A DNA stretch of 37,919 nucleotides, from assembly GCA_021793645.1 (NCBI GenBank), contig JAJYSJ010000024.1, forward strand, positions 1 to 37,919. Direction: 5' to 3'. How positions within the stretch are numbered: the stretch's first letter is position 1; each line of letters starts with the position of its first letter. The notes under the pieces were generated by a model. That model ran no database searches. It saw only the letters and a list, made by a program, of their open reading frames with translations, and was not told the origin of the DNA. Source of the stretch: Bacillota bacterium. GTDB taxonomy: Bacteria; Bacillota; Sulfobacillia; JAJZYS01; JAJYTV01. Of this stretch, positions 1-37,919 are shown in pieces. A program made the position numbers and the translations under genes.

Positions 1-1188
1 GGCGATCGGCGGAGATCTTGCCGCGTTTGGGGATGGCGACGTTGCGTACGCCCAGGTCACGACAGCCGGTATGGTTGGCGGCGGTATCGTAGCCGCGATC
101 GGTAGCAACGATCGCAGGCGCTCTGCGGAAGCGTGTTTTGTGCCGCCGCACGGCAGGTAGGAGAGCATCGGCATCGGCATCCGGCGGGTTACCCCGCTCG
201 ACCGTGTAGTCGGTGACAAAGCCGCCCTCGGCCTCGATGATCTGGGTCTTGTAGCCAAACTGTACCGGCTTGCCGAGTTTGCCTTTGACGATGGGTCTGG
301 CGTCTGGGTCGGCGAGGCTCACAACCCGGTCCGGGATGTGGCGCTCACTCGGAGGACGGCCTGGTGCTGGGCGATGACCCGCCCGAGCAGAGATTGAGAC
401 CGTTCAAGCTGTTCGGCAAGCCGCCTTGCCGGGCGAGCCGCCTGATCCGAAGCGGCAGCGAGCGCCTCGTGCACCTGCTGCCCGACACGCCTTGCAGCAC
501 GCATTTGGGACTCAGCGATCCGTGCGATCTCACTCGTGACCTTGCGCACGGTCTCCACCGCCTGCCCCGTTCGGCGCCGGAGGTGCTTGGCGATCAGGAG
601 CAGCCGCCGCTTGACGCTGCGGCCGTGATCCACAAGCCGCTCGACGCCGTCACCGAGTAGCTCTCGGATCTTCCGGCCGACACGCGTGACCTTGAGGAGG
701 CCATCGGTGATGAGCTGACTGTCTGTAGGGTAGTGGATGTTCGCCTCCACGACAGTCGAGTCGATGCGCAACCTGCGGCCGCGGATGACCTTCTCGTCAC
801 GCAGGCCGTCGATCACCTCCGCGTTGACCTTGGCGATCGCCTCTGGACCAAGCCGGTGACGCCACTTCGTCAGGCTCGTCGGATGCGGCACCGGGTCTGT
901 GAGCCCCAGGCGGCAGAATCGCCGCCAGTGGATGCTGTCCGACACTTCCTGCAGCAGCACCGCGTCGCTGAGCTGGTAGCGATCCTTCAGATAGAACAGC
1001 CGCAGCACTTGGGTCAACGGCAGCGATGGCCGGCCCTGGTCCGGATCCAGCACCTCCGCCAGTGGCCAGAGAACGGCAGGGTTATTGAGCAGCCCGTCGA
1101 CTTTCCTCAACTCTTCCGGCAGGTCCCATATTTCCGCCGGCAGCACTGCGCTCCACAAGTCCAACTGCATCGCGTCTGTCCTGATCAT
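1..1188 (-). pseudogene. IS transposase, DUF772/DDE type (IS5/IS1182-like), frameshifted and partial
   Basis: This is a DDE transposase that would cut and rejoin its own element's ends. The ATG at 1188 has GGGGAG a few bases upstream and is preferred over an in-frame upstream start at 1272. Residues ~20-130 resemble the DUF772 N-terminal domain (WDLPEEL, then DPVPHPTSLTKWRHRLG). The first catalytic Asp is in RLRIDSTVVEANIHYPTDS. The reading frame then ends in a stop at 319, but the protein clearly continues in another frame from about 360 to the window edge. That part contains RHIPDRVVSLADPDARPI, GKPVQFGYK and ATDRGYD, the last being the likely second catalytic Asp. The switch at about 345-365 is a one-base indel or a -1 shift. 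I see no convincing slippery heptamer, so I call it a broken gene. The 3' end with the last catalytic residue is off the window. Confidence 0.8.
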
Positions 1189-1341
1189 TTGCTCCCCACG
1201 GAAGGAACGGCGCTCCGTTTGCAGAAGCCCATCCCTGTGGGTTTCCCCCCTCGCGAACGATTGGCTTGACACCTACTCATTCGCTATCAGGAGGGGAAAC
1301 TCCTTAATTTTTGCCGCCCAATCTCAAACTTTTTCAGTGGG
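1..1341 (-). mobile_element. Insertion sequence, partial, inserted in a permease gene
   Basis: The left end lies outside the window. The right end is placed at about 1335-1341, because permease-like sequence resumes in frame at 1342. Just inside this end is a short inverted repeat, AGGAG and CTCCT flanking GGGAAA at about 1291-1306, which may belong to the terminus. The second terminal repeat and any target duplication cannot be seen, so the exact border is inferred. The element carries the frameshifted transposase gene listed separately. Confidence 0.7.
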
Positions 1342-2420
1342 ATCTATCTATTCATCGTCATGATATTGGGCATGGTTGCCGTCGGCTTGTTCAAGTTTCA
1401 TGCTGGCGCTCCCAGCGTGCACGACTATCTCCGTCCGCCCGTGGCCAGCTCCATCGGCGTCTTGATCCTCTTGCGCGCCTTCAGTTCGGGATCTTCGGCA
1501 CTGACTGGAGTCGAGGCGGTCTCCAACGGGGTTCCCTTGTTCAAGGAGTCGGCGACGGGGCGGGCCCGCACAGCGCTCGCGCTCCTTGGGCTTTTCCTCG
1601 GTTCCATGTTCATCGGTACCTCCGTCATTGCCTATCGTTACGGCGTCGTTCCGAATGCCCATGTAACCGTGCTCCAGCAGCTGGCCTCGGCCGTCTTCGG
1701 CAAAGGGATCTTCTTCTATCTGCTTTCTCTTGTCACCATGGCCATTTTGGCCATTGCTGCGAACACCAGCTTTGCCGGATTCCCGCAGTTGGCCAGCATC
1801 ATGGCGCACGACCAGTGGATGCCGAGAATGTTCATGGCGCGCGGCGATCGCTGGGTCTACCAGAACGGCATCATCGCCCTCGGAGCCGTGGCGATCTTGC
1901 TCATCGTCTTGTTTGGTGGCGATACGAGCAGACTGATCCCGCTATATGCCATCGGGGTCTATATGAGTTTCACCATTGCGATGCTCAGCTTGGCGAAAAA
2001 GCATTGGGCTGCACGCAAATCCGAACGAGGGCATGGGTTCATCATCGTGATCGGTGCAGTCGGCGCGATGCTGACCGCTACCGTGGTGGTGATCTCCACG
2101 GTGACAAAGTTTGTAGAGGGCGCCTGGATCGTGGTCCTCGCCATCCCCCTTCTCATCTGGTTCTTCCATCGGGTTCACCACCACTATCAGGAGGCAGCCG
2201 AGGTGCTGCGCATTTCGGACCAGGCGATGAAACTAGAGCCCCACGGCTTGCTGGTGGTCGTCCCCATCAGGAGTATCAATCGGATGGCGCAAGCCACGCT
2301 GGCGTATGCTCTGTCCATGTCGCCAGAGGTGATCGCGCTCAACGTGGCGTTCACCAAAGAGGAGGAAGCCGCTACGTGGTGGTAGCAAAGGTCCCCTATC
2401 GGATGGTGCCGATGGAGTAG
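1342..2420 (+). pseudogene. KimA-like potassium/amino-acid permease (APC superfamily) remnant
   Basis: KimA-type proteins are high-affinity potassium importers of about 600 residues in the plasma membrane. In-frame similarity begins at 1342 with IYLFIV and runs to 2385. It covers several transmembrane helices, the family segment SSGSSALTGVEAVSNGVPLF, and the start of the cytoplasmic C-terminal domain (LLVVVPIRSINRMAQATL). The first third is missing because the insertion sequence ends at 1341. At the 3' end the frame stops after EEEAATWW. A further matching stretch (RYVVVAKVPYRMV) lies one frame over and stops at 2420, which suggests an internal deletion plus loss of the C-terminus. No start codon or ribosome site of its own is visible. 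ATG 1360 is merely internal. The gene is dead unless fused transcription rescues a fragment. Confidence 0.75.
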
Positions 2421-2424
2421 GATC

Positions 2425-2790
2425 CTAAGAGGTCAGGGGCCACCGACAGGCCATGCCGCTTGCACGCCGCCGACAGCACCTAAAGCGCAGATGCGCACAC
2501 GATGCACGAATGGCGGCGCTGTCATCGACGGCGATCGTGCCGTCGTCGGTTACGAGGACGGTATCTCGGCAGCAGTTCACAGCGCATCCCGAAGTGAAGG
2601 CTGCGCCTGCACAGGCAATTCCCTCCAGGTCACGCCACGGCGGCAGAGCGACCTCAAGGTATACCCCACTCCGAAGCCGAGCGTTTACACACCTCAGCCC
2701 GATCACCATGCTTCGCTCCGCCCCGCCCCGCTCACTCGCCATGATGGGGCCAATTACTGCCGCCACCCGCGGATCAAATTGATCGAGCAC
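2425..2790 (-). CDS. Hypothetical protein, unrecognised (possible remnant)
   Basis: I do not recognise this protein. A GTG at 2790 follows GGTGGAGAG by eight bases and would give about 121 residues. The middle looks protein-like: GVYLEVALPPWRDLEGIACA is followed by a Cys-rich stretch FTSGCAVNCCRD and then VTDDGTIAVDDSAAIRASC. The last ~30 residues are Arg/Cys-rich and look like read-through of non-coding sequence, so the true 3' end may be lost. It lies between the broken permease and the GT4 gene, in the same direction as the GT4 gene. The frame stays open further upstream into the GT4 gene, but that part is antisense-type noise. It may be a decayed gene or chance. Confidence 0.3.
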   Translation of the reverse strand: MLDQFDPRVAAVIGPIMASERGGAERSMVIGLRCVNARLRSGVYLEVALPPWRDLEGIACAGAAFTSGCAVNCCRDTVLVTDDGTIAVDDSAAIRASCAHLRFRCCRRRASGMACRWPLTS

Positions 2791-2840
2791 TGTGGCGGCT
2801 CTCCACCATCTGCCTGCGACTCGGCTGGGTTTCCCAGGAT

Positions 2841-4019
2841 TCAGCCGCCAACGACCAACGCAGCGGTACGCTCCATCGCAACATCGCGATAAACGGCTTC
2901 GGTGCGCTCCGCGCAACGGTCCCATGTGTAGTCGCGCGCCCGTTCGATGCCGCGACGTGCGAGGTCTTGCCTCAGCCTTGCATCGGCCAGAATGCGCAGG
3001 AGCGCCTCCGCCAGGCCGGCGGAGTCCGCGGGCGGCACCAGGACCGCAGCGCCCTCGGCGAACTCCCGCAACCCTCCGACATCGCTCGCTACGAGCGGAA
3101 CGCCCCATGCGAGTGCCTCGAGGGCTACGAGCCCGAAGGGCTCGTAGACGCTGGGCACCACGGCCACCTCCGCTACCTCGCGCTGCCGGGCTACCGCATC
3201 CGGCGGTAGTTGCCCGAGGAACTCGACGCTTGTCTCGAGGCCCAAGCGCAGCGCTTCGCGGTGCAGGGCGGAACGTTCCGGACCCACGCCAACGACGATC
3301 AGGTGTGCCTGTGGCCGCACCGCACGTAAACTGGCAAGCGCATGCAGGAGATGCCAAAGGCCCTTCTCTTGCACGAGTCGCCCGACGAAGAGAAGCCGAC
3401 CCGGCACGCGGCGGGAGTATGTTGCGGGCCTGGGCAGGTCGATGCCGTTCGGCACAACCAATGTGGCGAGGTCGCCGTAGGTGGCGTTGATCTCCTGTGC
3501 CATCGCGGTGCTGGGCGCGACACGACGCCAAGCGCCGAAGAAGAGCTCCCGCTCCAGCGTCTGGATCTGTAGGTCGGGGCTCGGTGGCCGGAAGAGATGG
3601 CCGGATCGCCCACGCTCCGAAGAGTGGAAGGTGGCGAGGAGCGGCAGGTTGTGGCGTACGGAAAGGGCACAAGCGGCTTGGGCCGTCATCCAGTCGTGGG
3701 CGTGGATGACCGTATCCGGCCCCACAAGGTTATCTGCCAAGTTGAGGAATGCCCCGTTCATCTCCGCTGCCGCCTGCACGTGCGGGAGGTGCTTGAAGGG
3801 ATTGCTGCCGAGGCGCACAATGCGCACCCCCTCCTCCTGCACCAGATGCGGACGACCGTGGCCACCGGGCGTCAGAACGGTGACACGGAAGTTGCCGCGC
3901 CGGGCCAGAGCGCGACTCAATCCCGCCACGTGGATCGCAAGGCCGCCCACGATGTTCGGCGGATACTCCCAGGACAGCATCAGTATGTCGGTAGGTCCCC
4001 ATAGGCCCGGCGTGCTCAT
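2841..4019 (-). CDS. GT4 glycosyltransferase, glycogen-synthase-like
   Basis: The protein has 392 residues and probably transfers glucosyl units to a growing alpha-glucan from a nucleotide-sugar donor in the cytoplasm. The N-terminal Rossmann half opens with LMLSWEYPPNIVGGLAIHV, the signature of bacterial GT4/GT5 glycogen and starch synthases, and contains HAHDWMTAQAA. The C-terminal half has LLFVGRLVQEKG (nucleotide-sugar binding) and the E-x7-E region YEPFGLVALEALAWGVPLVAS. ATG 4019 overlaps the stop of the upstream GH15 gene as ATGA, which implies translational coupling. An upstream in-frame ATG at 4241 is rejected because its extra 74 residues are Arg-rich and unlike the family. Donor and product are not fixed by sequence. 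Glycogen, maltooligosaccharide or another glucoside are all possible. Confidence 0.85.
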   Translation of the reverse strand: MSTPGLWGPTDILMLSWEYPPNIVGGLAIHVAGLSRALARRGNFRVTVLTPGGHGRPHLVQEEGVRIVRLGSNPFKHLPHVQAAAEMNGAFLNLADNLVGPDTVIHAHDWMTAQAACALSVRHNLPLLATFHSSERGRSGHLFRPPSPDLQIQTLERELFFGAWRRVAPSTAMAQEINATYGDLATLVVPNGIDLPRPATYSRRVPGRLLFVGRLVQEKGLWHLLHALASLRAVRPQAHLIVVGVGPERSALHREALRLGLETSVEFLGQLPPDAVARQREVAEVAVVPSVYEPFGLVALEALAWGVPLVASDVGGLREFAEGAAVLVPPADSAGLAEALLRILADARLRQDLARRGIERARDYTWDRCAERTEAVYRDVAMERTAALVVGG

Positions 4020-5989
4020 TCCTGCGCCTGCAGAGCGCGCAGCTTGTCGGCCCAGTCCTGGACGGTTGCGACGAAGAAGGCGTGGCTCCAGGTGAGGGGG
4101 GAGACGGAAAGCGGCGCGTGGGTACGTGGGTGGACCTGTTCGGCCATCACGCCGGAAGGGAGGGCGTGCTCGACGTTCCAGCGCACAAGGCCAAGCGCAG
4201 CATCCAGCTCCTTCTTGTTCATCGCGCGCGCAATGCGCCACCGGGCGACCCAGAGCGAGGCGATATCCCAGGGGTTGCCCGGCACATCGACCGACTCCTC
4301 CGTCCGCTGATAGACGTCCCCGGGATAGCGAGCGAAGCCACCGACGTCGGTGTGCACCGCCGTCGCTGTGATGGCATGCTCCACGGTGCGCTGCAGGCGC
4401 TCGTCCTCCGGTGGTAGGAAGCCGAGTTCGACCAGTCCGAGCAGGCTGATGTCGGGTACCGGGTCGTAGCCGGTGATGCGGCCGGTCTCGGGGTCGATGT
4501 AGGCCATGCGGCTAAACCGCCCGTCCTCTGGGCGGTAGAGGTATTGCAGCGCCGCATGCCGGATCCCCTGCGCCGCATCACGGTAGCTTTGCGCCAGCGT
4601 CCCTTCGCCAAAGGTATCGGCGAAGCCGGCGGCCGCTTCGAGACCTGCCCAGGTCGCAGCGGCGGTGAAGGTGGTGACGCCCCAGCGCTCCTCCCAAATG
4701 TCGTGTGAGGGGAGCGGCAGACCCGTGTCGGGGTCGCGATAGCTCGCGAGGAAGTCTGCCGAAAGCACGATCAGCGGGCGGAAAAGGCGGCGGATCTCCT
4801 CGACGTGGCGATGGCGACGGAAGTGGCGCCAGAGCGCCCAGAGCACGAGCGCTGTCTCGTCTTCCTGGATCGGAAGGCGAGGGCTCGTGCCGATCAGACG
4901 GGCGTGCGGGGTGGAGCCAGGTGAGCCGTCCGGGTTGTACTTCTGCAAGAAGTAGCCACCCTTGCTGATCGTAGCCAGGCAGAAGTCGAAGAAGCGGCGT
5001 GCCACCTCCTCGTAGCCGGCGCGGTCGAAGGCGTCGGCGGTGATTGCCGCGTCGCGGGACCAGACGTAGCTGTAGGTGTCGCTGTTGAAGTGCCTGATAC
5101 TCCAGTCGTTGCCCGCGAGGATGCCGCCATGCTGGTCGATCTGCGTCCGCGCGATCAGTAGGCAGCGCAGATAGTGCTCATGGATCTCGGCAGGAAGGTC
5201 CGCCGGCAGCTCGTGCCCCTCGGTGTGGAGCCAGGCTCGCCAGTAGTCCGCTGTCCGCCGCAGGAATTCCTGCGGCGACTTGTGCAGTACGCCCTCGTGG
5301 AGGCGCAGGACCTCGTCCTCGCTCGTGCCGAGGCACACCCAGAGATACGCCGTCTCGCCCGGCTGGACACTCAGACCCACAGTGGAATCGACCGCTCCTA
5401 GGCTGACAGGGTTCCCGTCCAGGACGCCATCCTCGGCATCGCGCCAGGTACCATCTAGATGATTGGACTCCTTGACGCCGATGCTGTACTGGAGGATGCC
5501 CGAAGTGCCGCCGGAACTACCGCCGATCAGGGCGTAGCGGTCCTCCTTGTACTGGATCACGACCTGCTTCGCTGGGTCGTAGAAGGCGCAGTCGCCGATC
5601 GCGGTCTGCAGCAGATGAAAGTCGTGGTGGAAGAAAAGGCGTACCTCGCCGCTCTGATCTGGAGAGAGGTCCTCCACTCGCAGGGCGCGGATCAGGATGT
5701 TCTCGTGGAAGTCGACAGCGTCCGAGATACTCAGCCGAATCCCTAGACCGTCGTGCTCGAAGCAGCAGTCGCTGACCATGGTGCCTTCGGCGTACTGCTG
5801 GCGCACTCGGCGCCAGCCATCGTCGGGCAACCAAGCGAAGCTGCCCGCGCGAAAGACTCCCAACCGGCTGATGTGCCCGTCGGTCTGGTTTTCCTTGCCG
5901 ACGTACGGAAAAAAGATATCGACGAGATGGTAATCGAGATCGAAATTGACCAGTAGTTGCCCGTTTCCCAGAGGAATATCCCTCGGCAT
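4016..5989 (-). CDS. Glycoside hydrolase family 15 (glucoamylase-like)
   Basis: The protein has 657 residues and hydrolyses alpha-glucosidic bonds with inversion. Residues 1-~255 form the N-terminal beta-sandwich domain typical of prokaryotic GH15 enzymes. Residues ~270-650 form the (alpha/alpha)6 barrel. Family landmarks are YVWSRDAAITADAFDRAGY (~309-326), the general acid Glu in HDIWEERWG (~433/434), and the likely catalytic base in GVMAEQ (~617), followed by SPLTWSHAFF. No signal peptide is present, so it acts inside the cell. The start ATG has AAAGGAGGT nine bases upstream. It is translationally coupled to the GT4 gene, so the pair may build and trim an intracellular alpha-glucan. Trehalase or dextranase activity is also known in GH15 and cannot be excluded. 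Confidence 0.88.
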   Translation of the reverse strand: MPRDIPLGNGQLLVNFDLDYHLVDIFFPYVGKENQTDGHISRLGVFRAGSFAWLPDDGWRRVRQQYAEGTMVSDCCFEHDGLGIRLSISDAVDFHENILIRALRVEDLSPDQSGEVRLFFHHDFHLLQTAIGDCAFYDPAKQVVIQYKEDRYALIGGSSGGTSGILQYSIGVKESNHLDGTWRDAEDGVLDGNPVSLGAVDSTVGLSVQPGETAYLWVCLGTSEDEVLRLHEGVLHKSPQEFLRRTADYWRAWLHTEGHELPADLPAEIHEHYLRCLLIARTQIDQHGGILAGNDWSIRHFNSDTYSYVWSRDAAITADAFDRAGYEEVARRFFDFCLATISKGGYFLQKYNPDGSPGSTPHARLIGTSPRLPIQEDETALVLWALWRHFRRHRHVEEIRRLFRPLIVLSADFLASYRDPDTGLPLPSHDIWEERWGVTTFTAAATWAGLEAAAGFADTFGEGTLAQSYRDAAQGIRHAALQYLYRPEDGRFSRMAYIDPETGRITGYDPVPDISLLGLVELGFLPPEDERLQRTVEHAITATAVHTDVGGFARYPGDVYQRTEESVDVPGNPWDIASLWVARWRIARAMNKKELDAALGLVRWNVEHALPSGVMAEQVHPRTHAPLSVSPLTWSHAFFVATVQDWADKLRALQAQE

Positions 5990-6056
5990 CGCGCCCGTAC
6001 CTCCTTTCAGCCCGGAAACCGCTGTTCGCGACTCTGCCTTGTCCTCGCAAATCGCC

Positions 6057-6389
6057 TTAGGCCGTCGCGTTCGGGATCGAGTAGTTGATGAGGCCGATTA
6101 CGGCAGCGGCGAGCAGCGCAGCGGGCAGCGATACGTGCACGTGCCGCAAGACGAACTGCCCGAGCCAGATCACGACCCCCGCGACGATGAATCCGATAAA
6201 ACCGCGAACGAAGGTGGAGTTCTTCGGGCCAAGGAAGATCTGGATGCCGTACCCCAAGACACCGATGACGATCGCGGCCAAGACCGCCTCACCGAATGTG
6301 AGGTGGCCGAATCCCGGGATGATGTAGCCGATCAGCGAGAGGACGATGACGGCAAGGGAAAACCGTACGACAGTACCAAAATATGTCAC
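6057..6389 (-). CDS. Phage-holin-family (YvlD-like, PF04020) small membrane protein
   Basis: The protein has 110 residues and four hydrophobic helices (about 7-27, 35-55, 60-80 and 85-105), the layout of the mycobacterial four-TMS holin superfamily. Despite the name, chromosomal members are not shown to lyse cells. YvlD of Bacillus belongs to an envelope-stress operon. The start is GTG at 6389, since the neighbouring ATG runs straight into a stop. AGGCAGG lies about nine bases upstream. It precedes the GH15 gene by 67 bp on the same strand and may be co-transcribed with it. Confidence 0.75.
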   Translation of the reverse strand: MTYFGTVVRFSLAVIVLSLIGYIIPGFGHLTFGEAVLAAIVIGVLGYGIQIFLGPKNSTFVRGFIGFIVAGVVIWLGQFVLRHVHVSLPAALLAAAVIGLINYSIPNATA

Positions 6390-6521
6390 ATGAACACCTG
6401 CCTATCGCTTGGAGGAGTTGCGGAACGAAAAGCCGATGAAAACACCGTCTGCCGACTCCATTGCACCGCCAGCGCGGGAGAGAAGACCGCGAGGCGTGGA
6501 CCGCATCGCCCACACCTCGCG

Positions 6522-6549
6522 CATATGGAAAGTTGCACTTCTTGGTCAA
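6522..6549 (-). promoter_or_regulatory. Possible sigma-A promoter for the holin-family gene
   Basis: Reading leftward, TTGACC (6549-6544) is followed after 16 bp by CATATG (6527-6522). The -35 is good and the -10 is weak. It would give a leader of about 130 bases before the GTG at 6389. Confidence 0.3.
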
Positions 6550-6874
6550 CTCGTGAGTGGTAGAGCCTTAGCGGCCTCCACAGCGTCTTATTTCACCGCT
6601 GTATAACGGGCGAGTGCGTGGGGGTATGCCCCGACGATCGCCTCCCATAGCGTTCCTCTTCATGGTTATGCAGAACCTGCTCTGGTTCTTGGTCGTCATG
6701 CGCCTCAGCGCCTTCCATCACCGACCTACTGACAGCGTACCATGTCAAAGAAATTATAGATACTCTTGTAAAACTTTTTTATACCATACTATCTTTTGGT
6801 TCGCAAGTGCTGATACCTTTTCACGCCTGGGATCGCCTGTCCTCTTCGCACTTCGCCGTGGCAGCAGTTCCTCG

Positions 6875-6902
6875 TTGCAGTATAGAACTTTTGTTCTATA
6901 CT
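6875..6902 (+). promoter_or_regulatory. Promoter with LexA/DinR-type operator
   Basis: TTGCAG (6875-6880) and TATACT (6897-6902) lie 16 bp apart. Between and over them is the perfect palindrome TATAGAACTTTTGTTCTATA (6881-6900). Its core GAAC-N4-GTTC is the invariant part of the Bacillus LexA (DinR) SOS box. The -10 box ends six bases before the ATG at 6909, so transcription should start at or next to the A of the start codon. No Shine-Dalgarno sequence is present. LexA bound here would block RNA polymerase. Confidence 0.7.
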
Positions 6903-6908
6903 CTGCTC

Positions 6909-7844
6909 ATGGAGTATCGTAAGCAGCCGGCGAAGTCTGCCCTGCAGCGCGTTGACGGCATGCCGTTTCGCTGGAGCCTCAATCCATACCGCGGCTGCCG
7001 GCATGCGTGTCTCTACTGCTATGCACGCATCTACCACTCCTACATCGGGTTCGAAGATCCCGCAGACTTCGATCGGATCATCCTGCACAAGGATGATCTG
7101 CCCGATCGGCTGCGCGCTGAACTCCACGCGCGTCGCACTCCCCTTGAGGGTGAGATCGCGATCGGCACCGCGACAGATCCCTACCAGCCGATCGAGGCGA
7201 AGGAGCACGTTACGCGACGCCTCCTTGAGGTGCTGCTGGAGGCTGGCCGCAGCGTGTCAATCACGACAAAGTCACCCCTCGTGACGCGAGACCTCGATCT
7301 CCTGCGCGCGTTCGCCGCCTACGGCGGCGTTCGCGTGAACGTGACGGTGACGGTGCTGGACGATGGCCTTTGGCGACTCCTGGAGCCGATGACCCCAAGT
7401 CCAACAGGGAGACTCGCCGCGCTTTCCACGCTCGCCGATGCAGGAATCCCGACCAGCGTCTTTCTCGCACCTGTCGTTCCGCAGATTGGGGATGAAGACG
7501 CCCTGCGGGTCCTGGCCGCTGCCGCAGAGGCCCACGTGGGGCACGTCATGGTGCAGGTCCTGCGCCTTGCCCCTGGGGTGGGCGAATGGCTGCTGCCACG
7601 GCTGCGCGCACTGCGGCCCTCTGCGTCCGCTCGCCTAGAGAGTCTTTACAGGCACCGGCAGACGTTGTCCACCGAGGACCGCGATCGCATCCTGGGGCCG
7701 ATCCTCGAACGCCGACGCGCATATCGGCTGGAGCGTCCTCTCCCAGCGCTCCGCACACGGGAGGCGCAGCTTACGCTCTTCAGCGGCTCAGAAGCTTCCT
7801 TCGCGTCTGCTGCTAACTTTGGCCCGGGCCCGTTGCGTCAATAG
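6909..7844 (+). CDS. Radical SAM protein, spore-photoproduct-lyase-like (Rv2578c-type)
   Basis: The protein has 311 residues. It binds a 4Fe-4S cluster through C30-x3-C34-x2-C37 (GCRHACLYCYAR) and uses S-adenosylmethionine to make a 5'-deoxyadenosyl radical. Family members often carry the label SPL-like DNA repair photolyase, but their substrate is not known. Other landmarks are GTATDPYQPIEAK and SITTKSP. ATG 6909 is chosen because it lies directly behind the -10 element. An upstream in-frame ATG at 6807 would put the promoter and operator inside the coding region. The mRNA is probably leaderless. The putative LexA site supports a role in the DNA-damage response. The last four codons and the stop lie within the left terminal repeat of the adjacent mobile element, so the native C-terminus may have been replaced. 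Confidence 0.85.
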   Translation: MEYRKQPAKSALQRVDGMPFRWSLNPYRGCRHACLYCYARIYHSYIGFEDPADFDRIILHKDDLPDRLRAELHARRTPLEGEIAIGTATDPYQPIEAKEHVTRRLLEVLLEAGRSVSITTKSPLVTRDLDLLRAFAAYGGVRVNVTVTVLDDGLWRLLEPMTPSPTGRLAALSTLADAGIPTSVFLAPVVPQIGDEDALRVLAAAAEAHVGHVMVQVLRLAPGVGEWLLPRLRALRPSASARLESLYRHRQTLSTEDRDRILGPILERRRAYRLERPLPALRTREAQLTLFSGSEASFASAANFGPGPLRQ

Positions 7845-7894
7845 AAAGGTACTTGAACGCTGTTCGTTGCCTCAGAACGGAAAGATACTTGAGC
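7833..7894 (+). repeat. Left terminal inverted repeat, two tandem motif copies
   Basis: It reads outward to inward TTGCGTCAA, GGTACTTGAA, TTGCCTCAGAA, AGATACTTGA. It matches the reverse complement of 8166-8226 over most positions. The upstream radical SAM gene ends inside it (TAG at 7842). Confidence 0.75.
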
Positions 7895-7954
7895 GACAAG
7901 GCGGAAGGGAGGGGGAAACCCGAAGGTGTCCCCCTCCCGCTGGCCCTGGGGACG

Positions 7955-8110
7955 CCGGCCCGCGCCCTGTAGCTGCGGTTGTAGCCGAGCAGCTTCGTTG
8001 CCTCGGTCGAGCAGGGCGCCCTTCTCCGACTTGCGCGCCTTGCCATAGCGCTGCGCCAGTTCTCTCAGCACCGCCTGGCGCTCCTTGAACGCGAGAGGCA
8101 GGTCCAGCAC
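7955..8110 (-). pseudogene. Transposase N-terminal remnant inside the MITE-like element
   Basis: Leftward from 8110 the frame reads LAFKERQAVLRELAQRYGKA then RKSEKGALLD. The continuation ATKLLGYNRSY lies in another frame at about 7980-8010. Together they resemble the N-terminal helix-turn-helix region of integrase-core transposases (pattern KEKGxLLDEF..LTGYNRxYA). The frame change and the loss of everything downstream make it non-functional. It probably shows the parent element from which the MITE was derived by internal deletion. Confidence 0.6.
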
Positions 8111-8165
8111 CTCCTTCTAAGGCAGGCTTGAGACCCCTCTTTCGACCCACCGTGTTCGCCCTCCC

Positions 8166-8226
8166 TTCGAGTACCTTTTGCTTCTGAGGCAACGAAGCCG
8201 TTTCGAGTACATTAATTTTGAGGCAA
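8166..8226 (-). repeat. Right terminal inverted repeat, two tandem motif copies
   Basis: Read leftward from 8226 it gives TTGCCTCAA, TGTACTCGAA, TTGCCTCAGAA, GGTACTCGAA. The spacing between motifs is the same as at the left end. Confidence 0.75.
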
Positions 8227-8235
8227 GTCGCCGGG

Positions 8236-8264
8236 TTGACTTCACTCCTCCGCCGGGGTACGGT
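8236..8264 (+). promoter_or_regulatory. Sigma-A-like promoter of the small peptide unit
   Basis: TTGACT (8236-8241) and TACGGT (8259-8264) are separated by 17 bp. Transcription would begin near 8271. The leader contains a small inverted repeat, CAGAT and ATCTG at about 8270-8286, and then the ribosome site. Confidence 0.5.
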
Positions 8265-8303
8265 GTGTGCAGATTTCCGCGATCTGTAAAGGAGGGAGAG
8301 ACC

Positions 8304-8369
8304 ATGGCCAACGACGTCTTTTGCTGCACGCTTGGTGCGTTGTCGGCCGGCGTCTCCCACCCAGCCTAA
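8304..8369 (+). CDS. 21-residue peptide with a Cys-Cys pair (unknown function)
   Basis: ATG 8304 follows a near-perfect AAAGGAGGGAG with seven bases of spacing. The product is 21 residues long. It begins MANDVFCCTLG, has the Cys pair at positions 7-8, a small-residue stretch LGALSAG in the middle, and ends SHPA. I do not recognise a family. The unit is compact: promoter at 8236-8264, short leader, this ORF, then a strong terminator from 8384, giving a transcript of about 145 bases. No peptide-modifying enzyme or dedicated transporter lies next to it. It could be a secreted or modified peptide precursor, a leader peptide controlling the kinase gene downstream, or a small RNA that happens to carry an ORF. 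Confidence 0.5.
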   Translation: MANDVFCCTLGALSAGVSHPA

Positions 8370-8383
8370 GCAGCGCAGGGTTA

Positions 8384-8416
8384 AAGACCGCAGGCCGACA
8401 GCCTGCGGTCTTCTTT
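8384..8416 (+). terminator. Rho-independent terminator after the small peptide gene
   Basis: A perfect 12-bp stem, AAGACCGCAGGC with GCCTGCGGTCTT, encloses the 5-base loop CGACA. It is followed by CTTTG, a modest U-tract. Confidence 0.85.
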
Positions 8417-8474
8417 GTGCTTGCTGCGGTATGAGGGCCTGCCTTCCACTACACCGATTGCGGAGGGAAACACT

Positions 8475-9218
8475 ATTTTCGACGAAGAGGCAATTTCGGA
8501 GTTCTACGATCGTGATCTGATCACTGACGTGATCGGCCAACTTAAGGCCGGCAAAGAGGCACAGGTATTTGTCTGCCGCGCCCATCCAAAGACAGGTTAC
8601 GATCTCCTCGCCGCCAAGTTGTACCGCCCGCGCGAACAGCGTGGCTTCCGCAGCGAGGCGCCCTACCTCGAAGGACGCGGCAGCCTCAGGTGCGGCAGGG
8701 CGCGCGATAGCAGCGTGACCCGCGCGATCGATCGGCGAAGCCGTGCCGGCAAGACCCTGCTCTCAGAGACCTGGGTCCGGCGCGAGTACGACGTGCTGCA
8801 CCGGCTGAAGCGCGAGGGGGTGCAGGTACCTGCACCGGTCGCATGTACTGAGCATGCGGTACTGATGCAGTACCTCGGCGACGAGCACGCCCCCGCCCCC
8901 CGTCTCCTCGCGCAGTCGCTGACAGCAGGAGAGGCTGCAGCGTTCCGCGCGGCGCTCCTGGAAGATGTGGAGCGCTGCTTGCGCGCCGGTCTCATCCACG
9001 GTGACCTCTCGCCGTACAACGTGCTGGTCTTCCAAGGGGCGCCTTGGATCATCGACCTGCCACAGGCGGTTGATGCTGCCGTGCATCCGGATGGCCGCTC
9101 CCTGCTCCGTCGTGACGTGACGAACCTCACACGTCACTTCGCGCGCCACGGCATCCCGGATGACGGTGCTGACTATGCTGATGCGCTGTGGGAGCAGTAT
9201 GAGCGCGGACGCATCTAG
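8475..9218 (+). CDS. RIO-type serine/threonine protein kinase
   Basis: This is a protein kinase-like ATPase of the RIO1 group. Visible motifs are the ATP-binding segment QLKAGKEAQVFVCRA, the catalytic loop LIHGDLSPYNVLV, and the metal-binding Asp in WIIDLPQAVD, where RIO kinases have IDxxQ instead of DFG. The start is a problem. The frame is open from a TTG at 8415, but that lies in the tail of the upstream terminator. The only good ribosome site, GGAGGG at 8462-8467, points to an ATT at 8475 in the right frame. ATG 8431 is in another frame. I list the ATT start, giving 247 residues, as provisional. A start damaged by an indel is an alternative. Bacterial RIO kinases are little characterised. 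The stop is TAG at 9216-9218, 54 bases from the converging HPP gene. Confidence 0.75.
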   Translation: MFDEEAISEFYDRDLITDVIGQLKAGKEAQVFVCRAHPKTGYDLLAAKLYRPREQRGFRSEAPYLEGRGSLRCGRARDSSVTRAIDRRSRAGKTLLSETWVRREYDVLHRLKREGVQVPAPVACTEHAVLMQYLGDEHAPAPRLLAQSLTAGEAAAFRAALLEDVERCLRAGLIHGDLSPYNVLVFQGAPWIIDLPQAVDAAVHPDGRSLLRRDVTNLTRHFARHGIPDDGADYADALWEQYERGRI

Positions 9219-9272
9219 AGAGGGACCGCTTCGAATGCCGGCACGCACACGTCCGGGGCTCCAACGCTTGGT

Positions 9273-9806
9273 TTACTGTCCACCGTTCACATTGGCGTTT
9301 CCCAATCTGTCATTGGTCTTGGCGGGCCGACGCGGATAGGTCGGCCATCCGGCGACGCGCCGACTCAGAACCGCGGCGCTGCCCACCGCAACAAGCGTGA
9401 ATGCGGCAACGGGAATGAGCGGGAACAGGACCGACGGACGAAGGAGAAGCGGATACATCGACAAGGCCAGAGCAGGGGGGTGGTAAGTTCGCAGAGCATT
9501 GAGCAGCACGAACGTGGCAACTGCGGCTACCACGGCCCAGACGGGTCCGTGCACGGAGAACGAGAAGACCGTGCCAATGGCAGCGCCGAGCGTCGATCCA
9601 AGCACCACAGGCAGCGGCTGCGCCACGTCCTGTTCTGAAAGTCGTAGAACAATGCTTAGCGTTGCGGCGAACGGTGGCACCAGCAGTACCCGCAAAACTC
9701 CTGGCTGCCCATCGGGCAGTGCAACGAGGGCGAGCATCAGGACAAACCAAATGTATCCGGACCAGAGGTGCGATACTTGACCTGTACGAACGGGAGCACT
9801 CGGCAC
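9273..9806 (-). CDS. HPP family integral membrane protein
   Basis: The protein has 177 residues and about four to five hydrophobic helices. HPP proteins (PF04982) are small membrane proteins. Plastid and cyanobacterial members have been linked to nitrite transport, but bacterial roles are open. Family marks are LLVPPFAATLSIV near residue 45 and the eponymous HPP in TYHPPALALS near residue 110. The start is GTG at 9806 with AGGAGG eight bases upstream. The C-terminal ~25 residues are polar and Asn-rich. It converges on the RIO kinase gene and follows a truncated frame on the same strand. Confidence 0.8.
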   Translation of the reverse strand: MPSAPVRTGQVSHLWSGYIWFVLMLALVALPDGQPGVLRVLLVPPFAATLSIVLRLSEQDVAQPLPVVLGSTLGAAIGTVFSFSVHGPVWAVVAAVATFVLLNALRTYHPPALALSMYPLLLRPSVLFPLIPVAAFTLVAVGSAAVLSRRVAGWPTYPRRPAKTNDRLGNANVNGGQ

Positions 9807-9831
9807 AAGCGAAGCCTCCTACCTACCCCTG

Positions 9832-10008
9832 CTATGCCTGGGCTGGAATTGCGGCTTGAGGGTAGCTGGTGTGGATTCGAACCCACGTTTCCACGTCCAC
9901 CGGAAGATTTCTGGACGGTGAGGGATCGCGCACGATGTTGGCGAGAGCGGAGGTCACATAGGCCGACCCGTTGCCCACATCGCCACCGTAAGGACATAGC
10001 AAGTTGAT
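9832..10008 (-). pseudogene. C-terminal remnant of an unidentified gene
   Basis: A 58-codon open stretch lies just upstream of the HPP gene and ends 26 bases before its GTG. It reads like real protein: PYGGDVGNGSAYVTSALANI, then NLPVDVETWVRIHT. It has no start codon with a ribosome site and begins at an in-frame stop (10011-10009), exactly where the Tn5-like transposase remnant starts on the other strand. The likely story is a gene upstream of HPP that lost its 5' part to an insertion. I do not recognise the family. Confidence 0.4.
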
Positions 10009-10010
10009 CT

Positions 10011-10190
10011 ATGAACAAGCAAGGCTGTTGTGGCGAGCAAGCTGAGGTGGGGCAGAAGGGGATTAGGATCGACGCGCCAACATGGGTGCTGCGGGAGTGC
10101 GGTGGATCTGAGTTCGGCGATGGGCGGCTGACGCAGCGGCTCGACACGGTGGTATCGCCGCTGGCAGAGCATCCGAATGCGTCGTTGCGG
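10011..10190 (+). pseudogene. IS4/Tn5-like transposase N-terminal fragment
   Basis: From ATG 10011 the frame gives about 60 residues. These include APTWVLRECGGSEFGDGRL and TQRLDTVVSPLAEHPNASL, which match the DNA-binding N-terminus of Tn5-family transposases (pattern EFGG.ELGD.R...RL...A..LAE.P..S). Similarity ends at about 10190. Beyond that the open frame is only the antisense of the MFS gene. It is a truncated relic with no visible element ends. Confidence 0.65.
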
Positions 10191-10217
10191 GAGCGGCGTT
10201 CGCCTGTCGGGAGGCAG

Positions 10218-11393
10218 CTATGCCGTCCTGTGCTCACCCGTCGCACGCAGGAGCGGGCCGATGCTCAAAAACGCCAGCACCAGCAGCGCTGCGCCGAGCC
10301 CAAGGCCGAACGCTATACTGATGTGCTGCGCCGCGTAGCCGATCGGCAGGACGAGCACCGCGCCAAGTCCGTTGCCCAGACCGAGCGCGATGCCCGACCC
10401 AAGCGCAGGGTTCTCCTTGAAGATGTCCTGCCCGATCAGGGTAGTCACTGGCGCCGTGCTGAACAGTGCAATGCCGAGCAGCGCGAGGATCGGCCAGAAG
10501 GCAGCTCCCTGCACGAACTGCAAGGCAGCCAAGAGCAGTGTGCCGATCACCGAGGAGCCCCACAGCACCGTAGCGCTGCCGAGCTTATCCCGCATCATGC
10601 CGCCCACCAGGTTGCCGACGATCCCGATGCCGATCATCGTCGTGACAAGAGAGGCTCCAAGGACGTACGAGCCGCCCTCCCGATGCCAAAGCACCGGAAT
10701 CAGGGTCACGACCGTGAGGATCGCGCCGGCGCGTAGACCGGCGAAGGCACCGAGCGACACCGCCGGCCAAAGGTGCTGGCGAAAGTTCACCGGTGCACTG
10801 GCTGCGGGGCGCGCCGGAAGCTTTGGCACAACCCGCAGCAGCCATGGCCAGGTCACGACGACCCCGAGCCCGACGAGCCAGAGGTGGTCAAGGCCGAGCG
10901 CGCCCGCGAGCAGCGTCGCGACGAGCGGACCGATCGCGCGGCCGAACTCCCCTCCGACCAGGAAGACGGACATCGAGAGGCCGACGCGCGAGCCCGCCAG
11001 TCGACGTGCCGAAGCGATCGCCTGCGGGTGAAAGAGCGTCGTGCCGACACCCGCGAGCAGCAGGCCGATCGCCATGCCCCCGTAGGACCGTGACAGACTG
11101 ACCAGCACGACGCCGGCCACGGAGAGCAGCGGCCCGCCGAGCACGAGTGCTCGGCCGCCGATGCGGTCCGCGAGCAGCCCAGAAAGCGGCTGCAGCATCT
11201 GTCCGAACATCAGAATGGTCATGAGCGAACTCAGAAGGAAAAGCGGTACGTGGCGCTGCAGGGCGATCAGAGGCAGGATGCCCGGCAGGTAGTTCGCGAG
11301 CGCGTCATTGGCGAGATGTCCCCACACGAGCGCTGCGAGAGCGGATGGGTAAGGTCGGCGCTGGGCGAGCGGTTCCGTGGCGGTGCTTAGCAT
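10218..11393 (-). CDS. MFS transporter, fosmidomycin-resistance (Fsr)-like
   Basis: The protein has 391 residues and twelve predicted helices of the major facilitator superfamily. The first helix segment, WGHLANDALANYLPGILPL, is characteristic of the Fsr group, which exports fosmidomycin. The loop between helices 2 and 3 holds GLLADRIGGRALVLGG, the MFS A-motif. ATG 11393 has AAAGGAG about nine bases upstream. The gene follows the TVP38-like gene on the same strand, with a strong hairpin in the 145-bp gap. Its physiological substrate is unknown. The family name should not be read as proof of drug export. Confidence 0.85.
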   Translation of the reverse strand: MLSTATEPLAQRRPYPSALAALVWGHLANDALANYLPGILPLIALQRHVPLFLLSSLMTILMFGQMLQPLSGLLADRIGGRALVLGGPLLSVAGVVLVSLSRSYGGMAIGLLLAGVGTTLFHPQAIASARRLAGSRVGLSMSVFLVGGEFGRAIGPLVATLLAGALGLDHLWLVGLGVVVTWPWLLRVVPKLPARPAASAPVNFRQHLWPAVSLGAFAGLRAGAILTVVTLIPVLWHREGGSYVLGASLVTTMIGIGIVGNLVGGMMRDKLGSATVLWGSSVIGTLLLAALQFVQGAAFWPILALLGIALFSTAPVTTLIGQDIFKENPALGSGIALGLGNGLGAVLVLPIGYAAQHISIAFGLGLGAALLVLAFLSIGPLLRATGEHRTA

Positions 11394-11414
11394 CTGGAAG
11401 GCTCCTTTGCAATG

Positions 11415-11442
11415 CCGACGGCGCCCTCCAGGGCGCCGTCGG
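11415..11442 (-). terminator. Strong GC-rich hairpin upstream of the Fsr-like gene
   Basis: A 12-bp perfect stem, CCGACGGCGCCC with GGGCGCCGTCGG, closes a 4-base loop. There is no T-run on either side. It lies 22 bases before the start codon, with the ribosome site just after the hairpin. It could end the TVP38-like transcript, stabilise the mRNA 5' end, or regulate translation. Confidence 0.4.
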
Positions 11443-11539
11443 GGAGTGCATGTGCGTCAGGGACTGTCTGCCGCGCATGGCTGTCAACTTGATTCTATTC
11501 CGGTCGTCAAGATCTACCGCCCCACTGTGCGGCGGCGGG

Positions 11540-12208
11540 CTAATGCAGATCTGGGAACCAGCGCTTGCGAAATCGCCAACCGAGCGCCACGACCACGAGG
11601 AACAGCGCGACTCCCGCGATGCCCTCCGGCAGCGCACCGTAGCTGACGCCGTAGTAGACGCCTGCCAGCGCCACCTGGAATGGCAGCGTACCGACCGCTG
11701 TCGTCCAGATGAAGGCCCATAGGCGCACGCGCAGGATGCCCGCGGCGTAATTCACGAGGTGGTATGGCACGAACGGCAGAAAGCGTGCAATCAAGAGGCC
11801 GAACGTGCCGTGATCGGATATCCATGGCTGCACCTTGTGGAGGTAGCGGCCCGCTGCGCGCTCCACGATCGGCCGCGCGAGCCAGCGCGACGCGTAGAGC
11901 GCTATGACTGCTCCGAGGATGCCTCCAACCCAGGAGAAGAGCGTCCCCCAGATGACCCCGTAGAAGCGCAGGAGAAAGATGCTGAGGAACTCGGACGGGA
12001 CCGGCAGCACTGACGCGAGCGCCATGAGCGCAATGCCGAACGCGACGCCAAGCAGACCGAGCCCGTGCACCGTGCGCATGATCGCGTGGACGCGCCCTGT
12101 GTGCAGGAAGTAGAAGTAGACGAAGACCAAGGCCACGACCATGAGCGCTCCGATGATCGTGGTGATCAGCGTACCGGGTCCGATTGCCGCAAGACGCCTT
12201 GTTCGCAT
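11540..12208 (-). CDS. TVP38/TMEM64 (DedA-like, PF09335) membrane protein
   Basis: The protein has 222 residues and about five to six hydrophobic helices. The family landmarks are SVLPVPSEFLSIFLLRFYG and LLIARFLPFVPYHLVNYAAG, the latter being the conserved FxRFxPFxPxxxxNxxAG segment of TVP38 proteins. Relatives are linked to lipid scrambling and membrane homeostasis. ATG 12208 is chosen because the conserved hydrophobic part begins soon after. Its ribosome site (AAGGCGG) is weak. An upstream in-frame ATG at 12322 would add a Cys/Arg-rich stretch unlike the family. Confidence 0.8.
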   Translation of the reverse strand: MRTRRLAAIGPGTLITTIIGALMVVALVFVYFYFLHTGRVHAIMRTVHGLGLLGVAFGIALMALASVLPVPSEFLSIFLLRFYGVIWGTLFSWVGGILGAVIALYASRWLARPIVERAAGRYLHKVQPWISDHGTFGLLIARFLPFVPYHLVNYAAGILRVRLWAFIWTTAVGTLPFQVALAGVYYGVSYGALPEGIAGVALFLVVVALGWRFRKRWFPDLH

Positions 12209-12425
12209 GCGTGACCGCCTTGTCTGTGTTCTCACCGCATGGCGTAGCCTGCCCACGCCTAGCCGCCGGACACGCGCTTCCAGGAGAACCTGGCAAGCGC
12301 GACAGGCAATCACCCTCTTCATCGTACCGAAGAGAATGTCCAATGGCCATGCACGGTTGCGCCGGAGCGCGCCCGCTCGGTGCGCTGCGGCTTGAAGCTG
12401 TGCCGGACTGCGGGGCGCCATGATC

Positions 12426-13064
12426 TCATGCCGAACCGGTGAGCGCCTCCCAGAGGCTTGCGCGCATGACCGGTTCGCCGTGCGCAGGGCAGACGAGCTG
12501 AAAAGGAAGACGCCCCACTTCCCGCAGTGAGCGGCGGAGCGCAACCCGATCCGCCGTCAGCATCCCCGGCGCGGGTACAAGACGCCCGCCGCGACTTGTT
12601 ACGAGATCCCCTGCGAACAGGATGTCCCCCAGGCGCAATGAAACGTGACCCATCGTATGTCCCGGGGTCGGGAGCACTTCGAGGCCTCCAACGCGGCCGC
12701 CCTGCGGGTAGGTTTCATCGACCGACACCGGCTCGACGGGTACAATCGTCTGGATGACGCCTCGCAGCCCGGAGGGCCTCGCCTCGCCGCGAATGAACGG
12801 CAGATCCTCTTGCGAGGCCCAGATCTTCGCACCGGTCGCTGCGGAGAGAGCTCGCGCATTCCCGACATGATCGACGTCGTGGTGCGTCAGAGCGATATGT
12901 GCAATGTCCCGCGGATGCATTCCGTATCCGGCGATCTCGGCAAGAATGCGGTCCGCGCGGCCGCGGAACCCGGTATCAATCAGGGTAGGCTCCTCGCCCA
13001 GCACGAGATAGACATAGCTGCCTTTCGATGCCTGCAGCAAGTAAACACCCTGCGCAATCTCCAT
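12426..13064 (-). CDS. Metallo-beta-lactamase-fold hydrolase
   Basis: The protein has 212 residues and is a cytoplasmic metal-dependent hydrolase of unknown substrate. Metal-binding motifs are LTHHDVDHVGN, PTPGHTMGH and the Asp in ILFAGDLV, with a final CPAHGEP. In the first motif the second canonical His of HxHxDH is Asp, a variant seen in several MBL subfamilies. ATG 13064 has GGGAGGGG five bases upstream. The in-frame extension to 13268 is unsupported. The gene is divergent from the GH113-like gene, with 137 bp between starts. Confidence 0.85.
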   Translation of the reverse strand: MEIAQGVYLLQASKGSYVYLVLGEEPTLIDTGFRGRADRILAEIAGYGMHPRDIAHIALTHHDVDHVGNARALSAATGAKIWASQEDLPFIRGEARPSGLRGVIQTIVPVEPVSVDETYPQGGRVGGLEVLPTPGHTMGHVSLRLGDILFAGDLVTSRGGRLVPAPGMLTADRVALRRSLREVGRLPFQLVCPAHGEPVMRASLWEALTGSA

Positions 13065-13201
13065 CGCGACCCCTCCCAACTGCGCGGCGTACGCCTCGTC
13101 AGGGGAACGGTCTTCATTTCGTCGGCTGGCGGCCCATGCCTGCCTAGACCGCCCCAGCCAGATTGGGCAGGCTATGGGAACCAACGCGAGAGGAGCTGCG
13201 C

Positions 13202-14257
13202 ATGGTCCGCACCCGATTGATCCTGCGTCTGGCTGGACTGACTCTGCTGGCAACGCTGCTCGGCGCATGCGATATGGTCGATGCAGACCAAGGCTTCATC
13301 AAGGGCATCAGCTACGCCGGATACACGCCAAATGTCTACGCGACCAGCACCTCCGACCGGCTGGTCGCACAGCTGGCGACTACCGGTGCCAATTGGCTGG
13401 TCGTCATACCTCAATGGTACCAGGACGATCTGCAATCGACACAGATCGGTCCGAGGGCAAACCAGAGTCCGAGTGACGCTTCGGTGCGCCACCTCATCCA
13501 ATTCGCCCATGGTCTCGGGCTGAAGGTGATGTTGAAGCCGTTCGATGATCCAGAGAACGGGGCCTGGCGGGCGCGCATCCATCCAGGTGACTGGCCCGCA
13601 TGGTTTCGCAGCTACACGAAGTTCATCGAGCATTACGCGGACCTTGCACAAGCGGAGCACTGCGAAGCGCTGACCGTTGGCGTGGAGTACTCGTCCTCCG
13701 ATGCGTCGCATACCGCGCAGTGGCGTGAAGTGATCCGCAAGGTGCGCAGCCGCTTCTCCGGACTGCTGACCTACGCAGCCGACTGGCCGCAGTACCGCAA
13801 GATCGGGTTCTGGCAAGATCTCGACGCGATCGGCATCGACGCGTACTTCCCGCTCTCCGGTCAGCGGCAGCCATCCCTCACGGCGCTCCGATTGGGCTGG
13901 ATTCCCTGGATGCGCCAGATCACGCGCTATCTTCGGGCGTACCCCAAAAAGCGCGTGATCTTCACGGAGATCGGCTACGCCAGCCGACAAGGAGCTGCCG
14001 CCGACCCCAGCCAGTATGCCAAGGCCGCCCCTCCCGATCCCGGACTGCAGGCGCGTCTCTACCAGAGCGTCTTCGATACGGTCTACCACGAACCATGGCT
14101 GATTGGCCTATGCTGGTTCTGGTGGGACAATCCAAGCGTGCCCGACTATCCGGCAGGCCCACGCGACGTCGGCTTCACTCCCCGCGGCAAGCCGGCGGAG
14201 GCCATCCTGCGCGAGAACTTCAGGGCAGACCGGAAGGTCTTCACTCATGCCCTGTGA
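13202..14257 (+). CDS. Glycosidase lipoprotein, GH113-like (beta-mannanase family)
   Basis: The protein has 351 residues. Its N-terminus is a lipoprotein signal with lipobox LLGAC (Cys ~22), so it is probably anchored outside the membrane. The catalytic domain is a TIM barrel. GVEYSS holds the likely acid/base Glu and FTEIGYAS the nucleophile Glu, both in the pattern of GH113, whose founding mannanase comes from Alicyclobacillus. The aromatic-rich end (WLIGLCWFWWDNPS) fits the sugar-binding site. ATG 13202 follows GAGAGGAGC by five or six bases. Substrate specificity (mannan or other beta-glycan) is inference. The gene converges on the glutaredoxin gene with only three bases between stops. 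Confidence 0.8.
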   Translation: MVRTRLILRLAGLTLLATLLGACDMVDADQGFIKGISYAGYTPNVYATSTSDRLVAQLATTGANWLVVIPQWYQDDLQSTQIGPRANQSPSDASVRHLIQFAHGLGLKVMLKPFDDPENGAWRARIHPGDWPAWFRSYTKFIEHYADLAQAEHCEALTVGVEYSSSDASHTAQWREVIRKVRSRFSGLLTYAADWPQYRKIGFWQDLDAIGIDAYFPLSGQRQPSLTALRLGWIPWMRQITRYLRAYPKKRVIFTEIGYASRQGAAADPSQYAKAAPPDPGLQARLYQSVFDTVYHEPWLIGLCWFWWDNPSVPDYPAGPRDVGFTPRGKPAEAILRENFRADRKVFTHAL

Positions 14258-14260
14258 ATC

Positions 14261-14509
14261 CTAGGCCCTCGCGCCCCCGGCAACGTAGGTGCGCTCTAGG
14301 TACGCGATGATGTCCTGCTCATCGGAGAGGACGACATCGCCGTCCACCAGCACGGGTACGCTCGGCTGTCCGGAAACGCGCACGACCGTCTCGCGCTGGC
14401 TGCGGTCTCTCGGCACGCAGACGGAGATGTAGGTCATCTCCATGTCGGAGAGCTTCTGGCGCACCATCTGGCAGTAGGGGCAGCCTTCGAACTGGTACAG
14501 CGTCAACAT
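14261..14509 (-). CDS. Glutaredoxin-like thiol oxidoreductase
   Basis: The protein has 82 residues with the thioredoxin fold. The active site is FEGCPYC (residues ~8-14). The cis-Pro loop QPSVPVLVDGD and DEQDIIAYL match class-I glutaredoxins and glutathione S-transferase N-terminal-type proteins. It probably reduces disulfides or mixed thiol adducts, perhaps with bacillithiol, which is inferred from the likely phylum. ATG 14509 with GGGGGG upstream is preferred to the TTG two codons earlier. Confidence 0.85.
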   Translation of the reverse strand: MLTLYQFEGCPYCQMVRQKLSDMEMTYISVCVPRDRSQRETVVRVSGQPSVPVLVDGDVVLSDEQDIIAYLERTYVAGGARA

Positions 14510-14889
14510 GATCAATCCCCCCGGGTTTGGCTATGCCTCAGCGCACGCGCCGGTGATGCGTGGACGTCCGTTCGCAGTCGCCCGGCGCTGCGCAGGCCGT
14601 GCTTGCCTGCGCGTCGAATGGACGCAGCGGCCTCGACTCGCATGCTGCACTTCACGATACCGCAACCCCGCCTGCGCGCAAGCGCCTGCGACCTCGGCGG
14701 CCTCGTGCTTCCTGGCTCTCAGGGGGGCATCCATACGTTCACAGTGACTTTGTGCATTTGGCCGACCCCGGCGCCCGCCTTGGCCCCTACCCTCGCTAGC
14801 CTCGCCGCGGCCGACCTTTGCCTGCGCCTCGGAGGCGTCCTGTCCATCTGGGCGCTGCGGCACCCCCGCAACGCGAAGGAGTTGTACGC
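14510..14889. other. Intergenic region between divergent genes, no gene found
   Basis: This is a 380-bp stretch between the glutaredoxin start (leftward) and the GNAT start (rightward). Open frames on both strands are Arg/Ala-rich and lack ribosome sites. I see no clear promoter pair, repeat or RNA structure. Confidence 0.4.
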
Positions 14890-15450
14890 ATGACCGACCC
14901 CCTCAAGGGAACGCGCATCTTCCTCACGTCCTTTCTGGACGAGGACGTCGCCCAAATGAACGCTTGGCGCGAAGATGGAGAGTATCTGCGCCTCCTCGAC
15001 GCGGAGCCGGCCTATCCAGGAATGCCGTCTGCGTTCACACAACTCCTCGGTGCTGCCAAGAGCGGCTTCGCCTTCCCGTTTGCCCTACGCAGCATCGAGG
15101 ACCGCCGCATGGTCGGCTACGCGTCGCTCGACGGCATTCTCTGGAGCCAAGGCAGCGCTTGGCTGACGCTTGCGATTGGACGCAAGGAGGACCGCGGCAA
15201 GGGCTACGGGCGAGAGGCCATGGATCTCCTGCTCGACTTCGCCTTCGACGAACTCAACTTGCGCCGCGTCTCGCTCACCGTCTTCTCGTACAACGCTCCC
15301 GCCATCCGTCTGTATGAAGGCCTCGGGTTCGTTCGAGAAGGCTCCTTCCGCGAGTTCCTGGCACGCGATGGAGCCCTGCATGACATGCATCTGTATGGGA
15401 TGCTGCGCCGCGAGTGGCGCAGCAGGGCGCGGAGAAGCGAAGACTGCTGA
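14890..15450 (+). CDS. GNAT acetyltransferase, RimJ/RimL type
   Basis: The protein has 186 residues and transfers an acetyl group from acetyl-CoA to an amine, often an N-terminus or small molecule. The acetyl-CoA loop is visible as RKEDRGKGYGREAMDLLLDF (motif A, Q/RxxGxG/A). The C-terminal part, NLRRVSLTVFSYNAPAIRLY then EGLGFVREG, is typical of Acetyltransf_3 proteins. ATG 14890 has AAGGAG eight bases upstream. The earlier in-frame ATG at 14818 adds an Arg/Pro-rich segment and is rejected. The gene converges on the receiver gene with nine bases between. Confidence 0.85.
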   Translation: MTDPLKGTRIFLTSFLDEDVAQMNAWREDGEYLRLLDAEPAYPGMPSAFTQLLGAAKSGFAFPFALRSIEDRRMVGYASLDGILWSQGSAWLTLAIGRKEDRGKGYGREAMDLLLDFAFDELNLRRVSLTVFSYNAPAIRLYEGLGFVREGSFREFLARDGALHDMHLYGMLRREWRSRARRSEDC

Positions 15451-15459
15451 CACCGCTGA

Positions 15460-15831
15460 CTACGCCCCTCGGCCGAGCAGCCGCTGGACCGTGGACAGCA
15501 TCGTCTGCAACTCGAACGGCTTGCCGAGCCAGGCCTGGTACTGTCCCTCCGGAGGAAACGCCTCCGGCTTGAATGCCGCCCCGGACATCAGTAGTACGGG
15601 CACGGCGCGCAGGTGTTTGTCTTCGCGCATCTCCCGCACAAGGTCGCGCCCGCCAAGCCGCGGCATTGTGAGGTCTGCGATCACTAGATCGGGCACGTCC
15701 CCCCTGCGCAGGCGCGCGAGCGCCGCCTCCCCATCGGGCACCGTCTCGACCTCGTACCCCTGACGCTCCAGATAGCGCTTCAGGACGCTCGCGATCGCAG
15801 CCGCATCCTCCGCGATCAGTAGGCGAGCCAT
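15460..15831 (-). CDS. Single-domain response regulator (receiver only)
   Basis: The protein has 123 residues and a CheY-like receiver fold. The acidic pocket is E8-D9 (LLIAEDAA), the phospho-acceptor is D53 in LVIADLTMPRLGG, and the conserved Lys is in LGKPFE near residue 103. No output domain follows, so it probably acts by protein contact or in a phosphorelay. Its ATG lies inside the 3' end of the histidine kinase gene (16-bp overlap), which makes the two a coupled two-component pair. Confidence 0.88.
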   Translation of the reverse strand: MARLLIAEDAAAIASVLKRYLERQGYEVETVPDGEAALARLRRGDVPDLVIADLTMPRLGGRDLVREMREDKHLRAVPVLLMSGAAFKPEAFPPEGQYQAWLGKPFELQTMLSTVQRLLGRGA

Positions 15832-16892
15832 GTGTCTTTCGTCACGTTGGGGATTTGCACATGGAAGGCGGCGCCCCCACCGGGTCCGCTTTCCGCCCAG
15901 ATCTTTCCGTCGTGCGCCTCGACGATCTGGCGGCATATGTACAGTCCAACGCCGATGCCGCCGTGATCACGGTCTCGTAGGTTGCTGGCCCGGTAGAAGC
16001 TCTCGAAGATTTGCTCGATCTCGGCCGGCGGAATGCCGATCCCCTGATCCTGAATCGTGATCCGCACGGATTCCGCGTCTTGGCGCAGGGTGATGCGGAT
16101 CACCGACTCGGCCGGAGAATACTTCGCCGCATTGCCGAGAAGGTTGCGAAATACCTGCTCCAGCCGCGATCGGTCGGCCATCAGAGGCAGCGGCCCCGGG
16201 TCGTCGCTCTCGAGGATGATCGAATGCGCACCGCGAAGCATGGGCCGGACTGCGGCCTTGATCACCTCGCGCAGGTCGCACGGCTCCCGTCGTGTCGAGA
16301 AAGCCATGCCGCCAGTGCGTTCTGCCTCCAAAAGGCGCCCGAGGAGCATGGACAGCCTGCGGATCTCGCCTTGAGCCGTTTCCACAAGTTCCAAAGCTTC
16401 GGGGTCCGGCGCGCGCCCTGAGCGCAAGTTGTGCGAGAGCAGTTCAAGCAGCGCGCTTACACCCGTCAGCGGGTTGCGAAGCTCATGCACCGCCATCTCC
16501 AGAAGCCGCGACGGCATTGCCTGCCGAACCGGCTGTCCTTCCGTGGAGTTTCTCTCTACGGAGATAAATCCCGCGAGTTCCCCATCGCCATCCCGAAGCG
16601 CTGTCACTTCCCGTCCTCGGCCACGCGTCGCGGGGACCTCCTGCGGCTTGGGCCCTTTGCCCATGCGCAGGGGTACGTCCTGCACCAATCCAGCTGCTGT
16701 TTGAGCACTGGGCTCGTCCGTCCCGCTTGCCGCCCGAATGCCTTCCCCAGGGGCACGCAACAAGCAGGCAGGTTCGCCGGCGTCCTGCGTCCGAGCTTCC
16801 TGAACGGACCCTAAACAGTGTGCAGCTTCCGCGCCAAGGCAAGCAGCCTGCGGTTTATCTGGCGGGAACTGGCGAGGCGCATCCGTAGTCAA
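15816..16892 (-). CDS. Sensor histidine kinase with degraded PAS-like N-terminus
   Basis: This is a soluble kinase with no transmembrane helix. The dimerisation box is AVHELRNPLTG with the phospho-accepting His. The ATPase domain has LLGNAAKYSP (N box), DQGIGIPP (G1), and a GIGVGLYICRQIV segment (G2). Just before the H box is REVTALRDGDGELAGFISVE, the closing strand of a PAS domain. The ~100 residues before that are a poor PAS match, low in hydrophobic residues, and the frame opens at a TTG (16892) with a weak ribosome site. A protein-like stretch in a neighbouring frame upstream suggests indels in the PAS-coding part. The start is therefore uncertain. The neighbouring receiver is the likely partner. 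Confidence 0.75.
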   Translation of the reverse strand: MTTDAPRQFPPDKPQAACLGAEAAHCLGSVQEARTQDAGEPACLLRAPGEGIRAASGTDEPSAQTAAGLVQDVPLRMGKGPKPQEVPATRGRGREVTALRDGDGELAGFISVERNSTEGQPVRQAMPSRLLEMAVHELRNPLTGVSALLELLSHNLRSGRAPDPEALELVETAQGEIRRLSMLLGRLLEAERTGGMAFSTRREPCDLREVIKAAVRPMLRGAHSIILESDDPGPLPLMADRSRLEQVFRNLLGNAAKYSPAESVIRITLRQDAESVRITIQDQGIGIPPAEIEQIFESFYRASNLRDRDHGGIGVGLYICRQIVEAHDGKIWAESGPGGGAAFHVQIPNVTKDTWLAY

Positions 16893-16951
16893 GTGGGGCT
16901 GGCCCCCTCATTGATAATGGTCTCACTGCGCTGGGCCTGTTTTCCATCCAA

Positions 16952-16957
16952 ATTATA
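16952..16957 (-). promoter_or_regulatory. -10 element, probable promoter of the kinase/receiver pair
   Basis: A perfect TATAAT reads leftward at 16957-16952, preceded directly by TG. No good -35 lies at 16-18 bp, so it may work through the TG extension. The transcript would start near 16945, about 50 bases before the kinase TTG. Confidence 0.45.
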
Positions 16958-16987
16958 CATAACTGCAAACGCGGAATTTGTCGAAGA

Positions 16988-17012
16988 AAGGGCGCCAGCC
17001 TCGGGCGCCCTT
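16988..17012 (-). terminator. Terminator after the ornithine-cyclodeaminase-family gene
   Basis: A 9-bp stem, AAGGGCGCC with GGCGCCCTT, encloses a 7-base loop, 24 bp downstream of the stop codon. The leftward tail is TCTTCG, a weak U-tract. Confidence 0.65.
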
Positions 17013-17035
17013 GAACCGGCAGTCTCTTCGGCTTC

Positions 17036-18028
17036 CTACAATGGCAGGACCGTTCCGGTTCCGGCCGCCAGCGCGCGCTGGTACACGATTGCAGCCATCG
17101 CCATGTCCGCAATCGCCACACCGAGATTCATCGCAACGATCACCTCGTCAGCGGATTGGCGCCCTTCGACGCGCCCTGTCGAGAGGTCGCCGAGGTCTCC
17201 AACGGGCTGAGGGGATTCGCGAAAGTACCCCTGGGCCTCGTAGTAGCGGTACTGCTCCAGATCGTCGACGTAGTAGCGACCCGCCCCAAGCGCGCTTCGA
17301 GTCCACATCGAGTCGAAGTCGATCGGCAGCCCAAGCGCTCCCGGCTTCAGCCACTCCCTGCGCACGAGCGGCTGTGGCTCCTTGCGGATCGGACCAGCCG
17401 TCACGACGATATCGGCATCCCGCACGGCAGCCTCGGCAGAGTCCACGATCTGCAGCGAGAACTGCGGCAGTACCGCTCCCATGTCCTTTACGAAGCGGTT
17501 GGCTGCGTTTGCCGCGACATCATAGACCCGAGCGGAACGCAGGGTGGGGATCGCGGTTGCAAGGGCCAGCAGTTGGGTGCGCGCCTGCACGCCCGCGCCA
17601 AGCAGGCCAGCCGTCACGCTGGCGGGTGCAGCCAGCGCCTGGGCCGCAAGGCCGCTGACGGCCCCAGTACGCTGGGCCGTGATCCAGGCGCAGTCCATCA
17701 CGGCAATCGGCATGCCCGTGTACACGTCGCTCAACACAAGAAGGCCGCTGATGTACGGCAGGCCGTGCATCGGCGGATTATCAGGGTAGCCCGAGACCCA
17801 CTTCACCCCAGCGGCACCGAACTCCGGCACGTAGGCAGGCATCGCGTGCAGAAAGGCATCCTCGTTCACCGGGTGCAGTGCCGTCTTCGGGGGTTGTTGC
17901 GCCACACCGAGTCCCTTCTGTCGAAACGCTTCCCGTATGGCGGCAAGCGACTCCTCCATCGACGGGCCGACATGCGCCACTTCCGCACCGCACAGGTAGA
18001 GTAGCTCCTTGCCGAGTCGCAATGCCAT
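17036..18028 (-). CDS. Ornithine cyclodeaminase / mu-crystallin family enzyme
   Basis: The protein has 330 residues. It is an NAD(P)-dependent enzyme of the OCD/alanine dehydrogenase/ketimine reductase family. The Rossmann motif is GLLGAGVQARTQ (~140-151) and the family signature TAQRTGAVSGLAAQAL lies just before it. Further marks are VKWVSGYPDNP and DIVVTAGP. The start ATG follows GGGAGGGG by five bases. It is a single-gene unit, bounded downstream by a hairpin at 16988-17012 and upstream by a hairpin ending the carboxylase operon. Substrate cannot be chosen between ornithine, alanine, a cyclic ketimine or a siderophore precursor. Confidence 0.85.
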   Translation of the reverse strand: MALRLGKELLYLCGAEVAHVGPSMEESLAAIREAFRQKGLGVAQQPPKTALHPVNEDAFLHAMPAYVPEFGAAGVKWVSGYPDNPPMHGLPYISGLLVLSDVYTGMPIAVMDCAWITAQRTGAVSGLAAQALAAPASVTAGLLGAGVQARTQLLALATAIPTLRSARVYDVAANAANRFVKDMGAVLPQFSLQIVDSAEAAVRDADIVVTAGPIRKEPQPLVRREWLKPGALGLPIDFDSMWTRSALGAGRYYVDDLEQYRYYEAQGYFRESPQPVGDLGDLSTGRVEGRQSADEVIVAMNLGVAIADMAMAAIVYQRALAAGTGTVLPL

Positions 18029-18149
18029 CGAGGCCCCTCCCGTCTCGTTCCTGGCGACAGTATGGGACCGCCGATGGCTGCGAGACACGCCGCAATGATC
18101 CTGCGCGGCAAGTCCACCTGTCGCGCCCTCTACCGCCACGCGGGAACGC

Positions 18150-18186
18150 AGGCGGCGCCGGGCGGATAGTCCGTCCGGCGCCGCCT
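18150..18186 (-). terminator. Hairpin closing the carboxylase operon
   Basis: A 12-bp perfect stem, AGGCGGCGCCGG with CCGGCGCCGCCT, encloses a 13-base loop, starting 10 bp after the biotin-carrier stop. There is no T-run, so it may end transcription with help or protect the mRNA 3' end. Confidence 0.55.
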
Positions 18187-18196
18187 GGGGAGGATC

Positions 18197-18625
18197 CTAG
18201 CCGATTTCGAGGAGTGCGTCTCCCAGGCCGACCGCAGATCCCGCCTTGACGTGGACTGCCGTCACGCTGCCGGCATGCGGCGCCGTGATCTCGTTCTCCA
18301 TCTTCATCGCCTCAAGGATCGCAACGACCTGTCCTTCCGACACCGCATCTCCAACCTGTACCTTCACGTCGAGCACCGTACCAGGCAAAGGCGACGTGAT
18401 GGCCCCCGCGGCTGCGGCGGCAGGCGCGGGCGTCTCGGCCTTCCTGGCAGGCTTCTTGGCTTCGGCCGCTGGAACGGGTGCAGGCGCTGGCGGTGCTGGC
18501 ACTGGCGCGTGAGCAGGCGATGCAGCCGCCGCGGCATGCGGTGCGGCCACAGCCCCATCCGACGCGAGTTCCTCAACCTCGACCTCGTACGCGAGCCCGT
18601 TGACGATTACGCGGAAACGTCGCAT
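18197..18625 (-). CDS. Biotin carboxyl carrier subunit
   Basis: The protein has 142 residues and carries the carboxybiotin used by the adjacent carboxyltransferase. The C-terminal ~70 residues are a biotinyl domain with EAMKMENE, where K108 is the biotinylated Lys. A flexible Ala/Pro linker (~25-75) joins it to a short N-terminal strand (FRVIVNGLAYEVEVEEL), as in decarboxylase gamma and PCC-type carrier chains. No strong ribosome site precedes ATG 18625. It is the last gene of the operon. Confidence 0.9.
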   Translation of the reverse strand: MRRFRVIVNGLAYEVEVEELASDGAVAAPHAAAAASPAHAPVPAPPAPAPVPAAEAKKPARKAETPAPAAAAAGAITSPLPGTVLDVKVQVGDAVSEGQVVAILEAMKMENEITAPHAGSVTAVHVKAGSAVGLGDALLEIG

Positions 18626-18688
18626 GTCACGCCCGGCCGGTCACCGCCGGTCCGGGCATTCGCCTCCTTTACCTCAACTTGAACAGCC

Positions 18689-18880
18689 CTACCGGCGGCT
18701 GCTGCGGCCGCGCATCTGCTCCATGGTTCCGAGCAGCTGCCAGGCTCCACGCTCGTCGTCCGGGGGTGCGGCGCCGACCATGCGCACGCGCAAGCGGTCT
18801 GGGGAAACGCCGAGCGACTGGGCGAGCACGGCTGCGATCGCGGCAACGACCTCTCCCGGAACCCCATGCACCCTGCTCAT
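18689..18880 (-). CDS. Small OadG-like/carboxylase accessory protein
   Basis: The protein has 63 residues. ATG 18880 overlaps the carboxyltransferase stop as ATGA, so the two are coupled. Its core GEVVAAIAAVLAQSLG resembles the C-terminal helix found in OadG-type delta subunits and in some acyl-CoA carboxylase small chains. The membrane helix that normally begins OadG is absent. It may help assemble the carboxyltransferase with the biotin carrier. The assignment rests on context and one helix only. Confidence 0.6.
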   Translation of the reverse strand: MSRVHGVPGEVVAAIAAVLAQSLGVSPDRLRVRMVGAAPPDDERGAWQLLGTMEQMRGRSSRR

Positions 18881-20421
18881 AGCGGAATGTTCCCGTGCTT
18901 CTTGGGCGGCCGCTCCTCGCGCTTCTGGCGCAGCGCCCAGAGTGCGCGTGAGACTGCGGGGCGGAGTTCCGCCGGATCGATCACCTGGTCGACATAGCCG
19001 TGTGCCGCAGCTACGTACGGGCTTGCGAACTCGGCGCGGTACGTTTCCACAAGTCGTTTGCGCTCTGCCACGGGATCCTCGGCCGCTTCGATCTCTGCGC
19101 GGAAGATGATGTTGGCCGCGCCGTCCGGACCCATCACAGCCACCTCGGCCGTCGGGAACGCGAGCACGGTGTCAGCCCCCAGCGAGCGCGAACACATGGC
19201 GAGGTACGCGCCGCCATACGCCTTGCGCAGCACGACCGAGACCTTGGGTACCGTCGCCTCGGAGTATGCGTACAGGACCTTGGCGCCATGGCGAATGATC
19301 CCGCCGTACTCCTGTTTGGTGCCGGGCAGATAGCCCGGCGTGTCGACGAACGTGATGACCGGGATGGAGAAGGCGTCCGCGAAGCGGACGAACCGCGCAA
19401 GCTTGTCCGATGCGTCGATGTCGAGGCAGCCTGCGAGCACCTTCGGCTGGTTGCCCACGAGCGCCACCGTATGTCCTTCCACCCTGGCGAAGCCGATTAC
19501 GAGGTTGCGGGCAAACTCGGGCTGGAGTTCGAGGAACTCTCCCGCATCCACAAGGCCATGGATCACGTCCCGGACGTCGTAGGGCTTGTTCGCATCCTCC
19601 GGCACAATCCCTCGCATGCGCTCGGCCGCGCCCGCCGGGGGCTCCTTGGACTCCTCGTTCGGAGGCTGAGACAGGTTGTTGCTGGGCAAGTAGCGCAGCA
19701 GCCGCTTCAGTCCTGCGAACAGCTCCTGCTCCGTGGCGAAGGTGAGGTGCGCGTTGCCGCTGCGCCGCGCGTGTGTATGGGCCCCGCCCAGCTCCTCGTG
19801 CGTCACCTGTTCGCCTGTCACCGACTCGATGACCTGGGGACCCGTGATGTACATCTGTCCGATGCCTTCTGCCATCAGGACGAAGTCGGTGATCGCTGGG
19901 GAGTAGACGGCCCCGCCAGCTGCCGGTCCGACGATCACGGAGATCTGCGGTACGACTCCGGACGCGAGCGTGTTGCGCCGAAAGATTTCGCCGTAGCCGT
20001 TGAGCGCATCGATGCCCTCCTGGATGCGTGCCCCGCCCGAGTCCGCGATGCCGATGATCGGTGCACCGCTCTTCAGTGCAAGGTCCTGCACCTTGTGGAT
20101 CTTCCCCGCGTGCATCTCTCCCAGCGAGCCACCGAGCACGGTGAAGTCCTGCGCGTAGGCGTAGACGAGTCGTCCCCCCACCGCTCCGTATCCGGTCACC
20201 ACGCCGTCGGCCGGCGACTCTGCGCGGTCCATGCCGAACAGGGAGGACCGGTGGGTCGTAAACAGATCGAGTTCGACGAACGTCCCAGGGTCAAAGAGGG
20301 CGTCGAGCCTCTCGCGCGCCGTCCATTTGCCGAGCGCGTGCTGCCTCTCAAGGCGCTTGTGTCCGCCTCCGGCCATCGCCTTGCGCCGTCGTTCGGCAAG
20401 TTCCGTCAGCCGCTCGCTCAT
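18877..20421 (-). CDS. mmdA: Methylmalonyl-/propionyl-CoA carboxyltransferase
   Basis: The protein has 514 residues and moves a carboxyl group between biotin and propionyl-CoA/methylmalonyl-CoA. It is a tandem-crotonase-fold enzyme. The N-half carries IADSGGARIQEGIDAL and VGPAAGGAVYSPAITDF, the oxyanion region. The C-half carries FVDTPGYLPGTKQEYGGIIR and RKAYGGAYLAM. ATG 20421 overlaps the epimerase stop as ATGA and follows GAGGTG. It may act as part of propionyl-CoA carboxylase, methylmalonyl-CoA decarboxylase or a transcarboxylase. The missing partner subunits decide which, and they are not in this window. Confidence 0.92.
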   Translation of the reverse strand: MSERLTELAERRRKAMAGGGHKRLERQHALGKWTARERLDALFDPGTFVELDLFTTHRSSLFGMDRAESPADGVVTGYGAVGGRLVYAYAQDFTVLGGSLGEMHAGKIHKVQDLALKSGAPIIGIADSGGARIQEGIDALNGYGEIFRRNTLASGVVPQISVIVGPAAGGAVYSPAITDFVLMAEGIGQMYITGPQVIESVTGEQVTHEELGGAHTHARRSGNAHLTFATEQELFAGLKRLLRYLPSNNLSQPPNEESKEPPAGAAERMRGIVPEDANKPYDVRDVIHGLVDAGEFLELQPEFARNLVIGFARVEGHTVALVGNQPKVLAGCLDIDASDKLARFVRFADAFSIPVITFVDTPGYLPGTKQEYGGIIRHGAKVLYAYSEATVPKVSVVLRKAYGGAYLAMCSRSLGADTVLAFPTAEVAVMGPDGAANIIFRAEIEAAEDPVAERKRLVETYRAEFASPYVAAAHGYVDQVIDPAELRPAVSRALWALRQKREERPPKKHGNIPL

Positions 20422-20831
20422 CGTTTCACCTCGCAAAGTTCGAGAAGCACCCCGCCAGTATCCCGGGGATGCAGGAACGCGACAGTGCGCCCCTCGGCGC
20501 CAGACCTGGCTCCACCGCCGACCGGTGCGATGCCGGCGGCGCCAAGGGTGCCGAGCGTCGCAGTGAGGTCTCGGGCGTCGAACGCCAAGTGGTGCACACC
20601 GCCGCCGCGCTCGCGCAGGAAGCGGGCCACTCCTGCCTCCGCGTCCGGATCGATCGGCTCCAGGAGCTCGATGCGCACGCCGCCGAGCGAGAGGAAGGAG
20701 ACCCGCACCCCTTCGCTCGCAACCTCCTCGCGCCCGAGCGTTTGCGCGCCGAGCGCCAGGTATGCCCGCTCCGCCGCCGCGAGGTCCCGTACTGCTATCC
20801 CGATATGCGCGAGCCCCTCTACGTCAGTCAA
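20418..20831 (-). CDS. mce: Methylmalonyl-CoA epimerase
   Basis: The protein has 137 residues and interconverts the (S)- and (R)-methylmalonyl-CoA epimers, linking carboxyltransferase to mutase. It is a vicinal-oxygen-chelate fold with two beta-alpha-beta-beta-beta modules. Metal ligands fit AHIGIAV (His), IELLEP (Glu), VHHLAFD (His) and LLELCE (Glu). The start is TTG at 20831 with AAAGGAGG upstream. That ribosome site overlaps the mutase stop codon. Confidence 0.9.
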   Translation of the reverse strand: MTDVEGLAHIGIAVRDLAAAERAYLALGAQTLGREEVASEGVRVSFLSLGGVRIELLEPIDPDAEAGVARFLRERGGGVHHLAFDARDLTATLGTLGAAGIAPVGGGARSGAEGRTVAFLHPRDTGGVLLELCEVKR

Positions 20832-20845
20832 TGGCGCCGCCTCCT

Positions 20846-22501
20846 TTACAGAACGTCTTTGGGCCGGTAGCGACCGAACACGTCTGTGAGCCGCTTCACC
20901 ATCTCGCCAAGCGTCGCCTGGGCGACGATCGCCTCCCGCAACGGCGGCAGCAGGTTCTCGGTGCCGCGTGCTGTGCGTTCCACTGCGTCCAACGCGCGCT
21001 GGACAGTGCTCCTGTCCCTGTGCTCCCGCAGTGCCGCGACGCGCCGGCACTGGTTGACCTCGAGTTCCGGCGGGATGCGCTGGAGCGGCAGCGGCTCTTC
21101 CGGCTCCGTCTGCAGGATGTTCACACCTACCACCTTGCGCCGCTGCTGCTCCACGTCCATCTGGAAGCGGTATGCGGAATCCTGGATCTTCCGCTGTACG
21201 TACCCCTGCTCGATAGCGGCCACCGCTCCCCCGAGCGCCGCGATCTCTGCGAGGTAGTGCTCCGCCTCCTGTTCGACCTGGTCGGTAAGCCGCTCCACGT
21301 GGTAGGAGCCTCCCAAGGGATCAGCGATGTCCGCAGCGCCAGTCTCGTAGGCGATGACCTGCTGGCTGCGCAGCGCGAGGAGCGCGGACGCTTCCGTGGG
21401 CAGAGCCAGCGCCTCGTCATAGCCGTTCGTGTGCAGCGACTGTGCGCCACCGAGCACTGCCGCGAGAGCCTGCAGCGTTACTCGAGCGATGTTCACTTGC
21501 GGCTGCTGCGCCGTCAGTGCCGAACCGGCCGTCTGCGCATGGAAGCGCAGCATCATCGACCTCGGGTCGCGCGCGCCGCGCTCGCGCATCAGACGCGCCC
21601 ACAGGCGCCGCGCGGCGCGGAACTTCGCCGTCTCCTCGAACAGATCGCTTTGGGCGTTGAAGAAGAAGGAGAGGCGTGGCGCGAACTGGTCGATCTTGAG
21701 GCCTGCCGCTACTGCCGCATCCACGTACGCGAGCGCATTCGCGAGGGTGAACGCAACCTCCTGTGGTGCCGTGGCGCCCGCCTCGCGGATGTGGTAGCCC
21801 GAAATCGAGATGGTGTGAAACCGGGGCAGCTCCTCCCTGCAATAGCGGAAGGTGTCCGTCACGAGGCGCAGCGACGCCTCCGGCGGCAAGATGTATGTGC
21901 CACGCGCGGTGTACTCCTTGAGAATGTCGTTCTGAATCGTGCCGCCCAGACGGTCGCCACTCACGCCCTGACGGCGCCCCGCCTCCGCGTACATTAGAAG
22001 CAGGATCGACGCGGGCGCGTTGATGGTCATCGACGTGGTGACTTGGTCGAGCGGGATGTCTTGGAATAGACGCTCTATGTCCACCACGGAATCGATCGCC
22101 ACGCCGACCTTTCCGACCTCGCCCTGCGACATGGGGTGATCCGAATCGTAGCCCATCTGAGTCGGCAGGTCGAAGGCGACCGAGAGGCCGGTTTGGCCTT
22201 GGGCGAGCAGGAAGCGGAAGCGTGCATTCGTCTCTTCAGCAGTGCCGAACCCGGCATATTGGCGCATCGTCCACAGCCGACCGCGGTACATGGTCGGAAA
22301 GATGCCACGGGTGAAGGGGTACTCTCCCGGATAGCCCAGCCCGTCGTCGCCGGACCGCCAGTCGCCGCGGTCCGAGACCACCGGTAGGTCAATTCCCGAC
22401 AGCGTGGAAAACTCCGGTTCCCGTTCCGGGGTGCGCGACCGCCATGGCTCGAGCGTGCCTTCTTCCCAGGCCCTGCGAGCGCGCGGCTGCCCTTCGTCCA
22501 T
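20846..22501 (-). CDS. Methylmalonyl-CoA mutase, catalytic (large) subunit
   Basis: The protein has 551 residues and interconverts methylmalonyl-CoA and succinyl-CoA with adenosylcobalamin. It has the full CoA-binding TIM barrel: [55 protein letters not shown] and [12 protein letters not shown]. It ends without the cobalamin-binding domain (DxHxxG), so it is the separate-subunit type and needs a small B12-binding partner. ATG 22501 follows AAGGAG. It lies 17 bp after the glutamate dehydrogenase gene. Close relatives include other acyl-CoA mutases such as isobutyryl- or ethylmalonyl-CoA types. The adjoining epimerase and carboxyltransferase favour methylmalonyl-CoA. Confidence 0.9.
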
Positions 22502-22518
22502 CCCGTCGCTCCTTCCCT

Positions 22519-23778
22519 CTATTCGAGCCAGCCGCGGGCGGCCATCGCGCCCGCCAGGCGCCGTACTCCAGCGAGGTACGCCGCCTCCCGCAAGGAGGTG
22601 GCATATTCGCTGCTCATCGTCCAGATCTCCTCAAACGCGGAGACCATCATCCTTTCCAGTTTCTCATTTACCTCGGCTTCGGACCAGTAGAAGTTCATGG
22701 TGTTCTGCACCCACTCGAAGTAGGAGACCGTGACCCCGCCAGCCGATGCGAGGATATCCGGGATCACCAAAATCCCGCGCTCGGACAGGAGGGCAGCCGC
22801 CTGGGGCGTCGTGGGACCATTCGCTGCCTCCGCAACGATCTTCGCCCGGATGCTCAGCGCGGCCGAGGCGGTGATCTGGTTCTCCAGCGCCGCAGGGACA
22901 AGGATATCCACATCGAGGGCAAAGAGCTGCGCCGACGTGATCTCCTGCGCACCCGGCAGTCCCTGCACGGTGCCATGTGCCTCCGTGTGCCGCGACAGCG
23001 CATCAAGGTCGAGTCCCAGCGGGTCGTACGCTCCACCCCGGACGTCGGTCACTCCGACGATCCGGCAGCCAAGATCCTGCAGCTGCTGCGCCGTGTGCGA
23101 CCCAACGTTGCCAAAGCCCTGCACAGCCACCTTCGCTCCCTTGAGCGGGAGTCCGATCCGGCTCGCTGCCTCCCGCACAACGATGGCGCAGCCGCGCCCG
23201 GTCGCGCCGGGGCGTCCGGGAGATCCTCCCAGTACGAGTGGCTTGCCCGTGATCACACCCGGCGCATTCCTCGCATGCAGACGGCGGTACTCATCGAGCA
23301 TATAGCCCATGATCTTCGCGCTCGTGTTGACGTCGGGTGCTGGAATGTCGAGATCCGGCCCGACCATGGGAGAGATCGCTCGCATGTAGCCTCGCGCCAG
23401 GCGCTCCATCTCGCCTTCGGAAAGGAGGGAAGGATCACAGACAACGCCGCCCTTGGCACCTCCGTAGGGAAGGCCGAGGACGGCGCACTTGAAGGTCATC
23501 CAAATCGCGAGAGCCTTCACTTCGTCGATGTTGACGGCGGGATGGAAGCGCACGCCTCCCTTGCCCGGACCGATCACGTCTGTGTGTTGGGCACGGAATC
23601 CCTGGAACGTTTGGAGACGCCCGCTATCCATCCGGACCGGAACGGCTACGCTGAGTACGCGCTGCGGCTCTTTGAGCATCTCGTACACCTGAGACGAGAG
23701 ACCGAGGCGTTCGACCGCCCTGGCGATCTGGCTTTGAGCGGTCGCGAACGGATTCAGCGTCTCCAGCGTCGTGGCCAA
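22519..23778 (-). CDS. gdhA: Glutamate dehydrogenase (Glu/Leu/Phe/Val family)
   Basis: The protein has 419 residues and performs NAD(P)-linked oxidative deamination of glutamate (or the reverse). The substrate domain shows [11 protein letters not shown], the catalytic Lys in [13 protein letters not shown], and PAPDVNT. The Rossmann motif is [13 protein letters not shown]. The C-terminal helix region, [14 protein letters not shown], is typical of the hexameric enzymes of Bacillota. The start is TTG at 23778 behind GGGAGGG. It is the first gene before the methylmalonyl-CoA group and probably shares its transcript, connecting amino-acid carbon to the propionate/succinate route. Confidence 0.9.
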
Positions 23779-23801
23779 TAAGGACCCTCCCGCAATGAAT
23801 G

Positions 23802-23856
23802 CGCCCGGACAGGGCGGCTACTCCGTACGAAGTATAGCGCTCAACCCGTCCGGGCG
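23802..23856 (-). other. Inverted repeat upstream of glutamate dehydrogenase
   Basis: Nine-base arms CGCCCGGAC (23802-23810) and GTCCGGGCG (23848-23856) are separated by 37 bases, between yajC and the dehydrogenase start. It could be a 5' leader stem or part of a terminator for the upstream genes. No T-run is present. Confidence 0.35.
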
Positions 23857-23872
23857 AAACAGCAAATAGAAA

Positions 23873-24235
23873 TTACTGATCAGTGGGAGAGTCGTCCGCA
23901 TTCGCGTCGTCCGAGCGATCGGCCTTTGGGGTCTTGGCCCTCGGCTCGACCGCCTTCTTGTCCTTGCCGGCGAGTACCTGCGCGACGGATGACCTCGAGA
24001 CCGTCACTTCGACCTTATCGGCGATGCGGACCTGCGCTGTATCGTCGCCCAGGTCGACGATGGTTCCATGCAGGCCGCCCATCGTTACCACGCGTGCACC
24101 GCGCTGCAGGCTCTTGATCATCTCGTCGCGCCGCTTCTGCTCCTGGCGCTGTGGACGCAGCAGGAGGAACCAGAAGATCGCGATCAGCACGACGAACCAA
24201 AGGATCGTAACTACAGGAGAACCTAACGAGTTCAA
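23873..24235 (-). CDS. yajC: Preprotein translocase subunit YajC
   Basis: The protein has 120 residues. It is an accessory of the SecDF complex in the plasma membrane. One N-terminal helix (VVTILWFVVLIAIFWFLLL) is followed by the family motif RPQRQEQKRRDEM and a small beta domain (RGARVVTMGGLHGTI). The C-terminal ~30 residues are charged and disordered. The start is TTG at 24235 with GGAGG seven bases upstream. The overlapping ATG is followed at once by a stop. In Bacillus it sits after tgt and near secDF. Here it follows rsgI, and secDF is not adjacent. Confidence 0.9.
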   Translation of the reverse strand: MNSLGSPVVTILWFVVLIAIFWFLLLRPQRQEQKRRDEMIKSLQRGARVVTMGGLHGTIVDLGDDTAQVRIADKVEVTVSRSSVAQVLAGKDKKAVEPRAKTPKADRSDDANADDSPTDQ

Positions 24236-24246
24236 ACCATTGCCTC

Positions 24247-24267
24247 CTCAGGCTAAGTATGCCTGAG
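24247..24267 (-). promoter_or_regulatory. Small hairpin abutting the yajC ribosome site
   Basis: A 7-bp stem, CTCAGGC with GCCTGAG, has a 7-base loop. Read leftward, its 3' arm runs directly into the GGAGG of yajC and shares one base. It could be the tail of the rsgI transcript or modulate yajC translation. Confidence 0.4.
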
Positions 24268-24308
24268 ATGGGGCTTCGACAGCCGCGAAGGAGGCTCCTC
24301 CCCAAAGA

Positions 24309-25700
24309 CTAGTTGCCGCCTCCGTCGCCACTTCCGGATCCGTCGCCGCCGCTTGGCAGGAGCGAAGTGCCTTGGCTGCTGCCCGATCCGCCATCGCCGC
24401 CGCTCGGCCATTGGAAACCGCCACTTCCGCCGCTGGGAAATAGGGACCCCCACCCGCCTTGCGGCAAGAGCGTTCCACCTGACCCGTGGCTGCTGCCCCC
24501 TCCGCTGCCCGGCAAGGGTTGGATCACCCCGCCAGTACCACCATCACCCTTGCCGCTGCTGCCGTCGCTGCCGTGGCCTGCCGTATTGCTGCCGCGGCCG
24601 GAGCCTTGGCTGCTGCCGCCGTCAGTTCTCTTCCCCTTGCCGGATCCATTGCCATTGCCATTGCCATTGCCATTGCCGGAGCCCTCACCCTTCCCTAAGC
24701 CAGGCCCTTTGCCAATTCCGACGCCGTTCCCGTTGCCCTTGCCCGTGCCCTTTGCGTGCCCTTGTCCCTCGCCCTTGCCCGGCTGGCTGCTTTTACCTTG
24801 TCCTGGCTTCGCATCAGATCCCCCGAGGATCGGGTCCGAACCGTCGGGCGAGAGTACCAACACAGGCGACTTGACCGGCTGCACAGGTGTCACGGCGGGC
24901 TTTTCCGGCGCTTGGACCGCAGCGCTGCCCGAGAAGACAGACAAGACAGACTGTCCGGCCGGCGTCGCCGCGATGCGCTCGATCGCGCTGCCAAGCTTGC
25001 GGCCCTGCAAGGAATGCACATTGACCTTGACGCCTGCACTACGCAGCGCCACGGCCACCGCATAGATCCCTGGAGACACCTTGGCGCGGCGAGCGGCGGT
25101 GCGCAGCCACGATGGAACGATCATTGCGGACACGATGCCGCGCGCATGGCGGGCAGTGAGGAAGGCCTTGCCCGTCGCACGGGCCGCCAGCACCTGCTGC
25201 TGCACGGCCGTGGGTACTTGGGCCGCATTGCCGGCAGGGTATGTTGCAAGAATCACGGAAGCGTCCCCGCCCTGTGTCAGCAGTCCGTCCGCGGCGGCCG
25301 CGGCAAGGATCTTCGAAACCGCAGTAGCGAGTGGCAGCCCGACAGGCCGCGCCTGGGCCAGCACTCGCATCCCGTCCTTGTCCAGGCCTTGCGCCGTCAC
25401 AACAGACCCCGCTTCCGAGAGGCCGAACTGCACGCTCGGGTTCACGTCCAGCGTCGCATAGGCTGCCACCTGGGCGCTGGCGTGCGGCAAGGCTGCAGGC
25501 AAAAGCGCAAGCACCACTGCCAGTGCTGCGGCGGCATAGCCGTACGGACGAAGCCGCGTGGAGGGCACGAGCGCTTGGCGCGACGAGGTCTCGATCTCCT
25601 CTCCGACTGCCGCGTAGGGCGCACGCATACGTGCGAAGCGGCCGCCGGGCATCAGAACGATGGCATAGCTGCCCCGCCGCTCCAGTACGATAGCGCGCAT
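24309..25700 (-). CDS. rsgI: RsgI-type anti-sigma-I factor with Gly/Asn-rich tail
   Basis: The protein has 463 residues. Residues 1-~50 form the cytoplasmic RsgI N-terminal domain that binds SigI (MRAIVLERRGSYAIVLMPGG). One helix spans ~54-75. The extracellular part opens with the RsgI periplasmic signature TLDVNPSVQFGLSEAG, whose Asn-Pro bond is the reported autoproteolysis site in the family. After ~270 it becomes a ~190-residue low-complexity tail of Gly, Ser, Asn and Lys, including five GN units in a row. Clostridial RsgI proteins end in carbohydrate-binding modules. None is visible here, so what it senses is unknown. The gene overlaps sigI by one base (TGATG). Confidence 0.85.
   Translation of the reverse strand: MRAIVLERRGSYAIVLMPGGRFARMRAPYAAVGEEIETSSRQALVPSTRLRPYGYAAAALAVVLALLPAALPHASAQVAAYATLDVNPSVQFGLSEAGSVVTAQGLDKDGMRVLAQARPVGLPLATAVSKILAAAAADGLLTQGGDASVILATYPAGNAAQVPTAVQQQVLAARATGKAFLTARHARGIVSAMIVPSWLRTAARRAKVSPGIYAVAVALRSAGVKVNVHSLQGRKLGSAIERIAATPAGQSVLSVFSGSAAVQAPEKPAVTPVQPVKSPVLVLSPDGSDPILGGSDAKPGQGKSSQPGKGEGQGHAKGTGKGNGNGVGIGKGPGLGKGEGSGNGNGNGNGNGSGKGKRTDGGSSQGSGRGSNTAGHGSDGSSGKGDGGTGGVIQPLPGSGGGSSHGSGGTLLPQGGWGSLFPSGGSGGFQWPSGGDGGSGSSQGTSLLPSGGDGSGSGDGGGN
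24646..24675 (+). repeat. Hexanucleotide tandem repeat (CCATTG x5) inside rsgI
   Basis: Five perfect copies of CCATTG encode alternating Gly-Asn in the RsgI tail. Changes in copy number keep the frame and would lengthen or shorten the tail. Confidence 0.9.
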
Positions 25701-26437
25701 CAGTCGTCACCACCCGTGCGGAAGTACGAATGCAGATAAGGGTAGTCACCGCAGAGGGCCAGAGCCACGGCAACGATAAACTTTCGGTGTCTCTCCAGCG
25801 TCTTCCGGCTCAGGGCAACCTCTGCCTCGAGTTGGCGCATCGGCAAACTGCCGCGCTCCAGCAGGTAGCGCCTAAGTTCATGGCGCCCAGCGACCAATGC
25901 GGCCACGCCCATCGCTGCAGCACGGGCGTCGCGATGGCGCGGCGACAGCCGTACGAGGTCGGAGAAGTGGATGCCAAAGCCGTTCAGGGCCGTCTGGAAG
26001 CGGAGGATCTCCTCGCGCCGCTCCTCCTGTGCAGTGCGCTCCTGGTGCGCTGAGATGGCTGCCTCTGCCTCCATCGGCAGTTGCGATTCGCGGTCTCCTT
26101 CCTCCGCCTGGAGCGCGCTCAACGGAATCTCGCGCCGCTGCCCCTCCCGCCGGTAGTGGTCGATCAAGCGGCGCTTGATGACCGTCTCCGCGAAGGCGAG
26201 GAAATTGCCGCCCCGCTCAGGGTCAAAGCGATCGATCGCCTCGTTGAAGGCGATCAGGGCGACCGAAACCTCGTCGTCCTCGCCCAGCCGGACGTAGCGG
26301 CCGACAGTACGGGTCGTGGCCCGCAGGACAAACGGCGTGAAGCGTTCGATCAGCAGTTCGCGCGCCGCCTTGTCTGCCTGCGCCCGGGCGACATCTGCCG
26401 CTGCCGGACGGGTCCCTGGCAGGAAGCTCACGATCAC
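25700..26437 (-). CDS. sigI: RNA polymerase sigma-I factor
   Basis: The protein has 245 residues. It is an alternative sigma factor of the SigI group, linked to heat and envelope stress in Bacillus and to polysaccharide sensing in clostridia. The region-2-like part holds VRLGEDDEVSVALIAFNEAI and FDPERGGNFLAFAETVIKRR. The C-terminal helix-turn-helix ends LSRKTLERHRKFIVAVAL, a hallmark of SigI. The start is GTG at 26437 or the GTG two codons later. GAGGTG lies closest to the second. It is followed directly by its anti-sigma gene, which should hold it at the membrane. Confidence 0.9.
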   Translation of the reverse strand: MIVSFLPGTRPAAADVARAQADKAARELLIERFTPFVLRATTRTVGRYVRLGEDDEVSVALIAFNEAIDRFDPERGGNFLAFAETVIKRRLIDHYRREGQRREIPLSALQAEEGDRESQLPMEAEAAISAHQERTAQEERREEILRFQTALNGFGIHFSDLVRLSPRHRDARAAAMGVAALVAGRHELRRYLLERGSLPMRQLEAEVALSRKTLERHRKFIVAVALALCGDYPYLHSYFRTGGDD

Positions 26438-26460
26438 ACCTCGCTCGCTTCGGATACATC

Positions 26461-26489
26461 ATTCGAAAGCCGGACGGAGTATCTGGGGG
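26461..26489 (-). promoter_or_regulatory. Possible SigI-dependent autoregulatory promoter
   Basis: Reading leftward, CCCCC (26489-26485) precedes CGAAT (26465-26461), about 25-30 bases before the sigI start. SigI promoters are described as having a run of C in the -35 and CGAA/CGWA in the -10. The 19-base gap is longer than I would expect, so this is tentative. Confidence 0.25.
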
Positions 26490-26705
26490 CTACCTACGGA
26501 AAAACAAATAGCCGACCAGCGAGAGCAGTAGACTCAGGAGCAAGCTCGTCCCCAGCGGAAGGTAGAGGGCGAAGTTGCCGCGCTCGATGTAGAAGTCGCC
26601 GGGCAGGCGTCCGAACGGCCCGATTCGGCCCACAAGAGCCACCACGAGACCGAAGACGAACAGCGCCGCGCCAACGATCATCAGGATGCGGCCGATCTGT
26701 CCCAT
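26490..26705 (-). CDS. DUF2905 small membrane protein
   Basis: The protein has 71 residues and two hydrophobic helices (about 7-27 and 47-68). The conserved loop is GRLPGDFYIERGNFALYLPL, the DUF2905 (PF11146) signature. Function is unknown. Members often sit next to ruvAB in Bacillota. ATG 26705 lies four bases after the ruvB stop, and the ribosome site is at the end of ruvB, so expression is coupled. Confidence 0.88.
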   Translation of the reverse strand: MGQIGRILMIVGAALFVFGLVVALVGRIGPFGRLPGDFYIERGNFALYLPLGTSLLLSLLLSLVGYLFFRR

Positions 26706-26709
26706 CTCG

Positions 26710-27726
26710 TTAGAAGAGACCTCCCGCGGTCGGCTGTGGCGGCAGGCCAGCCCACGTCCGACCCGCCGAGGAGAGTTGGCGGCCGCGCGGAGTGCGCTCA
26801 AGCAGACCGATCTGGAGTAGATAGGGCTCCACGACATCTTCCAATGTATCGCTTTCCTGGCCGAGCGCCGCCGCCAGCGTCTCCAGGCCCGCCGGCCCGC
26901 CGCCATACGCGCGCGCGAGCAGTTGGATGTAGTCCCGGTCCAGCCGGTCGAGGCCTTGGTTGTCTACCTCCAGGAGCTCCATCCCAGAGATCGCCACTGC
27001 CTCCGATACGATGCCCTGTCCCCGCACCTGTGCGTAGTCCCGCAGACGTCGCAGCAGGCGGTTCGCGATGCGTGGCGTGCCACGCGACCGCTGCGCGATG
27101 TGACCGACTCCCTCCGGTTCGATCGGTACATTGAGGATGGCGGCGGCACGCCGGACCACGTGGGCGAGTTCGTCCTCCGTGTAGTACTGCAGGTGGCAAA
27201 CCACGCCGAACCGCTCGCGCAGCGGCAGGCTGATGAGACCGCTGCGCGTCGTAGCACCCACCAGCGTGAAGTGGGGCAGGTCGATGCGTAGGGTGCGGGC
27301 ACCGGGGCCCTTCCCGATGATGATGTCGAGCGCACCGTCCTCCATGGCCGGGTAGAGGATCTCCTCCACTATGCGCGGCAGCCGATGGATCTCGTCGATA
27401 AACAGCACGTCGCCGTCGCCAAGGTTCGTAAGCGTTGCTGCGAGGTCTCCGGGACGTTCGATGGCCGGGCCGCTCGTTATGCGGATGGATGCGCCGAGTT
27501 CGTGCGCGATCACGTGCGCGAGCGTCGTCTTCCCGAGCCCCGGCGGGCCGTGCAGCAGGACGTGGTCAAGGCTCTCCTGCCGCGTCTTCGCGGCCTCGAT
27601 GAAGACGCGCAACTGCTCGCGCACACGTTCTTGCCCGATGCACTCATCGAGCGTCTGTGGCCGCAGGCCGAGGTCGACGCGAATGTCCTCCTCGCGCTCG
27701 CGGTTCGTGACGATGCGCTCCTCCAT
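26710..27726 (-). CDS. ruvB: Holliday junction branch migration ATPase RuvB
   Basis: The protein has 338 residues. It is a hexameric AAA+ motor that drives branch migration with RuvA. Walker A is [12 protein letters not shown], Walker B is [10 protein letters not shown], sensor 1 is LVGATTRSG, and the Arg finger is in [15 protein letters not shown]. The C-terminal winged helix ends [13 protein letters not shown] 27726 follows AGGAGG. It is 13 bp after ruvA. Confidence 0.97.
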
Positions 27727-27739
27727 CGCTCTATTCCTC

Positions 27740-28318
27740 CTAGACCCTCGCCCTTCCGACCCGGGCGAGCGCCTGACGCACGCGGGCCTCCACCGACCCT
27801 TCGGCTCCAGTCAGCAGTTCCACTGCCTGACGCTCCGGCAGCCCGAGCGCCAACAGAGCCAAGAGCGCTTCGTCCTCTGCGACGGCACCGGAAATGGTTC
27901 CCGGCGCATCCGACGTTCCCTTGAGCCGGTCGCGCAACTCCAGCACGATCCGTGCCGCGAGCTTGCGCCCGACGCCCGAGGCCTGCGTCAGCTGGCGTTC
28001 GTCGCCGCGCACCACTGCAAGTGCGAGTCCGCTGGCGGAGAATTGCGAGAGGAGAGCCAAGGCCACGCGCGGTCCCACGCCGGAGACGGAAATCAGAAGC
28101 CCGAACAGCCGGTCTTCCTCCGCACTCAGGAAGCCGTAAAGCGATACGTCGTCCTCGCGCACGATCATCCGCGTGGTGACCTGCACCTCGCCCACCTGGG
28201 CGGCGAGATGCGCAACCGTCATGGGCGTCGCGAATACCCGAAAGGCGATCCCATGGACATCGAGGAGGACCGCGTCGTCCTCGCGCTGCAAGACGCTGCC
28301 GCGCAGCCCAGCGATCAA
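27740..28318 (-). CDS. ruvA: Holliday junction DNA-binding protein RuvA
   Basis: The protein has 192 residues and binds four-way DNA junctions as a tetramer. Domain I is an OB fold ([10 protein letters not shown]). Domain II has helix-hairpin-helix motifs ([17 protein letters not shown] and [19 protein letters not shown]). Domain III (C-terminal, [20 protein letters not shown]) contacts RuvB. The start is TTG at 28318, overlapping the ruvC stop (TTGA), with GGGAGG upstream. Confidence 0.95.
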
Positions 28319-28803
28319 AGTGCCTTCGCCTCCCAGTCGGCGCGGAAATAGCCGCACAGTGCAATCGCGAGCGCATCGGCCGCGTCATCGCGCATACGCG
28401 CGGCGCCAAGGCCGAGGATTGTGCGCACCATGCGCAGCACTTGGTCCTTGCTCGCGGAACCGTATCCTGACACCGCCTGCTTCACTTCAGGCGGCGTATA
28501 TTCGGCAATCGGCACCTCGTGCTGGGCCGCAGCCAGCAGTGCGACGCCACGCGCCTGCCCGACCGCGATCGCTGAGCCGACGTTGCGGCTGAAGTACAGC
28601 CGCTCCACGGAGACGCGCGCGGGCTGCTGCTCTCTGATGACCTCGGCGAGCGCAGTGTGAAGCAAGCGCAGGCGCTCCCCGGTGGGCTGATCAGCAGTCG
28701 TGGTGATCACGCCGTAGGAGAGCGCCGCAACCTGGTTGCCCGTACCCTTGATGACCCCGTAGCCGCAAGTTTCGATGCCGGGGTCGATGCCGAGCACGAT
28801 CAC
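28315..28803 (-). CDS. ruvC: Holliday junction resolvase RuvC
   Basis: The protein has 162 residues and is an endonuclease that nicks Holliday junctions. The four acidic catalytic residues are visible: Asp in GIDPGIET (residue 7), Glu in VSVERLYF (~67), and two Asp in RMRDDAADALAIA (~139-143). The start is GTG at 28803 behind GGGAGGG. The long in-frame extension upstream is unsupported. RuvC is absent from B. subtilis (which uses RecU), so a full ruvCAB set separates this organism from that lineage. Confidence 0.95.
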   Translation of the reverse strand: MIVLGIDPGIETCGYGVIKGTGNQVAALSYGVITTTADQPTGERLRLLHTALAEVIREQQPARVSVERLYFSRNVGSAIAVGQARGVALLAAAQHEVPIAEYTPPEVKQAVSGYGSASKDQVLRMVRTILGLGAARMRDDAADALAIALCGYFRADWEAKAL

Positions 28804-28853
28804 ATGGCCGCCCTCCCTGCGGTGCAGTTCGCCTGCGGGCTGGGCGGCTCCTC

Positions 28854-29375
28854 CTACCCGCCCAGGCCTTCGAGCATTTGCCAAGCTGCGCCAACGCTCT
28901 CGACCGGCACGCCCGCCGTGAGCCGCGCAAGATCGGCAGGCCGAAGCGCAGAGGCGCGCAGACCCGTCATCTGGTCCACCCATCCGTAGCGCGGCGGGCC
29001 GAAGAACAGAGCGACCTGTCCTTGGACGACGCCGAGATAGAGGGGGTCCGCACCAGACTTCGGCAGAAGTGTAACATGGCCTCCAGCCGTCTTCATGGTC
29101 CATCCCGGCATCTCGCTGAGCAGCTGCTCCGCCGTCAAGCGCGAGACCCCCAGAACTACCGCGGGGAACGTGGTCTCGTCGACCCTGCCGCCAAGCCCCT
29201 CCACACGGAACGTGACCATCGCCTTGGACCCAAGCCTCTGCGCTGCACGCGTCAGCGCAGGATGCGTTGCCGCAGCCTGGCTGGCGAGTCGCGAACCGAC
29301 CGCAGCCGCACCAACCACAATGGCGGCAACGAGCAGTCCGATGAGCAGCCGCCGCTGGCTTTCCTGCAAATCCAA
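28854..29375 (-). CDS. BofC-like sporulation regulator
   Basis: The protein has 173 residues. One N-terminal helix (LLIGLLVAAIVVGAAAVGS) would direct the rest outside the membrane. The C-terminal part, DPLYLGVVQGQVALFFGPP, resembles the C-terminal domain of BofC, a forespore-secreted inhibitor of SpoIVB signalling that delays sigma-K activation in Bacillus. Position between yebC and ruv matches the Bacillus bofC locus, which raises confidence. The start is TTG, either 29375 or 29369 given the ribosome site GGGGGA. Confidence 0.7.
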   Translation of the reverse strand: MDLQESQRRLLIGLLVAAIVVGAAAVGSRLASQAAATHPALTRAAQRLGSKAMVTFRVEGLGGRVDETTFPAVVLGVSRLTAEQLLSEMPGWTMKTAGGHVTLLPKSGADPLYLGVVQGQVALFFGPPRYGWVDQMTGLRASALRPADLARLTAGVPVESVGAAWQMLEGLGG

Positions 29376-29415
29376 TCATCCCCCTGGGCGCTAGTCTGCG
29401 CCGCAAGAGGAAATT

Positions 29416-30153
29416 TTAGGCGTTCGCTCCTTCCTCTCCAAAGTCGGCGCTCGTGTATACTTCCTGCACGTCGTCGTGCTCATCGAGCGCATCGAGCAAG
29501 GAGAGCACCTTATCCTGGTCAGCGACGCCGACGTCCGCGCGGACGGTCGGATCCATCGTGAACTCCGCTGCGACAACGTCGACGCCTGCAGCGATCAGTC
29601 CCTGGCGCAAGGCGCGCAGATCCTCGGGCTTGCCGTAGACAGAGAAGAACCCCTCTTCTTCGGGCTCCACGTCCTCCGCGCCAACGTCGGCGGCAGTCAG
29701 CAGCAGTTCCTCTTCGTCGTGCGCGCGCACCCGCACGCGGGCTCGCCGCTGGAACATCCAGCCCACGCTTCCCGTCTCGCCGAGCGAGCCGCCGTACTTT
29801 GAGAAGAGGTGGCGGATGTCCGCTGCGGTGCGGTTGCGGTTGTCGGTCATCACCTGCAAGAGGATCGCGACCCCACCCGGCCCGTAGCCTTCGTACTGCA
29901 GCTCCTCATAGTTCGTGTCGTCGCCGCCGCCCACCCCGCGCGCGATCGCCCGCTCGATGTTTCCGGAAGGAAGATTCTCCGCACGTGCGCGCTCGACCGC
30001 GGTGGCGAGCCGGAAGTTCGCATCCGGGTTGCCGCCGCCCTGACGCGCGGCGACCGTAATCTCCCGCGCAAGGCGCGAGAAGATCTTTCCCTTCTGCGCG
30101 TCGACGACCGCCTTGCGGCGTTTGATGTTGGCCCACTTCGAATGTCCTGACAA
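29416..30153 (-). CDS. yebC: YebC/PmpR family protein
   Basis: The protein has 245 residues. YebC proteins bind nucleic acid. Some act as transcription regulators and some help ribosomes through proline stretches. Here the N-terminus SGHSKWANIKRRKAVVDAQK and the segments GGNPDANFRLATAVERAR and YEGYGPGGVAILL are fully conserved. The start is TTG at 30153, because the family begins MxGHSKW. The ribosome site is poor. A longer start at 30237 adds unrelated residues. The acidic C-terminus ends in EEGANA. Confidence 0.93.
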   Translation of the reverse strand: MSGHSKWANIKRRKAVVDAQKGKIFSRLAREITVAARQGGGNPDANFRLATAVERARAENLPSGNIERAIARGVGGGDDTNYEELQYEGYGPGGVAILLQVMTDNRNRTAADIRHLFSKYGGSLGETGSVGWMFQRRARVRVRAHDEEELLLTAADVGAEDVEPEEEGFFSVYGKPEDLRALRQGLIAAGVDVVAAEFTMDPTVRADVGVADQDKVLSLLDALDEHDDVQEVYTSADFGEEGANA

Positions 30154-30277
30154 CACTTGCGGCCCCGGGGGCCAGTCCCTCCCCGTATGCATACCCTGGG
30201 CGCACGGCAATACGCCGCCCACCCGTGGGCGACACACATCCTCGCCATGATCTTACCATTCAGCCCCGTCCGCACGT

Positions 30278-30991
30278 CTAGCGCGGAAACACGGAAGGGA
30301 GCCGGCGCTTGTGCTCTGATGCGCGGTGCAGATTGTCGACCAGGCCGGAGACGACCGCGCTGCCCTCGCCGGTCGCGAGGAACTGGTCGAGTTCCGCATA
30401 GCTCATGCCCATCTCGGCTTCGTCGGTCTGACCCTCCCAAAGTCCCGCAGACGGCTGGCGATCGATCGTGCGCTGCGGCACGCCGATCTGGCGTGCGAGT
30501 TCGCGTACCTCGCGCTTGAGGAAGCCGCCCAGCGGCAAGAGGTCCACGCCGCCGTCACCGTACTTCGTGAAGTATCCGATCTCCAGTTCGGCCCGGTTTC
30601 CCGTACCGAGCACGAGCGCGCCGCGCACGGCCGCTTCGGCATAGAGGGTGATCATGCGCAGCCGCGGCTTCAGGTTCGCAATCGCGAGGCGCGGAGCTCC
30701 GTCTGGCAGCCCGAGCGTCTCCCGCAACAGCTGGTAGACGGGTGTGAGGTCGACGATGCGGTGCTGCATGCCGATCGCTTCCGCGACGAGACGCGCGTCC
30801 TCGGCGTCCTTGGGATCGCTGTCGCATGGCATGATCACGCCGAAGGCGCGGTCTCCAAATGCCTGCTTGGCCAGAGCGGCCACGGTAGCGGAGTCGATCC
30901 CGCCCGACAGACCGACAACGGCGGCCGACTTGCCTGCACTGGACACTTCCGCGCGCAGCCATTCGACGATCCGCTCTACCTCCGTTGGCAA
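30278..30991 (-). CDS. nadE: NH3-dependent NAD+ synthetase
   Basis: The protein has 237 residues and makes NAD+ from deamido-NAD+, ATP and ammonia. It has the PP-loop VGLSGGIDSATVAAL, the substrate segment LGTGNRAELEIGYFTKYGDG, and LPLGGFLKREVRELA. No glutaminase domain is present, which fits the ammonia-using form. The start is TTG at 30991 behind GGGGAG. It is 124 bp upstream of yebC. Confidence 0.93.
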   Translation of the reverse strand: MPTEVERIVEWLRAEVSSAGKSAAVVGLSGGIDSATVAALAKQAFGDRAFGVIMPCDSDPKDAEDARLVAEAIGMQHRIVDLTPVYQLLRETLGLPDGAPRLAIANLKPRLRMITLYAEAAVRGALVLGTGNRAELEIGYFTKYGDGGVDLLPLGGFLKREVRELARQIGVPQRTIDRQPSAGLWEGQTDEAEMGMSYAELDQFLATGEGSAVVSGLVDNLHRASEHKRRLPSVFPR

Positions 30992-31189
30992 CGGTCCACT
31001 CCCCTTCCTGTTGTCTCAGCCCACTTCGCTTCGCCGGGTGGCCTCAATCTCCTGCCGAAAGGCGCCCGTGCAGCGCCGGCAAGGCCTTCGTCCACAGTCC
31101 AGAGGATGCCCGCTCCGCTGCACAGGAGACCAGACGGCCGAAGGGATGAGGCCCTTGGCGGCCAATCCCTGTGCGAGAGGGAGTGAAGC

Positions 31190-32128
31190 GTGAACATCAT
31201 CGGCAGCTCCAATGCCCGCGTCGGGCTTCCTATCGGCATGGCGGTGCTGCGCAAAGGCGGCAGTGCCCTAGACGCTGTCGAACTGGCAATCCGTGCAGTG
31301 GAAAGCAATCCCCTGGACCACACCGTGGGCCTTGGGGGGCTGCCGAACCTCCTCGGAACGGTCGAACTCGATGCGAGCATCATGGACGGCTCCACGCGCA
31401 CAGCCGGCGCGGTCGGCGGAGTGCGGCGCTTCGAGCATCCCATCTCGATCGCGCGGCGCGTCATGCAGGACCTGCCGCATGCGTTTTTGGTCGGGGAGGG
31501 CGCTGAGCGCTTCGCGCTGGAATGCGGATTCGAGGAGACCGACCTTTTGACCGCGGAGGCCCAGGAAATCTACCAGCGCGGCCTGCGAGACGGCAAGGCA
31601 GGCGCTCCGCATGCGAGCGCCGTACTGCGCGCCATGGTAGGGCGTCTGGCGATGCAGCCTGAACGGGCATCGGGCAAAGACGCCGGTACCGTCAACGTCC
31701 TGGCGCTGGACGGGCACGGACACCTCGCCGCCGGCGTCAGCACCAGCGGCTTCGCTTGGAAGTATCCCGGCCGCGTCGGGGACTCGGCGGTGATCGGCGC
31801 CGGCAACTACTGCGACAACCGCTACGGCGCTGCCGCCTGCACAGGACGCGGCGAGATGGCGATCCGAGCCGCGACCGCCCACAGCATCGTCATGTACCTG
31901 CGCGCGGGGGACGGGCCTGACGGGGCCGGACGGCGCGCGATGGAGGACTTGAACGACCTCGAGGATCCCTACTTCAGTGCGATGAACTGCGTCGTCCTGA
32001 CGCCAGAGGGGCACCACGCCGCCTTCTCCAGCGAGGAGACCGCCATGTACGTGTTCATGGACGAGAGCAGCGTCGAAGTGCAGGAGGCACCGCGCACCTT
32101 CGTGCGCGTGGCAGCGGGCCGCGCGTAG
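31190..32128 (+). CDS. Isoaspartyl peptidase / L-asparaginase family (Ntn hydrolase)
   Basis: The protein has 312 residues. It is a self-cleaving N-terminal-nucleophile enzyme that removes isoaspartyl residues or hydrolyses asparagine or N-glycosyl-asparagine. The cleavage site and nucleophile are in ASGKDAGTVNVLALDG (Thr ~167). Downstream, AGVSTSGFAWKYPGRVGDS and ACTGRGEMAIR form the substrate pocket. The N-half includes ALDAVELAIRAVESNP. The start is GTG at 31190 with GAGGGAG six bases upstream. No signal peptide is present. It is divergent from nadE and ends at a bidirectional terminator. Confidence 0.9.
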   Translation: MNIIGSSNARVGLPIGMAVLRKGGSALDAVELAIRAVESNPLDHTVGLGGLPNLLGTVELDASIMDGSTRTAGAVGGVRRFEHPISIARRVMQDLPHAFLVGEGAERFALECGFEETDLLTAEAQEIYQRGLRDGKAGAPHASAVLRAMVGRLAMQPERASGKDAGTVNVLALDGHGHLAAGVSTSGFAWKYPGRVGDSAVIGAGNYCDNRYGAAACTGRGEMAIRAATAHSIVMYLRAGDGPDGAGRRAMEDLNDLEDPYFSAMNCVVLTPEGHHAAFSSEETAMYVFMDESSVEVQEAPRTFVRVAAGRA

Positions 32129-32280
32129 TGCCTTCAATGGGACGCCGAGGGCGCTGAACGCACAACCCTGCCTCGCGCTGCATGCCGCAGCGGCTAAAGC
32201 GAACAACCTCGCGATCCCTCCGACGACTCAACGACTCGGCACCCCTCGCCGTCAGCCGCACGTTCGTCGCCGTTGCCCGC

Positions 32281-32317
32281 AAAGGGACCGCCGACAGTAG
32301 CGCCGGCGGTCCCTTTT
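32281..32317. terminator. Bidirectional terminator between asparaginase and osmoprotectant genes
   Basis: A 13-bp perfect stem, AAAGGGACCGCCG with CGGCGGTCCCTTT, encloses a 10-base loop. It has TTTT on the rightward side and TTT on the leftward side, between two converging genes. Confidence 0.85.
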
Positions 32318-32328
32318 GCCTTGGGGAA

Positions 32329-33258
32329 CTAGCTCTTCAGCAGCCCCTTCGAGACCAGGAAGTCATGCGCAACCTGCTGGATCGACTCCTTCGAGATGTC
32401 GACGAGATAGTTGAGGTGCTCCATCTCCGCGTCGCTGATCTTGCCCGAAAGCTTGTTCAGGACGGTCGCGACCTCCGGGTGCTGCTTGAGGAAGTCCATA
32501 CGGATGACCGGCGCAGCGTAGTAGGCCGGGAAGAAGTGCTTGTTATCCACCAGCACCTGCAGGTGGTACTTCTCCAGGCCGCCATCGGTGCTGTAGGCAT
32601 CCGTCACCTGGATCTGGTTGTTGGCCATCGCCTCATAGACAAGCGAGTGGTCCATCGTCTTGACCGACTTGAACTTGAGACCGTAGTCCTTTACCAGGCC
32701 AGGCAGACAATCGGGGCGGTTCTGGCACTCCGCGTCGATGCCAGCGCTCAGCTGCGGCGCGTACTTCTTCAGGTCGCTGATCGTGGTGATGTTGTCCTTC
32801 TGCGCCAGCGACTTCGGGATCGCGATCGCGTAGGTGTCATTGAATCCGATCGGCTTCAGCCACTCCAGACCCCACTTCTTCTGGTACTGCTGCTGCACGT
32901 AGTTGTACATGGCCTGCTCGCTCTCCGGCTTCGGCTGCTTGAGGATCTCGATGTAGCCGGTACCGGTGTAGTCCGGGTAGACATCGATCTGGCCGCTTTT
33001 CAAAGCGTTGAAGTCGACGAGCGTCCCGCCCATGTCGAGCTTGAGCTGGACGTTCATCTTCGTGTCAGCCTGGATCAGGTCCGCGTACATCTGCGAGAGG
33101 ATCTCGCTCTCCGTGAAGTTCTTCGAGCCGATGACGATCGTCCCCGTATTGGGCGACGAGGCGGTGGTGGAGCCGCAGCCAACCGCGAGCAGCATGGTCG
33201 AGACCAGTACCGCTGCCGTTCCGAGGATGCCAAGCCGCCTATGTGGCTCAAACGTCAA
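32329..33258 (-). CDS. opuCC: Osmoprotectant ABC importer, substrate-binding lipoprotein
   Basis: The protein has about 309 residues and captures glycine betaine, choline or carnitine outside the cell. The lipobox is LLAVGC. The mature part shows IVIGSKNFTESEILSQMYAD, GQIDVYPDYTGTGYIEIL and DAYSTDGGLEKY, typical of the OpuCC/OsmX fold. Two starts are possible. The ATG at 33267 abuts its Shine-Dalgarno with no spacing. The TTG at 33258 is nine bases from AGGAG and follows the permease stop by one base, so I prefer the TTG. It is the last gene of the operon. Confidence 0.9.
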   Translation of the reverse strand: MTFEPHRRLGILGTAAVLVSTMLLAVGCGSTTASSPNTGTIVIGSKNFTESEILSQMYADLIQADTKMNVQLKLDMGGTLVDFNALKSGQIDVYPDYTGTGYIEILKQPKPESEQAMYNYVQQQYQKKWGLEWLKPIGFNDTYAIAIPKSLAQKDNITTISDLKKYAPQLSAGIDAECQNRPDCLPGLVKDYGLKFKSVKTMDHSLVYEAMANNQIQVTDAYSTDGGLEKYHLQVLVDNKHFFPAYYAAPVIRMDFLKQHPEVATVLNKLSGKISDAEMEHLNYLVDISKESIQQVAHDFLVSKGLLKS

Positions 33259-33259
33259 T

Positions 33260-33952
33260 CTACCCATCTCCTTTTAGTGGGGTTTGCGCAGAGGGCGAGT
33301 TCCGCAGGTGCAGGCGCGGCAAGCGCAGCGACCTGCGGCCGGCCCGGACCGCGAGGAAGGCCAGGAACCCATCGAAGATGATGGCCATCAGCGCTGCGGG
33401 GGCAGCTCCGGCGAAGATCTGCGAGGCACTCTGCACTTGCATGCCGCCGTAGATCAGGCTGCCGAGGCCCTCGGCACCGATGAAGACGCCAACGGTCGCG
33501 ATGCCGATCGAGGTCACAAGAGCCATGCGGAAGCCCGTGATGATGATTGGCGACGCGAGCGGGACTTGCACCCGCCAGAGGGCCTGCCGGTTCGACATGC
33601 CAAGGCCCTTCGCGATCTCGACCAGTCCCGGATCCACGCTCAGGAGGCCTTCCACCGTGTTGTGCAGCATGGGCATCAAGGCGTAGAGGAAGAGCGTTGC
33701 GACGAGCGTCGTGTTGCCCATGCCAAGCCAGATCATGAGGATCGCCAAGAGGGCAAGGCTCGGAATGGTCTGGATGGTCTCCGCGACGGCGGCTGCAAAG
33801 CGGCGCACGCCGGGGCGGCGGTAGGCCCAAAGCCCAAACGGGATGGCAACGATCGCTCCCAGCACCGTGCCTTCAATGGAAAGCAGCGCATGGATGCCCG
33901 CGATCTGCATGATGGAGCCGAAGTTCTGAAAGAGGTACGAAAAGAGGCTCAT
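33260..33952 (-). CDS. Osmoprotectant ABC importer, permease 2
   Basis: The protein has 230 residues and five to six membrane helices. It is a permease of the OpuCB/OpuCD type. ATPase contact is through VEIAKGLGMSNRQALWRVQVP, the EAA loop. ATG 33952 overlaps the preceding permease stop as ATGA. The two permeases probably form a heterodimer. The C-terminal tail is basic and short. Confidence 0.9.
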   Translation of the reverse strand: MSLFSYLFQNFGSIMQIAGIHALLSIEGTVLGAIVAIPFGLWAYRRPGVRRFAAAVAETIQTIPSLALLAILMIWLGMGNTTLVATLFLYALMPMLHNTVEGLLSVDPGLVEIAKGLGMSNRQALWRVQVPLASPIIITGFRMALVTSIGIATVGVFIGAEGLGSLIYGGMQVQSASQIFAGAAPAALMAIIFDGFLAFLAVRAGRRSLRLPRLHLRNSPSAQTPLKGDG

Positions 33953-34614
33953 GCCGCACCTCTTTCCCCTGCAGCCAGCCGGCGTACTCCGACCGGAGTG
34001 AGGGCCCGCTGCAGCCAGCTCAGGAGGAGGCCCGCCGCGATGGCGAGCAGAGCCGCCGGGACAGCCCCGGCGATGATCAGCCCGAAGTCGTACGTTGCGA
34101 GTCCCTCCAGGATGAGGTTCCCGAGCCCTCCACCGCCGATCAGGGCGGCAAGCACGGCCCAGGAGATCAGGTAGACGGTCGAGAGGCGGACCCCCGCGAC
34201 GATCACCGGCGCAGCCAAGGGCAGCTCGACGCGACTCAGCACCTGCATGCGGTTCATGCCCATTGCCTTCGCGCATTCCACGGTTCCTGCCGGCACACCG
34301 CGCACGCCAACATAGGTGTTGCGCAGGATCGGCAGCAGCGCGTAGAGCGCCAGCGCGGAGACGGCAGGGACGAGGCCGACGCCGAGGACGGGCAGCACGA
34401 GCGCCAACAGCGCAAGACTCGGCACAGTCTGGATGAGACCGGTGACGGTGATGACAACTTCCGCAAGGCGCGGCCGCCGCGTCAGCCAGATGCCCATCGG
34501 GATCGCGATGAGACACCCGATCGCGACCGAGATGAAGACGATCTCCACGTGCTGCAAGAGGTCCTGCCAGATCAGCGCGCCGTGCGCGACAATGTCGGGC
34601 CAGATGCCTGTCAC
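33949..34614 (-). CDS. Osmoprotectant ABC importer, permease 1
   Basis: The protein has 221 residues. It is homologous to permease 2, with the EAA loop VECAKAMGMNRMQVLSRVEL and the hydrophobic segment LIGGGGLGNLILEGL. The start is GTG at 34614, overlapping the ATPase stop as GTGA. The tight 4-bp overlaps through the first three genes imply equal co-translation. Confidence 0.9.
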   Translation of the reverse strand: MTGIWPDIVAHGALIWQDLLQHVEIVFISVAIGCLIAIPMGIWLTRRPRLAEVVITVTGLIQTVPSLALLALVLPVLGVGLVPAVSALALYALLPILRNTYVGVRGVPAGTVECAKAMGMNRMQVLSRVELPLAAPVIVAGVRLSTVYLISWAVLAALIGGGGLGNLILEGLATYDFGLIIAGAVPAALLAIAAGLLLSWLQRALTPVGVRRLAAGERGAA

Positions 34615-35732
34615 TGGGCATCACCCCAAATTGCCGCGGCGAGCGCGCGCACCATCGAGCGCCGCGTCACGATCCCCTTCAGCTGCCCTTCATCCACTAC
34701 CGCGAGGTACTGCAGGTGTTCTTGGTCCATCCGGTTGAAGGCCGTGGACGCGTCTTCATCCGGCCCCACAACGGCCACGTCCTGCTCGCACACTTCGCCC
34801 AATGTGCGGCCGACCGCTCGCTTGTGCGCGAGGTGCAGCGCGCTGACATAGCCGTGCAGGGAACCTTGTTCGTCGATCACGAGCATCGTATCGACTTGGC
34901 GGCTCTGCATGAGGGCAAAGGCCTCTTCCGTCGATGCTCCGACGCCCAGCGTCACAGGCCGCGTGTTCATGATGTCGCGCACGATGTGCGGCACCTGCAT
35001 CTCTGCAAGGCGGTGGCGTCCGACGAACTGCGCGACAAAGTCGTCTGCGGGATTGCGCAAGATCTCTGCCGGCGTGTCGTATTGCAGCAGTTGGCCTTGG
35101 CGCAGCACGGCGATGCGGTTGGCGAGGCGCAATGCCTCATCCATGTCGTGCGTGACGAAGACGATCGTCTTGTGCACAGTCTCCTGCAGCCGCTTGAGTT
35201 CGTCCTGGAGCTGTTCGCGCGTGATCGGGTCGAGCGCGCCGAACGGCTCGTCCATCAGGATCAAGTCCGGGTCGGCGGCCAATGCCCGCAGCACGCCGAT
35301 GCGCTGCTGCTGTCCGCCGGAGAGTTCATGCGGGAACCGGTCGCGATAGGTGCCGGGGTCCATCCCGACAAGCTGCAAGAGCTCTGCGGTCCGCTCCGAG
35401 CGGCGTTGCGGGCTCCAGCCCTGAAGGCGCGGCACGACCTCGATGTTCTCCGCAATCGTCATATGGGGGAAGAGTCCGATCTGCTGAACCACGTATCCGA
35501 TGCCGCGGCGCAACTGAACAGGGTCGTAGGACGTCACGTCCCGACCTTCGAGCAGGAGTGACCCGCCGGTCGGCTCAACCATGCGGTTGACCATGCGAAG
35601 GCTCGTGGTCTTGCCGCAGCCTGACGGGCCGATCAAAACGACGAATTCACCTCGTTCTACCCGCAAGTTCAAATCACGTACGGCGATCGTTCCGTCGCGA
35701 TACGACTTGCTTACTTGTTGAAATTCAAGCAC
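34611..35732 (-). CDS. opuCA: Osmoprotectant ABC importer, ATPase with CBS domains
   Basis: The protein has 373 residues. It powers uptake of compatible solutes. The ABC domain has GPSGCGKTTSLRMVNRM (Walker A), HELSGGQQQRIGVLRAL (signature) and DLILMDEPFGALDP (Walker B). Residues ~255-370 form two CBS domains (MNTRPVTLGVGAST to IVTRRSMVRAL), which in relatives sense ionic strength or bind c-di-AMP. The start is GTG at 35732 with AAAGGGG eight bases upstream. The longer in-frame opening upstream runs through the promoter and is rejected. Confidence 0.93.
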   Translation of the reverse strand: MLEFQQVSKSYRDGTIAVRDLNLRVERGEFVVLIGPSGCGKTTSLRMVNRMVEPTGGSLLLEGRDVTSYDPVQLRRGIGYVVQQIGLFPHMTIAENIEVVPRLQGWSPQRRSERTAELLQLVGMDPGTYRDRFPHELSGGQQQRIGVLRALAADPDLILMDEPFGALDPITREQLQDELKRLQETVHKTIVFVTHDMDEALRLANRIAVLRQGQLLQYDTPAEILRNPADDFVAQFVGRHRLAEMQVPHIVRDIMNTRPVTLGVGASTEEAFALMQSRQVDTMLVIDEQGSLHGYVSALHLAHKRAVGRTLGEVCEQDVAVVGPDEDASTAFNRMDQEHLQYLAVVDEGQLKGIVTRRSMVRALAAAIWGDAQ

Positions 35733-35780
35733 CTGAAAGCCCCTTTCGTATCCTCGAAACGTTGCCTCCGACAACTTTAT

Positions 35781-35808
35781 ATTATAAATGAGTCGTCTGT
35801 TGTGACAA
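35781..35808 (-). promoter_or_regulatory. Sigma-A promoter of the osmoprotectant operon
   Basis: TTGTCA (35808-35803) and a perfect TATAAT (35786-35781) have 16 bp between them, reading leftward. The start should fall near 35774, giving a ~42-base leader. The -10 lies in the near-palindrome TTTATAATATAAA, a possible operator. Confidence 0.75.
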
Positions 35809-35905
35809 GGAGACTTTTCGGGCGCAAACGTTCGCATGCTAGCGAAATCGGGCGTTTCTGCGGGCTGAACGCACCTCGTGCGAGTTTGCAAAAATGGCCA
35901 AGTGT

Positions 35906-36148
35906 CTAGTTGCGGATCGCGCCGAGGTGGCGGTAGGCTGCAAGGAAGACGTTCTGCAGGATGTCGTCGGCCATCGCGGCACTCCCCGTATAGAGGTAGG
36001 CCTGCTGATAGACGCTCCGGGCGTAGGTCGTCATCAGGGACTCGAGCGTCGTCGTTGCCACCTCCGCACCCACTACGAACCCGCAGCGCACCGAATTGTT
36101 CACGCGCCGGCGGAGCAGCCCGCGGACCCATCTTGATCCCATGGGCAC
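35906..36148 (-). pseudogene. Truncated ECF sigma factor gene
   Basis: Only sigma region 2 remains. Residues run TTYARSVYQQAYLYTGSAAM then ADDILQNVFLAAYRHLG, the classic core-binding and -10-recognition helices (pattern A.DDI.Q..F..AYR.L), and a stop follows at once. Region 4, which reads the -35, is missing, and no match to it is seen downstream. A natural start is probably a GTG near 36061. GTG 36148 gives the longest frame, 80 residues. It could be a degraded gene, or a short protein that binds RNA polymerase core without promoter recognition. Confidence 0.65.
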
Positions 36149-36242
36149 CAGGCGACCACCAGGGCTCTGCCCGCGGCGGCCGACGAACCGTGCTTGCCGT
36201 CGCGCGCCGGTGCCTTGGGCCGCGTTATGGCCTTCTATGCGG

Positions 36243-36259
36243 GCGCACGGCGCGTGCGC
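36243..36259 (-). terminator. GC-rich hairpin just after the MerR-peroxiredoxin stop
   Basis: A 7-bp stem, GCGCACG with CGTGCGC, and a 3-base loop lie one base after the stop codon. No T-run follows, so it is a weak terminator at best. Confidence 0.3.
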
Positions 36260-36260
36260 G

Positions 36261-37214
36261 TCAGCGCTCCGGATGCGCCCGCAGCCACTCCAGCACCTCC
36301 AACCCGTGGCGCTCCGGGGCGTCCACTGGGTAGAACGCGTGCTCCACGATACCCCTGCGCACGATCAGCGTGAGCCGGCGGAAAAGCCGCATCCCCTCCG
36401 CCTCGAAGGTCGGCAACCCCATCGCCTGCGCGAGCGCGAGCCGCTCGTCGGAGAGCATGGCGAAGGGCAGGCGCAGCCGCTCGACGACCTCGCGCTGGTA
36501 CTGGGTGGACTGGCTCGAGAGCCCGAACACGCGCTGCACACCCGCATCCAGCAGTTCTGCATGATGGTCACGGAAGTTGCACGCCTCGGCGGTGCAGCCG
36601 CGCGCGCCCGGGATGGTCTCCCATCCCTTCGGCAGGTCGACGAGGGGGCTGCCGGTCAAGGGGTAGAGGTAGATCACCGTTCGGCCATCCCAAGGCACCC
36701 CGAGTCGCACCGTCTCTCCGTCTGTGCTCCGCAGCTCGACAGGCGGCATGCGCCGGCCCGCGAGAGGCCACCGCCAGGACGTGGCGTCATCCTCCGCCGC
36801 GCGGTTGGGTCCCGGAGGCCAGGGGAGATCCAGGGACACCGCGTCCGACCTGCTCCCGGGGACCATGCCGATCGCCGCATCCAGGCAGGCGACCAGGGTG
36901 GCTCTGCGTGCGGCGAACTGCTCGATCCGCTCCGAGAGATCGTCGATCGCCCGGCGGTACGCCGCGAGGGACTCCGGGCAGACGTCCGCCCGCGCGTTCC
37001 CAGCGAGCAGGCATTCGAGGAACGGCCTCGTGTCGGAGACCGCGAAGCCGAGGTCCATGAGCCCTTTGATCTCCCGCACCAGCGCGACGTCGAGCGGATC
37101 GTATTCGCGGTAGTCGTTGCCGGCTCTCCGTGGCGTGACGAGGCCTAGCTTCTCGTAATAGCGCAGCGCCCGGACAGTGACGCCCGCCCTGCGAGCGGCT
37201 TCGCTGACTCTCAT
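36261..37214 (-). CDS. MerR regulator fused to a peroxiredoxin
   Basis: The protein has 317 residues in one uninterrupted frame. Residues 1-~70 are a MerR winged helix (VSEAARRAGVTVRALRYYEK and LVTPRRAGNDYREY), followed by a coiled-coil dimerisation helix (~85-115). Cys68, Cys79 and Cys110 lie in this regulatory part. Residues ~155-317 are a redoxin of the AhpC/BCP type. The active site GARGCTAEACNFRDHH has the peroxidatic Cys207 and a Cys212 placed like the resolving Cys of BCP enzymes, preceded by VIYLYPLTGSP. A plausible reading is a DNA-binding peroxide sensor that carries its own reactive thiol. ATG 37214 has GGGGGA upstream. It lies 145 bp after an MFS gene on the same strand, a possible target. 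Confidence 0.9.
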   Translation of the reverse strand: MRVSEAARRAGVTVRALRYYEKLGLVTPRRAGNDYREYDPLDVALVREIKGLMDLGFAVSDTRPFLECLLAGNARADVCPESLAAYRRAIDDLSERIEQFAARRATLVACLDAAIGMVPGSRSDAVSLDLPWPPGPNRAAEDDATSWRWPLAGRRMPPVELRSTDGETVRLGVPWDGRTVIYLYPLTGSPLVDLPKGWETIPGARGCTAEACNFRDHHAELLDAGVQRVFGLSSQSTQYQREVVERLRLPFAMLSDERLALAQAMGLPTFEAEGMRLFRRLTLIVRRGIVEHAFYPVDAPERHGLEVLEWLRAHPER

Positions 37215-37359
37215 GCCGCGTCCCCCTGCTCCATGGACTCTGAGCCTGCGCGCCGCGTCCGACCTGAAGGCAACGGCGCGCGCCCGTGCGCGATCTCCAC
37301 AGAGAAGAATTCCGCGTCACCCGCGAAACCCTTCCCAGCCGCCGCGCGGCCCGCACCCG

Positions 37360-37919
37360 TCAGGACGGAACGGCGCCGTCGCCCGCCGCAGCGCGGCGTT
37401 CCACCGCGCGCAGCGGCGAGCGCAGGAAGTAGATCGCCACGAGGATGTTCAGAAGGGCGCAGAGGAGGAAGACCCGGCGCGCACCGAACGCCGCTGCCGC
37501 GAAACCCGAGGCGAAGATCGCGAACGGCATGCCGAGCTTGAAGATCGATCCGGTGAGACCGCTGATCCGCCCGATCATCTCGGGCGGCGTGGTCTCCTGG
37601 CGGAACGTCCAGACCCCGATCGCCAGCACGATCGTGGAAGCGCCCTCAAGCAGCAGGGATACCGCCGTCAGGACCGTGCCGTGCGCCATCGCCATGAGGA
37701 AGTAGGAGCATGCTGCGGCACCGATCGCGATCACGAAGAGGCGCCCGAGTCCCAGGGCGGCGCGAAGTTTGGGCGCCGCCGCGGAACCCAAGGCGGCGCC
37801 CAGGCTCGCGATCGTCAGGAGCAGTCCGAGCTCCGCATTGCCGAGATGCAGCCGATCCTTGGCGAAGTAGAGGAACATCGCCGCGAACATGCCCTCGGTC
37901 GAGTTCGTGAAGATGATCG
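37360..37919 (-). CDS. MFS transporter, C-terminal part (runs off the window)
   Basis: About 186 residues are visible, open to the window edge, so the N-terminal half is missing from view. It shows about five helices, with GLLLTIASLGAALGSAAAPK and the loop FRQETTPPEMIGRISGLTGS, typical of 12-helix MFS efflux proteins with an enterobactin-exporter/macrolide-efflux-like C-half. Substrate is unknown. It is upstream of the MerR-peroxiredoxin gene and may be regulated by it. Confidence 0.85.
   Translation of the reverse strand, partial: IIFTNSTEGMFAAMFLYFAKDRLHLGNAELGLLLTIASLGAALGSAAAPKLRAALGLGRLFVIAIGAAACSYFLMAMAHGTVLTAVSLLLEGASTIVLAIGVWTFRQETTPPEMIGRISGLTGSIFKLGMPFAIFASGFAAAAFGARRVFLLCALLNILVAIYFLRSPLRAVERRAAAGDGAVPS

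Follow-up and report, generated by a model that had tools for sequence, protein, structure and literature searches.

A conserved 21-codon reading frame and mutually exclusive covarying helices upstream of a RIO1-like kinase gene: a probable translation-dependent transcription attenuator in Sulfobacillia

The window, meaning the whole stretch of DNA that was analysed (37,919 nucleotides, contig JAJYSJ010000024.1 of assembly GCA_021793645.1), carries a compact leader unit directly upstream of a gene for a RIO1-like kinase. The upstream gene (6918-7844) encodes a radical SAM protein near the PA0069 and Rv2578c families, under the cut-offs of both, and in the genus relatives, too, the leader seems by eye to be preceded by its C-terminal end. 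Between this gene and the promoter-like pair lies an inverted-repeat element (7824-8235; 69-nt arms, 71% complementary), which by eye is missing upstream of the promoter in three same-genus relatives and of which a 74-nt end piece was found once more in the genome at 85% identity. Downstream of the kinase, and convergent with it, a gene encodes a membrane protein of the HPP type (9273-9806). The parts of the unit and of the kinase gene are as follows, with the basis of each assignment in brackets.

8236..8264, + strand: promoter-like pair TTGACT-17-TACGGT (sequence; motif upstream of the ORF in 7/7 genomes)
8288..8296, + strand: putative Shine-Dalgarno (SD) sequence of the leader ORF, AAAGGAGGG (sequence; leader alignments)
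8291..8309, + strand: segment A, the region of the SD and start codon, predicted to pair with 8345-8362 (pairing, covariation)
8304..8369, + strand: leader ORF of 21 codons, predicted peptide MANDVFCCTLGALSAGVSHPA (kept in 7/7 genomes without indels)
8341..8356, + strand: segment B, predicted partner of A (as 8345-8362) or of C (covariation)
8384..8400, + strand: segment C, the 5' arm and loop of the terminator, predicted to form an antiterminator with B (pairing, covariation)
8384..8412, + strand: predicted intrinsic terminator C:D with a perfect 12-bp stem (sequence; 96.1% of 77 cells paired)
8462..8466, + strand: putative SD sequence of the kinase gene, GGAGG (GGAGG-7-8 nt-ATT/ATC in 7/7)
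8475..8477, + strand: putative near-cognate start codon of the kinase, ATT (ATT or ATC in 7/7 orthologues)
8475..9218, + strand: RIO1-like kinase, the proposed regulated gene (Pfam RIO1, scored on the ORF 8415-9218)

The promoter pair, SD, 21-codon ORF and terminator described in an earlier note on this DNA were all found at these coordinates. The -35 element (TTGACT, 8236-8241) and the -10 element (TACGGT, 8259-8264) are separated by a 17-bp spacer; the pair is absent from the listing of a sigma-70 scan because the -10 element is poor by consensus. A search of the seven loci that carry the unit, on both strands (50,318 bases), with the motif TTGAC-N(17-19)-TA[CT]GnT returned seven matches, one upstream of the ORF in each genome and none elsewhere, including the interval between the terminator and the kinase. 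The leader RNA was predicted to fold strongly (z -4.87). No Rfam family was reached at the gathering threshold, no tRNA was found, and the search for further copies of the unit in its own genome returned only the palindromic terminator matching itself.

The kinase was identified with the Pfam RIO1 model (E 4.2e-39; 134.6 bits against a threshold of 22) and matched solved RIO1 chains with a best E of 3.7e-29. Its nearest NCBIfam model is that of the RIO1-like PA4780 family, aligned over residues 9-246 with a score of 196.7 bits, below the curated membership cut-off of 350 bits. The start of this gene had been called odd in the earlier note, rightly and, as it proved, on a point of importance: in all seven orthologues the codon found in frame at the expected position, 7-8 nt after GGAGG, is ATT (two genomes) or ATC (five genomes). 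In the strictest case, G003, no in-frame ATG, GTG or TTG was found from the upstream stop codon to the P-loop; the other kinases have some such codons nearby, at positions that are not shared. The infC gene was found in eight of the ten family genomes searched (L066-L073) and appears to start with ATC in all eight; the stretch from the upstream stop to this ATC has no canonical start codon. By its position relative to the SD, the kinase reading frame appears to begin at AUU or AUC, much as infC seems to do at AUC, and it is from this position that use of the codon as a start is inferred. In two distant proteobacterial relatives of the kinase the start codon is ATG or GTG, and by eye neither is preceded by such a leader. 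A kinase match in G149 was dropped, as by eye it adjoins unrelated genes, and a kinase piece in G233, which contains a stop and is split in two, had no leader recognisable by eye.

A DNA search of 101 genomes recovered the unit, with 72-78% identity, in each of the three further species that belong to the genus, in agreement with the earlier suggestion that such an order of parts is unlikely by chance, and three genomes of a sister genus keep the unit in a more divergent form. A full-length kinase was found in 7 of 154 genomes of the class, namely four of the genus and three of the sister genus, and these are the same seven of ten family genomes that carry the leader. Upstream of the kinase the order is identical in all seven: a TTGAC motif, TA[CT]GnT, an SD, an ORF that is always 21 codons long, a terminator and a second SD. 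The start, frame, length, stop position (TAA, TAG or TGA) and SD of the ORF are kept throughout and the terminator always lies between ORF and kinase, while the distance separating the terminator from the kinase SD ranges between 29 and 60 nt. Conservation of the ORF or of the RNA fold in relatives had been proposed as a check; it was seen here for the frame and length of the ORF and for the RNA pairing, in seven sequences from one family, six of them metagenome bins. In the three family genomes that have no kinase, a covariance model (R1) gave no strong leader match; G004 has a weak one of 21.8 bits. Across the 154 class genomes the model reached E <= 0.5 in 42, and only the seven kinase genomes exceeded 100 bits, the next being G146 at 36.5 bits. 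Of the weaker matches, nine loci were run through the model a second time and six alignments were inspected; apart from G146, these resemble chance terminators or coding sequence by eye. Among 398 genomes of the phylum three reached E 0.001, namely the window's own genome, G001 and G332 (7.9e-4).

The peptide itself does not appear to be what is conserved. Residues differ widely among all seven leader peptides, and the adjacent cysteines emphasised in the earlier note proved peculiar to the window genome, G002 having one Cys and the five others none. In codons 2-12 the three codon positions vary alike (0.55, 0.49 and 0.54), and amino-acid similarity among the seven ORFs was not above a codon-shuffling control (P 0.24 for codons 2-12 and P 0.11 for codons 2-21). 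Neither a conserved stretch of codons specifying a single amino acid nor a conserved R/K-X-R/K or other stalling motif was found among the seven; Arg-rich peptides occur mainly in the sister genus, and the window peptide has no Arg-rich motif. This pattern of change argues that the leader ORF is kept for its 21-codon length and its frame, not for its peptide. The earlier note had held that lack of coding constraint would refute its reading, and for the peptide such a lack was indeed found (P 0.11). A leader is not refuted by it, however, because being translated would be the function. That the ORF is instead a small gene in its own right, encoding a secreted, modified or Cys-Cys metal-binding peptide, with the kinase expressed by leaky termination, would fit the promoter-like pair, the SD and the strong terminator that the ORF has to itself, its constant 21 codons, and the MA start and VSPPA-like end seen in several of the peptides. 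We regard this as unlikely: against it stand the variable cysteines and the shuffling result, the even variation of the codon positions, the absence of any promoter motif match between terminator and kinase, and the location of the conserved 3' half of the ORF in an RNA helix region, where changes follow pairing. A functional peptide was rejected as the product on the same lack of amino-acid constraint and on a plasmid search that returned no match to the leader peptide.

Pairing was assessed on a seven-row alignment of the leaders (A5), with slid pairings and shuffled alignments as controls. For helix A:B, 90.2% of 112 cells were paired, as against 37.5-65.2% for slid pairings, and the covariation score of 0.310 was reached by 0 of 500 shuffles; for helix B:C, 91.4% of 105 cells were paired, as against 30.5-44.8%, and the covariation score was reached by 1 of 500 shuffles, relatedness among the seven sequences inflating covariation in both cases. 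Four B:C pairs have changes on both sides, and two of five B:C measures fell within the shuffle range (91/500 and 110/500). Two of the B:C changes, at the second position of codon 13 and the first position of codon 14, alter the amino acid, yet the pair is kept in most genomes. The terminator C:D was paired in 96.1% of 77 cells with no two-sided change, and its nearly invariant pairs reveal little through covariation; the antiterminator B:C, supported by covariation and the slid controls, uses the 5' arm of the terminator and is exclusive with it. Some positions change together in all three strands: A17/B71/C107 is GCG in four genomes and then GUG, UAU and CGC, and A18/B70/C108 is AUA in six genomes and GCG in one. 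Of 35 triples, 29 keep both pairs, a number that none of 5000 permutations reached (maximum 28). Such coordinated change of one position in all three strands strongly points, at the level of sequence, to a switch. A:B and B:C are covarying helices that exclude each other, the latter also competing with the terminator. The strong folding and the covarying helices would also be expected of an independent small RNA, or of a leader bound by a ligand or protein, in which the ORF is incidental. Such an origin seems improbable to us given the lack of an Rfam match, the preservation of SD, start, frame, 21-codon length and stop in all seven genomes, the 29-60 nt spacer before the kinase SD, and a ribosome-position model that separates the two folds in every leader.

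In this model nascent RNAs were folded with a ribosome footprint masked over 15 nt upstream and 17 nt downstream of the first P-site base, both values being chosen ones. With the P site at codon 1, 3, 5 or 7 the mean B:C probability was 0.99-1.00 in all seven leaders, and at the codons sampled between 9 and 20 it was 0.00-0.01, again in all seven; with the ribosome on the last codon B:C became likely again in five of seven. By the values at codons 1-7, antitermination would therefore be favoured by a ribosome that stops on the start codon or shortly beyond it. When no ribosome was placed and the loop was complete, the equilibrium nascent-RNA model favoured B:C over A:B in six of seven leaders, and A:B was favoured only earlier, until about column 116-120 in most of them; that an untranslated leader would be off thus rests on the order of folding. 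For the four leaders from the genus of the window, equilibrium favoured the complete terminator at every ribosome position (C:D 0.76-1.00), and the decision must therefore be kinetic, taken during transcription. The complete RNA of G008 mostly did not form the terminator in the model and is a poor fit to the terminator state. In an attenuator that senses specific codons, in the manner of amino-acid biosynthesis operons, the Cys7-Cys8 codons would be candidates; in the window they border the range of ribosome positions (codons 1-7) for which the model gives the on state. We give this reading little credence, as the relatives have no Cys-Cys, codons 3-8 contain no other run of residues shared across the two genera, and the regulated gene is a kinase.

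The earlier note had left three possibilities, a leader controlling the kinase, a peptide precursor and a small RNA. The first is well supported by the location of the unit upstream of the kinase in 7/7 genomes and by the covarying exclusive helices, which include the terminator; the other two, and the emphasis on Cys-Cys, are not supported. The unit probably forms the leader at the 5' end of the RIO kinase mRNA, where it would act as a translation-dependent transcription attenuator that switches the kinase on upon early ribosome stalling. RNA polymerase would start some 30 bases upstream of the 21-codon ORF, and segment B of the transcript could then pair either with A, which holds the SD and start codon of the ORF, or with C, which makes up the terminator's loop and 5' arm. 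If a ribosome were to stop on the start codon, or anywhere in the initial seven or so codons, it would cover A and leave B free, and the free B would pair with C, block the terminator and allow the kinase to be transcribed. A ribosome that had moved further would cover B and let the terminator form; with no ribosome, A:B would form first during transcription and favour the terminator. What matters in this scheme would be the position of the ribosome, not the sequence of the peptide.

The ermK and mef-mel macrolide attenuators, as described in a review, share this design of leader ORF, intrinsic terminator and an antiterminator favoured by a stalled ribosome (PMC5418344), but they control resistance genes and stall at drug-specific motifs of the peptide, whereas no conserved peptide motif was found in the kinase leader, which precedes a RIO kinase with a putative AUU/AUC start. 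Also comparable is the toiL uORF of Escherichia coli topAI, a general sensor of translation stress in which stalling at the start codon or at various codons alters the structure of the downstream RNA; toiL acts on the topAI ribosome-binding site and on Rho-dependent termination, and not, as proposed for the kinase leader, on an intrinsic terminator (PMC12121999). The leaders of tlrB (yxjB) in Bacillus subtilis (PMC6851288) and of hflXr (rli80) in Listeria (PMC6310831) likewise place a short ORF and a terminator upstream of a gene acting on the ribosome, but differ in their RYR or RLR stalling motifs and, for tlrB, in a 9-residue peptide and an additional SD-sequestering hairpin.

A second gate on kinase expression would be the AUU/AUC start, of the infC type and linked to IF3. 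In well-studied bacteria AUU/AUC-type starts such as that of infC depend on IF3, and infC of E. coli combines a near-cognate start with a good SD. For Staphylococcus aureus, conserved near-cognate starts are described for infC (AUA), cvfC1 (AUU) and ccpN (AUA), and these genes, as the kinase apparently does, combine a start other than AUG, GUG or UUG with a good SD; in poor medium, reporters carrying the non-AUG starts of cvfC1, ccpN and citZ reached roughly 10% of the level obtained with AUG, a figure that rose to as much as 30% for ccpN when the medium was rich (PMC13009471). Such low expression makes the kinase AUU/AUC start a plausible second brake, although a RIO kinase is not among the near-cognate genes just named (PMC13009471) and the kinase start is deduced from sequence. 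Searches of open-licence papers turned up no description of a RIO kinase that has a leader or a start of this kind. Rio1 of archaea and eukaryotes acts in small-subunit maturation; to our knowledge, the role of bacterial RIO kinases is unsettled. It is conceivable, and we propose it only tentatively, that the two translation-linked gates, an attenuator that senses early-stuck ribosomes irrespective of the peptide and an AUU/AUC start that serves under weak proofreading by IF3, make the kinase a feedback part of 30S or initiation quality control, a bacterial counterpart of the role of Rio1. By the DNA alone, the RIO kinase is tied to the state of the ribosome twice, through a probable translation-sensing leader and through an apparent infC-type start codon. 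This double link makes it a testable matter which translation stress induces the kinase and whether the kinase acts on the small subunit.

Outside the family, G146, from another family of the class, contains a kinase remnant matching about 80 of 247 positions, upstream of which lies a leader, unrelated in sequence, that has an ORF of 18 codons and a terminator (L039, about 1288-1500). In the folding model this leader follows the same three-helix logic: A:B reached 0.997 when no ribosome was placed, and B:C reached 0.99 with the ribosome at codons 1-5 and fell to <=0.01 from codon 6. Its B:C duplex was stronger than those of all 500 shuffles of B and of all but 0.2% of the shuffles of C. Below the terminator GGAGG, 5 nt and ATC were recognised by eye, the kinase frame not being continuous from this ATC. 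The covariance match of 36.5 bits in the same genome comes from a second leader (L081, 1501-1637), in which a 23-codon ORF, MAKKIRLTVAGLFAALVGSPPRA, and a terminator precede genes for an apparent ABC transporter ATPase and a membrane permease. This leader was not counted as support because shuffled controls did not set its B:C pairing clearly apart (P 0.036 and 0.11); by its resemblance to the kinase leader, it may be another translation-sensing attenuator.

Follow-up and report, generated by a model that had tools for sequence, protein, structure and literature searches.

Regulators of the MerR family such as CueR, ZntR, MerR, SoxR and NmlR share an N-terminal helix-turn-helix, a dimerisation helix and a cysteine located before that helix. 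Peroxiredoxin folds joined to another domain occur in the hybrid Prx5 of H. influenzae (PDB 1nm3) and in a peroxiredoxin-nitroreductase (PDB 4eo3), and in both the partner is an enzyme domain. Relays from a peroxiredoxin to a regulator are known between separate proteins; in the yeast Orp1-Yap1 system, a thiol peroxidase oxidises a regulator and the two are distinct polypeptides.

The gene described here lies in the window (the whole 37,919-nucleotide stretch of Bacillota DNA that was analysed) and encodes a MerR regulator joined to a peroxiredoxin fold. The protein shares the helix-turn-helix, the dimerisation helix and the cysteine before it with the five regulators listed above, but we saw neither a C-terminal metal-binding loop nor an FeS motif, and its effector part is a peroxiredoxin fold. 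Whereas the partners in 1nm3 and 4eo3 are enzymes, the peroxiredoxin fold is here attached to a DNA-binding domain. The logic that we propose is that of Orp1-Yap1, but within one polypeptide and with a relay that is hypothetical. We found no paper in the open-access literature that describes a MerR-redoxin fusion; its sequences are public in databases and stand there unremarked. The fusion is real, conserved and apparently undescribed, and represents a variant of the MerR one-component regulators.

Architecture and spread of the fusion

36261..37214, minus strand: merR-prx fusion gene, 317 amino acids, ATG start at 37214 (open reading frame, Pfam, full-length relatives)
36867..37214, minus strand: MerR DNA-binding and dimerisation part, residues 1–116 (Pfam, AF2, PDB relatives by sequence)
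36768..36866, minus strand: linker, residues 117–149, disordered at 121–147 (pLDDT <50 in the AF2 model)
36264..36767, minus strand: peroxiredoxin-fold part, residues 150–317 (Pfam Redoxin, AF2 match to BCP/PrxQ)

The reading frame contains no internal stop codon and no frameshift, and both modules exceed their Pfam cut-offs, which bears out the preliminary description of a MerR regulator and a redoxin in one uninterrupted polypeptide. Residues 1–61 match MerR_1 (PF13411; 60.4 bits, cut-off 21.6), and PF00376 also matches this part (46.8 bits, above cut-off). Residues 152–301 match Redoxin (PF08534; 56.7 bits, cut-off 26.6) and residues 205–292 match AhpC-TSA (PF00578; 46.8 bits, cut-off 26). 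The AF2 model has a mean pLDDT of 85 for the whole protein. Its MerR part is confident up to about residue 110 (pLDDT mostly 88–98 by block) and is composed of helices 3–10, 14–22, 40–54, 59–70 and 80–116, the last of which is the long dimerisation helix. With this helix and its N-terminal helix-turn-helix, the protein is a member of the MerR family. The fold of the MerR part was assigned via sequence matches, its PDB relatives by sequence being MerR and CueR, and the fold comparison concerned the peroxiredoxin part. Comparison with the named subfamilies CueR, ZntR, SoxR, MerR and NmlR placed the fusion in none of them, and the NCBIfam MerR equivalog scores all remained far from their cut-offs (CueR, the best, 50.3 against 147.4; SoxR 37.0 against 116.9; MerR 36.1 against 150.85).

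The search for other proteins with the MerR-Redoxin order, as proposed in the preliminary description, identified relatives in two phyla. Four full-length relatives belong to the family of the window genome (G044, 85% identity; G048, whose fusion lies on the same contig as L039, 76%; G049, 73%; G046, 72%), and another genome of the same class, G115, encodes a full-length fusion with 55% identity. In Actinomycetota we identified 14 fusion loci with ~48–55% identity, among them those of Mycolicibacterium, Brevibacterium and Corynebacterium (L040–L044; 48–51%), and the Brevibacterium class, sampled with 395 genomes, added seven further fusion genomes. Complete Streptomyces plasmids also carry the fusion, under the NCBI names “redoxin family protein” or “MerR family transcriptional regulator”. 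One actinobacterial genome contains a broken merR-prx copy (L125:1131-1892). Between the window gene and that of G044, dN/dS is ~0.09 for the MerR part, ~0.18 for the linker and ~0.22 for the peroxiredoxin part; based on these low values, purifying selection acts on all three as a single frame.

The peroxiredoxin part and the conserved cysteines

37011..37013, minus strand: Cys68 codon, invariant in 18/18 fusions and in 8/8 thioredoxin-linked sister MerRs
36978..36980, minus strand: Cys79 codon, just before helix 80–116, invariant in 18/18 fusions and 8/8 sister MerRs
36600..36644, minus strand: 15-residue insert before the putative peroxidatic cysteine, residues 191–205, retained across the subfamily, missing from aligned solved relatives
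36594..36596, minus strand: Cys207 codon, putative peroxidatic cysteine, invariant in 18/18 fusions
36579..36581, minus strand: Cys212 codon, candidate resolving cysteine, present in 16/18 fusions (lysine in G049, glutamate in G115)

Residues 150–317 are confidently modelled apart from the region around 190–205, and structure comparison identified BCP/PrxQ structures as the closest match (Z 18–20). The domain carries a cysteine in the peroxidatic position and is thus a member of the peroxiredoxin superfamily. In addition to the fold, it shares with BCP/PrxQ enzymes the GCTxEAC active-site stretch and the conserved proline and arginine, which correspond to P185 and R280 and are, like C207, invariant in the aligned fusions. 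Unlike these enzymes, it features the 15-residue insert: the stretch preceding C207 reads P185-L-T-G-S-P, followed by the insert and then G206-C207, and the alignment shows that the PxxxTxxC motif of PrxQ/BCP is absent. Its scores also fall below the NCBIfam PrxQ/BCP equivalog cut-offs (45.5 against 140 for NF006960; 37.1 against 260 for NF053650). The insert is retained in solo and fused members of the subfamily alike. Solo members keep the same cysteine as C207 and, in a further difference from BCP/PrxQ, carry an N-terminal LPxGLPxPxDDG segment. We found no solved structure for the subfamily with this active-site insert. The domain should be named a divergent peroxiredoxin-fold protein rather than a PrxQ. 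Because the insert precedes C207 and PxxxTxxC is missing, peroxidase activity is uncertain, as is the peroxide sensing that its sequence may suggest.

The cysteine counts refer to an alignment of 18 fusions and a sister set of eight MerRs. C68, C79, C110, C207 and C212 (the last two forming the C-x4-C) occupy the positions first assigned to them. Of the “BCP-like C-x4-C active site” proposed at that stage, the likeness to BCP holds, but the insert, the missing motif and the variable C212 qualify it; because C212 is not conserved, two-cysteine chemistry would not be general. A similar division applies to the suggestion that the cysteines of the MerR part could form relay disulfides. C68 and C79 are as invariant as C207 and remain candidates, but C110 is present in just 5 of the 18 fusions, and its incomplete conservation, like that of C212, speaks against an essential role in a relay.

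A putative operator and the MFS operon

37360..37917, minus strand: MFS exporter gene, 3' part, co-directional with and upstream of the fusion gene; the 5' part is on contig C55
C55:872-899, minus strand: putative operator, 40 bases before the MFS start

The MFS gene extends over two contigs, window positions 37793–37919 overlapping C55:1-126 by ~126 bases; the last few window bases differ from C55 within this overlap. The published signature of MerR promoters is a palindrome within a spacer of 19 or 20 bp (PMC1526738). The operator predicted here is a MerR-type promoter element, TTGACC-N20-TAnnnT, whose spacer of 19–20 bp contains a dyad. In 20/20 cases it stands ahead of the fusion gene or of the operon, and 19 of the 20 aligned elements agree in the position of the dyad centre. 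A palindrome in a 19–20-bp promoter spacer and an adjacent transporter gene are both features of MerR-family regulators, and the element is a likely operator in all 20 fusions. In the four family relatives (G044, G046, G048 and G049) it is located just upstream of the MFS gene, which in turn precedes merR-prx, whereas in G115 and in Actinomycetota (the operon of the latter being merR-prx) it directly precedes merR-prx. Since the element lies upstream of the MFS gene on C55, the operon in the window genome reads operator-MFS-merR-prx.

Genome scans allowing up to two or three mismatches identified exactly one site in each of 11 fusion genomes and none in four family members that lack the fusion, and a reversed control pattern gave no match. 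In the genome of the window itself the exact pattern gave no match, and the C55 site was found once mismatches were allowed. The excess of dyad pairs in single elements over shuffled sequences is clear in the stronger elements only, and therefore the case for the operator rests on position and conservation.

An orthologue of the MFS gene is present in 5/5 family genomes with the fusion and in 0/5 without it. The earlier proposal of this gene as a target is strengthened by the putative operator, which lies upstream of it in all five fusion genomes of the family. The binding site proposed at 37215–37359 is not supported; no such element was found in that region, and the operator candidate is instead the one upstream of the MFS gene.

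Downstream of merR-prx, at 35906–36148 on the minus strand, the window contains an ECF sigma factor remnant (an 80-amino-acid open reading frame matching the start of Sigma70_r2). Because this remnant abuts glycine-betaine ABC transporter genes, a rearrangement near 35900 is suggested. In G044 merR-prx is followed by an intact 186-amino-acid sigma orthologue and then by a 300-amino-acid open reading frame lacking a Pfam match, perhaps an anti-sigma factor; a similar pair is located further downstream of merR-prx in G049.

Possible redox signalling within one polypeptide and its alternatives

The MerR tree groups the fusions in a single clade (97/87), whose sister group consists of small actinobacterial MerRs (L126–L133). 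As in the fusion, these proteins feature the C68/C79 pair and an operator before the gene, but they have no peroxiredoxin domain, and a separate thioredoxin gene follows in 8/8 loci. Their slightly different operator, a palindromic element (TTGCCTTGACGnnnnCGTCAAGG), is found directly before the gene near the start codon. They make up an apparently uncharacterised family of merR-trx operons. A thioredoxin gene also follows one of the fusions, L108. Since MerRs with the C68/C79 pair are coupled to thioredoxin genes, thiol-redox sensing is supported, and of all the evidence this link speaks most strongly for thiol chemistry within the MerR part; the weaker step of the mechanism is the peroxiredoxin part.

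The same join, three cysteines and DNA site across two phyla point to an uncharacterised redox-sensing switch acting on its own operon. We give about an even chance to the fusion being a single-polypeptide, thiol-redox-responsive MerR activator of its own operon. More specifically, and only tentatively, we suggest that the peroxiredoxin domain is the peroxide sensor and hands its oxidation on in cis to a cysteine pair within the MerR dimer, and so switches the promoter; Actinomycetota may additionally produce a free peroxiredoxin from an internal start. The dimer would bind the operator via its MerR parts. C207 would react with an oxidant, which may be a hydroperoxide or else a thiol-reactive substrate of the MFS pump, and oxidation would cross the flexible linker to C68/C79, either directly or through thiol exchange. 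This would alter the MerR dimer so that it untwists the long spacer and activates the exporter together with further synthesis of the regulator and its peroxiredoxin, and thioredoxin or low-molecular-weight thiols would reset the system. Several points count against an activator of this type, among them the insert, the missing PxxxTxxC, the variable C212 and the sister MerRs that have C68/C79 but no peroxiredoxin. Contact between C207 and C68/C79 is in doubt given a disordered linker and a monomeric AF2 model, and the cysteine at the C79 position serves to bind metals in other MerR regulators.

Because the sister MerRs retain C68/C79 without a peroxiredoxin, and must sense alone, the MerR part of the fusion may do so as well, through a disulfide, an electrophile or a metal. 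The peroxiredoxin would then be a passenger enzyme, its fusion ensuring joint production of regulator and detoxifier with no signalling in cis. The two parts can indeed separate, as the solo peroxiredoxin L045 nests inside the fusions in the peroxiredoxin tree. A strict single-clade origin of the fusions is rejected when L045 is left out (p 0.0013) and compatible with the data when it is included (p 0.38), consistent with a single fusion event followed by one or more separations. Other solo relatives occur in Rubrobacteraceae, Verrucomicrobiota, Halobacteriales and elsewhere; an Agrobacterium locus (H7) considered as an unfused MerR-peroxiredoxin pair was discarded, its helix-turn-helix gene not reading as a MerR protein. 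A separate peroxiredoxin may also be made in Actinomycetota, since an ATG with a Shine-Dalgarno-like sequence is located at the free-peroxiredoxin start in 9 of 14 fusions by script (L041, L043, L044, L106, L107, L109, L135 and L136 are among the fusions with an internal start) and in a tenth, L105, by eye. This start may be the vestige of a separate gene or may yield a second product. However, no internal start was found in the window family, where only the fused form exists, and the fusion MerR parts make up one clade whose join persists across two phyla. We consider this arrangement less likely than the redox-responsive activator.

The peroxiredoxin fold may alternatively have lost its chemistry and become a ligand-binding or oligomerisation domain, in a regulator that would respond, in the manner of a multidrug MerR, to a toxic substrate of the MFS pump. 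The missing PxxxTxxC, the conserved insert and the variable C212 would agree with such a loss, as would the MFS protein itself, which is weakly related to macrolide and tetracycline efflux pumps. Yet C207, R280 and P185 are invariant, the solo members preserve the same cysteine, and beyond the window family an exporter immediately next to the fusion gene is missing in most cases, which makes this improbable. A missing stop codon joining two genes through misassembly or misannotation, named at the outset as what would undo the finding, is ruled out for practical purposes: although the source genome is fragmented and the contig of the window breaks off within the MFS gene, independent assemblies and complete plasmids repeat both the order of the domains and the place of the linker, and selection preserves the linker along with both domains.

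For the redox-responsive activator that we propose, the covalent attachment of MerR to a peroxiredoxin and the single dedicated operator would offer a compact system in which a peroxiredoxin-driven transcription switch could be tested in cis. The finding further marks out a peroxiredoxin subfamily whose active site carries an unusual insert, and it suggests that MerR proteins built around the C68/C79 pair and thioredoxin operons form a wider group, apparently not yet characterised.
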